The notes below the pieces were generated by a model. That model was given only the letters and a program-made list of their open reading frames with translations. It was not told where the DNA came from and made no database searches. A stretch of DNA of 64,000 nucleotides from the NCBI RefSeq assembly GCF_002804065.1, contig NZ_CP024955.1:434001-498000 (forward strand), given 5' to 3'. Shown one piece after another: positions 1-64,000 of this stretch. The position numbers were made by a program, and so were the translations under genes. Numbering within the stretch: position 1 is the first letter of the stretch; each line of letters opens with the position of its first letter. Origin of the DNA: Kyrpidia spormannii (GTDB lineage Bacteria; Bacillota; Bacilli; Kyrpidiales; Kyrpidiaceae).

Positions 1-614
1 TCCAGGTGAAGGGCTTTGGCCAAACGCCCCAGAACCGTGAAAGCTGTGGCGATCCATTCTTCGTCTCTCATTCGCCGGAGAAGCCGGGGCAGATCCCGGG
101 CGTCAAAGCCACTCGTCCGTCCGCCGGCCGACTTTTGGCGGGTGTCCCGGCGGGCTCGGCGCCTCTTCCGCCCTCGGCGGGTCGCGCCCGCGCGACTGGG
201 GCCGGCCCGCCGCTTCGCCACGGGGATTCCCGCGATGCGCAGTTCAAGCTCGGGCCCCGGATGGCGGGCGTCCGGCCCACTGCCCGGCAGGGTCTCCTGG
301 GCAGTCGGGCTGCCGGATCCCTCCATAGCCGGTAGGAGCGGTTCGATCCCCAGGCCGGATCCCCCGCTGGTCGGTTCGGACCTCCCGTTCGTCGGTTCGG
401 GCGTCCCGTCCGCCCGCCGGGGTTCCCCGACCCGGAGTCGTATCCGGACAACCCCCCAGTACCACGTCGCGGACAAGCTTCCTTCTGAGGTTGTCCCGAC
501 CCGGCCGGCGGCCTGAAGGCGGCAGGGGCCGAGCAGGACGAAGACGAGCAAAATCACCGCCAGGGCAGCCACCGTCCAGGCGGCCCAGTGAACCATGGAC
601 AACAGCGCGGTCAT
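1..614 (-). CDS. DUF2953 domain protein (YtfI-like), 3' end cut off by window edge
   Basis: From an ATG at 614 the leftward frame stays open for 204 codons to the window edge, so the C-terminus is missing. The SD GGAGGAGGTC (630-621) lies six bases before the ATG. The protein starts with one membrane segment (AAWTVAALAVILLVFVLL, about residues 11-28). Next comes a short block (WYWGVVRIRLRV) typical of the start of DUF2953 proteins such as Bacillus YtfI, then about 110 residues of Pro/Gly/Arg-rich linker. A more ordered stretch resumes near the window edge (RMRDEEW, then LGRLAKALHL). Function is unknown; ytfI neighbours a spore gene (ytfJ) in Bacillus. The family call rests on pattern resemblance only. 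The anti-sigma gene ends 90 bases upstream on the same strand. Confidence 0.6.
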   Translation of the reverse strand, partial: MTALLSMVHWAAWTVAALAVILLVFVLLGPCRLQAAGRVGTTSEGSLSATWYWGVVRIRLRVGEPRRADGTPEPTNGRSEPTSGGSGLGIEPLLPAMEGSGSPTAQETLPGSGPDARHPGPELELRIAGIPVAKRRAGPSRAGATRRGRKRRRARRDTRQKSAGGRTSGFDARDLPRLLRRMRDEEWIATAFTVLGRLAKALHL

Positions 615-704
615 GTCTTGGACCTCCTCCGCCCCCCGGCGCCTTTGTGATCAGCTCCGAAGGCTGCCCGGCACTGCGGGCTGATCCGCCGGGCACCCCC
701 GTTT

Positions 705-1211
705 TTACCTTGGACGGGGAATCAGGCCCAGGAGCCTTCCGAGGCGGCCTTTTTTTCGCCTCCCCGTCTTGGGGGAATGTGATGCCCGGCCGGAGGAAGC
801 CGGGGGCCGGGTCAACAGGTGTGCCCCGGGGATATACTGCATCCCCGTCCATACCGGCCGCATGATCGCCGGCTGCGCTTTCAGCCAGAGAAGGGCGGCC
901 TGGCGGGCCGGGAGAGGGGAGGACCGCGGCGCGGACTCGCTCTCGCCGTGGGGCCCTGCTCCTGCGGTATCCCTCCGGACCTGTTCACGATGAGCTTTTA
1001 CGGCTGCCAGTACCTGCCGGCGCTGATAGACGAGTTCCGGGGCCGGCTCGACATCGGCGACCCGGTCCAACTCCATCCACAACAGTTTCAGCGCGGCGAG
1101 TTCCCGGCGGCACGTCGGGCAAATCGCCAAATGATGCTGCACCGCCGCCTCCGCCTCGGGCTCCAACTCCTGGTCCAAATACGCCTGCAACAACATCGGG
1201 TCGCATTCCAC
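705..1211 (-). CDS. Zinc-binding anti-sigma factor (zf-HC2 type)
   Basis: This 168-residue protein is encoded three bases after the ECF sigma gene, the usual place for the cognate anti-sigma factor. Residues 1-50 carry the ZAS/zf-HC2 signature H-x3-C-x2-C (HHLAICPTC) after an acidic helix (YLDQELEPEAEAAVQ); this domain sequesters the sigma factor. The C-terminal half has only a weakly hydrophobic patch (about residues 105-130) and a strongly basic tail (GRRKKGRLGRLLG), so I do not see a confident transmembrane helix. It may be a soluble or peripheral anti-sigma rather than a RIP-processed membrane one. The ATG is preceded by GGGAGGTG. The signal sensed is unknown. Confidence 0.75.
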   Translation of the reverse strand: MECDPMLLQAYLDQELEPEAEAAVQHHLAICPTCRRELAALKLLWMELDRVADVEPAPELVYQRRQVLAAVKAHREQVRRDTAGAGPHGESESAPRSSPLPARQAALLWLKAQPAIMRPVWTGMQYIPGAHLLTRPPASSGRASHSPKTGRRKKGRLGRLLGLIPRPR

Positions 1212-1214
1212 CTT

Positions 1215-1802
1215 TCACACCTCCCATCCGTAGAGCCGGGCGAGCTCCGCTTTCAGCCGGTTCCGGGCGCGAAACAGATAGGTTTTGACCGTGCCTACCG
1301 GGAGATCGGCGGCTTCGGCGATTTCTTGATAACTCATCCCCTCCTGGTGGCGGAGGGTGACCACCAGGCGATACACGGGAGGGAGCCGTCCCACGGCCTC
1401 CCAAATCCGGGCGCTCAGGTCCCGCCATTCCACTGCTGCCGCGGGGTCGTCCCCGGAGGTCAGGGTGTCCGCCAGAACGACCTGTTCCCCCAAGGCGTAT
1501 TCCAGGGAAAGGGGCTTTTCACCGGTTCCCGCCCGGGAGTCCCGGAGGTGGTTGAGTGAAAGGCGGACGGCCACCTGGCGCAGCCAGGGCTTGAAAGGTC
1601 TCCCGGGTTCAAACCGGTCCAGGTGCTGAAAAGCCCGGATGAAGGTCTCCTGGGTGAGATCCAGGGCGTCTTCCCGGTTGCCCGTCAGGCGAAAACACAG
1701 AGTGTAGACATATTTTTCATAGCGCCGCATTAACTCCCGATACCCCTCCTCCGCCCCCTCCCGGCAGAGGAGGATCAGCCGGCGGTCTTCTCCGGCGGGC
1801 AT
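1215..1802 (-). CDS. ECF-family RNA polymerase sigma factor (SigW-like)
   Basis: The 195-residue protein has region 2 (about 20-90, with YTLCFRLTGNREDALDLTQE, the core-binding and -10 region) and region 4 (about 125-190, with LPPVYRLVVTLRHQEGMSYQ and a helix-turn-helix ending in GTVKTYLFRARNRLK). That is the full ECF layout, without regions 1 and 3. It would direct RNA polymerase to stress-response promoters of the TGAAAC type. Its own upstream region holds such a promoter (1834-1862), so it is probably autoregulated. The anti-sigma gene follows at once. Sequence alone does not decide between the SigW, SigV and SigM groups. Confidence 0.88.
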   Translation of the reverse strand: MPAGEDRRLILLCREGAEEGYRELMRRYEKYVYTLCFRLTGNREDALDLTQETFIRAFQHLDRFEPGRPFKPWLRQVAVRLSLNHLRDSRAGTGEKPLSLEYALGEQVVLADTLTSGDDPAAAVEWRDLSARIWEAVGRLPPVYRLVVTLRHQEGMSYQEIAEAADLPVGTVKTYLFRARNRLKAELARLYGWEV

Positions 1803-1833
1803 CCGGCCCCACTCCCTTCCCTTCCATCCCCAC

Positions 1834-1862
1834 TATACCCGGCCCGTGGGTGCCGGGTTTCA
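1834..1862 (-). promoter_or_regulatory. ECF-type autoregulatory promoter of the sigma/anti-sigma operon
   Basis: Read leftward there is TGAAAC (1862-1857), a 17-base spacer, then GGTATA (1839-1834). The -35 is a perfect match to the AAC-type -35 of SigW/SigM-class sigma factors, and the -10 resembles CGTATA. The sigma gene's ATG is about 30 bases downstream. Assignment is by consensus only. Confidence 0.6.
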
Positions 1863-2345
1863 AGAAAACGCTCGGCTGCGAAAAATTTTGTCCACCGGCC
1901 TGGGCCGCCCGGTGGGGCGAGGGGACCTGTCCGCGGCAACGGCCGTTCACCGTCGCGGCACTGTGGCGCGCCAGCGCTTCACAGGAACCGACCACGCGGG
2001 CTTTTCGGTTCGATCCACCCGCTGGGGCGATGCGGCGGTGGTTTCTGGCCACGATGTGGAAATGTGATAGCTCTGGCGATGACAGCAAGTACAACGCAGG
2101 AAAGGTGGACGGCAGTGACGGGCAGCTCGCTCTTTTCTGCTCGAATTACGGCCGATGCAAAGCCGACTTAAGGAGAGCTCAAGAGGGAGGATGAGCGGGC
2201 GTTTTTGAGTAAGAATTTAATCGTGGAAAACAAAAGAACCTCCTGTCATTGGATTAACGGGAACAAATGGACATCGTACTGTCTGGATCAGCGGTTGCGT
2301 GTGCACAGCAGCTCCTCAAGCCTGGATTTCCCCTCCAGGCGGCGC
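1863..2345. other. Intergenic region with no supported gene
   Basis: About 480 bases separate the sigma-operon promoter from the end of sdpI. Several short frames are open here on both strands, but none has a ribosome site, a plausible composition or a recognisable domain. I found no transposon ends, RNA gene or long repeat. The right half (about 2050-2300) is less GC-rich than its surroundings, so it may be decayed coding DNA. Confidence 0.4.
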
Positions 2346-2371
2346 CAGGCGGGGACTGCCGCCCCCGCCTG
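2346..2371 (-). terminator. Hairpin downstream of sdpI, possible terminator
   Basis: CAGGCGGGG (2346-2354) and CCCCGCCTG (2363-2371) form a perfect nine-base-pair stem with an eight-base loop, 18 bases beyond the sdpI stop. No T tract follows on the leftward strand, so intrinsic termination is uncertain. Confidence 0.35.
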
Positions 2372-2388
2372 CTCGATTCCACCCCTTT

Positions 2389-3048
2389 TCACTGGCTGAT
2401 TCGCCGATAGACCACAAAGGAGTAGATGGTGGGGATAAGGGCCGCCGCCAGGGTTCCTGCGAGAAAGATCCACACGGCCAGGTCACCCGGCAGAAAGGCG
2501 CTCACAAAAGCCAGGAACCCCGCCGCCACCCACAGGGGGCCCGCCATACGATGGGTCCGGCGCCACACCTCCTCATTGGCCAGGGTCCAGGGGGTGCGAA
2601 TGCCGATGAAATAGTTAAATCGAATCCGTGCCATGAAATTGCCAAGCAGGATGAACACGACCCCGATGCCTCCCAGCACGATCAGCTGGATATTAAAACG
2701 CTGCCCGAGGTTGTAATAGATCAGGACCACGTCGATCCCCGAGAGAAATGCGGCCATGAGCAAGCGGAATGCCTGATAGAATCCGGAGAATTTCATGTAG
2801 TTTTCCCGTTTGGGGTCGATCCACATGGCCACCTTCATCAGGGCGGCGATTCCGAGATTGAGGCCGGCGGCCATCACCAGAAACCACCCCTTGCTCTGGA
2901 AACCGTTGGGCCGATTGTGAAGATCAAAATGCACCGCCAGTTGGTTCGGCAACTGGTCCCAGTACAGTCCTGCGATGATGAGGGGGATCAGGGCAATGAC
3001 CAGAATTGCCCAATCCACGCCAGTCCACTTGGCCTTGGCCTCACTCAT
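2389..3048 (-). CDS. sdpI: SdpI-family membrane protein (DUF1648 plus SdpI domain)
   Basis: This 219-residue integral membrane protein has about six hydrophobic segments. Residues 10-50 match the DUF1648 block ([20 protein letters not shown] followed by [18 protein letters not shown]), and the C-terminal half matches the SdpI domain ([20 protein letters not shown]). In Bacillus subtilis SdpI gives immunity to the killing peptide SdpC and, when occupied, titrates the repressor SdpR at the membrane. The gene overlaps the end of the ArsR-type repressor gene by eight bases, so the two are co-translated. The start at 3048 was chosen over an upstream in-frame ATG because it matches homologue length. 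No sdpABC-like toxin genes are in the window. Confidence 0.85.
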
Positions 3049-3328
3049 GCGAATCCTTCTCCTTTCCCTCTTCCCGGCTGACCATCTCCAGCACCCACGC
3101 GAGAACATCCTGAAGCACGGTGGTGTTGAGGGAATAAATGATTTGTTGTCCCCGCCGCTCATCCAGGACCAGCCCGGCGTGCTTGAGGATGTTCAGATGG
3201 TGCGAAATGCTGGGTTTTGTCAACGAAAAATGATCGGCGATCTCCCCGGCCGTGAGGTCGCCTCCGCGCAACAGGCGCAAAATTTGCCGCCGGGTGGGGT
3301 CTGACAGCGCTTTGAACGCATCGTTCAT
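3041..3328 (-). CDS. sdpR: ArsR-family transcriptional repressor (SdpR-like)
   Basis: The 95-residue winged-helix protein opens with the ArsR-family start ([20 protein letters not shown]) and contains the recognition helix segment ([20 protein letters not shown]) and wing ([15 protein letters not shown]). It has no CxC metal site, which fits the SdpR subgroup rather than metal sensors. It should repress its own sdpR-sdpI operon, since a perfect inverted repeat lies between its promoter and its start. The ATG at 3328 is preferred; an in-frame GTG at 3340 would add four residues. Pairing with sdpI is the main evidence for the SdpR call. Confidence 0.85.
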
Positions 3329-3343
3329 CCCTCTCACCACTTT

Positions 3344-3361
3344 GATATTTTGATAAATATC
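3344..3361. promoter_or_regulatory. Operator palindrome of sdpR-sdpI
   Basis: GATATTT-TGAT-AAATATC is a perfect seven-base inverted repeat with a four-base centre. It covers the expected transcription start and leader just downstream of the -10, which is how ArsR-family repressors block transcription. Binding by this SdpR is inferred. Confidence 0.6.
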
Positions 3362-3368
3362 TAATTAA

Positions 3369-3397
3369 AGGATACCCGAGGACTGTGGTCTTGTCAA
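3369..3397 (-). promoter_or_regulatory. Sigma-A promoter of sdpR-sdpI
   Basis: Leftward, TTGACA (3397-3392), a 17-base spacer and TATCCT (3374-3369) match the sigma-A consensus with optimal spacing. The operator palindrome begins seven bases further downstream. Confidence 0.75.
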
Positions 3398-3595
3398 CGG
3401 GAAGGCGGCCAGTTTCCGGAGTGTCCCGTCCTTTCATTGCGCTACCAACGGGGGGTGCCCCCCCTGCTCCGCTATTGTTCCAATGAAGTGAAGATGGACC
3501 GGGAGGCGGCGCGCCGGTAGGTCCGGGATCGGCCGTCCTTTTTTATCGCTCTGGCGCAAACCCGGGTGTGGCTTCGGTACAACAGGGCGCGGTGA

Positions 3596-3630
3596 TTGCA
3601 ATTTTATACATGCGGATGTATAATCATTCA
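3596..3630 (+). promoter_or_regulatory. carA promoter overlapped by two ARG boxes
   Basis: A sigma-A promoter TTGCAA (3596-3601), 17 bases, TATAAT (3619-3624) is covered by two ARG-box-like sites: TGCAATTTTATACA (3597-3610) and TGTATAATCATTCA (3617-3630). Their centres are exactly 20 bases apart. The ArgR/AhrC consensus is TGAAT-W4-ATTCA, and paired boxes at this spacing bind one hexamer. Arginine repression of carAB-argF is the expected outcome. Confidence 0.7.
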
Positions 3631-3673
3631 CGATCATGTTGGCGGAAAGGTGCCGGGGAAGGAGAGGACGGCG

Positions 3674-4789
3674 GTGAAGGGGAGTTTAATCCTGGAGAAT
3701 GGGCGCGTGTTTACCGGGGAGATGCTGGGGCGGCCCGAGCGCCGGTACGGGGAAGTGGTGTTCAACACCGGGATGACGGGATATCAGGAGATCCTCACCG
3801 ATCCCTCCTATGCGGGTCAGATCGTGACGATGACCTATCCCCTGATCGGAAATTACGGGGTCAACGAGACCGATTTTGAATCCCGGAAGCCGTGGTTATC
3901 CGGGTTTGTGACGGCGGAGTTGTGCGATCGGCCGAGCCATCATGCTTCCCGGGAGACGGTGGACGCGTACCTGCGGCGCCAGGGGGTGGCGGCTCTCACC
4001 GGGGTGGACACCCGGGCTTTGGTGCGGACGATCCGCGACCAGGGGGCAATGAAGGGCTGGATTGTGCCCGGGGAGGCCATGGAGGCGGAGGGCGCCGTAA
4101 ACCCGAAGACGTCGGGGCACTCCTTGGCGTTTCCCGACCTGCCCCGGGACTGGGTGCGGCAGGTGACGGTGCCCGAGGCGTATACGGCTGCGCCGACGGG
4201 ACTGTTTCACGTGGTGGTGATGGATCTCGGAGCCAAAGGGCACATCGTCGACAGCTTGGCGCAGCTCGGATGCCGGGTGACGGTGGTGCCTTCCTTCTAT
4301 ACGTTTGAGCAGATCGCCGCCCTGGAACCGGACGGGGTGGTGTTATCCAATGGCCCCGGCGATCCCCGGGATGTGCCCGAAGTGGCCCGGGAGGCCAGGC
4401 GGGTGGCGGAGCGGTGGCCCACCTTCGGCATTTGCCTGGGGCACCAGGTGCTGGGTCTCGCCTTCGGGGCGAAGGTGGAGAAGTTGAAATTCGGCCACAG
4501 GGGGAGCAACCATCCGGTGAAGGACCTGCGCTCCGGCCGGGTGTGGATCACCCCCCAGAATCACGGGTACGCCCTGACCGAGGACGATTGGCCCGGGGAG
4601 CTCGAAGTGACCCACCGGCACGTCAACGACGGCACGGTGGAAGGGCTCCGGCACCGGGGGCTGCCGGTCTTTTCGGTGCAGTACCACCCCGAGGCCCATC
4701 CCGGGCCTGCGGATTCTTTTTACTTATTCGAGCAATTCATCGCTTTGATGGAAGAAGGCAAGGGGGTACACGCCATTTATGCCGGGTAA
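3674..4789 (+). CDS. carA: Carbamoyl-phosphate synthase small (glutaminase) subunit
   Basis: The 371-residue protein releases ammonia from glutamine and channels it to CarB for carbamoyl phosphate synthesis. The N-terminal small-subunit domain has [20 protein letters not shown]. The C-terminal class I glutamine amidotransferase domain has the nucleophile Cys254 in FGICLGHQ and the His-Glu pair in [11 protein letters not shown]. The GTG at 3674 follows GGAGAGG and was preferred over an upstream in-frame ATG that lacks a site. The gene overlaps carB by 11 bases and is followed by argF, and the promoter carries ARG boxes. It is therefore probably the arginine-regulated CPSase rather than the pyrimidine one. 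Confidence 0.95.
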
Positions 4790-7700
4790 CGCACAGGCTG
4801 TGCTGCAGACGGCGTCCGCCGGTCCGCAGCGGGAGACGGAGAAGCAATCCCCGAGCCGGATCCTGGTCATCGGGTCCGGCCCCATTATCATCGGCCAGGC
4901 GGCGGAATTCGATTACGCGGGTACCCAGGCGTGCAAAGCCCTGCGGGAAGAGGGCTACCGGGTGATTCTCGTCAACAGCAACCCGGCCACCATCATGACC
5001 GACCTGGACATGGCCGATGTGGTCTACCTGGAACCCCTCACGCCCGAGTCCCTGGAAGCGATTATCGCCAAGGAGCGGCCCGAGGGTCTGCTTCCCACCC
5101 TCGGGGGCCAAACGGGGTTGAATCTGGCGGTGGCCCTGGCGGAGCGGGGCGTATTGGACCGCTACGGCGTGCGCCTCCTGGGGACGCCGCTGGCGTCGAT
5201 CCAAAAGGCGGAGGACCGGGAGCTTTTTAAAGAAACGATGGAGCGGATCGGCGAGCCGGTGCCCGAAAGCGCCATTGTCCACAATATGGAGGAAGGTCTG
5301 GCGTTTGTCGAGCAGATCGGCCTCCCGGTGATCCTCCGGCCGGCGTACACCCTGGGGGGCACAGGAGGGGGCATCGCCGAGACCCTGGAGGAGTTCAAGG
5401 CGATCCTGGTCCGGGGCCTGCGCCAGAGCCCCATCGGCCAGGTGCTGGTGGAGCGGAGCATCCGGGGTTGGAAAGAGATTGAATACGAAGTGATGCGGGA
5501 CGGCGCCGGCACCTGCATCACGGTCTGCAATATGGAAAATCTCGATCCGGTGGGGGTGCACACCGGGGACAGCATCGTGGTGGCCCCGTCCCAAACCCTG
5601 ACCGACCGGGAGTACCAAATGCTGCGCAGCGCAGCCCTGCGGATTATCGACGCCCTGGAGATCGAAGGCGGTTGCAACGTGCAATTCGCCCTGGATCCTC
5701 AAAGTGAACGATATTATGTGATCGAGGTCAACCCCCGGGTGAGCCGGTCCAGCGCCCTGGCCTCCAAGGCGACGGGCTACCCCATCGCCAAGATCGCGGC
5801 GAAAATCGCGGTGGGCAAGCGCCTGGATGAGATTCTCAACCCGGTGACGGGAACGACCTACGCGAGCTTCGAGCCGGCGCTGGATTATGTGGTGGTGAAG
5901 ATCCCCCGCTGGCCCTTCGATAAATTCCCCCAGGCCGATCGGCGGCTCGGGACGCAGATGAAAGCCACCGGTGAGGTGATGGCCCTGGGCCGCACTTTTG
6001 AGGCCGCGTTGCAGAAGGCGGTCCGCTCCCTGGACATCGGGGTGGAGGGCTTGGCGTGGCCCGACGGAGACCAGTGGTCTGACGGCGAGTTACAACAGCG
6101 CCTGGCGGGGGAGCCCGATGACCGGCGGATTTTTTACGTGGCGGAGGCCCTCCGGCGGGGGCACCCCGTGGATGAAGTGGCGGCCTGGACGGGAATCGAC
6201 CCGTGGTTCTTGTGGAAAATCCGCACCATCCTCAATGAGGAAGAGCATATGCTCCGGGAGGGATTCACCTCGCCGGAGCGGGCGCGGATCTGGAAGGCGA
6301 TGGGATTTTCTGACCGGCGAATCGCGGAGCTGACGGGACTGGACGTCAAGGAGGTGCGCCGGCGAAGAACCGCTTGGGGGATCCGGCCCAGTTACCTCGT
6401 GGTGGACACTTGCGCAGCGGAGTTCGCCTCCCGGACGCCCTATTACTATTCTACGTACCGGGGCGAGGACGAGGTGCGCGGAGGGACGGGTCCCAAGGCG
6501 CTGGTCCTCGGGTCCGGGCCGATCCGGATCGGGCAGGGGATTGAGTTCGACTATTGCTCCGTCCACGCCGTGTGGGCCCTGCGGCGGTTGGGGTTCGAGA
6601 CGGTGATCATCAACAACAACCCCGAGACGGTGTCCACAGATTTTGACACGGCGGACCGACTGTATTTTGAACCCCTGACGGCGGAAGATGTGCTGAACGT
6701 CATCGAGCGGGAGGGGATCGAGCAGATTTACGTCCAGTTCGGCGGCCAGACGGCCATCAATCTGGCGGCGGAGCTGGCTCGGTACGGCCTGTCGGTCTGC
6801 GGCACCCCGGTGGAATCCCTGGATGCGGCCGAAGACCGGGAGCGTTTTCGCCAACTTCTGGATCGGCTGGAGATTCCCCAGACCCGGGGCGGCACGGCTT
6901 TCGATGTCCCCGGGGCGAAGGCGATCGCCGAGGCGGTGGGATATCCGGTGGTGGTGCGGCCGTCCTATGTGATCGGCGGCCGGGCGATGGAAGTGTGTTG
7001 GGATGTCCGGGAGCTGGAAGCTTATATGTCCCGGGCGGCCCGGGTCACCCCGGACCACCCGGTGTTGGTGGACCACTATCTGCCGGGGAAAGAAGTGGAA
7101 GTGGACGCGATCTCCGACGGCCGGGATGTCCTGATCCCCGGGATTTTTGAGCACATCGAGCGGGCCGGCGTGCATTCCGGGGACAGTATGGCCGTCTATC
7201 CGGACCAGACTCTGACCCAGGACGAACGGGCCCAGATGATCCGGGCGACCGAGCGGATCGCCCGGGCCCTGGGGATCGTGGGACTGATGAACATTCAATT
7301 TGTGATTCTTGACGGCACGGTGTACGTGCTGGAAGTCAACCCCCGGGCATCCCGGACAGTCCCGATTCTGAGCAAAGTCACCGGCGTGCCCATGGTGGAA
7401 TTGGCGGTCCGGGTACAGCAGGGGGAGCGACTCAGCAAACTCGGCTGGGGGACGGGGCTTCGTCCCCCGGGCTCCCGGGTGGTGGTGAAAGCCCCGGTCT
7501 TCTCCTTCTCGAAAATGTCCGGTCTGGATATTCACCTGGGACCGGAGATGAAATCCACCGGGGAGGTCCTGGGGGTCGGGGAGAGCTTCGGAGAAGCCCT
7601 GGAAAAGGCTTTTACCGCCGCGGGGATCCAGGTGCAGGAGGGCGGCGGGGTGTTTGCCTCGGTGAGCGATCGGGAAAAGCCCCAGGTGATGGACGACCTG

Positions 7701-8021
7701 GTGGCTCTGGCGGAGCTCGGCTACACCCTGTTCGCCACGCCGGGTACGGCGGCCGCCCTGGAGGGGCGGGGGGTCCCGGTCCGGCGGGTGGAGAAAAATG
7801 TGGAGGCGGTGGCGGATCTGTTGCGCTCCGGCCGGGTGGGGCTGGTGATCAATCTGCCCACTCAAGGCCAGGACGCCCAGCGGTTCGGCTTTGCCCTGCG
7901 GCGGATGACGGTGGAGATGCGGGTCTCCTGCCTGACGGCCGGGGATACGGTTCGGGCCTTGGTGGAGGGCCTGCGGGCGAGGCGCCGGGAATCCGGCGTC
8001 CGGGTGCTGCCCTTGGAGTGA
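4779..8021 (+). CDS. carB: Carbamoyl-phosphate synthase large subunit
   Basis: The 1080-residue protein has the usual duplicated plan. A carboxyphosphate half has ATP-grasp motifs ([20 protein letters not shown] near residue 28, then [13 protein letters not shown]). An oligomerisation region spans about 420-550. A carbamoyl-phosphate half follows ([20 protein letters not shown], then [16 protein letters not shown]), and a C-terminal MGS-like allosteric domain ends the protein (about 945-1075). Both halves keep the catalytic E-x-N-P-R segments ([13 protein letters not shown] and [12 protein letters not shown]). The ATG at 4779 lies inside the end of carA, typical of translational coupling, and gives about 25 non-conserved N-terminal residues. 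It uses ammonia from CarA, bicarbonate and two ATP. Confidence 0.95.
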
Positions 8022-8086
8022 TCCCCGGGCCGGGATTCGGATGCCTGGCCGGGATGGGCATGGGACCGAGGCGATGCGGAAGTGAG

Positions 8087-8137
8087 CCCGGGTCCGGGGG
8101 CGGCCGGTCGGGTGTCCCGGCCGCCCCCGGACCCGGG
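8087..8137. repeat. Perfect 19-bp inverted repeat between carB and argF
   Basis: CCCGGGTCCGGGGGCGGCC (8087-8105) pairs perfectly with 8119-8137 around a 13-base loop. It fills the only sizeable gap in the carA-carB-argF unit. No T tract follows, so it is not a standard intrinsic terminator. It may stabilise or process the mRNA, or reduce read-through into argF. Confidence 0.6.
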
Positions 8138-8173
8138 TGGGATCCATAGAGATGACGGGGAGGAGACGAGGGG

Positions 8174-9130
8174 ATGGCGGAAGGGACGATCGATCTGCGA
8201 GGGCGGGATTTTCTCGATCTGGCAGATTTTACCCCGGAGGAGCTGCGGGGCTTGCTCCGGTTGGCGGCGGTGCTGAAAGAGAAACAAAAGGCCGGGGAGC
8301 GGGTCCAACCCCTCATGGGGAAAACGTTGGGGATGATTTTTGAAAAATCCTCCACTCGCACCCGGGTCTCCTTCGAGGTGGGGATGGTGCAACTCGGGGG
8401 CCACGCGCTGTTTTTGTCCTCCCGGGACACCCAGCTGGGCCGGGGCGAACCCATTCCGGATACGGCCCGGGTGCTGTCCCGATATGTGGACGGGATCATG
8501 ATCCGGACCTTCAGTCACGAGTCGGTGCGGGAGTTGGCGGAGTACGCCACGGTGCCGGTCATCAACGGCCTCACCGACCTGCACCACCCCTGCCAGGTGC
8601 TGGCCGATGCCATGACGATCCTTGAGCACAAGGGCCGCCTGGAAGGCGTGACGGTGGCCTATGTGGGGGATGGCAACAATATGGCCAACTCCTGGCTGGT
8701 GGGGGCGCCCCTTTTTGGCATGAACCTGCGGGTGGCGACCCCCCCGGGCTACGAGTGCGACTCCGGGGTGGTGGACCGGGCCAAGGAGTTGGCGGCCCGG
8801 GCGGGGACGGAGATCAGCCTGGTGCACGACCCCCGGGAAGCGGTGGCCGGGGCGGACGTGATCTACACGGACGTGTGGGCCAGCATGGGCCAGGAGGCCG
8901 AGCGGGAAGAGCGGCTGCGCGCCTTTGCCGGGTTCGGGGTGACGGTGGCCTTGGCCGCCCAGGCGGCGCCGGATTACCTGTTTATGCACTGCCTGCCCGC
9001 CCATCGGGGGGAAGAGGTCGCCGCCGAGGTGATCGATGGGCCGCATTCGGTGATTTTTGACGAGGCGGAGAACCGGCTGCACGCTCAGAAGGCGATTCTG
9101 GTGGCCACCATGGCCGGTCGGCTTGCATAA
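8174..9130 (+). CDS. argF: Ornithine carbamoyltransferase
   Basis: The 318-residue enzyme makes citrulline from ornithine and carbamoyl phosphate in the cytoplasm. The carbamoyl-phosphate site STRTR is at residues 60-64, HPCQ at 138-141, and the ornithine-loop Cys in MHCLPAHRGEE at 271-281. HCLP rather than an aspartate-loop motif separates it from aspartate transcarbamylase. It lies downstream of carAB after a strong RNA hairpin. Its last codons contain the -35 of the argG promoter. A catabolic (arcB) role is less likely given the carAB and argGH neighbours. Confidence 0.95.
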   Translation: MAEGTIDLRGRDFLDLADFTPEELRGLLRLAAVLKEKQKAGERVQPLMGKTLGMIFEKSSTRTRVSFEVGMVQLGGHALFLSSRDTQLGRGEPIPDTARVLSRYVDGIMIRTFSHESVRELAEYATVPVINGLTDLHHPCQVLADAMTILEHKGRLEGVTVAYVGDGNNMANSWLVGAPLFGMNLRVATPPGYECDSGVVDRAKELAARAGTEISLVHDPREAVAGADVIYTDVWASMGQEAEREERLRAFAGFGVTVALAAQAAPDYLFMHCLPAHRGEEVAAEVIDGPHSVIFDEAENRLHAQKAILVATMAGRLA

Positions 9131-9157
9131 ATATACTTTTGCGTGCATAATGAACTC
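9123..9157 (+). promoter_or_regulatory. argG promoter overlapped by two ARG boxes
   Basis: TTGCAT (9123-9128), 17 bases and CATAAT (9146-9151) form the promoter. ARG-box-like sites TGCATAAATATACT (9124-9137) and TGCATAATGAACTC (9144-9157) cover it, centres 20 bases apart. The geometry is the same as at carA. The -35 overlaps the argF stop codon. Confidence 0.65.
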
Positions 9158-9193
9158 AAGGACATTTTCTAACGAAACGGGGACGAGGAGAAG

Positions 9194-10471
9194 ATGAGCA
9201 AGCCAAAGATCGTGTTGGCGTACTCCGGGGGGCTCGACACCTCCGTGGCCATCGCCTGGCTCGAGGAGAAATTTGGATACGACGTGGTGGCCCTGTGCCT
9301 CGATGTGGGGGAAGGGAAGGATTTGGATTTTGTCCGGGAGAAGGCCCTGAAGGTGGGGGCCGTGGAGTCCTACGTCGTGGACGCCCGGGACACTTTTGCC
9401 CGGGAGTTTATCCTCCCGAGTCTGCAGGCCAACGCCCTGTACGAGGGCAAATACCCCCTGTCGGCGGCGCTGTCCCGGCCGCTCATCTCAAAATATCTGG
9501 TGGAGACGGCGGAGAAGGTCGGGGCGGTGGCGGTGGCCCACGGCTGCACCGGCAAAGGGAACGACCAGGTGCGGTTCGACGTGTCGGTGACCGCTTTGAA
9601 TCCGAATCTGAAGATCGTCGCCCCGGTTCGGGAGTGGGCGTGGTCCCGGGACGAGGAGATCGGCTACGCCAAGGAGCACGGGATTCCCATTCCCATCACG
9701 GCCGAAAATCCGTTCAGCATCGACGCGAATCTCTGGGGACGCAGCTGCGAGGCGGGGGTGCTGGAAGATCCTTGGGCGGAGGCGCCCGAGGAAGCTTTTG
9801 ACTGGACGGTGAATCCCAAGGACGCGCCGGACGAGCCCGAAGACGTGGTGATCGCCTTTGAAAAAGGGGTGCCCGTGGCGCTGAACGGCGAGCGCTTGGA
9901 CCTCGTGACCCTCATCGCCCGGCTGAACCAGATCGGCGGCCGGCACGGGGTCGGGCGGATCGATCACGTGGAGAACCGGCTCATCGGGATCAAATCGCGG
10001 GAAGTGTATGAGGCCCCGGCGGCCTTGATCCTGATCCGGGCGCACCAGGAGTTGGAGACGATTACCTTGCCCCGGGAAGTCGCCCAGTTTAAACCGATTT
10101 TGGAGCTAAAATACACCGAGCTCGTGTACAATGGCCTGTGGTTTTCGGCGTTGAAGCAGGCGGTGGACGCTTTTATCCGGGAGACCCAGCGCACGGTGAC
10201 CGGAGAGGTGAAGGTGAAACTGTTCAAAGGTCAGTTCCAGGCGGTGGCCCGGAGATCGCCGGTGTCGCTGTATGATTTTAAATTGGCGACCTACAACCCC
10301 GAGGATGCGTTTGATCATCATGCGGCGGAGGGATTCATCAAATTGTGGGGCTTGCCCACCAAAGTGTACGCTCAGGTGCACCGGGGGTCGGCGGCCGGTG
10401 TGGAAGGTGCCGCATCGGCGGGGGCGCCTGTAGCCCCGGGGGCCGAGAAGGCGGGGGAGACGGTCCGGTGA
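9194..10471 (+). CDS. argG: Argininosuccinate synthase
   Basis: The 425-residue enzyme joins citrulline and aspartate using ATP. The N-terminal PP-loop AYSGGLDTS is at residues 9-17, the citrulline/aspartate-binding segment [14 protein letters not shown] follows, and [10 protein letters not shown] lies near residue 178. The last 30 residues (rich in Gly, Ala and Pro) are an extra tail beyond the usual end of about 400 residues. The start follows GGACGAGGAG. The stop overlaps the argH GTG, so the two are translationally coupled. Confidence 0.95.
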
Positions 10472-11937
10472 AGCTTTGGGGCGGACGGTTTACGAAACCC
10501 ACGAACGAGTTGGTGGAGGCCTACACGGCCTCCATCGGTTTTGACCGGCGTCTTGCGAAAGAAGACCTGGAAGGCAGCCTGGCCCATGTGAAAATGCTCG
10601 GCCGGTGTGGCATTGTCCCCCAAGAAGACGTGGAGAAGATCGCCGAAGGGCTTGAGGAACTCCGGCGCCGCCTGGAGGCCGGAACTCTGGAGTTCGACGT
10701 GGCCCAGGAAGATGTCCATATGAACCTGGAGAAACACCTGATCGATCTCATCGGGCCGGTGGGCGGCAAGCTGCACACCGGCCGGAGCCGGAACGATCAG
10801 GTGGCGTTGGATATGCATCTCTACCTGCGCCGGGAGATCGACGAGATCATCGAGCTCATCGTCGATCTCCAGCGGGCCCTGGTGGAGACGGCGCATAAAT
10901 ACTTGGATGTGATCCTCCCCGGTTACACTCATCTCCAGCGGGCCCAGCCGGTTCTTCTGGCCCACCACTTGGCGGCGTATTTTTGGATGTTTGCCCGGGA
11001 CGCGGAGCGACTGCGGGATGCGCGCAAGCGGGTGGACATGATGCCGCTCGGGGCGGGCGCCCTGGCCGGTACGACGTTTCCGATCGACCGGGAATCCGTC
11101 GCCCGGGAACTGGGGTTCGGGCGATTGTACGAAAACAGCATGGACGCCGTGAGCGATCGGGATTTCATTCTCGAGTTTCTGGCGGCGGCGGCGATCCTCA
11201 TGGTCCACTTGTCCCGGATGAGCGAGGAGTTCATTCTGTGGTCGTCGACCGAGTTCGGGTTTATCGAACTGGACGACGCTTATTGCACGGGGTCGAGCAT
11301 CATGCCCCAAAAGAAAAACCCCGATGTACCGGAGTTGGTTCGGGGAAAGACGGGCCGGGTGGTGGGCCATCTGGTCGGCTTGCTGACGGTGATGAAGGGG
11401 CTGCCGCTCGCCTACAACAAAGATTTACAGGAAGACAAAGAAGGCATGTTCGACACCGTGGACACCCTGAAAGGCGCCCTGGCGCTGTTCAGCGGCTTGA
11501 TCCGCGCCCTGGAGGTGCGCCGGGAGCGGTTGGCCCGGGCGGTGGCGGAGGATTTCTCGGGTGCCACCGATCTCGCCGACTATCTCGTGCGCAAAGGGTT
11601 GCCGTTTCGCCGGGCTCATGAGGTGATCGGCAAGCTGGTGCTCCACTGTGTTCAGCGTTCCTGCTTCCTGGGCGACCTCAGCCTGGAGGAGTACAGGGAG
11701 TTTTCACCGCTCTTCGACGAGGACGTTTTCCAGGCGCTGGACCCCCGCCGTGTGGTGGACGCCCGGAATGTTCGGGGCGGCACCGGAACCGGGGCCGTGA
11801 AGGCACAGCTGGAGCGAGCCGCCAGGTGGCTGGAGGACTGGTCGGAAGGTTCGGATACCGGGGCGGATCCTGAGCCGGGGGACGCCCGATCGAGCGCCGA
11901 ACCCGCAGCGGGGGATAACCAAGAGGAAGGGTCGTGA
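10468..11937 (+). CDS. argH: Argininosuccinate lyase
   Basis: The 489-residue fumarase-superfamily enzyme cleaves argininosuccinate to arginine and fumarate. It begins [12 protein letters not shown], the family start, from a GTG that overlaps the argG stop. It has [23 protein letters not shown] and the superfamily signature loop [12 protein letters not shown] near residue 275. The last 30 residues are acidic low-complexity sequence not typical of the family. This ends the arginine unit; a strong terminator follows 50 bases later. Confidence 0.95.
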
Positions 11938-11987
11938 CGGTGAAGGAAGAAGGGCCGGCACCGGGGAAACCGGGCCGGCACCGGCGG

Positions 11988-12029
11988 GGGTGTCCGTGGA
12001 ACCCAGGGGTTCCGCAGACGCCCTTTTTT
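11988..12029 (+). terminator. Intrinsic terminator of argG-argH
   Basis: A 16-pair stem (GGGTGTCCGTGGAACC at 11988-12003 with 12008-12023, one mismatch and two GU pairs) closes a CAGG loop. Six Ts follow (12024-12029). Confidence 0.9.
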
Positions 12030-12069
12030 GGTGTCGGCTCATGTCCGTTATGAAATCAACCCAACAGGT

Positions 12070-12177
12070 TCAAAATGTAAAATCTCCGACAATCAGGAGA
12101 ATCGGAAGAATGACCAAGGAGACGACGGCGAACAGACCGGCGAACACTCCGATGGCGATGGAACGCATTGCTTTCAT
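12070..12177 (-). CDS. 35-residue hydrophobic small protein
   Basis: A short leftward frame from an ATG at 12177 follows AGAAGGTGTGG and encodes a single-span protein: MKAMRSIAIGVFAGLFA, then VVSLVILPILLIVGDFTF. Positive residues precede one long hydrophobic stretch, as in small inner-membrane proteins. The upstream region has a plausible promoter (TTTACA, 17 bases, CAAAAT) containing a 15-base palindrome. I do not recognise the family. The ribosome site and composition make it more than a chance frame. Confidence 0.5.
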   Translation of the reverse strand: MKAMRSIAIGVFAGLFAVVSLVILPILLIVGDFTF

Positions 12178-12206
12178 GTCCACACCTTCTTCCGGCGTTT
12201 GACATG

Positions 12207-12221
12207 ATTTTGTCACAAAAT
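12207..12221. promoter_or_regulatory. Palindrome in the putative promoter of the 35-residue gene
   Basis: ATTTTGT-C-ACAAAAT is a perfect 15-base palindrome 30 bases upstream of the small gene's ATG. It overlaps the -10 candidate (CAAAAT on the leftward strand). It looks like an operator, but the regulator is unknown. Confidence 0.4.
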
Positions 12222-12419
12222 GAGGGGTTTGTAAAGCAGGAAATTGCTAGACGGGAAGGTGGCGAAGATGCCGATGTTCGGCCCGAAAGGGTGAGCCCTT
12301 GAAACGGCACACCCGGGCGGGCCAGGGCGAATCCGGGGCGAAAACGGGCATTTATTTCGAGCCGGCAGTACCGGTATGATAGATCTAGCGACAAAGCGTC
12401 GTAAGGTGAGAGGAGGAGC

Positions 12420-14780
12420 GTGAACGAGATGGGTCACAGTTCGGTCAAGAAAGGGGTTTTCGTGTCTCTGGGGGTGGCGGCTCTCTTGGCTGGCCCGGTG
12501 GTGCCCGCTGTGGCGGCGGGGGCCGTGCCGATTGTACCCGGGGGCCCCGGGGGACCCGGCCTTCCGGTGAGCGGCACACCCGGCGGCGTGGCCTCGACCC
12601 CCGGTGGCGGCGTGGTCCAGGCACCGCCGAAAGATGCTCGGGTTTCCATCGATGCTGCAAAACAGAAAGTGATGGATGCGTTCGGATTTCGCGTTACGCC
12701 GGACATGACGTTTAATTATTCGTTCATGTCCGGGGCGCCGGACGGCAGACGCCGCTGGAACCTCAGTTGGCAGACCCCTCCCTTTCAAGGGGGGCCGGGC
12801 GACAGCTACAATGCCTCGGTGGACGCGGACAGCGGTGCGATCCTGTCTTATCAGCATTGGAAGGGCAAAGATCAAGCGTTTCCACCGACCGTGACCCGGG
12901 AACAGGCCCGGGAAACGGCCCTCGACCTCGTCAAAAAACTGCAGCCGGTGGAATCCCAGCAGATTACCGCCTGGCCGGTTCAGGAGGCCATGGGGCCGCA
13001 GGGCTTGTTGGGGTTTGTCTTTGCCTTTGCCCGGGTGCAGGACGGTGTGCCGTTTCCGTCCAACGGTTTTCGAGTGATGATCAGCCCGGACGGCCAGGTG
13101 AGCTCGTACGATTTTGTGTGGTCGACGAATGTCCTGTTTCCGGGCAGCAAGCCGGCGCTGGGCGAGGGGCAGGCTCAGGCGACGTTGGCCAACACCCTGC
13201 GGGTGAGCGCTCATTACATACCGGATCCCAGTAAATGGGCGGGGGTGGCTCAGGTGCGCATGGTGTATCAGGCCAATGTTGCGGCCTCCACCATCACGCC
13301 GGGCCTGGGCTATGCTCCGGTGGGCCCGATGGTCTTGGATGCGTCGAGCGCCCAGTGGATCGACGGCAACGGGAACTCGCTTTCGGTACCCGACGCTCCG
13401 ACCCCGACCCCGCTGATGCCGGGCGGCCCCGAGGTTCCCACATTCTTCAGCAAGCCCCTCGATGAAAGCGCAGCCGAGCGCATTGCCCGCTCGCTCTCCG
13501 AGCTTTCGACTTCAGCCACCCTGGTCACCAGCAATCTCAACGACGGCGGCCGGGGCCAGCATCCCACGTGGACCTTCACCTTTACGGAACCGGATAACAC
13601 GTCGGTGAACGTGGGCGTCGATGCCATGAGCGGCGAGGTCGTTTCATTCAACACCGGGCGCCCGATACCGATGAATGAGAAGAGTGCGGCGGGTCCCCCG
13701 GCGGTGACTGCGGACCAGGCGCGGCGGGTGGCGCTCGACTTCTTGAAACGTGTATTGCCGAACCGGCTTGGGGCGCTGGCCGTACCCGAGAACCAGCCTG
13801 AGGACGGACCGATTCTCTTCAACAAATCGATGGCGGGACCCATGATTCCGGCCGGGCCGGCGATCGTCAAACCCCCGATTGCCCAGAATTACGTGGTCAA
13901 TGCCCTCCACCTCCACCACGGGGTGATCGACGATCTCTCTAACGTCAGCGTTTCTGTGGACAAAACCACCGGGCAGGTCACGAACTACTATGCCCGGTTT
14001 GCCGACGATCCAGGAATGGGCATCAATTATCCGGAAGGACAGCCCAAACCGAGCGAGCAGGCCAGGCAGGCCTATCTGAACGCGATCCACATGACCCTGG
14101 CCTATGTCCAGTTGATGCAACCGAACAGCGGCGAGCCCGGCCCGGTGCGCTTGGTTTACGTGCCGGTCAGCGATGCGCCGCTCATCGGATGGGATGCCCT
14201 CACAGGCCAGTGGATCCAGCCGTTCGGCGCACAGCCCGGCAACGTAAACCTGGATGAGATCCGCGGCCACTGGGCGGAAAAAGAACTGAGCGCTCTCTTT
14301 CAAGCGGGGATTATGCAGCCCGTGAACGGAAAGATCGCGCCGGATCAACCCATCACCCGGGGGGATTTTGTGGCGGCGTTGATGCGGGCGGTCTCTCCTT
14401 ACGGCGGCCCGATCCCGGATATGCCGAGTTTTGAGGATGTTCCTTCCAACCACCCGGATTACCCCTATATTGAGTGGGCGTTGCAGCGGGGATGGATCGA
14501 CGCCGGGAAGCAGTTTCATCCGGATGAACCGTTGACCCGGATCGCCATGGCCGACATCCTGGTTCGGGAACAGGGTTATCAGGATTTGACAAAAGTTACG
14601 GGGATTTTTCAGAATCCCTATTCCGATATGAGCGGCCGATCCGATCGCGAGTTGGCCGATGCCGCGGTGGTGACGGGGCTCGGACTCATGCGGGGGTCCG
14701 ACGGCAAGTTCCTCCCGGACGATCCGGCCAGCCGAGCCCAGGCGGCGGTGGTGCTGTATCGCTTATTGGAATTGAAATAG
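12420..14780 (+). CDS. Secreted S-layer-homology protein with PepSY/YcdB-like repeats
   Basis: The 786-residue protein has a signal peptide ([20 protein letters not shown], cleavage likely near residue 33). A Pro/Gly-rich linker follows, then repeated PepSY/YcdB-C-like blocks ([45 protein letters not shown]) over about residues 70-600. Three SLH domains fill about 617-786 ([56 protein letters not shown]). SLH domains anchor proteins to pyruvylated wall polymer; PepSY-type domains often inhibit or chaperone proteases. The GTG at 12420 follows AGGAGG closely; an in-frame ATG at 12429 is possible. A -10-like TATGAT lies at 12375. Confidence 0.8.
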
Positions 14781-14789
14781 CGGGGAGTG

Positions 14790-14820
14790 GCCCGGGTGTC
14801 GACGGATACCCGGGCTTTTC
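14790..14820 (+). terminator. Intrinsic terminator of the SLH gene; intron landing site
   Basis: GCCCGGGT (14790-14797) and ACCCGGGC (14808-14815) form an eight-pair stem with a ten-base loop followed by TTTTC. The first group II intron begins nine bases after the stem, which is the target preference known for group IIC introns. Confidence 0.85.
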
Positions 14821-14823
14821 TGT

Positions 14824-16715
14824 GTGTGCCCGGCATGGGCGTTGACTTGGTGGTGAAAGTCCACTGCAGGCGAGGCAGCACGAGTCTGCTAGCCAAAGGC
14901 AAGGGTGTCCGCTGCGAGGCGGAATCCGAAGGAAGCCGGAGGCAAACCCACGGCCCGATGAACAAGAACCTCATACGAGGCTGCGCCGTTCGGATGAGCT
15001 GGCGCAACACAGCGAAATCCAAGGCTGCCAAGGAGCGGTGGAGTATATGAGGCGGGCGCGGGGGGAAGGTCAGCGTTCTTACCCGGGGAGGCCTGCCGGA
15101 CACGCCAGAGAAACTGGCAACCCGAACCGAGAGGTTCGGCTGAACCGGCAGGAGTCAGCAGAGGGCATAGTACTCCGGGGATCATGAACCTGAGAGGAAG
15201 GCCCGAACATCAAGTCAGAGGTGAGACCGGTGCGTTCGCGAGAAGGACGAAGACAGCCGAAAACCCTGAACAGGAACTGCCCACGGGAGGAAGTGGTGAA
15301 GCCACGGGGGATCGTGGGAGAGCCGAGCCCTTCTCCGGCACAAAGCGGAACCTCACCTCGCGGGGATCAAGGTGACAGCCTGATGGAGAAGGTGGTGGCC
15401 AGGGATAACATGCTGGCCGCCCTGAAGCGGGTGGAGCAGAACAAGGGCAGTGCCCCCGGCGTGGACGGCATTCCCACGGAAAACCTCCGGGAACAGATCC
15501 GAGCCGAGTGGCCGCGCATCCGGGAAGAACTGCTCGCGGGGACCTACCGACCGCAGCCCGTGCGCCGGGTCGAAATCCCGAAACCCGGGGGAGGCAAGCG
15601 GATGCTGGGGATCCCCACCGTGATGGACCGCCTGATCCAACAGGCCCTCCTGCAAGTGCTGACGCCGATCTTTGATCCGCAATTTTCGGAGGCCAGCTAC
15701 GGTTTCCGCCCCGGAAGAAGGGCCCACGACGCGGTCAAGAAGGCGAGGCAGTATGTGGAAGAAGGATACGAATGGGGCGTGGACATGGACCTGGAAAAGT
15801 TCTTTGACCGGGTGAATCATGACATCCTTATGGCCCGGGTAGCCCGGAAGGTCACGGACAAACGAGTGCTCAAGGTTATTCGCCGGTACCTCCAGGCAGG
15901 GATCATGGTGAACGGGGTGGTCATGGAAAGGGAGGAAGGGACGCCCCAGGGTGGGCCGCCCCGTCCACTGTTGGCGAATATCCTTCTGGATGACCTGGAT
16001 AAAGAACTGGAAAAGAGGGGCCACAAATTCGTCCGGTATGCAGATGATGCCAACATCTACGTTCGAAGCAGACGGGCGGGGGAGAGAGTCTTGGCCAGTG
16101 TCCGGAAATTCCTGCAGGAGAGGTTAAAACTCAAGCTCAACGAGCAGAAGAGCACGGTGGACCGACCGTGGAAACTCAAGTTTCTGGGGTTCAGCATGCA
16201 TAAACCCAAAGCCGGGGAAATCCGAATCCGCCTAGCGAGGCAGTCGATCGACCGGGTCAAGACCAAGATCCGAGCCCTCACGGCGAGGAACACACCGATC
16301 GCCATGGAGGAACGAATCCGACGGCTGAACACGTATCTGGGTGGATGGATCGGGTATTTTGCCCTGGCGGAAACGCCGAGCATCTTCGAAGAAATCGATG
16401 GATGGATACGGCGGAGGCTGCGGATGTGTCTCTGGAAACAGTGGAAACGGGTGCGGACGCGATACCGTGAACTGCGTGCACTGGGGTTGCCGGAGTGGGT
16501 GGTGCACCCATTTGCCAATGCCCGCAAAGGGCCGTGGCGAATGGCCCATGGGCCGATGAACAGAGCCCTGGGCAACGCCTACTGGCAGGCTCAAGGTCTG
16601 ATGAGTTTAACCGAACGTTACCGAAGGCTTCGTCAAGCTTGGTGAACCGCCGGATGCGGATCCGCATGTCCGGTGGTGTGAGAGGACGGGGGCTAGCCGC
16701 CCCCTCCTACTCGAT
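14824..16715 (+). mobile_element. Group II intron, probably group IIC, copy 1
   Basis: The 1892-base element runs from the GTGTG 5' end to a 3' end reading CTACTCGAT (AY-type). It contains a reverse transcriptase/maturase gene in its loop. Near the 3' end the fold ACCGCCGGATGC paired with GCATGTCCGGTGGT looks like domain V (16645-16680), and the GGGGGC/GCCCCC hairpin with a near-terminal A looks like domain VI. It sits directly after an intrinsic terminator and breaks no gene. It abuts copy 2 with no base between. The class is inferred from the target, the lack of an endonuclease domain and resemblance to Bacillus IIC introns. Confidence 0.85.
15383..16645 (+). CDS. ltrA: Group II intron reverse transcriptase/maturase, copy 1
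   Basis: The 420-residue protein has the RT blocks in order: NKGSAPGVDGI, YGFRPGRRAHDAVKKA, LEKFFDRVNHDILM, GTPQGGPPRPLLAN, the catalytic FVRYADDANIYV, and KLKFLGFSM. A maturase (X) domain follows (GWIGYFALAETPSIFEEIDG). No HNH endonuclease domain is present, as in class C introns. The ATG at 15383 follows AAGGTGA; an open frame extends to 15221, but that part is intron RNA domain. Two oddities: one extra residue (Ser) in NKG-S-APGVDG compared with copy 2, and PQGGPPRPLL where PQGGxxSPLL is usual. Confidence 0.92.
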   Translation: MEKVVARDNMLAALKRVEQNKGSAPGVDGIPTENLREQIRAEWPRIREELLAGTYRPQPVRRVEIPKPGGGKRMLGIPTVMDRLIQQALLQVLTPIFDPQFSEASYGFRPGRRAHDAVKKARQYVEEGYEWGVDMDLEKFFDRVNHDILMARVARKVTDKRVLKVIRRYLQAGIMVNGVVMEREEGTPQGGPPRPLLANILLDDLDKELEKRGHKFVRYADDANIYVRSRRAGERVLASVRKFLQERLKLKLNEQKSTVDRPWKLKFLGFSMHKPKAGEIRIRLARQSIDRVKTKIRALTARNTPIAMEERIRRLNTYLGGWIGYFALAETPSIFEEIDGWIRRRLRMCLWKQWKRVRTRYRELRALGLPEWVVHPFANARKGPWRMAHGPMNRALGNAYWQAQGLMSLTERYRRLRQAW

Positions 16716-18604
16716 GTGTGCCCGGCATGGGCGTTGACTTGGTGGTGAAAGTCCACTGCAGGCGAGGCAGCACGAGTCTGCTAGCCAAAGGCAAGGGTGT
16801 CCGCTGCGAGGCGGAATCCGAAGGAAGCCGGAGGCAAACCCACGGCCCGATGAACAAGAACCTCATACGAGGCTGCGCCGTTCGGATGAGCTGGCGCAAC
16901 ACAGCGAAATCCAAGGCTGCCAAGGAGCGGTGGAGTATATGAGGCGGGCGCGGGGGGAAGGTCAGCGTTCTTACCCGGGGAGGCCTGCCGGACACGCCAG
17001 AGAAACTGGCAACCCGAACCGAGAGGTTCGGCTGAACCGGCAGGAGTCAGCAGAGGGCATAGTACTCCGGGGATCATGAACCTGAGAGGAAGGCCCGAAC
17101 ATCAAGTCAGAGGTGAGACCGGTGCGTTCGCGAGAAGGACGAAGACAGCCGAAAACCCTGAACAGGGACTGCCCACGGGAGGAAGTGGTGAAGCCACGGG
17201 GGATCGTGGGAGAGCCGAGCCCTTCTCCGGCACAAAGCGGAACCTCACCTCGCGGGGATCAAGGTGACAGCCTGATGGAGAAGGTGGTGGCCAGGGATAA
17301 CATGCTGGCCGCCCTGAAGCGGGTGGAGCAGAACAAGGGTGCCCCCGGCGTGGACGGCATTCCCACGGAAAACCTCCGGGAACAGATCCGAGCCGAGTGG
17401 CCGCGCATCCGGGAAGAACTGCTCGCGGGGACCTACCGACCGCAGCCCGTGCGCCGGGTCGAAATCCCGAAACCCGGGGGAGGCAAGCGGATGCTGGGGA
17501 TCCCCACCGTGATGGACCGCCTGATCCAACAGGCCCTCCTGCAAGTGCTGACGCCGATCTTTGATCCGCAATTTTCGGAGGCCAGCTACGGTTTCCGCCC
17601 CGGAAGAAGGGCCCACGACGCGGTCAAGAAAGCGAGGCAGTATGTGGAAGAAGGATACGAATGGGGCGTGGACATGGACCTGGAAAAGTTCTTTGACCGG
17701 GTGAATCATGACATCCTTATGGCCCGGGTAGCCCGGAAGGTCACGGACAAACGAGTGCTCAAGGTTATTCGCCGGTACCTCCAGGCAGGGATCATGGTGA
17801 ACGGGGTGGTCATGGAAAGGGAGGAAGGGACGCCCCAGGGTGGGCCGCCCCGTCCACTGTTGGCGAATATCCTTCTGGATGACCTGGATAAAGAACTGGA
17901 AAAGAGGGGCCACAAGTTCGTCCGGTATGCAGATGATGCCAACATCTACGTTCGAAGCAGACGGGCGGGGGAGAGAGTCTTGGCCAGTGTCCGGAAATTC
18001 CTGCAGGAGAGGTTAAAACTCAAGCTCAACGAGCAGAAGAGCACGGTGGACCGACCGTGGAAACTCAAGTTTCTGGGGTTCAGCATGCATAAACCCAAAG
18101 CCGGGGAAATCCGAATCCGCCTAGCGAGGCAGTCGATCGACCGGGTCAAGACCAAGATCCGAGCCCTCACGGCGAGGAACACACCGATCGCCATGGAGGA
18201 ACGAATCCGACGGCTGAACACGTATCTGGGTGGATGGATCGGGTATTTTGCCCTGGCGGAAACGCCGAGCATCTTCGAAGAAATCGATGGATGGATACGG
18301 CGGAGGCTGCGGATGTGTCTCTGGAAACAGTGGAAACGGGTGCGGACGCGATACCGTGAACTGCGTGCACTGGGGTTGCCGGAGTGGGTGGTGCACCCAT
18401 TTGCCAATGCCCGCAAAGGGCCGTGGCGAATGGCCCATGGGCCGATGAACAGAGCCCTGGGCAACGCCTACTGGCAGGCTCAAGGTCTGATGAGTTTAAC
18501 CGAACGTTACCGAAGGCTTCGTCAAGCTTGGTGAACCGCCGGATGCGGATCCGCATGTCCGGTGGTGTGAGAGGACGGGGGCTAGCCGCCCCCTCCTACT
18601 CGAT
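16716..18604 (+). mobile_element. Group II intron, probably group IIC, copy 2 (tandem)
   Basis: This 1889-base element is nearly identical to copy 1. I find three base substitutions (at 17167, in the codon run near 17631, and near 17914) plus a three-base difference near 17340. Its 5' neighbour is the last base of copy 1 and its 3' flank is GCACCTG. Both copies share the same ends (GTGTG to CTCGAT), so each is complete and the pair is a precise head-to-tail tandem. Confidence 0.85.
17275..18534 (+). CDS. ltrA: Group II intron reverse transcriptase/maturase, copy 2
   Basis: The 419-residue protein matches copy 1 over its whole length, with the same YADD active site and the same PQGGPPRPLL variant. 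It has the shorter NKGAPGVDG form of the first RT block, the usual spelling in this family, so the extra codon in copy 1 is probably the derived state. Both copies appear intact, with no frameshift or stop. Confidence 0.92.
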   Translation: MEKVVARDNMLAALKRVEQNKGAPGVDGIPTENLREQIRAEWPRIREELLAGTYRPQPVRRVEIPKPGGGKRMLGIPTVMDRLIQQALLQVLTPIFDPQFSEASYGFRPGRRAHDAVKKARQYVEEGYEWGVDMDLEKFFDRVNHDILMARVARKVTDKRVLKVIRRYLQAGIMVNGVVMEREEGTPQGGPPRPLLANILLDDLDKELEKRGHKFVRYADDANIYVRSRRAGERVLASVRKFLQERLKLKLNEQKSTVDRPWKLKFLGFSMHKPKAGEIRIRLARQSIDRVKTKIRALTARNTPIAMEERIRRLNTYLGGWIGYFALAETPSIFEEIDGWIRRRLRMCLWKQWKRVRTRYRELRALGLPEWVVHPFANARKGPWRMAHGPMNRALGNAYWQAQGLMSLTERYRRLRQAW

Positions 18605-18622
18605 GCACCTGTAACGGAACAC

Positions 18623-18650
18623 TTCAAAAATACAGATAGTCATGTATAAT
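18623..18650 (+). promoter_or_regulatory. Putative promoter of the acyl-CoA ligase gene
   Basis: A perfect TATAAT (18645-18650) lies about 30 bases before the ligase start. The best -35 (TTCAAA, 18623-18628, 16 bases upstream) is weak. The promoter begins 18 bases after the intron array, so the array lies between the SLH terminator and this promoter. Confidence 0.45.
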
Positions 18651-18680
18651 GAAGAATAATGACCGAGGAGGTCGAAAGAC

Positions 18681-20312
<1,632 letters not shown>

Positions 20313-20323
20313 TTGTGGTGGCC

Positions 20324-21154
20324 TTAGTTGTCCCGGCGGGGGCGAGCGATGTTGGTGACCACAAAGTTGAGGAGTATGGCGCCGTAAAACACGTTGATGA
20401 GGTGGCCGATCACCATTTCGAGTTGGACGAACAGCTTCAAAAGGCGCCCCTGGGGAATGATGTCCCCGTAGCCAATGGTAAAAAAGGTCACCGAGCTAAA
20501 ATAGACCGTGTCCCAAGGGTCGATGGTTTCTCCGGTGCTGAAATAGATCATGTTGTTTGGCGTGAAAGAGATGAGATCGTTGTAAATCTGGCCAAAGGTC
20601 AGGATGGTGACGATCACAATCACGACGTAGAGCACCGGGATGACGAGAATCCGGAGCCTGTACAAGGTCAGATCAAGGCGGAACAACAGCCCGGCCCAAG
20701 GATGTTCCGCCAGGGGACGAGGGCGCCGCTGTAAACTGATTTTGTAAGCGTAATAGATCATGAGGACCAACAGTTCCACGTACATTATTGAACTGAGGAT
20801 GAGCAGCAGTCCGGTGGACGAGAAGTTGGCGGCGGCGTCAGAAAAGAGTCGGCTTCCGTTGAGATGGAGCAACAGGACCACATGAACGGCGGACAGGCCC
20901 ATGGACAGAGGCCAGTTGTGGTACGCGACCACCGCCAGCCCCAGCGCCCAAAACCCGATGATCAGCGCCCCCAACCCCGCCCGAAACGGAATGACGGCCA
21001 CGACCGGCGTGAGGGAGAGCAACAGCACCGCCGTCAGAAGCAGTGTGCCCACCGTTTTGACGAAAATGGAAGATGTCCGTATGGTTTGCCACGCCTCGCC
21101 GAACACGCCGGCGGTCTCGTTGCTCCGTCGCTTTGGTCCGCTCTCGCCGTCCAC
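20324..21154 (-). CDS. Potassium-channel-like ion channel protein
   Basis: The 276-residue membrane protein has about six hydrophobic segments. A pore loop with the selectivity filter TIGYGD lies at residues 226-231 (VTFFTIGYGDIIPQG), flanked by the two pore helices. No RCK/TrkA-N domain follows, so gating is not by a ligand-binding tail. The GTG at 21154 was chosen because AGGAGG lies seven bases upstream; a frame start at 21193 has no such site. An acidic-to-basic N-terminal region precedes the first helix. Potassium selectivity is inferred from the filter. Confidence 0.8.
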   Translation of the reverse strand: MDGESGPKRRSNETAGVFGEAWQTIRTSSIFVKTVGTLLLTAVLLLSLTPVVAVIPFRAGLGALIIGFWALGLAVVAYHNWPLSMGLSAVHVVLLLHLNGSRLFSDAAANFSSTGLLLILSSIMYVELLVLMIYYAYKISLQRRPRPLAEHPWAGLLFRLDLTLYRLRILVIPVLYVVIVIVTILTFGQIYNDLISFTPNNMIYFSTGETIDPWDTVYFSSVTFFTIGYGDIIPQGRLLKLFVQLEMVIGHLINVFYGAILLNFVVTNIARPRRDN

Positions 21155-21206
21155 AACCGTTCCTCCTGCGGGCGCGTTCTCCGCGCCGATCACTTTGTCA
21201 TGTCAA

Positions 21207-21235
21207 AATATAGACCAACTTACACCGGGCGGCAA
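21207..21235 (-). promoter_or_regulatory. Promoter of the ion-channel gene
   Basis: Leftward TTGCCG (21235-21230), 17 bases, TATATT (21212-21207). The start codon at 21154 would be about 45 bases from the expected transcription start. Confidence 0.5.
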
Positions 21236-21452
21236 TGGGTCTTTCGGTGGAATCGGGGACGAAGGCACAAATATCCATCGATCAGGATCACGAGGACGGC
21301 GGCCTCGAAGCAGGGCGTTGCCGAAGAGAGAGTGGCGCTCGAGTTCAATGACCATAGATGTTGATCAAGCGACCGCCAGATTTCGAGAGATCGCCGGTAA
21401 GCGTGCTGAATGAGGCTAAAGTAGAATCTAACATACATTGTAAGATATATTC

Positions 21453-21481
21453 TTGACGGATGAACGGAATCTTTCTATCAT
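21453..21481 (+). promoter_or_regulatory. Promoter of the urease operon
   Basis: TTGACG (21453-21458), 17 bases, TATCAT (21476-21481) match sigma-A well. The ureA start lies 60 bases downstream. No urease-specific operator was recognised. Confidence 0.7.
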
Positions 21482-21540
21482 GGAAGCAGTTGATTCGCAG
21501 TGACCCATGGGGGATAGGGTTGGGGGAAGGAGGGGGCGGA

Positions 21541-21939
21541 ATGCACCTGACGGAGCGGGAAAAGGAAAAGCTGCTCGTGGTGGTGGCCGCGGATCTGGCC
21601 CGGCGCCGCCGAAGCCGAGGGCTCAAGCTCAACTATCCCGAGGCGGTGGCCATTCTCACCCACGAAATTCTCGAAGGGGCCCGGGACGGAAAATCGGTGG
21701 CGGAGTTGATGCAGTGGGGCCGGACGCTGCTCACCGAGGACGACGTCATGGAAGGCGTGGCGGACATGATCGAAGAGGTCCAGGTCGAGGCCACCTTTCC
21801 GGACGGGACGAAGTTGGTGACGGTTCACCGGCCGATTCAGCCCAAGGCAAAGCCGGGCGGGGACGCCGATCGGGGCGACGCGGACCCCGGTGCGGGCGAT
21901 GGGGGCGCTGTGACTGGGGAAGGGGCGGCGATACGATGA
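21541..21939 (+). CDS. ureA: Urease gamma subunit
   Basis: The 132-residue protein starts [20 protein letters not shown], the family start, and contains [20 protein letters not shown] and [18 protein letters not shown]. The true gamma subunit ends near residue 101. The last 30 residues (Gly/Asp/Ala-rich) are an extension absent from standard UreA of about 100 residues. The ATG follows GGAAGGAGGGGG. Its stop overlaps the ureB start (ATGA). It is the first gene of ureA-ureBC-ureF-ureG-ureD. Confidence 0.95.
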
Positions 21940-23987
21940 ATCCGGGGGAATTGTTCCTGCGTCCCGACGTCATCCGGATCAACGAGGGGCGGCGGATGGT
22001 GACGATCACCGTGGTCCATCGGGGCGATCGCCCCATCCAGGTGGGGTCGCATTTTCATTTTTACGAAGTGAACGAGGCGCTCGATTTCGATCGGGAAAAA
22101 GCCTGGGGAATGCGGCTGAACATCCCCGCCGGGACGGCGGTGCGTTTCGAGCCCGGGGAGGAGAAACAGGTCACCCTGGTGGAATTCGGCGGGACCCGGG
22201 AGGTGTACGGCCATCGCGGGCGTGTGAACGGTCCTGCCGGGGGAGCCGACGGCTCCCCGACCCCGGGAGGGGGGCTGGTGATGACCCGGGAGGCGTATGC
22301 GGGGATGTTCGGACCCACGGTCGGTGATCGGGTTCGTTTGGCCGATACCGAGTTGGTCGTCGAAGTGGAAAAAGATTTTACCGTGTACGGCGATGAATGC
22401 AAGTTTGGCGGGGGGAAGGTGCTGCGGGACGGGATGGGACAGTCGGCCAGGGCGCTCCGCCGGGACGGCGTCCTCGATCTCGTGATCACCAACGCCCTGG
22501 TCATCGACCACTGGGGCATTGTCAAAGGGGACATCGGGATCAAAAATGGGCGGATCGTCGGAGTGGGAAAGGCGGGAAACCCGGACACCATGGACGGGGT
22601 GCGCCCGGACATGATTGTCGGCGCTTCCACTGAAGTGGTGGCGGGGGAAGGGTGCATCGTGACTGCGGGCGGGATTGATACCCACATCCATTTCATTTGT
22701 CCGCAACAAGTGGAGGTCGCCCTGGCTTCGGGAATCACGACGATGATCGGAGGCGGGACCGGGCCGGCCACGGGCACCAATGCCACCACCTGTACCCCGG
22801 GGGCGTGGAACATTCATCGCATGTTGGAAGCGGCGGAGGGTTTCCCCGTCAATCTCGGCTTTCTAGGCAAAGGCAACGCCTCGACCGAGGCCGCCTTGGA
22901 CGAGCAGATCCTGGCCGGGGCGGCCGGGCTGAAGCTTCACGAAGATTGGGGATCCACCCCGGCGGCCATCGACGCGTGCCTTCGGGCGGCGGACCGGCAT
23001 GACGTGCAGGTTGCGATCCATACAGACACCTTGAACGAGGCGGGGTTTGTGGAGACGACCATTGCGGCCATCGCCGGGCGGACGATTCACACGTATCACA
23101 CCGAAGGGGCCGGCGGCGGCCACGCTCCGGACATCATTCGCCTGGCGGGCGAGGCGAATGTCCTGCCGTCCTCGACGAATCCCACCCGGCCGTTTACGGT
23201 GAACACCATCGATGAACACCTGGATATGCTCATGGTCTGCCACCATTTGGACAGCCGGATCCCCGAAGATGTGGCTTTTGCCGATTCGCGCATTCGCCCG
23301 GAGACCATCGCGGCCGAGGATATTCTTCACGACATCGGAGCGCTGAGCATGATGAGCTCCGACTCCCAGGCCATGGGAAGGGTGGGCGAGGTGATTCTCC
23401 GGACCTGGCAGACGGCGGACAAAATGAAGCGACAGCGGGGCCGCCTTCCGGAAGAACGGGGCGACAACGACAATGAGCGGGTGAAGCGTTACATTGCGAA
23501 ATACACCATCAACCCGGCCATCACCCACGGGATCGCCGATTACGTGGGTTCGGTGGAACCGGGCAAATGGGCGGATCTCGTGCTTTGGAAACCGGCTTTT
23601 TTCGGGGTGAAACCGGAACTGGTGATCAAAGGCGGGATGATCGTCCATGCCGCCATGGGAGATGCGGGTGCGTCGATTCCCACGCCCCAGCCGGTGTTCG
23701 GCCGGCCGATGTTCGCGGCGTTCGGGGCGGCCGCCCCGGGTCGATGTTTTACCTTCGTGTCCAGAGCGGCTTGGGAGGCGGGCATTCGGGATCGGTTGGG
23801 ATTGCGCCGGGAGGTGGTTCCGGTGAAGAACTGTCGAAACCTAGGAAAAAAGGATATGGTGAACAACTCCGCCACGCCCCGGATCGAGGTGAATCCGGAA
23901 ACCTATCAGGTTTGGGTGGACGGTGTCCTGGCGGCGTGTGAACCGATCCGGACCGTCTCCATGGGTCAGCGGTATTTTCTTTTTTGA
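21936..23987 (+). CDS. ureB: Urease beta and alpha subunits in one continuous reading frame (UreB-UreC)
   Basis: From the ATG at 21936 a single frame of 683 codons encodes a complete UreB (residues 1-112, with [18 protein letters not shown] and [16 protein letters not shown]) joined without a stop to a complete UreC. The junction reads [20 protein letters not shown]. Beta and alpha are normally separate in bacteria; gamma-beta fusions and three-way plant-type fusions are known. A +1 shift in the G6 run at 22269-22274 would give TGA at 22279-22281, overlapping the ureC ATG as TGATG. Fusion and separate translation are therefore both possible, and an indel error cannot be excluded. Confidence 0.75.
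22281..23987 (+). CDS. ureC: Urease alpha (catalytic) subunit, internal start
   Basis: If translated on its own, UreC starts at this ATG, seven bases after GGAGGGGG, giving the normal 568 residues. It hydrolyses urea to ammonia and carbamate at a two-nickel site. Present are the nickel-binding GGIDTHIHF (His-x-His near 134-136), the carbamylated Lys218 in [22 protein letters not shown], the flap Cys320 in MVCHHL, and [13 protein letters not shown]. The C-terminus MGQRYFLF is the usual end. All catalytic residues I can check are intact. Confidence 0.9.
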
Positions 23988-24000
23988 AGGGGGACGGGCA

Positions 24001-24714
24001 ATGCGTCTCGATCTGCGGGGGCTGCCTCTGTTGGATTCCGCATTTCCCACCGGCGCGTTCGCCCACTCGTTCGGCCTGGAGACCGCGGTGCGGGAAGGCC
24101 GCGTGTCCGGTCCGGGGGAGCTGCGCAGATGGCTGGAGGCGTCGGTGTGGGCGGGAACCGGTCGGACCGACGGGGTGGGGGTGTTTTGTGCCCACGCCGT
24201 CGTGTCGGGAGGCGGACTCACCTCCCCGGGCTCGCTCGGAGAGGAGCGCCTCCAGGAGGTGGACCGGCGTCTCACTCTCATCCGGCTGGCGCGGGAATCC
24301 CGGGAAGGGAGTGTGAAGATCGGTCGGCGGTATGTTCGACTGGCGGAAGCGGTGTACCCGGAAGCCGGCATCGAAAGGTACCGGAGATGGATTGAAGAAG
24401 GGGGGTGCTTCGGCCAGGCCCCGGTGGTCCACGGATGGTTGTGGGCGCATCTCGGCGGCGGGGCCGAGGACGCCGTGGCGGGGTATCTGTATGCCGGGGT
24501 GGTCGGGGTGGTCCAATGCGCGCTCCGCCTGTCGGTGGTGGGCCAGACCGACGCCCAGAGGACGATTCGGGATCTTTTGCCCGATGTGGAGGCGGTGGCG
24601 GGGGAGATCGTTCGGCTCCGTCCGGAACCCTGGCAGATGGGGGCGGCGTGTGTGTTTCAAGAGGTGGCGGGAATTCGCCACGAGACGCTGTATTCCAGGC
24701 TGTTCATGTCGTGA
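24001..24714 (+). CDS. ureF: Urease accessory protein UreF
   Basis: The 237-residue helical protein bridges UreD and UreG and acts as the GTPase-activity gate during nickel and carbon dioxide insertion into urease. It begins [20 protein letters not shown] followed by [10 protein letters not shown], the conserved UreF opening, and has [16 protein letters not shown] in the middle. The start was placed at 24001 (SD GAAGGGGG) instead of an upstream frame extension inside ureC. It lies 13 bases after ureC and 70 before ureG. Confidence 0.93.
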
Positions 24715-24784
24715 TCGGCCGGCGTCGTCTCCGGCCAGCGATCGCGCGGACAAGAAATCGAGTGAGACCAAGGAGGAAGAGTCC

Positions 24785-25456
24785 GTGTGTCAAGGTCATG
24801 ATCATCATCATCACGAGTGGCGGCATCGGAGTTTTGCCGGCGGCAGGCCGATGCGGGTGGGGGTCGGAGGGCCGGTGGGATCCGGAAAGACGGCTTTGGT
24901 GGAAAAATTGTGCGCGGAGCTGAAAAATACTTACAGTGTGGCGGTAATTACGAATGATATTTATACGAAAGAGGATGCGGAGATTCTGGTCCGAACCGGC
25001 GTTCTTCCCGGGGAGCGCATCATTGGGGTGGAGACGGGAGGTTGTCCGCACACCGCCATCCGGGAGGACGCTTCGATGAACATGGATGCCGTAGAAGAAT
25101 TGGAGAAGCGTTTTCCGGATCTGGATATGATTTTCATCGAGAGCGGCGGAGACAATCTCGCGGCGGCTTTCAGTCCGGAATTGGCCGATCTGTTCATTTA
25201 CGTCATCGATGTGGCTCAGGGGGACAAAATTCCCCGGAAGGGCGGCCCAGGGGTGCGACAGTCGGACCTCCTGGTGATCAATAAGATCGACCTGGCTCCG
25301 TACGTCGGCGCGAGCCTGGATGTGATGGACCGGGATTCCCGGGCGATGCGGGGCGACCGGCCGTTCGTGTTCACGAATTTGATGAAAAATGTCGGGGTGG
25401 CGGATATCGCCCGCTGGCTGGCCGATCAGTATCACAGGGCCGAGGCGGCCGGCTGA
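24785..25456 (+). CDS. ureG: Urease accessory GTPase UreG with His-rich N-terminus
   Basis: The 223-residue SIMIBI-class GTPase delivers nickel to apo-urease in the UreD-UreF-UreG complex. The Walker [10 protein letters not shown] is at residues 28-36. The Cys-Pro-His nickel site is in [30 protein letters not shown] follows, and the base-specificity motif is [10 protein letters not shown]. The GTG at 24785 follows AAGGAGGAAGAG. Before the GTPase core is a metal-binding-like stretch [14 protein letters not shown]. Short His-rich starts occur in some UreG proteins; here it stands out because no ureE is found. Confidence 0.95.
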
Positions 25457-25458
25457 GG

Positions 25459-26289
25459 ATGGAGCGGCGGGTCCACGGAGTGTGGCGGGGGACGGCGGCG
25501 GTGCGCGGGGGCCGGACGGTGCTTGCCGACAGTTACCAACAGGCGCCGCTGAAGGTGGCGAAACCGTTCTACGCCGAGGACGGAACCATGGTGATTTACC
25601 TTATGGACGCGTCCCCGGGTCTTTTGGGCGGCGATCGGTACGAGATCGCGTGCGCCTTGGGTCCCGGGGCGCGCCTCTTTTTGACCACCCAATCGTCCTG
25701 CCGCCTCCACCCCGGGGCCGAAGAGGCGGAGAGCGTGCTCATTCAGCGGTTCCGGGTGGAACGGGGCGCCGTTTTGGAATATTTTCCCGACCCGGTGGTG
25801 CCCTTTGCCGGGTCTCGCCACCGCGGAGAGACGGTGCTGGAAGTGGCTGCGGGAGGAGTCGCCTTGGTGGCGGAAACGGTGACGCCGGGGCGGTGGGGAA
25901 TGGGGGAGGTGTTTCGGTTTGCGGACTTGCGCCTGCAAACGTCCATTTATTGCGATGGGGTGTGGACGGCGTGGGATTCGCTGTGGATAGAACCGGCCGG
26001 GATGCCGATGGGTACCGCCTGGGGGGAGTTTACCCACATGGCCACGCTGTGGGTGGTGTCCGATCAGTTGGGAGAGGAGGAAATCGAACTTCTTCGGGAA
26101 GTGACGGAGGCCGGTGAGGAGGAGATTTACGGTGGCGTGTCCCGCCTGGAGCGAGGGGGCTGTGTCCTTCGTGCCCTGAGCCGGTCGGTGCGGCCGTTGC
26201 AGGCATGGGTGTACCGTGTCAGGGAAGTTCTGCGGCCGTGTTTGATCGGCAGTCCGGCTTGGCCGGTGCGGAAGCCGGGATCTATTTGA
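25459..26289 (+). CDS. ureD: Urease accessory protein UreD (UreH)
   Basis: The 276-residue scaffold protein binds apo-urease and recruits UreF and UreG. It shows family segments KVAKPFYAEDGTMVIYLMDA followed by SPGLLGGDRYEI, LTTQSSCRLHPG, and LEYFPDPVVPFAGSRH. It starts two bases after the ureG stop and is the last gene of the urease unit. I see no ureE, nickel permease or urea channel up- or downstream. Confidence 0.92.
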   Translation: MERRVHGVWRGTAAVRGGRTVLADSYQQAPLKVAKPFYAEDGTMVIYLMDASPGLLGGDRYEIACALGPGARLFLTTQSSCRLHPGAEEAESVLIQRFRVERGAVLEYFPDPVVPFAGSRHRGETVLEVAAGGVALVAETVTPGRWGMGEVFRFADLRLQTSIYCDGVWTAWDSLWIEPAGMPMGTAWGEFTHMATLWVVSDQLGEEEIELLREVTEAGEEEIYGGVSRLERGGCVLRALSRSVRPLQAWVYRVREVLRPCLIGSPAWPVRKPGSI

Positions 26290-26340
26290 AGGGCGCGTAA
26301 AGAAGCGGCGATTTTTGGAGCAATTTTACGTTAGGTTAAC

Positions 26341-26370
26341 TTGACATATAACGTTTCTTTTTGGTACAGT
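26341..26370 (+). promoter_or_regulatory. Promoter of the 71-residue gene
   Basis: TTGACA (26341-26346), 18 bases, TACAGT (26365-26370) in an AT-rich stretch after the urease operon. Related sequences TTAGGTTAAC (26331-26340) and TTAGCTAAC (26392-26400) flank it and could be a repeated regulatory site. Confidence 0.6.
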
Positions 26371-26479
26371 ACAAATAAGCAAAGTTGCCATTTAGCTAAC
26401 GCAACAATAAAGGCCTCGGCGGTGCCGGTTTTCCGGTCCCGACGCCGATCTGCGGATACCCGAGAGGAGGATGGGGAGG

Positions 26480-26695
26480 ATGGCGCAAGTGAAGACGCTG
26501 CGCGACTTGGAGCGCCAAAAGGACGAAGTGATGGAGATGTATCTGTTTGCTTCGCCGGAGGATCGGGTAAAGCTTTTGGTGCGCCACATGGAACTCCAGG
26601 AGAGCATCGACGAGTTGACGGCCGCCGGCGAGGCGAACCGGCCGAAGCCGGTCCGTCGGTGGCATCGCCGGCGCCGGGTATGGAACTACCTTTGA
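26480..26695 (+). CDS. Small hypothetical protein, helical N-terminus and basic C-terminus
   Basis: The 71-residue protein reads as one charged helix (VKTLRDLERQKDEVMEMYLF then SPEDRVKLLVRHMELQESID) followed by a very basic end (KPVRRWHRRRRVWNYL). I do not recognise the family. The ATG at 26480 sits nine bases after AGGAGG; an in-frame ATG at 26471 is too close to it. It has its own promoter and a strong terminator, so it is probably a real single-gene unit. The basic tail suggests nucleic-acid or membrane-surface contact, but this is only composition. Confidence 0.55.
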   Translation: MAQVKTLRDLERQKDEVMEMYLFASPEDRVKLLVRHMELQESIDELTAAGEANRPKPVRRWHRRRRVWNYL

Positions 26696-26855
26696 TTCTA
26701 TGGGGCTGAAACGGCGGGAAGACCGATCTGCACCTCGGTCCGCCCCGTCCGGCGGAGCGGGTGACGGCCCACCCGTAGAACCCAGGACGGGCTCAGGGGT
26801 GCTGCGGGTGGCGGGTGGCTGCCCGGATGCGAGATGGGAAAAAACGACTGTGTCG

Positions 26856-26896
26856 ATTCCTGTCCGATTTGGCGAATCGGACAGGAATTTTTATTT
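26856..26896 (+). terminator. Intrinsic terminator upstream of ftsE
   Basis: ATTCCTGTCCGATT (26856-26869) pairs perfectly with AATCGGACAGGAAT (26875-26888) around TGGCG. TTTTATTT follows. It closes the 71-residue gene's transcript and separates it from ftsE. Confidence 0.92.
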
Positions 26897-26966
26897 ACAG
26901 TGTCGAATCTGGTTATGGATCATCCTCGCATCGGGCGGCGGACGCAGAGGGAGGGACATCGCCGGC

Positions 26967-27647
26967 ATGATCGAGATGCACGATGTATGGAAGACGTACC
27001 CGAACGGTGCGACGGCCCTTCAAGGCATCGATATCCGGATCGACCGGGGGGAATTTGTATACGTGGTCGGACCGAGCGGCGCCGGAAAGTCGACCTTCGT
27101 CAAGTTGATGTACCGGGCGGAGAGGCCGACGAAAGGGCAGATTTTCGTGAACGGTTTCAATATCGACCGCATGAGGGAGCGGCGCATTCCTTATCTGCGC
27201 CGCCATATTGGCGTTGTGTTCCAGGACTTCAAATTGCTTCCACAGCTGACGGCGGCGGAAAACGTGGCCTTCGCCCTGGAAGTGATCGAGATGCCCCGGC
27301 GGCAGATTCGACGTCGAGTGGCGGATGTGATGGAGCTGGTGGGGCTGTCCCACAAGATGCACGCCCGGCCTAATGAGCTCTCCGGAGGGGAACAGCAGCG
27401 GGTGGCGGTGGCCCGGGCTCTGGTGAATAATCCGGTGGTGCTCATTGCGGACGAGCCCACGGGAAACCTGGATCCGGAAACGTCCTGGGAGATTCTTCGC
27501 TTGCTGGAAAAGATCAATGACCGCGGAACTACGGTGGTCATGGCGACGCACAACCGGGATATTGTGAACACCCGCAAAAAGCGCGTGATCGCCATTGAGC
27601 AAGGCCGGATCGTCCGTGACGAGGAGCGGGGGGTTTACGGATTATGA
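26967..27647 (+). CDS. ftsE: Cell-division ABC transporter ATP-binding protein FtsE
   Basis: The 226-residue ATPase partners the membrane protein FtsX. In Firmicutes FtsEX activates a wall hydrolase (CwlO in Bacillus) rather than moving a substrate. Walker A is GPSGAGKST, the Q-loop lies in FQDFKLLPQLTAAENVAFAL, the signature is LSGGEQQRVAVARAL, and Walker B is VLIADEPTGNLDP. The start follows the SD GAGGGAC loosely (16 bases). The stop overlaps the ftsX ATG by four bases. Confidence 0.95.
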   Translation: MIEMHDVWKTYPNGATALQGIDIRIDRGEFVYVVGPSGAGKSTFVKLMYRAERPTKGQIFVNGFNIDRMRERRIPYLRRHIGVVFQDFKLLPQLTAAENVAFALEVIEMPRRQIRRRVADVMELVGLSHKMHARPNELSGGEQQRVAVARALVNNPVVLIADEPTGNLDPETSWEILRLLEKINDRGTTVVMATHNRDIVNTRKKRVIAIEQGRIVRDEERGVYGL

Positions 27648-28528
27648 AGGTGCGTACCCTGGGTCGACATTGCCGCGAAGGCCTGCTGAACCTGGGGCGT
27701 AACGGGTGGATGACCGTCGCCTCGATCAGCGCCGTGGCGGTGACGTTGCTCATCCTGGGCGTGTTTGTGGTAATGGCCTGGAACGTCCAGAACCTGTCCA
27801 GGCAAGTGGAGCAGCAGGTGCAGATGAACGTGATTCTAAAAGACGGCACCACGCCGGAGCAGATCAAGGCGGTGCAACAGTGGCTGGTGGCCCGCCCGGA
27901 TGTGGCGAAGGTGACCTTCGTGTCCAAGGAGCAGGGGCTGGCCAATTTGCGGGCGTCGCTCAAACAGGACAGCAATTTGCTCGATGGGCTGGATAAGCAA
28001 AATCCCCTGCCCGACAAATTCGTGGTGCAGGCAAAGGATCCGCGGATGACGGGACAGGTGGCGGCGGCCATCGAGAAGTTGCCCGAGGTGGACTCGGTGC
28101 GTTACGCCCGGGACATGGTGGAGCGGTTGTTCCAGGTGACCCGGATCGTCCGGGACATCGGTTTGATTTTCATCGTCGGGCTCTTGTTTACGGCCATGTT
28201 TCTCATCGCCAACACCATTAAACTGACGATTTTCGCCCGGAGGCGGGAGATCGAGATCATGAAACTGGTGGGCGCCACGAACGGGTTCATCCGTTGGCCA
28301 TTTTTTGTGGAAGGGATCTTCCTCGGGGCACTGGGGGCACTGTTCCCCATCGTGGTCATCGTCGTCGCGTATCGATACCTCGTGGATGCCGTACCGAGCT
28401 TCTATTATTTTCAGTTGGTGCCTGCTCATCCCCTGCTTGAACAGATGGCGGCCCTGCTGTTGGGGGTGGGGGCTTTTATCGGGGTTTGGGGCAGCGTGGT
28501 ATCGATGCGGCGCTTCCTGCGGGTGTGA
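27644..28528 (+). CDS. ftsX: Cell-division permease-like protein FtsX
   Basis: The 294-residue protein has a cytoplasmic N-terminus (RHCREGLLNLGRNGWMTVAS), a first helix near 25-45 and an extracellular domain of about 110 residues (residues 50-160). Three more helices with FARRREIEIMKLVGATNGFI between them make the FtsX/MacB-type fold. The extracellular loop would contact the wall-hydrolase partner. It is translationally coupled to ftsE. A 246-base gap without a recognised gene follows before ctpB. Confidence 0.95.
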   Translation: MKVRTLGRHCREGLLNLGRNGWMTVASISAVAVTLLILGVFVVMAWNVQNLSRQVEQQVQMNVILKDGTTPEQIKAVQQWLVARPDVAKVTFVSKEQGLANLRASLKQDSNLLDGLDKQNPLPDKFVVQAKDPRMTGQVAAAIEKLPEVDSVRYARDMVERLFQVTRIVRDIGLIFIVGLLFTAMFLIANTIKLTIFARRREIEIMKLVGATNGFIRWPFFVEGIFLGALGALFPIVVIVVAYRYLVDAVPSFYYFQLVPAHPLLEQMAALLLGVGAFIGVWGSVVSMRRFLRV

Positions 28529-28774
28529 GGAAAGGTAAAAAGTTTCCTCGGCTCGGGCTCCGCAGGGTGCGCCGGGACGGCCAGTGGCTCATGGAAGAAA
28601 ACGGGCGAGCGCGGGCGGTTTGCCACGACTCCCGGAGCGACGGGGCGCCGGGTCGGGTGAACCGCCCGGATTGTCTGGATGCAGCTATTGTCTCGGCGGC
28701 TGAGATTGGCCAAGATACAAGGTAAGACGGTGTCGATGGGCGCCGTACATTGAGTCAGGGGTGGTGCTGCGTTC

Positions 28775-30196
28775 ATGCAAGTTCGTTTTCGCAGTCTGGT
28801 CATCGCCGTGGTCCTGGCCCTGATCGTGGGGAGCGCCGGCACCTATGGAATTCTCCAGTGGCGGGGCGACCTGCTCAGTCCCGGGGTACCGTTGACGGCG
28901 GCGGACCGGGCTGAATTCGAAAAGTTGTTTCGTTCCTTTCAAACTTTGAAAGCGCAGTACTACCAACCGGTAGACGATGCAAAATTGGTGGACGGCGCCA
29001 TCGGAGGCATGGTCCAGGCTCTGGGCGATCCCTTCTCCAGCTACATGGACCGATCGACGGCTCAACAGTTTCACGAATCGCTGGGGTCCTCTTTCGAGGG
29101 CATCGGCGCTGAGGTCAAAGCGGAGAACGGGAAGATCGTCGTGGTGGCGCCGATCAAGGGTTCGCCGGCGGAAAAGGCGGGCCTTCGGGCCAACGACCAA
29201 ATTCTGTCTGTGAACGGAAAAAGTCTCCAAGGCATGAATGTCAACGACGCGGTTTTGCTAATCCGCGGGAAAAAGGGCACTGTGGCGGATCTGGAGATCC
29301 AGCGCCCAGGGGTGAAAGATGTCCTGCACATCAAAGTGGTACGCGACACCGTTCCCTTGACCACCGTGGATTCGTCCATGGTGGAGCCGGGAATCGGGCG
29401 AATCGCCATTACCCAGTTTAACGAGAACACCGGCAAGGAGTTCGACGATGCCCTCGCCAAGCTGCAGGCCCAGGGAATGCGCGGCTTGATCCTGGATTTG
29501 CGCGGGAATCCCGGGGGGTATCTGGAGGCGTGCCTGGAAATCGCCAATAAACTCATCCCGAACCACGGGATTATCGTTCAAGTGGTGGACCGGGCGGGGA
29601 GGAAGGACGTCCATCGTTCGACCCTGGACAGGGCGCCCTTTCCGGTGGTCGCCCTGATTGACGGCGGCAGCGCCAGTGCAGCGGAAATCCTCGCCGCGGC
29701 CCTGCAGGAGGCGGCCCACGATCCCCTGGTGGGACAAAAATCGTTCGGCAAGGGAACGGTCCAGACGGAGCTTGATTTTCCCGACGGCAGCAACATCAAG
29801 TACACCATGGCCAAATGGCTAACGCCGGATGGGAATTGGATTCACCAAAAGGGAATCCAACCGAATTACCCGGTGGCCCTGCCGTACTATTGGCAGTTGC
29901 CTCCGTTGTCCATTACAAGGCCGATAACTCCTGATAGTACAGACACCTCCGTGAAGATCATGCAAAATTTTCTCGAGGCGCTCGGGTACTCCCCGGGACG
30001 GACAGATGGGTATTTCAGTCCGCAGACTACGGAGGCTTTGCGGGCGTTTCAGCAGGCGAAGGGGCTTTCGCCCACCGGCATCCTCGACCCGGATACGGCT
30101 ATGGCTTTGAATGATGCGGTCATCGCCAAGGAAAAGCAGAGCGACCCGGTGATGCAAAAAGGGATCGAGGTGCTGAAGTCTTTAATAAAGGTCTGA
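28775..30196 (+). CDS. ctpB: S41 carboxyl-terminal processing protease with PDZ and peptidoglycan-binding domains (CtpB-like)
   Basis: The 473-residue protein has an N-terminal membrane anchor (LVIAVVLALIVGSAGTYGIL), a PDZ domain (about 105-190, APIKGSPAEKAGLRANDQIL), and the S41 serine-lysine core with the nucleophile in IDGGSASAAEILAAAL and the base Lys in QKSFGKGTVQTEL. A C-terminal PG_binding_1 domain follows (DGYFSPQTTEALRAFQQAKG). In Bacillus CtpB cleaves SpoIVFA to activate sigma-K, and its gene follows ftsEX, as here. A vegetative wall role is also possible. Confidence 0.9.
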   Translation: MQVRFRSLVIAVVLALIVGSAGTYGILQWRGDLLSPGVPLTAADRAEFEKLFRSFQTLKAQYYQPVDDAKLVDGAIGGMVQALGDPFSSYMDRSTAQQFHESLGSSFEGIGAEVKAENGKIVVVAPIKGSPAEKAGLRANDQILSVNGKSLQGMNVNDAVLLIRGKKGTVADLEIQRPGVKDVLHIKVVRDTVPLTTVDSSMVEPGIGRIAITQFNENTGKEFDDALAKLQAQGMRGLILDLRGNPGGYLEACLEIANKLIPNHGIIVQVVDRAGRKDVHRSTLDRAPFPVVALIDGGSASAAEILAAALQEAAHDPLVGQKSFGKGTVQTELDFPDGSNIKYTMAKWLTPDGNWIHQKGIQPNYPVALPYYWQLPPLSITRPITPDSTDTSVKIMQNFLEALGYSPGRTDGYFSPQTTEALRAFQQAKGLSPTGILDPDTAMALNDAVIAKEKQSDPVMQKGIEVLKSLIKV

Positions 30197-30253
30197 GGAT
30201 CCGGATCACGGTTAAACATAAACAGGGATCGGAGGATCCGGTGTCGAAGTTAT

Positions 30254-30287
30254 ACCCTGCAGAGGAATCTGTGGGGTTTCTTGTTTT
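30254..30287 (+). terminator. Probable terminator between ctpB and the PDZ gene
   Basis: A ten-pair stem (ACCCTGCAGA with TCTGTGGGGT, two GU pairs) closes a GGAA loop at 30254-30277. TTCTTGTTTT follows. It lies 58 bases after ctpB. Confidence 0.65.
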
Positions 30288-30302
30288 CGGGGGGATGAAA
30301 CC

Positions 30303-31553
30303 ATGGCCGGTTGGGGCGCAGTGGTTCCGGCGGTTGTCGCGGTGTGGGCGGAACCTTTCGCGTGGTGGGCCGCCCTGACGGTCCTTTTCAGGTACTTGGC
30401 CCAGGTCCGGGTGGAACGGCGGTTGCACGGGGTCAGGATGCACCCGGCGTCGATTCGGTGGGTGATGTCCCTGGTCCTGGGGATGGCCGGTGGATTCGTG
30501 GCCTCAATGGTGCTGTGGGTCCTGGGGCTCGCCGGGGAGGGGCCGGGCGTGGCATGGGCAGCTGCCGTCACCCTGGTTTTGGGATGGGTGCGCAGTCGGT
30601 GGATGACTTTCGCCTATGGGGCGGGAGTTGTCAGCTTGGCGAGCCTGGCGGCCGGATGGTTCCCCCAAGGATGGATTCCAACAGGATGGGCGGGGTTTTG
30701 GGCGGGCTTGACTCATCTCGATGTGTCCTCGATGCTGGGGGCGGCCGGGGTTTTCGGGGTGGTGGAAGGTGCGCTCGTGGCGGTGATCGGCCACTTATGG
30801 GCCATCCCCGCGCACTTGCCCGGACGCCGGGGCGGAGCTGTGGGAGGGTACCTCCTGCAGCAATTTTGGGTGATGCCTGCGGTGACGACAGCCTCCTTCC
30901 TTTCTTGGCCGGCGGGTGCGATTCTTCCTGGCGGCCTTGCGCCAGTTCCCATCACGGTCGGCTTTGAAACGGCGGCGGTGGCCCGGTTACCTCGGGAGCG
31001 AGCCCTGGCCAGTGCAGGGATGATCGCGTTATTCGGGTGCATCCTCCTGGCCCTCGCTTGGGTGGCGCGGGAACGTTCCGCCCTCGCCTGGGTGGCCGCC
31101 CTTTTTGCCCCGGTTGCCCGGGAGTGGATCAGCTTGTGGAGTTTCCGGCGGGAGTGGTCGGGGTCGCCCCGCTTTGCCCAAGGGCCGGGCGGGATCCGGG
31201 TGTTGGCTGTGGTGCCCGGCTCCCCAGCGGCGGCTCTTGGACTTCGGCCCGGGGACACGGTGACGGAGGTCAACGGGCGGGAGGTTCATTCTTTGACCTC
31301 TTTGTATGAGGCGATCCGCCTTCAGCCGGCCTTTGTGCGCATGGAAGTGCGGGATCCCGCCGGGGATGTGCGGATCTGCTCCCGCAGCCGTTATGAAGGC
31401 GAACCGCATCTTCTGGGGGTGGTCGCCTCTCCGGGTGAGGAAGAAGAAGTGGAGGCGCAGGTTCTGACCGTTCTCGGCCGTACTTTTTCGATATTGAGCG
31501 AGTTCCTCCGCGGGCGATCGACCAGGAAAGAACCGGTTAGGGGTGAAGGGTGA
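30303..31553 (+). CDS. Polytopic membrane protein with C-terminal PDZ domain (MinJ-like)
   Basis: The 416-residue protein has about seven to eight membrane segments over residues 1-280, then a PDZ domain (about 295-365, VLAVVPGSPAAALGLRPGDT then VTEVNGREVHSL). This plan and the place after ftsE-ftsX-ctpB match Bacillus MinJ (YvjD), which links DivIVA to MinD and tunes division-site choice and swarming. Sequence resemblance to MinJ is only at architecture level, so the symbol is withheld. The stop overlaps the motA ATG by one base. Confidence 0.7.
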   Translation: MAGWGAVVPAVVAVWAEPFAWWAALTVLFRYLAQVRVERRLHGVRMHPASIRWVMSLVLGMAGGFVASMVLWVLGLAGEGPGVAWAAAVTLVLGWVRSRWMTFAYGAGVVSLASLAAGWFPQGWIPTGWAGFWAGLTHLDVSSMLGAAGVFGVVEGALVAVIGHLWAIPAHLPGRRGGAVGGYLLQQFWVMPAVTTASFLSWPAGAILPGGLAPVPITVGFETAAVARLPRERALASAGMIALFGCILLALAWVARERSALAWVAALFAPVAREWISLWSFRREWSGSPRFAQGPGGIRVLAVVPGSPAAALGLRPGDTVTEVNGREVHSLTSLYEAIRLQPAFVRMEVRDPAGDVRICSRSRYEGEPHLLGVVASPGEEEEVEAQVLTVLGRTFSILSEFLRGRSTRKEPVRGEG

Positions 31554-32344
31554 TGGATTTTGCATCGGTATTCGGTATGATCGCCGGTATCGGCGCATTG
31601 GTGACCGCCTTTGTGCTCGAAGGGGGAGACATCTATGCACTCTTTCAGGGCACGGCGGCCCTCATTGTTTTTGGCGGCACTTTCGCCGCGACGGTGGTGG
31701 GCTTGTCCCGGGACCAGATCCGGGCCATCCCGGCTTTATTGAAAGTGGCCTTTTTTGGAAAGACGAAAGACCCGCACCGGTTGATCCGCGATCTGGTGGA
31801 GTTGGCCGGCACCGCCCGCAAAGAAGGGCTGCTGGCTCTGGAAGAACGAATTGAGGAGTTCGAGGATCCTTTTATGAAACAAGGCATTCAATTGATCGTC
31901 GACGGGGTTGATCCGGAGTTGGTGCGCACCATGCTCGAGACCGATGTTCAGTTTCTGGAAAATCGCCACCGCCAAGGGGTAGCGATTTTCGAGTCCGCCG
32001 GCGGATACGCGCCGACCATGGGCATCCTCGGCACGGTGATGGGATTGGTCCACGTTCTCAGCAATTTGAGCGATGTACAGTCCCTCGGACCCCTTATCGC
32101 CACCGCTTTTATTGCTACCTTGTACGGCGTGGCATCGGCCAACTTGATCTATTTTCCCATCGCAACCAAACTGAAACTGCGCAGTGAAGAAGAAATCATG
32201 ATCCGGGAGTTGATTATCGAAGGGGTGCTCTCGATTCAGGCCGGAGAGAATCCGACTTTGCTCGGCCAGAAATTGAAGGCTTTCTTACCGCCGAAATGGC
32301 GCGAAGTCGAGGAGAGGAAGGGCGACAGTCGTGAGGCGGCGTAG
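31553..32344 (+). CDS. motA: Flagellar motor stator protein MotA
   Basis: The 263-residue protein has four membrane helices: two near the N-terminus (FGMIAGIGALVTAFVLEGG, GTAALIVFGGTFAATVVGL) and two after residue 140 (YAPTMGILGTVMGLVHVL, GPLIATAFIATLYGVASANL). The charged cytoplasmic loop between them would contact FliG. It forms the proton or sodium channel stator with MotB. The ATG at 31553 follows GGGGTGAAGGG and overlaps the PDZ gene's stop; motB overlaps its end by 14 bases. Flagellar genes proper are not in the window. Confidence 0.93.
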   Translation: MDFASVFGMIAGIGALVTAFVLEGGDIYALFQGTAALIVFGGTFAATVVGLSRDQIRAIPALLKVAFFGKTKDPHRLIRDLVELAGTARKEGLLALEERIEEFEDPFMKQGIQLIVDGVDPELVRTMLETDVQFLENRHRQGVAIFESAGGYAPTMGILGTVMGLVHVLSNLSDVQSLGPLIATAFIATLYGVASANLIYFPIATKLKLRSEEEIMIRELIIEGVLSIQAGENPTLLGQKLKAFLPPKWREVEERKGDSREAA

Positions 32345-33131
32345 GCGGCCTGAGGCTGAAAAGATCAACCAGGAACGCTGGTTGATCACATACTCCGATT
32401 TGATCACCTTGTTGATGATTTTTTTCGTGATCATGTACACCATGTCGAAGGTAGACATGTATAAATTCGTCAATCTTTCCGCCTCGTTGTCCCAAGCGCT
32501 GTATAACCAGAACCAGGTGCAGCTCAAGGGGCTTGGCACCACCGGACTCATCGCGGCCCAACCGTCGGCGGGTCCGCCCGGGCAGGTCCCTCCAGCGCCA
32601 GATTTTCTAAAAACGCCGGAGCAGGTGGCGGAAGAGCGCCAGTTGGCCCAGATCAAGCTCCAGCTGCAGTCGTTCATTCAGAAACAGGGCGTCGCCGGCC
32701 AAGTGGTGGTGGAGGACAAACCCAAAGGGCTGCTCATTAGTCTGAGAGACGTCATCCTGTTCGATACGGGAAAGGCGGATCTCAAGCCCGAGGCCCGCAA
32801 GTTGTTGGACGGCCTTCTCCCGTTTCTCGCCCAGGTGGGCAATCCTCTGGAGATCGAGGGGCATACGGACAATCGTCCGATCCATACCGCCCAGTTTCCG
32901 TCGAACTGGGAGTTGTCCACGGCCCGGGCGCTGACGGTGCTAGAGTACCTGCAGGCCAAGGGCATTGATCCGAAGCGCCTGTCCGCCACGGGGTACGGAG
33001 AGTGGAGACCGGTGGCTTCAAACGACAATCCCGAGGGGCAGGCGTTGAACCGACGGGTGAACATCACCATTGAACGCACGAGCGCAATCAACGGACCTGC
33101 TGATCAGGCGCCTAATCTGTCCGGCCCTTGA
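32331..33131 (+). CDS. motB: Flagellar motor stator protein MotB
   Basis: The 266-residue protein has a basic cytoplasmic start, then one helix carrying the ion-binding Asp (WLITYSDLITLLMIFFVIMY). A Pro-rich plug/linker region and an OmpA-like peptidoglycan-binding domain follow (about 140-250, ILFDTGKADLKPEARKLLDG and EIEGHTDNRPIHTAQFPSNW). It anchors the stator to the wall. The start is GTG at 32331 inside the end of motA. Proton versus sodium coupling cannot be settled by eye. Confidence 0.93.
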   Translation: MRRRRRPEAEKINQERWLITYSDLITLLMIFFVIMYTMSKVDMYKFVNLSASLSQALYNQNQVQLKGLGTTGLIAAQPSAGPPGQVPPAPDFLKTPEQVAEERQLAQIKLQLQSFIQKQGVAGQVVVEDKPKGLLISLRDVILFDTGKADLKPEARKLLDGLLPFLAQVGNPLEIEGHTDNRPIHTAQFPSNWELSTARALTVLEYLQAKGIDPKRLSATGYGEWRPVASNDNPEGQALNRRVNITIERTSAINGPADQAPNLSGP

Positions 33132-33242
33132 GATGGGAATTGGCCGATTGTATCGGGCTGCGGAAATCACGGCTCGACGGCGGATGGCTGGTGGACTGGG
33201 ATAAACTAGTAAAAAGCCTGCCGCGGATCGGAGGGAGTTGGA

Positions 33243-34166
33243 ATCGAGCTATATTTTTTAGGAACGGGGGCCGGTGCGCCGAGCAAAGAGAGGAATGTGT
33301 CGGCGGTGGGGCTGAGGCAGCCCCGGACCGGACGGTGGTGGCTATTCGATTGCGGCGAGGGGACCCAGCATCGAATGGCGGAGTCGCCCTTTAAATGGAA
33401 TCGCCTGGAGGCGGTTTTTATCACCCATCTGCACGGCGACCATGTGTTTGGTTTGCCCGGCCTCCTGGCAAGCCGCTCCCTTCTGGGACTGACCTCCCCC
33501 CTGGCGATTTTCGGACCTTCCGGGCTTCGGGGATATTTGGAGAGTGTCTTCCAGTTTACCGATACCCACCTCGGGTTTGCACTGGAGGTGGAAGAGATCG
33601 GTGACGGCTGGGCTCGAACCTTTGCATGCGGCTGGACGGTCAGGTGCGGGAAGTTGTGCCATTCGGTGGAATCGCTCGGGTTCCGGGTGGAGGAACCCCC
33701 GCAGCCCGGGCGCTTTCACCCGGATAAAGCCTTGGCGTTGGGAGTGGAACCGGGGCCTGCCTATGCCCGGCTCAAACGGGGCGAGACGGTGGTGCTTCCG
33801 GGCGGGCGCATTGTGGCGGGCCGGGATGTCACCGATCCGCCCCGCCCTGGTCGACGGGTGGTCCTGCTGGGCGACACCGAGCCGTGTACAGGGGCTCTGA
33901 CTTTGGCCGAGGGAGCGGATCTGCTCGTGCACGAGGCGACATTTCTTAGCCGGGATGAGCCCCTCGCCCGCAGGAGCCGACATTCCACCGCGGCGGAGGC
34001 GGCCGATCTAGCCCGGCGAGCCAAGGCGGGGAAGTTGGTGATCACCCACCTGAGCCCCCGTTACGCTGGCCGGGAACTGGAACTCCTGGCAGAAGCCCGG
34101 GCAGTGTTCCCGGCCACAGAGATGGCAATCGACGGGAGCTCGTTCCGTTGTGATCCGCATCCCTAG
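33243..34166 (+). CDS. rnz: Ribonuclease Z, apparent ATC start codon
   Basis: The 307-residue metallo-beta-lactamase nuclease trims tRNA 3' ends. The zinc motif ITHLHGDHVFGLPGLL gives HLHGDH at 62-67. The last ligands are in GDTEPC, VHEATF and HSTAAEA; ITHLSPRYAG follows. The frame before the first usable GTG (33297) still encodes the family's first strand and loop IELYFLGTGAGAPSKERNVS, so that GTG would truncate the fold. The codon where Met is expected is ATC at 33243. GGAGGGAG (33230-33237) lies five bases upstream, right for initiation there. It is either a rare AUC start or an ATG changed by mutation or base-call error. Confidence 0.85.
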   Translation: MELYFLGTGAGAPSKERNVSAVGLRQPRTGRWWLFDCGEGTQHRMAESPFKWNRLEAVFITHLHGDHVFGLPGLLASRSLLGLTSPLAIFGPSGLRGYLESVFQFTDTHLGFALEVEEIGDGWARTFACGWTVRCGKLCHSVESLGFRVEEPPQPGRFHPDKALALGVEPGPAYARLKRGETVVLPGGRIVAGRDVTDPPRPGRRVVLLGDTEPCTGALTLAEGADLLVHEATFLSRDEPLARRSRHSTAAEAADLARRAKAGKLVITHLSPRYAGRELELLAEARAVFPATEMAIDGSSFRCDPHP

Positions 34167-34193
34167 GGTCCGGGGCGGTAGAGTCTGCAGCGG

Positions 34194-34219
34194 AAAAGCC
34201 CCCCGGTTTCTCCGGGGGG
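34194..34219 (-). terminator. Terminator of tlp (and possibly rnz)
   Basis: CCCCCCGG (34199-34206) and CCGGGGGG (34212-34219) form an eight-pair stem. Read leftward it is followed by CTTTTCC, fitting termination of tlp. On the other strand it may slow transcription leaving rnz. Confidence 0.7.
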
Positions 34220-34227
34220 GGTGGGAA

Positions 34228-34485
34228 TTAATCTTCTAACCGATTGGCGTTCTCGCCGATCTCGTCCAGCTCGTCCATAGCTTCCTCCATATGGGCCCGG
34301 ATACTTTCCATGCGGCGCCGGTTTTTGTTGACGATGTTTCGGCGCTCTTCCTCACTCAGGGAATCCCCCCGCTCCGCTAAATAATCTTCAGCTTCCAGCA
34401 GGTTTTCTTTGGTTTCCCTGGCAATTTCCATGTTACGCGCGCTGTTGTCCGCGCGGTTGTCCGGTTTTGGGTCCTGCCGCTCCAT
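34228..34485 (-). CDS. tlp: Small acid-soluble spore protein Tlp
   Basis: The 85-residue, highly charged helical protein has the Tlp pattern [20 protein letters not shown] then [15 protein letters not shown], and ends in a helix rich in Glu and Arg. Tlp is made in the developing spore, so this is direct evidence for endospore formation. The ATG follows AGGAGGCGG. Just upstream, GCATT, 18 bases and GATCTTA loosely resemble a sigma-G promoter, but I would not rely on it. It runs opposite to its neighbours and has its own terminator. Confidence 0.8.
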
Positions 34486-34665
34486 CGAGACCGCCTCCTG
34501 TATCTAAGATCGGGCTTTCGCAATGTTAGAATGCCGAGAACGGCGGCGGCTCATACCCGAGGGCTCGCGTACATTTGTTTGTGGGAACGGTCGCGCCTGG
34601 ATCCTGGACGTATTATAATAAAGAGAGTGGGGAAAGCCGCCGATGCCGGCCGAGGGGGAGTGTCC

Positions 34666-36645
34666 ATGACGGCGGGACGGTTTCAATTGGTTTCTGATTA
34701 TGAGCCGAGGGGGGATCAACCCGAGGCGATCGCCCGGCTGACCGAAGGGGTCCGCCGGGGTTACCGACATCAAACGCTGCTGGGGGTCACGGGTTCCGGC
34801 AAGACCTATACGATGGCCAATGTCATCGCCCAAGTGAATAAGCCGACTTTGGTGATCGCCCACAACAAGACTTTGGCGGCCCAATTGGCTGCGGAATTCA
34901 AGGCGTTTTTTCCGAATAACGCCGTCGAGTATTTCGTGAGTTACTACGATTACTATCAGCCTGAAGCGTACATTCCGCATACGGATACCTATATCGAAAA
35001 AGACGCCAAGATTAACGATGAGATTGACAAACTCCGCCATTCTGCCACCAGCGCTTTATTTGAGCGGTCGGACGTGATCATCGTCGCCAGCGTCTCCTGT
35101 ATCTATGGGTTGGGAAATCCCGACGAATATCGGACCCATGTTTTGTCCCTCAGGGTGGGCATGGAGAAAAGCCGCCGGGAGATCCTGCGCCGTTTGGTGG
35201 ACATGCAGTACGAACGAAACGATATCAATTTCGTCCGCGGGACCTTTCGAGTTCGTGGCGATGTGATTGAGATTTTTCCCGCATCCCGGAGTGAGCAGGC
35301 CGTTCGGGTGGAACTGTTTGGAGATGAGATTGACCGGATCACCGAGGTGGACGTCCTCACCGGCGAGGTGGTCGGGCAGCGGGAGCACGTGGCGGTGTTT
35401 CCGGCTTCTCACTTTGTCACGTCCCGGGAGCGCCTGGAGCGGGCGATCCGGGATATTCGCGTCGAATTGGCGGAACGACTGGAGGTGCTTCGCAGTCAAG
35501 GAAAGTTGCTGGAGGCTCAGCGGCTTGAGCAACGCACCAATTACGATCTCGAGATGATGCAGGAACTCGGTTTTTGTCCTGGCATCGAAAACTATTCTCG
35601 GCATTTAGAGGGGAGGCCGGCGGGGAGCCCCCCGAATACGCTGTTCGACTATTTTCCTGACGATTTCCTGCTGCTGATCGACGAATCCCACGTGACATTG
35701 CCCCAGATCCACGGGATGTACGGAGGGGACAAAACCCGCAAGGATACGTTGATTGAGCACGGATTTCGCCTGCCTTCGGCGGCGGACAACCGCCCGTTGA
35801 CCTTTGAGGAATTTGAGAAAAAGGTGCACCAGGTTATCTACGTTTCGGCCACGCCGGGTCCCTATGAACTTGAACATAGCGAACAGGTGGTGGAACAAAT
35901 CATTCGTCCCACCGGGCTATTGGATCCAAAGGTGGAAGTCCGTCCGATCCAGGGCCAGATCGATGACTTGGTGGGTGAGATCCGAAAACGGGTCAACCGG
36001 GACGAGCGGGTGCTGGTGACCACCCTGACCAAGCGCATGGCGGAAGATCTGACCGATTATCTCAAAGAGTTAGGTTTCAAGGTCAGATATTTACACTCGG
36101 ATATTAAAACAATTGAACGGATGGCGTTGCTCCGGGATTTGCGCCTCGGCGTCTTCGACGTGCTGGTGGGGATCAACCTTCTCCGGGAAGGTCTCGATCT
36201 TCCGGAAGTTTCGCTGGTGGCAATTCTCGACGCGGACAAGGAAGGTTTTTTGCGGGCCGAGCGTTCTCTGATCCAGACCATCGGCCGGGCGGCCAGAAAC
36301 GCCGACGGCCACGTCATCATGTACGCCGATACCATCACCGATTCCATGGCGGCGGCCATCCGCGAAACGGAACGCAGACGGGCCAAACAAATGCGGTACA
36401 ATCAGGAACACGGGATAACGCCACAGACGGTGCGCAAGGCGGTTCGGGACATCATCGAGGCGACCAAGGCGGCGGAAGAACCTGCCGTTTATGAAGTGGT
36501 GCCAAAAGCCCAGAAACTGTCCAAACGGGAACGAGCCGACCTGATCCGCAGATTGGAAAAAGAGATGAAAGAGGCGGCAAAAGCCCTGGAATTCGAACGG
36601 GCAGCGGAACTTCGGGATTTAATTGTCGAATTGTCGGCGTCTTAG
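34666..36645 (+). CDS. uvrB: Excinuclease ABC subunit B
   Basis: The 659-residue helicase-like protein verifies damage and recruits UvrC. Walker A GVTGSGKT is at residues 40-47. The beta-hairpin region contains [20 protein letters not shown], the helicase motifs include [11 protein letters not shown] and [13 protein letters not shown], and a C-terminal UVR domain ([20 protein letters not shown]) binds UvrC or UvrA. The start follows GAGGGGGAGTG. A perfect -10 TATAAT lies at 34614-34619 without a good -35. I see no GAAC-N4-GTTC SOS box upstream. uvrA follows in the same direction. Confidence 0.95.
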
Positions 36646-36653
36646 TTCGACAT

Positions 36654-36667
36654 ATTTCCCGGGAAAT
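36654..36667. repeat. 14-bp perfect palindrome between uvrB and uvrA
   Basis: ATTTCCCGGGAAAT spans 36654-36667, nine bases after the uvrB stop. It is not the Bacillus LexA box. A role as a protein-binding site is possible but unproven. Confidence 0.35.
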
Positions 36668-36705
36668 CAATCAGTGTGTCGAAGGGACGAGGTGACTCAA
36701 AGGGC

Positions 36706-39588
36706 ATGCCGCAGGAAGCGATTGTGATCAAAGGCGCGCGAGTGCACAACTTAAAAAATATCGATGTGACGATACCCCGGGAGAAGTTCGTGGTATTGAC
36801 CGGATTGAGCGGATCGGGGAAATCCTCTTTGGCTTTCGATACTATCTATGCCGAAGGGCAGCGGCGCTACGTGGAGTCGCTGTCCGCCTATGCGCGCCAG
36901 TTTTTGGGTCAGATGGATAAACCCGATGTGGACAGTATTGACGGATTGTCCCCGGCCATCTCCATCGATCAGAAAACCACCAGCCGAAATCCACGGTCCA
37001 CGGTGGGAACGGTGACGGAGATTTACGATTATTTGCGGCTCCTGTACGCCCGGGCCGGGGAACCTCACTGTCCCAAGTGCGGTCGTCCCATCACTTCTCA
37101 AACGGTGGAACAGATGGTGGACCGCATCATGACACTGCCTGAGCGCACGAGGATTCAGATTCTCGCCCCGGTGGTCCGGGGGCGCAAAGGGGAACATGTG
37201 AAGCTTTTTGAGGATTTGGCGAAACAGGGCTTTGTGCGCGTGCGGGTGGACGGGGAGATCCGGGAGTTGACAGAACCCATCCGCCTGGAGAAAAACCGCA
37301 AGCACCGGGTGGATGTGGTGGTGGATCGCATTATTGTCAAGCCCGACATTGAGCAGCGGTTGGCAGATTCCATCGAAACGGCTTTGGATCGGGCCGGAGG
37401 CCTGGTGACCGTGTCTGTGATCGATGGGGAAGAATGGTTATTCAGCCAGAATCTCGCCTGCCCGGATTGCGGGATTAGCGTTGGGGAGCTGAGCCCGAGG
37501 ATGTTTTCGTTTAACAGTCCGTACGGGGCATGCGAAGCGTGTACGGGTCTTGGCACGAACATGGAGATCGACCCGGAGTTGGTGATTCCGGACCGCACCC
37601 GCAGCATCGCCGAAGGCGCGATTGTGCCTTGGGTGGGAAGTACGTCGAATTATTATCCACAACTGCTGGAAGCGGCATGCAAAGCCTTTGGCGTGGATCA
37701 GGACGTTCCTGTGGAAAATTTGGATCCAGAACTGGTGGAGAAGTTGCTGTACGGGGCGCCGGGGGAGAGAATCCGGTTTTCGTATGAGAACGATTTTGGC
37801 CACATGCGGACTGCAGAAGTGTATTTTGAGGGGGTCATTCCCAATCTCGAACGGCGGTATCGGGAGACGGGATCGGAACACGTACGGGAGTTCATTGAGG
37901 AATTTATGAGTACAAAGCCTTGTCCTGCATGCCAAGGGCGGCGGTTGCGACCCGAAGCTTTGGCTGTTAAGCTTGGCGGGAAAAATATCGCCGAGGTGAC
38001 GGCGCTGTCGGTGACGGAAGCCCTCGCTTTCTTCGAAAACTTGTCGCTCACCCCCAAGCAAGCGCACATTGCCAGGCAAGTCCTCAAAGAGATTCGGGCC
38101 AGACTCGGTTTTCTCCGGGATGTGGGCTTGGATTATCTCACCCTGGACCGGCCGGCAGGGAGTCTGTCCGGCGGCGAGGCCCAGCGCATTCGCTTAGCGA
38201 CCCAGATTGGATCCGGTCTGACCGGGGTGCTGTATATTCTCGACGAGCCCTCCATCGGCCTCCATCAGAGGGATAACGAGCGGTTGATCCGCACCCTGGA
38301 GCGGATGAGGGATCTGGGAAACACGCTGATCGTCGTGGAACACGACGAGGAGACGATGTTGGCTGCGGATTACATCATCGATATCGGGCCGGGCGCCGGG
38401 GTGCACGGCGGCGAGGTGGTGGCCGCGGGGACGCCCCGGGAAGTCATGGCGAACGTCCAATCGGTGACAGGCCGTTACCTGAGCGGCCGGGAGTTTATCC
38501 CCCTCCCTGCGGAGCGAAGAAAGCCCAGCGACCGATGGATTGAAGTGGTGGGGGCTTCGGAGCACAACCTCAAAGGGATCGACGTGAAGTTTCCCGTTGG
38601 TCTTTTTACCTGTGTGACCGGAGTGTCTGGATCCGGAAAAAGTACGTTGGTCAACGAGATTCTCTATAAGGCCTTGGCGTCCCAGTGCAATGGCACCCGG
38701 GTGCGGCCGGGGGAGCATCGGGAAATCCGCGGCCTTGAATACGTAGATAAGGTGATCGATGTGGATCAATCCCCCATCGGCCGGACGCCCCGCTCGAACC
38801 CCGCCACGTATACCGGGGTGTTCGACGATATCCGCGAGGTCTTCGCCGGGACGCCCGAGGCGCGGATGCGCGGGTACAAGAAGGGGCGCTTCAGCTTTAA
38901 CATCAAGGGTGGACGGTGCGAGGCCTGCCGGGGTGACGGCATCATTAAGATCGAAATGCACTTTCTCCCCGACGTCTATGTCCCCTGCGAGGTGTGCAAA
39001 GGGCGGCGGTACAACCGGGAGACCCTGGAGGTCCGTTATAAAGGGAAGAATATCGCTGAAGTTCTTGACATGACTGTGGAAGATGCGGCGGAGTTCTTTA
39101 AGGCTGTCCCCCGGATCGCGCGGAAGCTGCAGACTTTGTCCGATGTGGGCCTCGGTTACATGCGACTGGGGCAACCGGCTACCACGCTGTCCGGTGGCGA
39201 GGCCCAGCGGATCAAGTTGGCTTCGGAACTGCACCGCCGGAGTAACGGGAAGACCGTCTATATTCTCGACGAGCCCACCACAGGCCTTCACGCCGCCGAT
39301 ATTCGGAAACTCTTGGATGTCCTCCAACGACTGGTGGAGGCTGGGGATACGGTCATTGTCATCGAGCACAACCTCGACGTCATCAAAACCGCCGATTATC
39401 TCATCGACCTCGGCCCGGAGGGCGGGGATGGCGGAGGCCAGGTGATCGCCACAGGTGCTCCCGAAGACGTGGCGGCCAATCCGGCGTCCCACACCGGCCG
39501 ATTCCTGGGTCCCATTCTTGAACGGGACCGCAAACGGTCAGCGGGCCGCCGCGACCGCCCGAGTGTGGCCGTGCCTTCCACAGGGTGA
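36706..39588 (+). CDS. uvrA: Excinuclease ABC subunit A
   Basis: The 960-residue damage-sensing ABC ATPase has two Walker A motifs ([20 protein letters not shown] near residue 30 and [20 protein letters not shown] near 640) and two signatures ([39 protein letters not shown]). The zinc modules are [16 protein letters not shown] with CEACTGLG, and CEACRGDGI with [10 protein letters not shown]. The ATG at 36706 was chosen over a GTG at 36676 because homologues begin shortly before [14 protein letters not shown] and GAGGTGA lies ten bases upstream. It forms UvrA2B2 with the preceding gene product. Confidence 0.95.
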
Positions 39589-39608
39589 TTGGAGAAAGGG
39601 GGTGTCCC

Positions 39609-39950
39609 ATGCGTTGGATCGTTTCTCTCATTGTTAATGCGCTGGCTTTGCTCCTGGCTGCCCGGTGGATCGATGGCATTCACGTTCGAGGGTTTGGGTC
39701 GGCGGTGATCGCCGCCTTGATCCTCGGTATTGTGAATACTCTCATCCGCCCGATTCTGCTCTTTTTCACCCTCCCCTTGAACATCATAACTTTGGGGTTA
39801 TTTACCTTTGTGATTAACGGTTTCCTGTTTTACCTTGTGGGGAATTTGGTACAAGGGTTTGAAGTCCGCACTTTGGGTGCCGCCATTCTCGGCAGTCTTT
39901 TGGTCACCGTGGTGAGTTTTATTGTCAACAAAGTGATCAGCATTCTGTAG
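39609..39950 (+). CDS. Phage-holin-4-superfamily membrane protein (YvlD-like)
   Basis: The 113-residue protein is almost wholly hydrophobic, with four helices: SLIVNALALLLAARWI, GSAVIAALILGIVNTLI, FTLPLNIITLGLFTFVINGF and LGAAILGSLLVTVVSFIVN. This is the pattern of the Phage_holin_4_2 / YvlD family; despite the name it is not linked to phage here. Bacillus yvlD also lies near uvrAB. Function is unknown, though some members affect envelope stress resistance. The start follows GAAAGGGGG, 20 bases after uvrA, so it probably shares its transcript. Confidence 0.8.
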   Translation: MRWIVSLIVNALALLLAARWIDGIHVRGFGSAVIAALILGIVNTLIRPILLFFTLPLNIITLGLFTFVINGFLFYLVGNLVQGFEVRTLGAAILGSLLVTVVSFIVNKVISIL

Positions 39951-40029
39951 CCTTAATCCGAGGAGATTCATCAAGAAACGGGATTCTGAATACAATAGAG
40001 GCGTATCATTGACACGGTATCACTGCTCC

Positions 40030-40051
40030 TCCCTCCAAAGGGGGATTTTTT
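40030..40051 (+). terminator. Weak terminator-like hairpin before the M23 peptidase gene
   Basis: A short TCCC/GGGGA-type stem around CCAAA is followed by six Ts (40046-40051). Only about five pairs form, so efficiency is doubtful. It would end the uvrB-uvrA-yvlD transcript. Confidence 0.4.
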
Positions 40052-40127
40052 ATGCAGTGGGGGAGGAATTTCGCGAAGGATGTCGAATTCTTAATGTCGT
40101 TGTGTGTGTGCGCGGGGGAGGGGTTTG

Positions 40128-41564
40128 ATGCCGGGAAAAGAAGAGAGAAGCACAACATGGCGAGAGTTTGTCGAAAGTTGTCGAAACTATGTCCAAGAGG
40201 AATGGATCGGCTTACGTTCCCGTCTGAGATTCCGATCGGTGGTGGGGGAGTTCCGCCGGCAGTTGAGCGGGCGGACGGTGGTGGTCCTCTCGGCGATGGT
40301 GCCCGTAGCGGCGGTGGGTGTGGCGGTGGTCCAATCTCACATCAATCGGGCTCCGCTCGCTTACATGGTTTATGTAAACGGGATTTATGTCGGGGTGACG
40401 CCGGACATACATAGCGTGGATCGGCTGAGGAACCGTTTGGGACCAGAAGCCCAAGTGGATGTGCGAACAGTACATATGGCTTTGCCGGCGTCGACGGCCG
40501 AGCAGTTTTGGCGATCCCTGGCGGCTTCCCCGGCAGTGCCAAAAGTGTACGCCGTTTATGTCAATGGGAAGCCGGTGGTGGCAGTGGCCACAGAAGACGA
40601 CGCCAAGGCGGCGATCGAGAGGGTGAAAGCCCTGTATACCCCTCCGGGCGGCCACGTGGATCAGGTGGCCTTTCGGGAAAGGGTAGACTTTGGCCCGGTC
40701 GATCGATGGAGCGGCGCCACGGTGCGAACGGTCGATGAAGCGGTGCAGATTCTCCAACAGGGGACGAACGTGCAAAAACATTATCTGGTATCTAGGGGAG
40801 ATACGTTGTGGACCATTGCGGCGGCCCACAACACCACCGTGGACCAACTGCAGGCTGCCAATCCGCAATTGGCGAACCCGGACGAGATTCAAGAAGGGGA
40901 TACGCTTAACCTCAACGCCGTGCAACCTTACGTGCACGTGGAAGCGGTGCAGACGGTCACCCGGGAGGTGGCCATTCCCTACGATGTTCAGTATCAGGAT
41001 GACTCGTCCATGCCCACCGGCCAATCGAAGGTGATCCGGGATGGGGCGGAAGGGCGGAAGCAGCAGACGGTCCGCATTCACTACGAGAACGGACGTCCCG
41101 TGCGGGAAGAGGTTTTAAGCGAGCAAGTGCTTCAAGATAAAGTGGATCAGATTGTGGCCCGGGGGACCGGGCCGGCGGCGGGATATGCCGGGCCGAACTG
41201 GATCTGGCCGACCACCGCGCACCTCATCAGCTCGCCCTACGGGGAATGGCGGGGACGCGAATCCCACCCCGGGGTGGATATTGCCGCTCCATATGGGGCG
41301 CCGGTTTATGCCAGTAATGGAGGTCGGGTGATTTTTGCCGGATGGGATTCAGGCGGTTACGGCAATTGTGTGAGGATCGATCATGGCAACGGCGTGGTGA
41401 CGATCTATGGACACATGTCCCAAGTGCTGGTGTCCCCGGGTCAGGCGGTGGCCCAGGGTCAAGTGATTGGACATGTCGGCGCCACCGGCGAAGCCACAGG
41501 GCCACACTTGCACTACGAGGTTCGCGTGGGTGGTCATGTGGTCAATCCGATGCCGTACAGTTGA
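40128..41564 (+). CDS. Cell-wall M23 metallopeptidase with LysM and G5 domains
   Basis: The 478-residue protein has a cytoplasmic start of about 50 residues, one anchor helix (TVVVLSAMVPVAAVGVAVVQ), a middle domain (about 75-215), a LysM domain (HYLVSRGDTLWTIAAAHNTT, about 221-265), a G5 domain (about 270-350) and a C-terminal M23 peptidase. The zinc ligands are in HPGVDIAAPYG and PHLHYEVRV, with the catalytic GHMSQ between. It should cut peptide cross-links in peptidoglycan outside the membrane. The order fits Firmicute wall hydrolases used in growth or sporulation. The ATG follows GGGGAGGGG. Confidence 0.88.
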   Translation: MPGKEERSTTWREFVESCRNYVQEEWIGLRSRLRFRSVVGEFRRQLSGRTVVVLSAMVPVAAVGVAVVQSHINRAPLAYMVYVNGIYVGVTPDIHSVDRLRNRLGPEAQVDVRTVHMALPASTAEQFWRSLAASPAVPKVYAVYVNGKPVVAVATEDDAKAAIERVKALYTPPGGHVDQVAFRERVDFGPVDRWSGATVRTVDEAVQILQQGTNVQKHYLVSRGDTLWTIAAAHNTTVDQLQAANPQLANPDEIQEGDTLNLNAVQPYVHVEAVQTVTREVAIPYDVQYQDDSSMPTGQSKVIRDGAEGRKQQTVRIHYENGRPVREEVLSEQVLQDKVDQIVARGTGPAAGYAGPNWIWPTTAHLISSPYGEWRGRESHPGVDIAAPYGAPVYASNGGRVIFAGWDSGGYGNCVRIDHGNGVVTIYGHMSQVLVSPGQAVAQGQVIGHVGATGEATGPHLHYEVRVGGHVVNPMPYS

Positions 41565-41633
41565 TCAGGCCTGTGGCGGGCCACGTGGCGGCGGCTCTCA
41601 ATTCCCCGGCGCATGGCATGGGATGGACAACGA

Positions 41634-41665
41634 ACGCCCCCGGGAGAACGTGCACCCGGGGGCGT
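41634..41665. terminator. Terminator between convergent M23 and flavin-reductase genes
   Basis: ACGCCCCCGGG (41634-41644) pairs perfectly with CCCGGGGGCGT (41655-41665) around a ten-base loop. Rightward it is followed by GACCGTTTT. It can serve both converging genes. Confidence 0.65.
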
Positions 41666-41687
41666 GACCGTTTTGACGCTGATGGCT

Positions 41688-42164
41688 CTAGCCGCCGTAG
41701 TTGAGGCCGGTCTCCCGTAAGGTCATTGGGTCGCCCTGCCGATGAACCCCCGCATTCACCACTTCGCCGACGAAAATGGTGTGGTCGCCCCGCTCATTGA
41801 CATCCACCACTTTGCACTCGAACCAGGAGAGGGCGTCCGTGAGAATCGGGCTGCCCGTTTGTTCCGTGTAGAATTCGATGTCCCCAAACTTGTTCCCCAC
41901 CCGGGAAACCGGTTTGAAAAAGGCGAAAGCCAGATCCTTTTGTCCGGTTTCAAGAACATTGACAGAGAACACGCCGCTGGATTTGATACCATCGCAGGAG
42001 GTGGTCCCCTTTTTCGCAGCCACTACCACCAAGGGCGGATTGAAGGAAGTTTGGGTCACCCAGTTGGCGGTAAAAGCATTCACATCGTCGCCCACTTTGG
42101 TACCAATGACGTAGAGTCCATATGTAATGCCGCGCAGTGCTGTCTTTTTGGCTTGTTCGTCCAT
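41688..42164 (-). CDS. Flavin reductase-family protein (FMN-binding split barrel)
   Basis: The 158-residue protein has the family features GITYGLYVIGTKVGDDVNAF followed by ANWVTQTSFNPPLVVVA, then SGVFSVNVLETGQKDLAFAF. These proteins bind FMN and pass electrons from NAD(P)H to flavin or a partner enzyme. The ATG at 42164 has AAGGAGTGA six bases upstream; an in-frame ATG at 42188 has none. The gene is monocistronic and convergent with the M23 gene. The physiological partner is not visible. Confidence 0.85.
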   Translation of the reverse strand: MDEQAKKTALRGITYGLYVIGTKVGDDVNAFTANWVTQTSFNPPLVVVAAKKGTTSCDGIKSSGVFSVNVLETGQKDLAFAFFKPVSRVGNKFGDIEFYTEQTGSPILTDALSWFECKVVDVNERGDHTIFVGEVVNAGVHRQGDPMTLRETGLNYGG

Positions 42165-42330
42165 GAGTATCACTCCTTTTTTCGACATGATCTCGACTCC
42201 GTTTTTTATTGTACAAAAAACCTCGGGCTCCCACCACCGATTTCTGTGGCCATCGGCTTCCTCTCAGCATATATAGGCGATAAAAACAGGGCTATGGTCC
42301 GGTGGGCCGGATGGACAGGGGTGAGTTGCC

Positions 42331-42501
42331 ATGTGGGTGGTATTCGCCAGTTGGATTATCGGATTTCTGGCGATGTGGTGGGTTTTCGCCGATGCCTCGA
42401 AACGCCGGGGCCGCAATCTCGGGTGTTTGTGGTCGCTGATCGTCCTCATTCTCGGTCCTCTTGGATTGGTTGCCTATCTTTTTGTGCGCGGCTCGGACTA
42501 G
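42331..42501 (+). CDS. 56-residue two-helix membrane protein
   Basis: This short frame starts at an ATG after GGGGTGAG and encodes two hydrophobic helices (MWVVFASWIIGFLAMWWVFA and LWSLIVLILGPLGLVAYLFV) joined by a basic turn (DASKRRGRN). The hairpin shape with GPLGLVAYLFVRG resembles small PLDc_N-like or DUF membrane proteins, but I cannot name the family. Composition and ribosome site support a real gene. It precedes the his operon promoter by 100 bases. Confidence 0.6.
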   Translation: MWVVFASWIIGFLAMWWVFADASKRRGRNLGCLWSLIVLILGPLGLVAYLFVRGSD

Positions 42502-42600
42502 AACCGACAGGCTAAACGGATTCAGGAAATCGATCGGGGAAGCTGGGAGGCCGCTGTCCCCGGGCGATTTTGGTGTATCATGAAAGAAAGGCCGTTTGGA

Positions 42601-42629
42601 TTGACAGTGTCTGGGATGCCGGGTACGAT
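42601..42629 (+). promoter_or_regulatory. Promoter of the histidine operon
   Basis: TTGACA (42601-42606), 17 bases, TACGAT (42624-42629): a near-consensus sigma-A promoter about 50 bases before the hisZ start. I see no T-box (no AGGGTGGNACCGCG-like segment) and no his leader peptide. Confidence 0.8.
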
Positions 42630-42681
42630 ACGAGTGTCCTTTTGTCCGGTTGGCCTGACCGAAAAGGCTGAGGTGAACAGA

Positions 42682-43947
42682 GTGGACAAACCCTTGATTT
42701 TTGAAAAACCGCACGGTGTGAAAGACTATCTGCCTCCCTGGGCACGGCGAAAACGGGAGTTGGAGGCGACTTGCCAGCGGGTGTTCCGCCGCTGGGGATA
42801 CCAGGAACTGATCACCCCGACGATGGAGTTCTTGGAAACGTTTCAGAACGGGGCGCTCCGCAGCGGAGAAGACCGCGTGTTCAAGATGATCGACCGTTCG
42901 GGCCGGACGGTGGTCCTGCGCCCGGACATGACGGCTCCCATCGCCCGGGTGGTGGCCTCGGAATTGGCGGCCGAGCCCTTGCCCATTCGCCTGTCTTATA
43001 CGGCTGCCATTTTTCGCAGGCAGGAGCGGGTGGCGGGTCGGGATGCGGAGTTCACCCAGGCCGGGATCGAGTTGATCGGGGACGGATCCGTCGACGCGGA
43101 CGCGGAGGTGATTGCCTTGGCGGTCCGGACCCTGGAGGAAGCCGGGGTTCGGGTGTTTCGGTTGGCGGTGGGGGACGTGGGGTTTTTGGAGGGTCTGTTC
43201 GCTGAGCACGCCGGGGAGCCTCTGGCGGAGCGGCTGCGAAGCCATTTGGTGAAGCAAGATTTTGTCGGATTCGAGCAAGAGTTGGAGGACGCGGACTTGC
43301 CGGAAGCGAATCGGGAAACACTCCGGGCTGTCCCCGGATTGCGGGGGGGTCCTGAAGTGGTGGAGAGGGCCCGAGCCCTCACCACCCACCCAAGGGCCAG
43401 GCGATCCCTGGACAGGATGGGGGAATTATGGGGAATCATCGGCTTGTACGGGGTGAGCCACCGGGTTCAGATCGACCTCAGTCTGATGCTGGATTTATCC
43501 TATTATACGGGCATGATCTTTGAGGGATACGCCTCCGGAGTCGGCTTTCCGGTGTGCGCCGGAGGGCGTTATGACGAGTTATTGGAACGGTTCGGACGGC
43601 GCAGTCCGGCGACGGGGTTTATGATTGGCGTGGAACGAGTGTTGGATGCCCTGGAGCGGGAGGCGCCGAGCCCGCCGGTGGTGGTGCCCCGGATTCACTA
43701 TGTGCCTCAGCGCCGCCAGGAGGCCGTGGCTTTTGCTCTCTGGCTTCGGGAGAAGGGCCGGAACGTGGCGTTGGAATGTCACCCGGCCGGCAGCGGGGAG
43801 GGACAAGCTGGTAGCTTGCAAGGACGGGATGCGGACGGTGAGCCGGTGTTCTGGTTGGATGGCGGAGGGACGTCCGGAAGCGCAGAGATGGCCGGCTGGT
43901 TTGAAGAATGGCGACGATCCGGTCAGCGGGAGGGAGCTTTGCGATGA
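42682..43947 (+). CDS. hisZ: ATP phosphoribosyltransferase regulatory subunit HisZ
   Basis: The 421-residue paralogue of histidyl-tRNA synthetase lacks tRNA charging and activates the short HisG. It shows class II synthetase motifs: PHGVKDYLPPWARRKRELEA, the motif 2 analogue LPIRLSYTAAIFRRQERVAG and GFPVCAGGRYDELLERFGR. The GTG at 42682 follows GAGGTGA; another GTG at 42673 is possible. It opens the eight-gene his operon and overlaps hisG by four bases. Confidence 0.92.
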   Translation: MDKPLIFEKPHGVKDYLPPWARRKRELEATCQRVFRRWGYQELITPTMEFLETFQNGALRSGEDRVFKMIDRSGRTVVLRPDMTAPIARVVASELAAEPLPIRLSYTAAIFRRQERVAGRDAEFTQAGIELIGDGSVDADAEVIALAVRTLEEAGVRVFRLAVGDVGFLEGLFAEHAGEPLAERLRSHLVKQDFVGFEQELEDADLPEANRETLRAVPGLRGGPEVVERARALTTHPRARRSLDRMGELWGIIGLYGVSHRVQIDLSLMLDLSYYTGMIFEGYASGVGFPVCAGGRYDELLERFGRRSPATGFMIGVERVLDALEREAPSPPVVVPRIHYVPQRRQEAVAFALWLREKGRNVALECHPAGSGEGQAGSLQGRDADGEPVFWLDGGGTSGSAEMAGWFEEWRRSGQREGALR

Positions 43948-44579
43948 TGGAACCGCTTACCATTGCCTTATCCAAGGGGCGGATTCTGCCGCAGACGGTT
44001 GCCCTGTTCCGCCGGGCGGGTCTGGAGGTTCCCGAGGATCTGGACGAATCCCGAAAGCTGATCCTCCCGAGCGCAGACGGACGGCTTCAGTTTATTCTTG
44101 CGAAACCTGTGGATGTGCCGACCTATGTGGAATATGGTGCCGCGGATCTGGGAGTTGTCGGGAAAGATGTGCTATTGGAGGCTCGGCGAAATTTGTACGA
44201 GCTTCTCGATCTCGGCATTGGCCGTTGCCGCATGTGCCTGTGTGGGCTGCCGGATCTGGTGTGGCGGACTCACCGGGTGGCCAGCAAATATCCGCACATT
44301 GCGGCGGATTACTTTCGCGACCAGGGTAAGCAGGTCGAGGTGGTGTACCTCAACGGCTCGGTGGAATTGGCGCCCTTGGTCGGGCTGGCTGATGCCATTG
44401 TGGATTTGGTGGAGACGGGGCGCACCTTGAAAGAGAACGGGCTGGTGATTCACGAGGTGATCGCGCCCATTACGACGCGGATGGTGGCGAACCGCATGAG
44501 TTTTCGCCTCAAAGGGGAAGCCATCGATCGGGTGACCCAAGCGCTTCAGAGGGTTGTTGGCGGGGGGGATTCGTGTTGA
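43944..44579 (+). CDS. hisG: ATP phosphoribosyltransferase, short form (HisG-S)
   Basis: The 211-residue enzyme adds ATP to PRPP in the first step of histidine synthesis. It begins with the ALSKGRILPQTVALFRRAG block and has YGAADLGVVGKDVLLE, and the PRPP-binding ADAIVDLVETGRTLKENGL. It lacks the C-terminal ACT-like regulatory domain of long HisG, so it depends on HisZ for activity and feedback control. The ATG at 43944 overlaps the hisZ stop; a second ATG follows at 43947. Confidence 0.95.
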   Translation: MMEPLTIALSKGRILPQTVALFRRAGLEVPEDLDESRKLILPSADGRLQFILAKPVDVPTYVEYGAADLGVVGKDVLLEARRNLYELLDLGIGRCRMCLCGLPDLVWRTHRVASKYPHIAADYFRDQGKQVEVVYLNGSVELAPLVGLADAIVDLVETGRTLKENGLVIHEVIAPITTRMVANRMSFRLKGEAIDRVTQALQRVVGGGDSC

Positions 44580-45868
44580 ATATGTGGGATGTCGAGTCGT
44601 TTTTATCCCGACGGCGCCGAGGATTCCGCTTCGAGGAAGAGCGGCGGGTGGTGGAGGAGATCATTGCCGCCGTCCGGGAAGGCGGCGATGAGGCCGTGCG
44701 GAGTTATACGAAAACTTTTGACCGCATGGAACTCGGGGATCTGCGGATGCCCGAGGCGTGGTTTGAGGCGGCGGAAGCGAAGGTGACCGACGAATTTCGG
44801 GCGGTGATCCGGGAAGCGATCGGAAACATCCGGCGGTTTCACGAACATCAGCGGCGCAGTTCCTGGTTCATGTCCGAAGAGGATGGGCGTTTTCTCGGTC
44901 AGGTGGTGCGGCCGATTCGCCGGGTGGGGGTTTATGTGCCCGGTGGCCGGGCCGCCTATCCCTCCTCGGTGTTGATGAACGTCATCCCCGCCCAGGTGGC
45001 CGGGGTGAAAGAAGTGGCCGTGGTGACGCCGACGCCGGAGGGGCAGTGGAATCCCGGGGTGCTGGTGGCCCTCCGGGAACTGGGGGTCCGGGAAGTGTAC
45101 CGGATCGGCGGGGCTCAGGCGGTGGCGGCCCTGGCTTTTGGCACGGAGACCATCCGGGCGGTGGATAAGATCGTCGGACCCGGCAACCTTTATGTGGCCC
45201 TGGCCAAGTCGGCGGTGTTCGGACGGGTGGGCATTGACATGATGGCCGGGCCCAGCGAGATTCTGATCGTGGCTGATGAAGCTGCCGACCCCGAGTGGAC
45301 GGCGGCGGACCTATTGTCCCAGGCGGAACACGATCCGATGGCCAGCGCGGTGCTGGTCACGCCCTCGAAAACCTTGGCCCAGGGCGTGATGAAGGCGGTG
45401 GAGCGCCGGCTCGCCAAGCTTCCCCGCCGGGATATCGCCCGGCAGTCCATGGAACAGCAAGGGGGGATTCTCCTGGTGGACAGCATCGAGGAGGCGGTGG
45501 CCGTGGCCAACCTGGTGGCCCCGGAGCATCTCGAGTTGATGGTGGCGGATCCCCACCGCTGGCTCGGGATGATCGAATCGGCGGGGGCGGTGTTTCTCGG
45601 CCCCTGGAGTCCGGAGCCGGTGGGGGATTATTTTGCGGGGCCGAACCACGTCCTGCCCACCGGCGGGTCGGCCCGTTTTGCCTCACCCTTATCGGTGGAC
45701 GATTTTGTCACGCGGATGAGCGTCATTCAGTACAGCGAGGCGGCCCTGCGGACCCAGGCGGCGAGGATCGCCCTTTTCGCCCGGGCGGAGGGGCTGGAGG
45801 CCCACGCCCAAGCCGTGGAAGCTCGCATGGAGCGGGGAGGGAGGGGCCGGGATGGCGCGGCGCGGTGA
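44573..45868 (+). CDS. hisD: Histidinol dehydrogenase
   Basis: The 431-residue zinc enzyme oxidises histidinol to histidine in two NAD-dependent steps, the end of the pathway. It has [56 protein letters not shown] and the metal/catalytic region [14 protein letters not shown], then PEHLEL and [10 protein letters not shown]. The start GTG at 44573 overlaps the hisG end; an ATG nine bases later (44582) is an alternative. Confidence 0.95.
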
Positions 45869-46436
45869 GATCCATCGGACCACGGGGGAGACGGACATCC
45901 GGCTGATGCTGGATTTGGACGGTGAGGGCCGGCGGAGTCTTGAGCTGCCGGTGCCTTTTTTGAAACATATGTTGGATCTTTTTGCGAAACATGGACGGTT
46001 CGATTTGACGGTCCAGGCCACCGGGGACACGGAAGTGGACGATCATCATACGGTGGAAGATATCGGGATTTGCCTGGGGGAGGCTTTCGCCCGGGCGGTG
46101 GGAGATAAGCGGGGGATTCGGCGGTACGGCACCCGCTATGCCCCGATGGACGAGACACTGGCCCGGGCGGTGGTGGATGTCAGCGGCCGGGGGATGTTGG
46201 TGTTCCGGGCGGATTTTCCGATGGAGCGCGTGGGGATTTTTTCCGTGGAACTGGTGGAGGAGTTTTTCCGGGCTTTCGCTCACCACGCCGGGGTGACGCT
46301 GCATTTGGAGGTTTTGTACGGGCGCAATGCCCACCATATGGTGGAAGGTCTGTTCAAGGCCTTTGCCGGCGCCTTGCGGGAAGCGGTGCTCCTGGACGGG
46401 CCGATGGAAGTCCCGTCGACGAAAGGGGTGTTATAG
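45852..46436 (+). CDS. hisB: Imidazoleglycerol-phosphate dehydratase
   Basis: The 194-residue monofunctional enzyme dehydrates IGP to imidazole acetol phosphate. It has the two metal-binding motifs [20 protein letters not shown] and [20 protein letters not shown], the usual Firmicute form without the phosphatase domain of enteric HisB. Its ATG lies within the end of hisD. Confidence 0.95.
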
Positions 46437-46440
46437 AAAG

Positions 46441-47067
46441 ATGATCGCCGTTATCGATTATGGCATGGGGAATTTGCACAGTGTGGCCAAAGGGTTTGCC
46501 AAAGTCGGGGTCGAGGCCCGGGTCACCTCGGATCCCCGGGCGGTGGTCGAGGCGGATGGTGTGGTGCTGCCCGGCGTCGGCGCCTTTGGCGATGCGATGT
46601 TTAATCTTCGGCACCTCGGGATGTTGGACGCGATTCGGCGGGTGGTGAAAGAGGGACGCCCGCTGCTCGGCATTTGTCTGGGGATGCAGTTGCTGTTTTC
46701 GGAAAGCGAGGAGCACGGCCGTCACGTGGGGCTGCATCTGATTCCGGGAAAAGTGCGGCGCTTTCAGGGGGATTTTAAAATTCCCCACATGGGCTGGAAC
46801 GATTTGACGATTCGCCGGCCGGACCACCCTCTGGTGGACGGGGTGAAAAATGGCGATTTTGTGTATTTTGTTCATTCGTATTATGCGGAGCCCCAGGATC
46901 CCGGGGTGGTGGTGGCAGATACTGACTACCACGTGCAAGTTCCGGCCATTGTGGCCAAGGATCAAGTGATGGGGATGCAGTTTCACCCGGAGAAGAGCAG
47001 CGATATCGGGCTGCGGATGTTGAGGAACTTCGCAGATCTGTGCGGCGAAAGGGTGGGGCAGGCGTGA
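46441..47067 (+). CDS. hisH: Imidazole glycerol phosphate synthase, glutaminase subunit
   Basis: The 208-residue class I amidotransferase supplies ammonia to HisF. The nucleophile Cys is in PLLGICLGMQLLFSESEEHG, and the catalytic His-Glu is in MGMQFHPEKSSDIG. The oxyanion-strand block VLPGVGAFGDAMFNL is intact. It starts four bases after hisB and overlaps hisA. Confidence 0.95.
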   Translation: MIAVIDYGMGNLHSVAKGFAKVGVEARVTSDPRAVVEADGVVLPGVGAFGDAMFNLRHLGMLDAIRRVVKEGRPLLGICLGMQLLFSESEEHGRHVGLHLIPGKVRRFQGDFKIPHMGWNDLTIRRPDHPLVDGVKNGDFVYFVHSYYAEPQDPGVVVADTDYHVQVPAIVAKDQVMGMQFHPEKSSDIGLRMLRNFADLCGERVGQA

Positions 47068-47909
47068 CGGAGTCGGCGGAATTCCAGTTGTATCCGGCCA
47101 TCGACCTCTCGGATGGCCGGGCGGTGCGACTGCGCTACGGGGATTACGGGCAAATGACGGTGTACGGCGACGACCCGGTGGCGGTGGCCCGGCGGTGGCG
47201 GGACGAGGGGGCCGGGTGGCTGCACGTCGTGGATCTGGATGGTGCGAAGGAGGGCCATCCGATGCACCTTCCGCTGATCGGGCGGATGGTGGAGGCCGCG
47301 GGCCTGTCTGTCCAGGTCGGAGGCGGCATCCGGGACGGCGAGAGCCTGCGGGCCTTATTCTCCCTCGGGGTGGCCCGGTGTGTGCTCGGCACCGCGGCGC
47401 TGGAGAATCCGGTCTGGATGAAAGAGGTGCTGGCCGAATACGGGGAGCGCATTGTGGTGGGGCTGGACGCCCGGGACGGGAAGGTGGCGGTGAGGGGCTG
47501 GCTGCAGAACACCGGGGTGGCGGCGGTGGAGTTGGGCCGGCGCCTGAAAGAATGGGGTGCGCGAAGAGCGCTGTTCACCGACATCCGCCGGGACGGGGCT
47601 ATGGCCGGGCCCAATGGCAGGGCGGCGGCGGAGTTGGCGGAAGAGACGGGACTGCTCGTGATTGCCTCGGGGGGCGTGCGGCATCTCGGGGACATTCAAC
47701 GGCTCTACGCTCTGCGGCACCGCGGGGTGGCGGGAGCGGTGGCGGGCCGGGCTTTGTATACCGGGGATCTCTCTCTGAAAGAGGCCACGGCCTGGCTTCG
47801 GTCCGGTCCGACGGACCACGAAATGGAGGACGAGTGGGACGAGCCCTCCCCAGCCGAGGATGGCAGTGAAGGTGTTCGGTACGGCGGAGAGGGGGGACGG
47901 GTATGCTGA
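47064..47909 (+). CDS. hisA: ProFAR isomerase
   Basis: The 281-residue beta/alpha barrel opens the ribose ring of ProFAR. The first catalytic Asp is in [20 protein letters not shown], and [22 protein letters not shown] and [14 protein letters not shown] (second catalytic Asp) follow. The last 30 residues form an acidic tail beyond the barrel ([18 protein letters not shown]), not typical of HisA at about 245 residues. The GTG start overlaps the hisH stop. Confidence 0.95.
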
Positions 47910-48664
47910 CCCGGCGCATTGTTCCTTGTTTTGACGTAAAGAACGGTCGGGTGGTCAAGAACGTCAGCTTTTTGACGAACGAGCGGGATGCCGGAGATCC
48001 GGTGGAGTTGGCCCGGTATTACGATGAATCCGGGGCGGACGAACTGGTGCTGCTGGACATTTCCGCTTCGGTGGAAGGGCGCGCCACGATGGTGGATGTG
48101 GTGGCCCGGACGGCGGCCGAGGTGTTTATTCCCCTCACCGTGGGTGGAGGGATCACATCCGTAGACGACATTCGGGTGCTGCTCAAGGCCGGGGCGGACA
48201 AAGTGTCGATCAATACCGGCGCTGTGAAACACCCGCAGCTGGTGTTGGAAGCGGCCAAGCGCTACGGGCAGCAGTGCATCGTCGTGGCCATCGATGGAAA
48301 ATACGACGGGCAAAAAGGGGATTGGGAGGTTCTGATCAACGGGGGGCGGACCCGAACCGGTCTTTCTGCCGTTGAGTGGGCGAAAAAAATGGAAAATCTC
48401 GGGGCGGGGGAGATTTTGTTGACCAGTTTTGATCAGGACGGACGGAAGGACGGGTATGACCTGACCTTTACCCGGGTGATCAGCGAATCGGTGAACATCC
48501 CCGTTATTGCATCGGGAGGAGCGGGGAAAAAGGAGCATTTTTATGAGGTGTTCACCAAGGGGAAAGCGGACGCCGCCCTGGCCGCGTCAATTTTTCATTT
48601 TAAGGAGACGACAATTCAAGAAGTAAAGCGCTACCTGAGGCAGAAGGGGGTGCCGGTGCGTTGA
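47903..48664 (+). CDS. hisF: Imidazole glycerol phosphate synthase, cyclase subunit
   Basis: The 253-residue barrel converts PRFAR plus ammonia to IGP and AICAR. The catalytic Asp is in [20 protein letters not shown], followed by [26 protein letters not shown] and, on the far side, [18 protein letters not shown] (second Asp) and [14 protein letters not shown]. The reading KNVSF replaces the more usual KGVNF or KGVRF. It overlaps hisA and hisIE. Confidence 0.95.
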
Positions 48665-49368
48665 TCGATCCCGAGGCGCTGTCCTTCGATGAAAAAGGGC
48701 TGATCCCGGCGGTGGTCCAAGACGCCCGGACCGGGGAGGTCCTGACGGTGGCGTATATGAATCGGGAGGCCCTGGAGCGCACCTTGGCCGAGAAGGAGAC
48801 TTGGTTTTGGAGTCGCTCCCGGGCTGTCCTGTGGCACAAAGGGGAAACTTCGGGCAACACCCAGCGGGTGGTGGAGGTGCGGGTGGACTGCGACGGGGAT
48901 GCCCTGTTGGTGCGGGTTGAACCTGCCGGCCCCGCCTGTCATACCGGGGAGCGGACCTGTTTTTACCGAAGCCTCGGGGAGCCGGACGAGGAGGAGGGGG
49001 CGGACAGGTCGCCGGGGGGGCCGCCGCAGACGGTCTTGGCTGAACTCTGGGAGACCATCGACGAGCGGTACCGCACCCGTCCGGAAGGGTCGTATACAAC
49101 CTATTTGTTCGAGCAAGGGTTGGACAAGATTCTCAAAAAGATCGGCGAAGAGGCCACGGAGACCATCGTGGCGGCCAAGGGAAAGACCGGGGAGCCGGAT
49201 TTGGCGGAGGTGCGCTACGAGTCGGCAGATCTGTTGTATCACCTGATGGTGTTGTGGCGCCAGGTCGGGCTGCAACCCGAGGAAGTGTGGGGGGAACTGC
49301 AGGGGCGCCACTTGGTCAAGGATGTCAGCCCCAGGAAAGGGCCGGGATTCAAGCGGCGGGATCAGTAG
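48661..49368 (+). CDS. hisIE: Bifunctional phosphoribosyl-AMP cyclohydrolase / phosphoribosyl-ATP pyrophosphatase
   Basis: The 235-residue fusion performs steps two and three of the pathway. The HisI part (about 1-110) has [20 protein letters not shown] and the zinc residues in [20 protein letters not shown]. The HisE part (about 118-215) has [29 protein letters not shown] and [13 protein letters not shown]. The start is TTG at 48661 overlapping the hisF stop. It ends the operon; the terminator stem begins inside its last codons. Confidence 0.95.
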
Positions 49369-49384
49369 CCCGCCTTTTTTTTTT
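49355..49384 (+). terminator. Terminator of the histidine operon
   Basis: GGCGGG (49355-49360) and CCCGCC (49369-49374) pair around an eight-base loop. Ten Ts follow (49375-49384). The stem overlaps the hisIE stop codon. Confidence 0.88.
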
Positions 49385-49548
49385 GCAGGTGGCCCGGCCG
49401 ATTTGGCGACTGCCGGATGTCCGCGCGCAGGCCGGGCCGCTGCCGATTGCTTTGGCTGACTTCTAGTTGCCTTCCCGCGCGAATATGCATGGGGAAAAGG
49501 GCGGCCGGAGATGAAAACGGCCGCACGTCGACCCGAAGGGGGATCCTT

Positions 49549-50508
49549 GTGCTCGGGGTGGCCGTTTTGGGGTATGGAACCATGGGGCGGGTTCACGTGG
49601 AGGCGCTTCGCCGGATCCAAGGCGTTCGGGTGGTGGGCATCTACACCCGCCGACCGGTGCCGGGAGTCTGGCCGGCGCCCCGATACGATGAGATGAAGCC
49701 TTTGGTGGCGCGCAAAGATGTCCACGTGGTGGACATTTGTCTTCCGACCCACCTGCACCTGGAGGCGGTTCAGCTTGCGGCGGAGTGCGGCAAGCACATC
49801 TTTTTGGAAAAGCCTTTGGTCCGTCGCCCGGAACAGGTTCCGGCGATCCGGGATGCCATCAAGCGGGCGGGGGTTCAGTTGATGGTCGGCCACGTGTTGA
49901 GATTTTTTCCAGAGTATCAACAGTTACACCGAATTGCCCTGGCCCGGGGCGCGAAAGGGGTGGCCGGGGCCGCCCGGCGGTCTTCGATGCCGGCGGGGGA
50001 AGACGACTGGTACGGGGACGTGGGGAAGAGCGGAGGCGTAGTGCTGGATTTATCCATCCACGATTTTGATTTCTGCCGCTGGACCCTGGGGCCGGTGCGG
50101 GAGGTGTTCTGCCGGACGGCGGCGGGGGGACGGTACGCCCTCACAACTTTGGTGCACGACAATGGAAGTCTCTCTCACATCGAAGGGAGCTGGCTGGATG
50201 CCCCTGGCCTCACCATGGAATTCGAGCTGGCGGGGAAGGGGTACCTGCTCCAGTACAGCAGTGCGGCTGCGGTGCCCCTGCGGGTGTGGACCCGGGGGGA
50301 TGACGGGGCGGCGGCCGGGGCTTTCCGGCTGCCCCTGGGGAAGACCCCGTATCAGCGGGAGCTCGAAGCTTTTTTCGACAGCCTGCGCCGGAACGAAGCA
50401 CCTCCGGTGACCTGGGAAGCGGCATTGGAATCGGCGGCCGTGGCCTGGGCCGCCCTTCGTTCCGCGGAAAGCCGGCGGCCGGTATCCCCGAAAGAGGTGG
50501 TCTCATGA
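49549..50508 (+). CDS. Gfo/Idh/MocA-family NAD(P)-dependent oxidoreductase
   Basis: The 319-residue protein has an N-terminal Rossmann fold (VAVLGYGTMGRVHVEALRRI), the family EKP motif (GKHIFLEKPLVRRPEQ) near residue 90 and a C-terminal substrate domain (GGVVLDLSIHDFDFCRWTLG). Such enzymes oxidise or reduce sugars, inositols or amino-sugars; the substrate is not readable. The GTG at 49549 sits six bases after GAAGGGGGATC. It is separated from the his operon by a terminator and coupled (ATGA) to a second member of the family. Confidence 0.85.
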   Translation: MLGVAVLGYGTMGRVHVEALRRIQGVRVVGIYTRRPVPGVWPAPRYDEMKPLVARKDVHVVDICLPTHLHLEAVQLAAECGKHIFLEKPLVRRPEQVPAIRDAIKRAGVQLMVGHVLRFFPEYQQLHRIALARGAKGVAGAARRSSMPAGEDDWYGDVGKSGGVVLDLSIHDFDFCRWTLGPVREVFCRTAAGGRYALTTLVHDNGSLSHIEGSWLDAPGLTMEFELAGKGYLLQYSSAAAVPLRVWTRGDDGAAAGAFRLPLGKTPYQRELEAFFDSLRRNEAPPVTWEAALESAAVAWAALRSAESRRPVSPKEVVS

Positions 50509-51491
50509 ATCCCGTGCGGATGGCCGTTTTGTCCGGGGCCCATGTTCATGCGGACACCTACGTCTCCACCCTTCGGCAGCTTCCCGGGGCGGAGTTGGTG
50601 GGGATCTGGGATCACGTCCTTCACCGCGGCCGGGATCTGGCGGAACGTCACGGGGTGCTCTTTGAGGCGGATCTCGATCGCCTGCTGGAGCGGTGCGATG
50701 GCGTGGTGGTGGCGGCGGAGAACAGTCGCCATTACCCCGTGGTGTTGGCCGCCCTGCAGGCGGGGAAACACGTCCTGTGCGAGAAGCCCTTGGCTGGGGC
50801 GGCGAGCCGGGCCCGGGATCTGGTGGCCCGGGCCCAGCGGCTGGGGCGGGTCCTGGCGGTGGCCTTCGCCGTTCGCTTCAGCCCGGCGGCCATTCGCTTG
50901 AAAACTCTGATGAACAATGGAGCTCTCGGGGCCCTTGTCGCTGCGGTGGGGGCCAATTGCGGAAAAATGCCCGGGGGTTGGTTCGCCCAGAAGGGGTTTG
51001 GAGGCGGTGCGATTTGGGACCACGCCGTCCACCTGATCGATTTATTGCGCTGGATGACGGGGGATGAGGTCAAGTTTGTGTTCGCGCGGTCCGCCACCCT
51101 TTTCCATCCGGACATTGAAGTGGAGGACGCCGCTCATTTGCAGTTGAGATTTTCAAGGGGATGGATCGCCGGGCTCGATCCCAGCTGGTCCAGGCCGGCG
51201 TCATATCCCACCTGGGGCGGGCTTCAGCTTCGCCTCGTGGGGGAAAAGGGCACGGCGGAGATGGACGCCTTTTCCGAGTTTGTCAAGGAGTATGGGGAAC
51301 AGGGGGTGCACCGGCGGATCTACGGGGATGACCCCTATATATGTATGGTAGAGGCCTTTGTCGAGGCGGTGCGGGCCGGTCGCATGCCACCGGAGAGCCC
51401 TTTGGCCCCGGCGGAGGACGGGTGGGCGGTGGAGCGGGTGGTGGAAGCGGCGTATCGGTCCGCCCGGATCGGGCGGGAGGTCGCCCTGTGA
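50505..51491 (+). CDS. Second Gfo/Idh/MocA-family oxidoreductase
   Basis: The 328-residue protein has the same two-domain plan, with AGKHVLCEKPLAGAASRARD and FGGGAIWDHAVHLIDLLRWM. Its N-terminal turn reads MAVLSGAHVHADTYVSTL in place of the GxGxxG nucleotide loop. That subgroup exists, but cofactor use is less certain. It is co-translated with the previous gene, so the two may act on consecutive steps or as a heteromer on a sugar or polyol. The MFS transporter beyond is on the other strand. Confidence 0.82.
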   Translation: MNPVRMAVLSGAHVHADTYVSTLRQLPGAELVGIWDHVLHRGRDLAERHGVLFEADLDRLLERCDGVVVAAENSRHYPVVLAALQAGKHVLCEKPLAGAASRARDLVARAQRLGRVLAVAFAVRFSPAAIRLKTLMNNGALGALVAAVGANCGKMPGGWFAQKGFGGGAIWDHAVHLIDLLRWMTGDEVKFVFARSATLFHPDIEVEDAAHLQLRFSRGWIAGLDPSWSRPASYPTWGGLQLRLVGEKGTAEMDAFSEFVKEYGEQGVHRRIYGDDPYICMVEAFVEAVRAGRMPPESPLAPAEDGWAVERVVEAAYRSARIGREVAL

Positions 51492-51805
51492 CAGGGAAGA
51501 TTCTGGACCGCAGGATTGCCGAAGTGAAGTCCCTTCGGGACCGGTGCAAGAGGAAGTCCGTTCGGGTGGTGAGAGAACACGGGTCGGAGGTGTGGTTGCC
51601 GTCGCGAAGGTGGAAGAAGCTGAACGAGCGGTTGGACGAGCTGTGGCGGGTGCGCCGAGAACAGACGAAGGCGTACCTGCGGACGGTGGCGAACCGGCTG
51701 TATCGGGAGTATGACGGGGTGTTTGTGGGGGATTACACGCCCCACGGCGGGGGGATCCACCGGGCGAGACATGATAGCCCCAAACCCAAACCCTGTGCAA
51801 TGTGA
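51488..51805 (+). pseudogene. TnpB (IS200/IS605-type OrfB) remnant
   Basis: This 105-codon piece encodes KSLRDRCKRKSVRVVREHGS, then RRWKKLNERLDELWRVRREQ and ANRLYREYDGVFVGDYTPHG. It resembles the middle of TnpB, the RNA-guided nuclease of IS605-like transposons. The N-terminal region and the C-terminal zinc finger and last RuvC motif are absent, and no tnpA is nearby. It starts on a GTG overlapping the dehydrogenase stop, probably by chance fusion. Where TnpB normally has the catalytic Glu (vvEDL) this reads VGDY. Confidence 0.65.
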
Positions 51806-51846
51806 GATTTGTGTAGGTTTAGGAGAGCAGGCCGCTGATGACCGCT

Positions 51847-51878
51847 GCAGGAGGAGCTGTTGCCCCTCCTGCTTCTTC
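51847..51878 (+). terminator. Hairpin after the TnpB remnant, possible terminator
   Basis: GCAGGAGG (51847-51854) and CCTCCTGC (51865-51872) make an eight-pair stem with a ten-base loop followed by TTCTTC. It may end the dehydrogenase transcript or be a leftover transposon-end structure. Confidence 0.5.
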
Positions 51879-51971
51879 AAGGATATTCTACCACGCCGGA
51901 ATTCATACGTGCATCCGTACTGTGCCTTTTTTATACTGACCCGGCGGTGTTCGTTTCCTCACAACGGTCTC

Positions 51972-53318
51972 TCACGCCGAGACCTGTTCCAGGGCTTTTT
52001 TCGTGGTCCGCGGTCCTAGCCAGGCGATATCTGCGATGAGCACCAGCATGGCCAAAGCCACCACCCCGTACATCGCAGCGGCGCCCCGGGACTGGAGCAG
52101 GGGCACTAGAACGAAAGGCATCACCGCGCTGGTCAGCCGGCTGAGGCTGTAAGCGCTTCCCACCGCCGTCCCCCTGACCCTGGTGGGATAGATCTCCGCC
52201 TGGTACACGTGGAATGCGTTGGAGAAAATATTGCTCACCGCCGTGTACAAAAATCCGAAGATGAGAACACCAGCCGCCGATGTGCTGTACGCAAAGAGTA
52301 GGCCAAAGACGGCCATCCCAAAGGCCGTGCTGCAAATCCACGCCTTCCGTTCCCAACGTTCGATGATGGGAAGGGAAAGCAATGATCCGATGGGATAACC
52401 CAGAAACATGATTCCGGAGTACATGAGCGTATTCACGATGTCGAATCCCTTGTGAGCCAGCACCAAAGGCCCTAAGGACCCAAACCCGTAGTACCCTACC
52501 GTTTGGAGGATTTGAAACAACCAGAGCATAATGGTTCGCTTCCGGTACTCCCCGCGAAAGAGGTCGGCGATGGGAATCCGCTCACTCGGCTCCACGGCGA
52601 GGGGCTGGGGTGGCGGCAGGGTCCCGCGGCCTTCCTGAATTGCCGTTTCCTCCATCTGGGCGGCGTATCGCTCCGCCTCCTCCCGGCGTCCGTGGACCTC
52701 GAGCCAACGCGGTGATTCTGGCAAGCCTCGCCGGCCGATCCATACGAGGATGGCTCCCACTGCCCCGAGGATGAACACCCACCGCCATCCTGCCAATCCC
52801 AGTATCTGGGTGGGCACCAGCCAGCGGGCGATGAACCCGACCACTGGTACGGCACAGAAGCCGAGGGTGTACGCGATAGCAATATACCTCCCACGCACCC
52901 GAGCCGGCAGCATCTCGCTCAGATAGGCGTCGGACAGGGGTAGCTCCGCCCCCAGCCCCAAGCCGGCGATGATGCGACAGACCAGAATCCATTCGAAGCT
53001 TTGCCCGAATCCGGCCAAGAGGGTGAAAAGCGAATAAATCCCGAGATTGACCAGGTACATGGTCCTTCGGCCATAGCGGTCCGACAATCCTCCCAAGGTC
53101 GCGGCCCCGACAAACATGCCGATAAACCCGGCGGCGATGAAGGCGGACTGCTGGCCGGCACCGATACCGAAAGTCGATTTAAACACGTTCACCATGATTC
53201 CTGCCAAAAATACGTCGTATAAGTCGAAAAATACCCCGATGCCTACCAACCACATGAGCTTGCGGTGGAGCGAAGTCACCGGCAATCGGTCCAACCTCGC
53301 CGCAATTTGACCGTCCAT
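51972..53318 (-). CDS. MFS transporter (sugar/organic-acid porter type)
   Basis: The 448-residue permease has 12 predicted helices in two halves of six. The major-facilitator motif is GGLSDRYGRRTMYLVNLGIY between helices 2 and 3. A sugar-porter-like cytoplasmic loop RGLPESPRWLEVHGRREEAE lies after helix 6, and PTRVRGTAVGSAYSLSRL in the second half. The PESPRWL motif suggests sugars, aromatic acids or similar carboxylates. It is divergent from nothing close and convergent with the dehydrogenase pair, so a shared substrate is possible but unproven. Confidence 0.85.
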   Translation of the reverse strand: MDGQIAARLDRLPVTSLHRKLMWLVGIGVFFDLYDVFLAGIMVNVFKSTFGIGAGQQSAFIAAGFIGMFVGAATLGGLSDRYGRRTMYLVNLGIYSLFTLLAGFGQSFEWILVCRIIAGLGLGAELPLSDAYLSEMLPARVRGRYIAIAYTLGFCAVPVVGFIARWLVPTQILGLAGWRWVFILGAVGAILVWIGRRGLPESPRWLEVHGRREEAERYAAQMEETAIQEGRGTLPPPQPLAVEPSERIPIADLFRGEYRKRTIMLWLFQILQTVGYYGFGSLGPLVLAHKGFDIVNTLMYSGIMFLGYPIGSLLSLPIIERWERKAWICSTAFGMAVFGLLFAYSTSAAGVLIFGFLYTAVSNIFSNAFHVYQAEIYPTRVRGTAVGSAYSLSRLTSAVMPFVLVPLLQSRGAAAMYGVVALAMLVLIADIAWLGPRTTKKALEQVSA

Positions 53319-53436
53319 TCCGACCCCCCCTACTTTTATCGCGTTACGGAAAAATTCAAACGCATCGCTAAAGATTTGTCAATATCCGCAGGCGCCTGGT
53401 GGGGGCAATCATAACCGATATCGTCAGAACTCTCTC

Positions 53437-53466
53437 TTGACCTGGTTTTTTAGACTTCCGTATAAT
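53437..53466 (+). promoter_or_regulatory. Promoter upstream of the 116-residue frame
   Basis: TTGACC (53437-53442), 18 bases, TATAAT (53461-53466). It points right, toward the frame beginning at 53515. Confidence 0.65.
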
Positions 53467-53514
53467 TCGGGTGTGAATCAATGGGGTCAGGGTTTTTCGG
53501 AGGAGGGAGGGACT

Positions 53515-53865
53515 GTGACACTTCAGGCCAATCCCGAGACCCTCCGGCGGGCGGCGTCTTTCCTTCCCGCCGCGGGGGCAGCCGTTCAGGGCCGGGATCA
53601 GGTGAAGGTTGGAGCCCTCAAGGAGATATCGATGGAAAATCCCCCCGAAGGCCATTTGGTTGGAGGATGGAACGACCGTGTGGTCAAAAAAGGAAGAGTA
53701 AAACGGCACGATAGCAGAACAATCATCCGGGCCGGGCGGGGGGCCCATGGCCCGGATGAGGCCGGGTTCACACCGACTCAGCCCATCGCCCGCTCCGAAA
53801 AATCGGCACGGTCTCCCCGGACCGGGTTTCGGCGTCGATGTCCATTTGGTCGGATCCGACCATAA
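53515..53865 (+). CDS. Hypothetical protein overlapping the aminopeptidase gene end
   Basis: A GTG at 53515 follows GGAGGAGGGAGGGACT and a good promoter, and opens a 116-codon frame (VTLQANPETLRRAASFLPAA, then VKVGALKEISMENPPEGHLV). I recognise no domain. The last 98 bases are antisense to the end of the aminopeptidase gene, where the sequence becomes Arg/Gly/Pro-rich and looks non-coding. The start signals are strong, but the protein may be short-lived or the transcript may act as antisense RNA. Confidence 0.4.
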   Translation: MTLQANPETLRRAASFLPAAGAAVQGRDQVKVGALKEISMENPPEGHLVGGWNDRVVKKGRVKRHDSRTIIRAGRGAHGPDEAGFTPTQPIARSEKSARSPRTGFRRRCPFGRIRP

Positions 53866-55027
53866 AATCCACGTGCACCAGGCTCTGGTTGAGCCCCGCC
53901 GCCCGCCAGGCGGCTCGATCGAGATCATGTCCGCCCTCAATGAGGGGGTAGGCGTTCCCGATGGCCAGATGGCACGAGGCGTTCTCGTCGAACAGGGTGT
54001 TGTAGAAGAGTCGCCCCCGCTGGAAGATGGGCGAATCCACCGGGACCAAGGAAATCTCCCCGAGATATCGACTGCCCTCGTCTGTCTCTACGATGTGGCG
54101 CAGGGCGTTTTCGCCCCGGTCCGCCGTGGCTTCCACGATCTTCCCCTTTTCAAAGCGCAACCGGATGCCCTCAATCAAGGAGCCGTTGTGGTTGAGGGGC
54201 ATGGTGCTGGACACGGTGCCTTCAACGCCCTCCCGAAGCGGCACCGTATACACTTCTTCGGTGGGGATGTTCGCCACGAAGGCCACCCCTTGGGGCGTTT
54301 GGTTCGACGCCGCGGCCCAATAGTGGGTTTCCGGCAACTCAACGGTGAGGTTCGTCCCGGGAGCGCGGTAATGGAGGCGGTGGATCCGAAGGTCTGTCAA
54401 CCACTGCGCCCGCTTCTTCAAATTCTCCAAATGCTCCCGCCACGCCCCCACGGGATCCGGCCCGTCCGCCCGGGAGCAGATCAGGATGTCGTTCCACAGG
54501 GCGTCGAGACGATGTTCCGGCGGCAGCTCCGGAAAGACCTTGTCGGCCCAGGCCTGGGTCGGTGCGGACATGAGGGACCAGGCGTACTCGTCGTTCGTCC
54601 GCTTATCGTTAAAGGGCCGGAAAATCTCCGCCTGGGCGTTGAGGAAGGCCGTCACTTGCTTTGGATCGATCCCGGCAAACAGGTCCGGGTCCGTGGCGGG
54701 CAGGGCCAAATACACGGCCCCCTCGTCGGCCAGGCGCTGCACCCATTCCACCTGGTGGCGGGCCCGGGATTTAAAGGTTTCCAGATCCCCCCGCAAAATG
54801 GTCTCCCGCACCCACCATTCGTCCCCCCAGTCCACGTGGACAAACTTCGCTCCCGCCTCGTACCCCACTTCCGTCAACATCCGGGCGAATTCCACGTGTT
54901 CCGGCAGCACCTGGCGAATTCCGTAGCCGATCACCAGGTGTTGCCCCGGTTGCAGGTTCACCCCGACTTTGACCGCTAACTCCGCGTATTTGCGCAACTG
55001 GTCGCGCAGTGCATTCCCCGTCAACAT
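53768..55027 (-). CDS. M29-family aminopeptidase (AmpS/PepS type)
   Basis: The 419-residue metallopeptidase has the M29 features: LAVKVGVNLQPGQHLVIGYG at the start, NVT-type strand segments (TNLTVELPETHYW), NIPTEEVYTVPLREGVEGT and the metal-binding DENASCHLAIGNAYP, then HVDFMVGSDQMDIDAET. It removes N-terminal residues from peptides in the cytoplasm. The ATG at 55027 follows GAGGGAGG; the upstream ATG at 55069 has no site and overlaps a TATAAT (55073-55068, leftward) that is probably the promoter -10. Confidence 0.9.
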   Translation of the reverse strand: MLTGNALRDQLRKYAELAVKVGVNLQPGQHLVIGYGIRQVLPEHVEFARMLTEVGYEAGAKFVHVDWGDEWWVRETILRGDLETFKSRARHQVEWVQRLADEGAVYLALPATDPDLFAGIDPKQVTAFLNAQAEIFRPFNDKRTNDEYAWSLMSAPTQAWADKVFPELPPEHRLDALWNDILICSRADGPDPVGAWREHLENLKKRAQWLTDLRIHRLHYRAPGTNLTVELPETHYWAAASNQTPQGVAFVANIPTEEVYTVPLREGVEGTVSSTMPLNHNGSLIEGIRLRFEKGKIVEATADRGENALRHIVETDEGSRYLGEISLVPVDSPIFQRGRLFYNTLFDENASCHLAIGNAYPLIEGGHDLDRAAWRAAGLNQSLVHVDFMVGSDQMDIDAETRSGETVPIFRSGRWAESV

Positions 55028-55182
55028 GGGCTCGGCCTCCCTCGCTGAAACAGTTTCCGACTTTTCCATTATAACCCGATCTTACCCCCAATCGGAGGAC
55101 ACAGGCAGACATTGGCGTGGGAGCAGGTAATGCGGACCTCCGGTGGTGACGGTGGTGGCAATGGCAACAGGGGAGTGAGACG

Positions 55183-55206
55183 GGTGCCAGACAGGCACCT
55201 TTTTTT
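55183..55206 (+). terminator. Isolated intrinsic terminator upstream of the second acyl-CoA ligase
   Basis: GGTGCC-AGACA-GGCACC (55183-55199) is followed by seven Ts. No rightward gene lies just upstream, since the aminopeptidase runs left from 55027. It may end a short unseen transcript or insulate the next promoter. Confidence 0.8.
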
Positions 55207-55236
55207 GCAACAGCGTCGGGCGTGTTCTGTTATACT
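55206..55236 (+). promoter_or_regulatory. Candidate promoter of the second acyl-CoA ligase
   Basis: TTGCAA (55206-55211), 19 bases, TATACT (55231-55236). The spacing is long; the -10 is good. Confidence 0.4.
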
Positions 55237-55279
55237 ACACTTGAGTGGAGAATGAATGACGGGTAAAGGAGGACAAGCG

Positions 55280-56869
55280 TTGATTACGCCACTGACGCCA
55301 CTGGATTGGAAACGCCGTGCCGTGAAACTCTATCCAGACAAGATCGCAGTGATTGACGAGGACAAACGATTCACGTACCGGGAGTTTGATGACCGGGTGA
55401 ACCGCCTCTCGAATGCTCTCCGCAAACTTGGGGTGGCGGCGGGCACAAAAGTTGCTGTGATGGTGCCCAACACCCATCCAATGCTCGAATGCTTTTACGG
55501 GATTTGTCAAATGGGAGCGGTGATTGTACCCCTCAACATCCGCCTCAATCCCGATGAGCTCGGGTACGTCATCGACCACAGCGATTCCGAAGTGGTCATC
55601 GTCGATGCGGAATGGGGCGAACGGATTCACGACATTCGTTCCCGGCTGCCGAAGGTCCGCCAGTATATCCAGATCGACTCCGGCTTCTCCTCCCCGTTGG
55701 AAGCCATGGATTACGAGGCCCTTTTGGCCGAATCTTCCCCCGAGCCGATCGATGTGGAAATCGATGAGAACCAGACGATCAGCATTAACTACACCAGCGG
55801 CACCACGTCGAAACCCAAAGGGGTGGTCATGACCCACCGAGGGAATTATCTGAATGCCGCCGATTTTCTTTTTCATCTTCGAGTGTCTCATGATGACGTG
55901 TACCTGCACACCCTGCCCATGTTTCACGCCAACGGCTGGGGTGGGGTCTGGGCGATCACGGCCGTAGGGGCGACCCACGTCTGCCTGCGCAAGGTGGATC
56001 CGGTGAAGATCCTGAACCTCTACGAGAAAGAGGGGATCACCCTGGCCTGTGGGGCTCCCACGGTGCTCAGTATGTTGGTCCAAGCCCCGAACGTGGAACA
56101 GGTGCGCATCACCACCCGGCCTCGGATGGGGACGGCCGGTTCACCTCCCCCCGCTGCCATCATCGACCGGGTGCAAAAATACCTCCACATGGAAGTCATC
56201 CACGTTTACGGGCTCACGGAGACTTCCCCTTTTATCAGCTACTGCGAGTGGCGCAAGGAATTCGAGAGCTTGTCGCCGGAGGAACAGGCGGTTCTCAAGG
56301 CCCGCCAAGGGGTCGAGATGGTTTTCAGCGGGGAAACGAAGGTGGTTCGGGAGGACGGTTCCGAGGTGGAGTGGAACGGTCGGGAGATCGGGGAGATCGT
56401 GGCCCGGGGCAACGTGGTCATGGAAGGGTATTACAAGCAGCCCGAGGAGACGGCTCGGGCGATCCGGGACGGTTGGTTCCACAGCGGCGATCTCGCCGTG
56501 GTGCACCCGAACGGATTTATCGAGATCGTCGACCGGCTCAAAGATGTGATTATTTCCGGCGGTGAAAACATTTCTTCGGTGGAAGTGGAAGGGGTGCTCT
56601 ATCAACACCCGGCGGTGTCGGATGTCGGGGTCGTGGCCCGGCCCGACGAGCGGTGGGGTGAGGTGCCGGTGGCGCTTGTGGTGGTGAAACCGGGCCATCA
56701 AGTTACCGCGGAAGAACTGAACGAATTCTGCCGGGCGCGCCTGGCCCACTTTAAGTGCCCGAAAGACTACGAGTTCGTGGACGAGCTTCCCCGCACGGCC
56801 ACGGGAAAACTGCAGAAATTCAAGCTTCGGGAGCGGTACTGGTCCGGCCGGGACAAGCGCGTGCAATGA
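55280..56869 (+). CDS. Acyl-CoA synthetase (AMP-forming), long-chain-type
   Basis: The ANL-superfamily protein of 529 residues has the P-loop YTSGTTSKPKGV, where Ser replaces the usual Gly. It also has VYGLTETSPF, the hinge DGWFHSGDLAVVHPNGFIEI and the C-terminal Lys in PRTATGKLQKFKL. Substrate is a medium or long acyl chain or similar carboxylate. The TTG at 55280 has AAAGGAGG seven bases upstream, stronger than the site for an in-frame ATG at 55256, which would add eight residues. It is about as close to the ligase at 18681 as to other family members. Confidence 0.87.
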   Translation: MITPLTPLDWKRRAVKLYPDKIAVIDEDKRFTYREFDDRVNRLSNALRKLGVAAGTKVAVMVPNTHPMLECFYGICQMGAVIVPLNIRLNPDELGYVIDHSDSEVVIVDAEWGERIHDIRSRLPKVRQYIQIDSGFSSPLEAMDYEALLAESSPEPIDVEIDENQTISINYTSGTTSKPKGVVMTHRGNYLNAADFLFHLRVSHDDVYLHTLPMFHANGWGGVWAITAVGATHVCLRKVDPVKILNLYEKEGITLACGAPTVLSMLVQAPNVEQVRITTRPRMGTAGSPPPAAIIDRVQKYLHMEVIHVYGLTETSPFISYCEWRKEFESLSPEEQAVLKARQGVEMVFSGETKVVREDGSEVEWNGREIGEIVARGNVVMEGYYKQPEETARAIRDGWFHSGDLAVVHPNGFIEIVDRLKDVIISGGENISSVEVEGVLYQHPAVSDVGVVARPDERWGEVPVALVVVKPGHQVTAEELNEFCRARLAHFKCPKDYEFVDELPRTATGKLQKFKLRERYWSGRDKRVQ

Positions 56870-57013
56870 TTTCGCGCGTCCAGAACCGACCTTTGTCGAG
56901 TCCCGTGGGGAGCCCTTTGGGCTCCTCCTGCCTGTCCGCCCCGGGACCTGTCCCGCGCCCGGGCGGTCTTCCCTGCTTCTCCATACAATGGTCACAGCAG
57001 GGAGGGATCGTCG

Positions 57014-57754
57014 GTGGTGAATCGGTACCAGGAAGTGCTGGCGAAAGTCGGGGCGGGGAGCGCCCATCCCGGTGGCTTTGCCCTGACAAAAAAATGGATC
57101 GGTCAATTGTCCCTCGGCCCGGATACCCGGGTCCTGGACGTGGGTTGCGGCACGGGGCGCACAGCCTGTTACATGGCAAAACGGTTTGGCTGTCAGGTGA
57201 CAGGTCTTGACCTTCAGCCACTGATGATTCGAAAGGCCCGGCGTCGGGCCCGCCTGGAAGGCGTTGCGGCGGAGTTCGTCCCGGGGGATTTGCTCGCCCC
57301 TCCCTTCGACGAGGCGTCTTTTGATTGGGTGATCGCCGAATCGGTGACGGTGTTCGTGTCCCGGGAGAAGGCCGTGGAGCAGTACCGAAAGCTTTTGGTG
57401 CCGGGGGGCGGAGTCCTGGACGTGGAAATGGCGGCCAGACACGCCCTGCCCGCCGAGACCGCCCGGGCGATCGAGGATCTGTACGGAGTGAAGGATTTAC
57501 CACTCTATGGGGATTGGGAGGCGTTGTACCGTCGGGTTGGATTCTCGGACGTGCGACTCGTCGAGGCCCGGAGAATCGACCTGAATCGGGCTTTGAAGGA
57601 CGAATGGGACGACCCGGATCGATGGGATCTGGGATCCACCGCCCTGGACGACGCCGAAGTCCGGGAGGTGCTCCGGGCTAACACCGAGCTGATGGCGCGA
57701 CACGCAAAGCACTTAGGTTATGTGGTGGTGACCGGACGAAAACCGGCGAAGTGA
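57014..57754 (+). CDS. Class I SAM-dependent methyltransferase
   Basis: The 246-residue protein has the SAM-binding motif I RVLDVGCGTGRTACYMAKRF (about 38-57), the acidic residue ending strand 2 (VTGLDLQPLM), FDWVIAESVTVF and a post-motif VPGGGVLDVEM. It is the Methyltransf_11/25 fold and lacks motifs that would name the substrate. The GTG at 57014 follows GGGAGGG by six bases. A -10-like TACAAT lies at 56984. It stands alone after the ligase. Confidence 0.8.
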   Translation: MVNRYQEVLAKVGAGSAHPGGFALTKKWIGQLSLGPDTRVLDVGCGTGRTACYMAKRFGCQVTGLDLQPLMIRKARRRARLEGVAAEFVPGDLLAPPFDEASFDWVIAESVTVFVSREKAVEQYRKLLVPGGGVLDVEMAARHALPAETARAIEDLYGVKDLPLYGDWEALYRRVGFSDVRLVEARRIDLNRALKDEWDDPDRWDLGSTALDDAEVREVLRANTELMARHAKHLGYVVVTGRKPAK

Positions 57755-57809
57755 CAGACTGGCGAAGGGGTTTCAACGGACTTCGATGACCGGGAAGGGC
57801 TGTGGCCCT

Positions 57810-58301
57810 TCAGAAAAAAAGCCGCAGCCCGTAAAAGGCCAGGGGCAGCCACCAAAACCGGTTCCGACCGGCCAGAAAACCGAGGAACCCCCGGGATGAG
57901 CCGGACTCGGCGGAAGACTCGGCCGAAGGGGAAGGTGGCGCTCCACCGGGATTTTGGCCGAACCAGGGTCCCGCCGGCTGTACAGTTCCATGCAGGGGCG
58001 TAAAGGGCGGCCCCGGCGCCCAACCGTCTGCAGCGGGGGGATCGGGTGCAGGGGGCCGTCCCCGGCCTCTAAGCATAGGCATAAGTCGGAATAGTCCTAA
58101 AAATGCAGGTTCGATCTGCCCGCCGGGAGCCTGATTTAACGGAATAATCGGCGGCGCTTGATCCTCAGGGGACATGAGCCACATTCCTTCGGGATGCACG
58201 GCGCACACGATGCCCCGGTATGTGCCTTGGGGCGTGGCGACGGTGATGCGCTGTCCAGGGCGAACGGACGGCCTCCGGGTCTGTTGCGGGTTCGGGGTCA
58301 T
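57810..58301 (-). CDS. Hypothetical protein, Pro/Gly-rich with C-terminal hydrophobic end
   Basis: The 163-residue protein has an N-terminal block that looks like a small barrel (VRPGQRITVATPQGTYRGIV then VHPEGMWLMSPE), a Pro/Gly-rich middle and an aromatic C-terminus (NRFWWLPLAFYGLRLFF) that could touch the membrane. I do not recognise the family. The ATG at 58301 follows GAGGAGGAAGG by three bases. An AAGGGC/GCCCTT hairpin lies just beyond its end. It may belong to the spore coat or envelope, but nothing shows this directly. Confidence 0.55.
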   Translation of the reverse strand: MTPNPQQTRRPSVRPGQRITVATPQGTYRGIVCAVHPEGMWLMSPEDQAPPIIPLNQAPGGQIEPAFLGLFRLMPMLRGRGRPPAPDPPAADGWAPGPPFTPLHGTVQPAGPWFGQNPGGAPPSPSAESSAESGSSRGFLGFLAGRNRFWWLPLAFYGLRLFF

Positions 58302-58556
58302 GGCCTTCCTCCTCACGCGCCGAAGGTGAATGGTCGACGCTCTGCCATATTCCTATGCCACTCCCCGACAAGGGGGTGTGGACGGACACCACATTTTTTT
58401 GTAAAACCCACAAAAAGGGTCTGGTACTTCCTCGGGGGAATGCGGTAAACTTAAAGCCAACGCGGGGTGGTTGCCGTCGCCGAGCCGGGTGGATGCCGGA
58501 CTGCGCCGGATCCGTGCCGCGCTAACCCTCAACATCGTGTGCCAAAGGAGGAGTGG

Positions 58557-58766
58557 GTGCCCGTGATGCTTTTTTGCGTCGTGTGTGGGCGCCATTTTAT
58601 CGGAAAGCGGGAGGACAATACCCACAACAACGAAATCATTTGTCCATTTTGCGTGGAAAAGACCGAGGCAGAGGTGCACGGGGACTCCGGGCGCCCGAAG
58701 TCCTGGCTGTTTCAGGGCGGTGAGGAGCGGGCCAGGTCGGCCCAAGCCCCGCGCGGTCGGCGCTGA
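58557..58766 (+). CDS. Small zinc-ribbon protein
   Basis: The 69-residue protein has two CxxC knuckles (MLFCVVCGRHFIGKREDN, then EIICPFCVEKTEAEV), a plain zinc-ribbon fold, followed by a basic tail. No known family was recognised. The GTG at 58557 lies five bases after AGGAGG; the ATG at 58566 is also possible. The adjacent genes are a leftward hypothetical and a rightward membrane-anchored protein. Confidence 0.6.
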   Translation: MPVMLFCVVCGRHFIGKREDNTHNNEIICPFCVEKTEAEVHGDSGRPKSWLFQGGEERARSAQAPRGRR

Positions 58767-58839
58767 CAAGGGTCATGTCCTTGCCCTCTTTGGCGTACAC
58801 ATCGGATAGAACTCCGAGGTGGACAGGGAGGGTGGCGGC

Positions 58840-59253
58840 ATGCGGAGGGTTTCGGGTTGGACGTTCGCGGCGGAGCGGCTAAAGATGGCGGTGGTCGTGC
58901 TTGGCGTTGTCGTGGTGGGAATGGTATTCTTGGAAGTGAACGGTGGACCCGGGCGGATTCCCGCTGGGGGACCGGGACCCGAGGTGGATGTGAGGGTACA
59001 GGGCGTGTCCGACGGCGTGGAGGTGGGCATCACGCCCCACGGGTTTGCCTGGGTGGGTGATCATGCGTCCGCGGCCCCGCAAACCGGAGGCGCGCAAGTG
59101 TTCCTCGATGGTCGTTTACTGGCCGAGCTCTACAGCCCCAAGGTGGTGTTGCAAGGCGTGGACCCGGGTGTCCACCGGGTGCGGGTGGTCTTGGTGGATC
59201 GGGATCACCGGCCGGTGGGTACCCCCCGGGAGGCCACCGTCAGCGTACCGTAG
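58840..59253 (+). CDS. Membrane-anchored hypothetical protein
   Basis: The 137-residue protein has one N-terminal helix (LKMAVVVLGVVVVGMVFLEV, about residues 15-34) and an extracytoplasmic beta-rich domain (GAQVFLDGRLLAELYSPKVV then GVDPGVHRVRVVLVDRDHRP). That domain reads like a PEGA or fibronectin-like fold. The ATG at 58840 follows AGGGAGGG. It sits 36 bases before lgt, so the two may be co-transcribed. Function unknown. Confidence 0.6.
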   Translation: MRRVSGWTFAAERLKMAVVVLGVVVVGMVFLEVNGGPGRIPAGGPGPEVDVRVQGVSDGVEVGITPHGFAWVGDHASAAPQTGGAQVFLDGRLLAELYSPKVVLQGVDPGVHRVRVVLVDRDHRPVGTPREATVSVP

Positions 59254-59289
59254 TTTGCCGTCTGGGGCGGCGGCCCAGGGGGTTGAGGC

Positions 59290-60072
59290 ATGCATCCGTA
59301 TTGGTTTCACATTGGCCCATTTCCCGTCAGAGCTTACAGCACTTTGTTCGTGCTGGCGTTTTTGCTCGGGTTCGGTGTGACTTTGTATTTGGCAAAAGTG
59401 GAACGCAAGGAGCGGTATGTGGAACACCTGTGGAATCTCGCTCCGTGGCTGTTTCTGGCCGGGGTCGTGGGGGCGAGGTTTTGGCAGGTGTTCTTTTTTG
59501 ATTGGCCGTTTTACCGAGCGCATCCCTGGGAGATCCCCGCAGTTTGGCACGGGGGCCTATCGATTCAAGGCGGGGTTGTCGGAGCCCTGGTGATGGGTCT
59601 GTGGTACGTTCGGCGGCATAGGCTCAACACTTGGGAATTGATGGATCTCGCAGCCCCGGGGTTGGTGCTCGGGCAGAGCATTGGCCGGGCGGCCAATGTG
59701 ATGAACGGCGACGCTTTTGGGGGGCCCACGGGCGGGGATTTCGGGATTTTGTATCCCCAAGGATCACTGGCCCGCCAGGTATACGGGGACCAACCCCTGT
59801 GGCCGGCTGAGATCTGGGAAGGCCAGGCAGACGTCGTGATTTTTGCCCTGCTCCTGATCCTGAAACAGTGGAGATTGCCCAAGGGGTGGGTGTTTTTCAT
59901 TTATGTGATCCTGTACAATGGAGCGCGGTTCTTCTTAGAAATGCTTCGGGGGGACAGCCCGCGGTTTCTTTTCGGCTGGACGGCTGCCCAGTGGACCAGC
60001 GTGGCGGTGGTTGTGCTGGCAGCGGGATTTATGGTCTATCTGGCATGGCGGTCAGACCGTGAGACGGTGTGA
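59290..60072 (+). CDS. lgt: Prolipoprotein diacylglyceryl transferase
   Basis: The 260-residue, seven-helix enzyme moves diacylglycerol from phosphatidylglycerol to the lipobox Cys of prolipoproteins. It begins with the family strand HPYWFHIGPFPVRAYSTLFV. It has HGGLSIQGGVVGALVMGLWY and the signature GQSIGRAANVMNGDAFGGPT with its essential Arg and Asn. It ends with the last helix pair (WTSVAVVVLAAGFMVYLAWR). It is complete. Confidence 0.95.
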   Translation: MHPYWFHIGPFPVRAYSTLFVLAFLLGFGVTLYLAKVERKERYVEHLWNLAPWLFLAGVVGARFWQVFFFDWPFYRAHPWEIPAVWHGGLSIQGGVVGALVMGLWYVRRHRLNTWELMDLAAPGLVLGQSIGRAANVMNGDAFGGPTGGDFGILYPQGSLARQVYGDQPLWPAEIWEGQADVVIFALLLILKQWRLPKGWVFFIYVILYNGARFFLEMLRGDSPRFLFGWTAAQWTSVAVVVLAAGFMVYLAWRSDRETV

Positions 60073-60157
60073 AAAAATCCCTCTATCGTAAGATGGGGAT
60101 CATTGGTACACTGGAGGCAGAGGTTTTCCCAAAGGCGGGGTTGAGGAGGTGTTGGGG

Positions 60158-61879
60158 ATGGCGAAGCAGGGGGGTACCAGCGGCAAACCCAAAGGTCACA
60201 AGGTGGCGCTCGTGCGCATGGATGCGACGTTCTTTTTTGAACGGGCCGTGCGCTCGCTGGATCGACACGATCTTCCCCGGGCCTTGAAATACTTCCGGAA
60301 AGTCGTGGAATATGAGCCGGCGAACCCGGTCAACCACTGCAATTTGGCGGGGGTACTGTCCGAGCTCGGGGATTATCAGGCTTCGAATGAAGTGTTGGAG
60401 CGGGTTCTTCTCGAACTGGATCCGAAAATGTACGAGTGTTATTTCTACATGGCCAATAATTTTGCCAACCTCGGGTTGTACGACCTCGCCCAGGAATATG
60501 CCTCGCGTTACCTGGAAGTGGATCCCGAAGGGGAATTCGCGGAGGAAGCTGAAGAAATGTTGGATATCCTGGTGACCGAGTTCGGGACCCGCATGGTGCG
60601 CAGGCGCCGAGACGGTCGGATTCGGTTGAGGGGCGACGAGGACGTGGCGCGGCGTTTTCTGGAAGATGGAAGGTTTCTCGATGCGGCGGCTTACCTTGAA
60701 GCGAAGGTTCAAGAGTCGTCTGACGCCACCGTGGACCGAAACAACCTGTCCTTAGCGTATTATTACCTCGGAGATGTCGAAAAAGCCATCGAAACGGCCA
60801 AAGGGGTCCTGGAGCTTCAGCCTGGCAACCTCCACGCGGTGTGCAATTTGGCGATTTTTTACCGTTCTGCGGGAAAGGAAGAACAAACCCAAGCCCTCCT
60901 CGATCAACTGCGGAGACTCAGGCCGATACAGCCCGAACTGGCGTACAAACTGGGGACCACCATGGGCATTCTTCAAGAACACCGCACGGCTTATGATATT
61001 TTTAACCATCTGGTGAGGTTCTTACCGCGCCCGGAGGCGCCGGTGGTTCACGCCTTGGCGGCGGCGGCCGCGAACCTGGGGCGGTTGCGAAAGGCGGCCC
61101 GCCTCTGGGAAGAGGTGCATGTCCTGGATCCTTCTTCCGGGATCGGGCGCTATTACGAAGAGGTAGTTCGGGAGGCGATCAGCCGCGGCCTCGAGGTGCT
61201 CCCTGTCAGCTATCAATATGTTCTTCCTTATGCGGATACCACTCGTTTAAACGGTCCCGGTTCTGAAGACCCGGGGTCGAAGTTGGGGCGGGAACTTTGG
61301 CCGCCGGAGTCGGTGGTCCGTTCGTCTCTCATGTGGGTGCTCCGCCACGGGGATCCCGTCACGAAAAAGCAAGTCATTCCGTTGGTGGTGAGTTTTGGCG
61401 GAGAAGATGTGGAGCGGGCGCTGCGCTTTTTGCTTCTGGATGACGATGAGTATCTGCCGGTGAAACAGGCCGCGCTGAAAGGGATGTTTGAACTTCAGCC
61501 CGAGGAGATTGTGGAGATTGGCCTCCCTTCCAGGATTCTGCCGGTGGATTTTCGCCCGGAGTCCGCGAGATCCCTGGCCGGGCGCCCGGAGTGGCAGCGG
61601 ATTGTACAACTGGCGGTTCAGGAACTCCAGGGCAGGGGGGAAACGACGCTAGCCAAAGTGGCGATGGAGATTTGGTCGGAGTTCACCCAATTGATTCATC
61701 TGCAGGCCCCCCGGGTGCGCAAGCCGGAGTTGTGGGCCGGAGCTTTGGAGTGTGCGGCCCGTCATCGGTGTCATTTGCCCTTCTCCCGGAAAGAGGTGGC
61801 CGAGCGTTACAAGGTCTCCCAGCAGGGGCTGGGGGATCGGCTGTGGTTGATCATCGAGACCTGTATGTTGACCGATTAA
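60158..61879 (+). CDS. TPR-repeat protein (YvcD-like)
   Basis: The 573-residue protein is soluble. Residues 20-130 and 190-290 are TPR units (RALKYFRKVVEYEPANPVNH, LGDVEKAIETAKGVLELQPG). A C-terminal region of about 200 residues follows, reading like HEAT-type helices (VERALRFLLLDDDEYLPVKQ) and ending near a helix-turn-helix-like KEVAERYKVSQQGLGDRLW. Homologues lie near lgt and yvcJK in Bacilli (YvcD). Its partner is unknown. The ATG at 60158 is eight bases after GGAGG; a GTG at 60149 overlaps that site. Confidence 0.75.
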   Translation: MAKQGGTSGKPKGHKVALVRMDATFFFERAVRSLDRHDLPRALKYFRKVVEYEPANPVNHCNLAGVLSELGDYQASNEVLERVLLELDPKMYECYFYMANNFANLGLYDLAQEYASRYLEVDPEGEFAEEAEEMLDILVTEFGTRMVRRRRDGRIRLRGDEDVARRFLEDGRFLDAAAYLEAKVQESSDATVDRNNLSLAYYYLGDVEKAIETAKGVLELQPGNLHAVCNLAIFYRSAGKEEQTQALLDQLRRLRPIQPELAYKLGTTMGILQEHRTAYDIFNHLVRFLPRPEAPVVHALAAAAANLGRLRKAARLWEEVHVLDPSSGIGRYYEEVVREAISRGLEVLPVSYQYVLPYADTTRLNGPGSEDPGSKLGRELWPPESVVRSSLMWVLRHGDPVTKKQVIPLVVSFGGEDVERALRFLLLDDDEYLPVKQAALKGMFELQPEEIVEIGLPSRILPVDFRPESARSLAGRPEWQRIVQLAVQELQGRGETTLAKVAMEIWSEFTQLIHLQAPRVRKPELWAGALECAARHRCHLPFSRKEVAERYKVSQQGLGDRLWLIIETCMLTD

Positions 61880-62006
61880 GTTGGGCTTGGCTTGGTCGTC
61901 CGGTGGTCTGGGGGGATCGGCATGAACGTGGGCGGAATTCTAAACAGATCTCCACACATTCTTTAGAAGATCATCACCCATCCTCGGCACGATCGGTTTA
62001 AGATAT

Positions 62007-62021
62007 AGATGTATCACATCT
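62007..62021. repeat. Operator-like palindrome between the TPR gene and rapZ
   Basis: AGATGT-ATC-ACATCT is a perfect six-base inverted repeat with a three-base centre in an AT-rich stretch. It lies upstream of a terminator and is not tied to a promoter I trust. Confidence 0.35.
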
Positions 62022-62047
62022 GACCCCCTTTGATCTGATACAGTTGC

Positions 62048-62076
62048 GAAGGTGTCTTGGGACGCCTTCTTTTTTT
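62048..62076 (+). terminator. Intrinsic terminator before rapZ
   Basis: GAAGGTGTC and GACGCCTTC (one GU pair) enclose TTGG. Seven Ts follow (62070-62076). It ends transcription from the lgt-TPR side, 168 bases after the TPR stop. Confidence 0.88.
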
Positions 62077-62125
62077 GTGGAGAAAATGAACCCGGCCCTG
62101 GATTTTTGGTATTAAGAATACTTCA

Positions 62126-62155
62126 TTGTCTCTTCTTTTTGTGCCGTGATATGCT
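62126..62155 (+). promoter_or_regulatory. Promoter of rapZ-yvcK
   Basis: TTGTCT (62126-62131), 18 bases, TATGCT (62150-62155), 30 bases before the rapZ ATG and after the terminator. Confidence 0.6.
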
Positions 62156-62184
62156 TATGGGTGAAGAGGTGGGGGGATGACGGC

Positions 62185-63093
62185 ATGGAGGAGGAACAGG
62201 TGGAGAGAGATTTGCAGTTGGTCATCATCACGGGATTGTCCGGGGCCGGAAAGACCGTGGCGGTACAAAGTCTCGAAGACCTGGGGTATTTTTGCGTGGA
62301 TAACCTGCCTCCGGCGCTGATCCCCAAGTTTGCGGAATTGATGCGCCAATCTGAAGGGAAGGTGTCCCGGTTGGCGCTGGTGTGCGACATCCGCGGCGGT
62401 TCCTGGTTCTCGCATCTGCTGATGGCGCTGAAAGACCTGGAGGAACAATACGGAGTGCAGTACCGGATCCTGTTTCTCGAAGCCCGGGACGAGGTGCTCG
62501 TGCGGCGGTACAAGGCGACCCGGCGACGGCATCCCTTGGCCCAGGGCAACCGGATTCTGGAAGGGATTGCAAAAGAACGCAGGCTCTTGGAGGAGATCCG
62601 GGACCGGGCCGACTGGATCATCGATACCAGTCTTCTCAAGCCGGCGGAGCTGAAAGAGAAGATTGCGGCGCATTTTAGCGGGTCGGACATCAATCGGCTG
62701 ACTTTGCATTTGGTGTCTTTCGGATTCAAGTATGGCGTACCCATCGATGCAGATCTCGTATTCGATGTTCGATTCCTTCCCAATCCGTATTATTTGGACG
62801 CCCTTCGCCCTTTGACGGGTTTGGATCTCGACGTGTACGAGTATGTGATGAAATGGCCTGCGGCGAAGACCTTTTCCGACAAACTCACAGATATGCTGGA
62901 CTTTCTGCTCCCCCAATACGTGAAAGAAGGGCGTAGCCAATTGGTGGTGGCGGTGGGGTGCACCGGTGGGCAACACCGGTCCGTGGCGATGGTGGAATTG
63001 TTGCGCCGACATTATCAAGCCCGGGAGAAGGTCCACGTGTACCACCGGGATATTCACCGGGATCTGGCGAAAGGCGCCGATGTGGATGGGTAA
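62185..63093 (+). CDS. rapZ: RNase adapter / nucleotide-binding protein RapZ (YvcJ)
   Basis: The 302-residue P-loop protein has Walker A GLSGAGKT at residues 17-24, the YFCVDNLPPALIPKFAEL segment, VRRYKATRRRHPL, and a C-terminal domain with VGCTGGQHRSVAMVELLRRH. In Escherichia coli RapZ guides RNase E to GlmZ and senses glucosamine-6-phosphate. In Bacilli YvcJ hydrolyses GTP and affects competence, and the sRNA role is not established. The ATG at 62185 was preferred over an upstream frame start inside the promoter. Its stop overlaps yvcK. Confidence 0.93.
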   Translation: MEEEQVERDLQLVIITGLSGAGKTVAVQSLEDLGYFCVDNLPPALIPKFAELMRQSEGKVSRLALVCDIRGGSWFSHLLMALKDLEEQYGVQYRILFLEARDEVLVRRYKATRRRHPLAQGNRILEGIAKERRLLEEIRDRADWIIDTSLLKPAELKEKIAAHFSGSDINRLTLHLVSFGFKYGVPIDADLVFDVRFLPNPYYLDALRPLTGLDLDVYEYVMKWPAAKTFSDKLTDMLDFLLPQYVKEGRSQLVVAVGCTGGQHRSVAMVELLRRHYQAREKVHVYHRDIHRDLAKGADVDG

Positions 63094-64000
63094 GACGTGG
63101 TGGGCCTGGGGCTGGGGAGTAGCGGCCTTCGGGCTGGGGTTTGTTCTGGCGGCGGGGCGGGAACTGGGACCCGCGGGGGTCGAGCGGGCGGTGTTCGGGT
63201 GGTCGGCCCTGGTGTTTGGCGTTCTGGTGCTGATTCTAGGTGCGTGGTGGGAAAAGCGCCGGAACTGGCGGGAGCGGTTGGCTCCCCTGCACCGGCCCCG
63301 GGTGGTGGTGATCGGCGGCGGAACGGGTCAATCGGTGCTCCTCCGGGGGCTCAAGATGCACGAGGTGGAGTTGACCGCCGTGGTGACGGTGGCCGACGAC
63401 GGAGGGAGCTCCGGGAGGCTGCGCTCGGCTTTTGGGATGCCTCCCCCGGGGGATATACGCAATTGTCTCGTGGCGCTGGCCGACACGGAGCCGCTCATGG
63501 AACAGTTGTGGCAGCACCGCTTTCAGGGTGATGACGACGGCCTGGCCGGGCACAGCTTCGGCAATTTGTTTATCGCGGCGATGGCGGACGTGACCGGGGA
63601 TTTTGAGACGGCGGTCCGGGAGGCCAGCCGGGTACTCGCGGTGCGGGGTCGGGTGTTGCCAGCAGCCCGGCGGGCAGTGGTTCTTAAGGCGAGGTTGGAG
63701 GACGGTCGGGAGATCACCGGAGAGTCTCGGATTCCCGCCGCCGGGGGGCGAATTGTGCGGGTGGCCATCGCCCCTGCGGATGCCGAGGCGCCCGAAGAGG
63801 TGGTGGAGGCGATTGAGAAAGCCGATGTGGTGGTGCTGGGACCGGGGAGCCTGTATACCAGCATCATTCCGAATTTGCTCGTCCCGGAGGTCGCCCGGGC
63901 GATTCGCCGCAGCCGGGCCTGGAAAGTCTATGTGTGCAATGTGATGACCCAGCCCGGCGAGACGGACGGGTTCACAGCCTCCGATCATGTGAAAGCGATA
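63086..64000 (+). CDS. yvcK: YvcK/CofD-like gluconeogenesis factor, 3' end cut off, with membrane start
   Basis: From the ATG at 63086 (overlapping rapZ by eight bases) the frame is open for 305 codons to the window edge. The conserved core starts near residue 73: VVVIGGGTGQSVLLRGLK, TVADDGGSSGRLRSAFGMPP, GDIRNCLVALADTE and AGHSFGNLFIAAMADVTG. YvcK binds UDP-sugars and is needed for growth and wall shape on gluconeogenic carbon sources. Before the core are two hydrophobic segments (WWAWGWGVAAFGLGFVLAAG and ERAVFGWSALVFGVLVLILG), so this form is probably membrane-anchored, unlike Bacillus subtilis YvcK. whiA would be expected next. Confidence 0.9.
   Translation, partial: MGKTWWAWGWGVAAFGLGFVLAAGRELGPAGVERAVFGWSALVFGVLVLILGAWWEKRRNWRERLAPLHRPRVVVIGGGTGQSVLLRGLKMHEVELTAVVTVADDGGSSGRLRSAFGMPPPGDIRNCLVALADTEPLMEQLWQHRFQGDDDGLAGHSFGNLFIAAMADVTGDFETAVREASRVLAVRGRVLPAARRAVVLKARLEDGREITGESRIPAAGGRIVRVAIAPADAEAPEEVVEAIEKADVVVLGPGSLYTSIIPNLLVPEVARAIRRSRAWKVYVCNVMTQPGETDGFTASDHVKAI

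Follow-up and report, generated by a model that had tools for sequence, protein, structure and literature searches.

The locus described here raises the question of where translation of RNase Z begins in the thermophilic bacterium Kyrpidia spormannii EA-1. The window, i.e., the whole stretch of DNA analysed, comprises 64,000 nucleotides of a genome of 3,352,175 bases assembled as a single contig. In it the RNase Z ORF is flanked upstream by motB (32331-33131) and downstream by a small ORF on the minus strand (34228-34485), and ends with a TAG stop codon at 34164-34166. An earlier sequence-only reading had proposed that this gene starts, weakly, at an ATC codon.

The RNase Z frame and its start region

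The features of the locus are listed in Table 1. The protein translated from ATC scored 331 bits against TIGR02651, above the curated cut-off of 292.95 for membership in the family, and the solved RNase Z structures 2cbn and 1y44 aligned with it from residue 2 on. The metal-binding HxHxDH motif is present as HLHGDH, and the LGTG..P...RN N-terminus as FLGTGAGAPSKERN. Residues L6, G7, T8, P13 and R17 were invariant in 99 distinct homologues; F5, G11 and N18 were each found in 95-97 of the 99.

Table 1. Positions of the features at the RNase Z locus, numbered from the first base of the window.
Feature	Position	Strand	Basis
motB (MotB_plug + OmpA), upstream neighbour	32331..33131	+	Pfam PF13677 and PF00691; ORF with GTG start and TGA stop
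Tandem in-frame stops TAG TAA, closing the RNase Z frame upstream, ten codons ahead of ATC	33207..33212	+	Sequence
Shine-Dalgarno GGAGGGAG	33230..33237	+	GGAGG core at 33230-33234, 8-nt spacer to ATC
Out-of-frame TTG behind the Shine-Dalgarno site	33238..33240	+	Sequence; absent from Bu79
ATC (AUC, near-cognate), inferred start codon	33243..33245	+	Sole in-frame candidate; ATC at the homologous Bu79 codon
RNase Z coding sequence, 307 codons + TAG	33243..34166	+	TIGR02651; homologues 2cbn and 1y44
Conserved N-terminal strand and loop ELYFLGTGAGAPSKERN	33246..33296	+	Invariant residues in 99 homologues; selection test
GTG, first canonical in-frame start, rejected as main start	33297..33299	+	Homologous Bu79 codon is ACC

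From the tandem stops the frame reads TAG (33207), TAA (33210), AAA, GCC, TGC, CGC, GGA, TCG, GAG, GGA, GTT, GGA and ATC (33243), and from this codon up to GTG 33297 it reads ATC, GAG, CTA, TAT, TTT, TTA, GGA, ACG, GGG, GCC, GGT, GCG, CCG, AGC, AAA, GAG, AGG and AAT. The conserved first strand and loop (IELYFLGTGAGAPSKERN, 33243-33296) are therefore encoded upstream of GTG 33297, as the sequence-only reading had claimed. Its coordinates were also right: the ATC occupies the exact Met position of the homologues, five bases after the end of GGAGGGAG, and the first in-frame ATG, GTG or TTG beyond the ribosome site is GTG 33297, past the conserved block. With near-cognate codons (AUN/CUG) counted along with the canonical ones, ATC 33243 was still the only candidate in frame from the stops at 33207-33212 to that GTG.

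In a crude scan of the 54 long ORFs of the window, RNase Z alone combined a strong Shine-Dalgarno site with a near-cognate codon preceding all canonical starts by more than one codon. No RNA hairpin above chance was detected at the RNase Z start (z 1.05 and -0.43), and no repeats, promoter-like or terminator-like sites were found near it. Elsewhere in the window two ORFs of near-equal length (15194-16645 and 17086-18534) share the same start-codon pattern, which suggests a tandem gene duplication.

Start codons of relatives and selection on the frame

The codon homologous to ATC was tabulated across the loci of relatives. It was ATG at 75, GTG at 23 and TTG at 4 loci, and CTG, CTC, TTA and ATT at one each, some organisms being counted twice in this tally. 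At each of the four loci with CTG, CTC, TTA or ATT a canonical start precedes this codon by one to nine codons, and all non-Kyrpidia loci examined carry ATG, GTG or TTG either at the homologous codon or within 10 codons upstream of it. ATC was found only in Kyrpidia, namely in EA-1 and in the MAG Bu79, where three retrieved loci represent one gene. These two available genomes thus keep the near-cognate codon between diverged species.

Bu79 is the only close relative keeping the gene, and its codon is ATC rather than ATG. Its RNase Z shares 65% protein identity with that of EA-1, and the gene adjoins motB in both. In Bu79 a GGAGG lies 7 nt before ATC, there is no upstream in-frame canonical codon, and no canonical start occurs in any frame between the Shine-Dalgarno site and the conserved block. 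Further into the gene, Bu79 has its first canonical codons at positions 12 (GTG) and 22 (ATG), and EA-1 at codon 19 (GTG), so that no internal start is common to both.

An error of sequencing or assembly at 33243-33245 would dispose of the ATC; its probability is next to negligible. No point was found in its favour. The EA-1 assembly was made from PacBio reads corrected with Illumina data, at QV60 (PMC5773743), and the identical codon was read independently in Bu79, which together make such an error unlikely. The Bu79 MAG does contain apparent indel errors elsewhere, including small indels in a tRNA gene; a simple indel would not convert ATG into ATC with the frame kept. In this tRNA gene, that of the Bu79 initiator tRNA, the MAG has GCAACAGG where EA-1 has GCAACCAAGG, with two more 1-nt gaps close by, and the apparent loss of CCA is probably due to assembly indels and does not denote a CCA-less tRNA.

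The RNase Z frames of EA-1 and Bu79 are intact, with the HLHGDH motif kept, although 163 of 303 third positions (54%) differ. The sharing of ATC in spite of this divergence indicates that the codon is old, and its fixation probably predates the divergence of the two. The excess of dS (1.28) over dN (0.283) shows that the frame is constrained; the dN/dS of 0.22 is rough in absolute terms, as are the other ratios given here, because dS is saturated. For motB in the same pair of genomes dN was 0.082 and dN/dS 0.07, so that RNase Z diverges faster than its neighbour, and when RNase Z was compared within other genera, most pairs of similar dS had a ratio of 0.03-0.09. The fast evolution relative to motB is consistent with a constraint that is relaxed but not absent.

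Selection was also examined within the N-terminal segment. Codons 2-18 of EA-1 and Bu79 differ by 16 nucleotides but by only 3 amino acids. When the 16 differences were placed at random (20,000 trials) the mean number of amino-acid changes was 9.8, and three or fewer were obtained with P about 5e-5. The DNA ahead of GTG 33297 is selected as protein, which requires translation from further upstream; of the computed arguments in favour of the ATC start, this one is the strongest.

The same result bears on a start at GTG 33297, by which the protein would lack its first 18 residues. This is the first canonical codon, GAGAGG stands shortly upstream of it, and the shortened protein still scored 300 bits against TIGR02651. 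It would, however, be deprived of the eight conserved residues from F5 to N18 named above, five of them invariant, Bu79 has ACC in place of the GTG, and the interval from ATC to GTG evolves like coding sequence. Use of this GTG as the start is accordingly considered very unlikely. Still less probable is a -1 frameshift, in which ribosomes would initiate at the out-of-frame TTG 33238 and enter the RNase Z frame by slippage at T TTT TAG (33255-33261). The TTG lies close behind the Shine-Dalgarno site, and a slip site with a stop codon in the A site is a known slippery form, but both the TTG and the T-run are absent from Bu79 (CTGCTGTTTCTGGG).

Taken with the Shine-Dalgarno spacing, the conservation in Bu79 and the selection upstream of GTG support the proposed weak start, and translation of Kyrpidia RNase Z from AUC 33243 is regarded, on the strength of these sequence comparisons, as quite probable.

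Requirement for RNase Z in Kyrpidia

The sequence-only reading took RNase Z to be an essential tRNA-processing enzyme. This finds no support in Kyrpidia. The EA-1 genome has 58 annotated tRNA genes (PMC5773743), and CCA is encoded in 58 of 58, leaving among them no CCA-less gene that would require RNase Z; in K. tusciae the count was 59 of 59. Six members of the same class were tested, none of which had an RNase Z scoring above the TIGR02651 cut-off, and in two of these (G004 and G053) CCA is encoded in 59/59 and 63/63 tRNA genes. CCA was also present in all 48 tRNA genes examined in G043, a genome with RNase Z, so the encoding of CCA permits the loss of the enzyme and does not force it.

K. 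tusciae (genome of 3,384,766 bases) has a motB 97% identical to that of EA-1 and only a remnant of the RNase Z gene. About 452 bases of the EA-1 sequence are missing, from just past the motB stop into RNase Z codon 114, and the 3' end of the gene is gone too, so that two deletions have left codons 115-227 alone. Short microhomologies, GAG and TCTGC, were found at the deletion junctions. The remnant, on the reverse strand of the K. tusciae sequence, is an open frame of 113 codons with about 90% protein identity and has motB on one side and the small downstream gene on the other. An additional RNase Z elsewhere in this genome was considered and rejected, as only generic metallo-beta-lactamase matches were obtained and none reached the RNase Z cut-off.

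The encoding of CCA and the loss in K. tusciae indicate that RNase Z is probably dispensable in Kyrpidia, EA-1 included, which makes a weak start far less paradoxical. The gene is likely to be weakly started, weakly constrained and dispensable. The raised dN relative to motB and the K. tusciae loss would also be compatible with a gene in the course of being lost, and it may be asked whether ATG mutated to ATC only once RNase Z had become dispensable, in a decaying gene that yields little or no protein from a frame still unbroken. The K. tusciae deletion, the CCA encoded by all tRNA genes and the dN/dS above that of motB and of most other same-genus pairs speak for such decay. It is nevertheless unlikely: the ATC is old, common to Bu79 despite the divergence of third positions, and the 307-codon frame has since remained open with its catalytic motifs kept and codons 2-18 under purifying selection, unlike a dead gene.

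Proposed initiation at AUC and known near-cognate starts

AUC is a very rare start codon, and codons of this type are poor starts disfavoured by IF3. In the proposed mechanism, the GGAGG site would place the 30S subunit at AUC 33243, where the ordinary CAU initiator tRNA would pair with the A and U and mispair at C, the third codon position. RNase Z would then begin with fMet and be synthesised at a low rate. Such a start may have been tolerated, or favoured, because RNase Z would not be needed for tRNA maturation in a genus of which EA-1 encodes CCA in every tRNA gene, and the gene would later have been deleted in K. tusciae. The most likely reading is thus Shine-Dalgarno-directed initiation at AUC of low yield, presumably tolerated since little RNase Z is needed. 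A special initiator tRNA with anticodon GAU was looked for and rejected; all tRNAs with initiator-type imperfect acceptor pairing have the anticodon CAU.

Few natural AUC starts have, to our knowledge, been documented as persisting across diverged species. Common gene finders accept only ATG, GTG and TTG, so genes with AUC starts are annotated short or missed. The Kyrpidia case is clean: the sequence is reliable, the codon recurs in another species, and no other start is available. It also connects a probable weak start with a gene that has probably become dispensable and that a sister species has already deleted.

Near-cognate starts are known from other Bacillota. In reporters AUC, AUU, AUA and CUG gave about 5-20% of the activity of AUG in two clostridia, compared with 0.1-0.3% in E. 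coli (PMC9680021); the clostridial values make the use of AUC in a Bacillota plausible. The near-cognate starts of infC, ccpN and cvfC1 are conserved and lower expression in S. aureus (PMC13009471), and the predicted AUC start of Kyrpidia rnz joins this class.

Like infC, which encodes IF3 and starts with AUU or AUA (AUA in S. aureus; PMC13009471), Kyrpidia rnz has a probable AUN start behind a strong Shine-Dalgarno site, and low initiation and sensitivity to IF3 are expected; the codon itself is AUC. Not being an initiation factor, RNase Z is not expected to feed back on its own start in the way that IF3 autoregulates infC. The infC genes of Kyrpidia were inspected as well. In EA-1, K. tusciae and Bu79 they read GGAGGTGA.AG ATG AT[T/C] AG., with an ATG one codon ahead of the AUU/AUA used as start in relatives, and two relatives, with ATA and ATT, respectively, are without the preceding ATG. 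Kyrpidia infC may have changed over to this AUG as its start; the autoregulation of IF3 could thereby be lost. There is a small chance that the AUC is a selected regulatory device, keeping RNase Z low, or responsive to IF3 and growth conditions, in a genus whose infC has seemingly acquired an AUG ahead of its ancestral AUU/AUA start; control of initiation would then have passed from IF3 to genes other than its own.

The starts of ccpN (AUA) and cvfC1 (AUU) in Staphylococcus and Bacillus are conserved and give about 10-30% of the expression obtained with AUG (PMC13009471). Kyrpidia rnz would share with them a conserved near-cognate start in Bacillota. They have extended Shine-Dalgarno pairing and proof from reporters, whereas the rnz start is predicted from sequence and, in EA-1 as in Bu79, pairs through the GGAGG core only, short of the extended pairing typical of S. 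aureus near-cognate sites. Kyrpidia rnz, in contrast to these genes, looks dispensable. Here it resembles E. coli, in which RNase BN/Z is nonessential and all tRNA genes encode CCA (PMC2777011); with CCA likewise encoded in all tRNA genes of EA-1 and K. tusciae, RNase Z can be expected to be nonessential there as well. The gene belongs to the same TIGR02651 family as B. subtilis rnz and E. coli elaC (RNase Z, RNase BN; homologues 1y44 and 2cbn), and differs from them in its probable AUC start, in place of ATG, GTG or TTG, and in its loss from a sister species.
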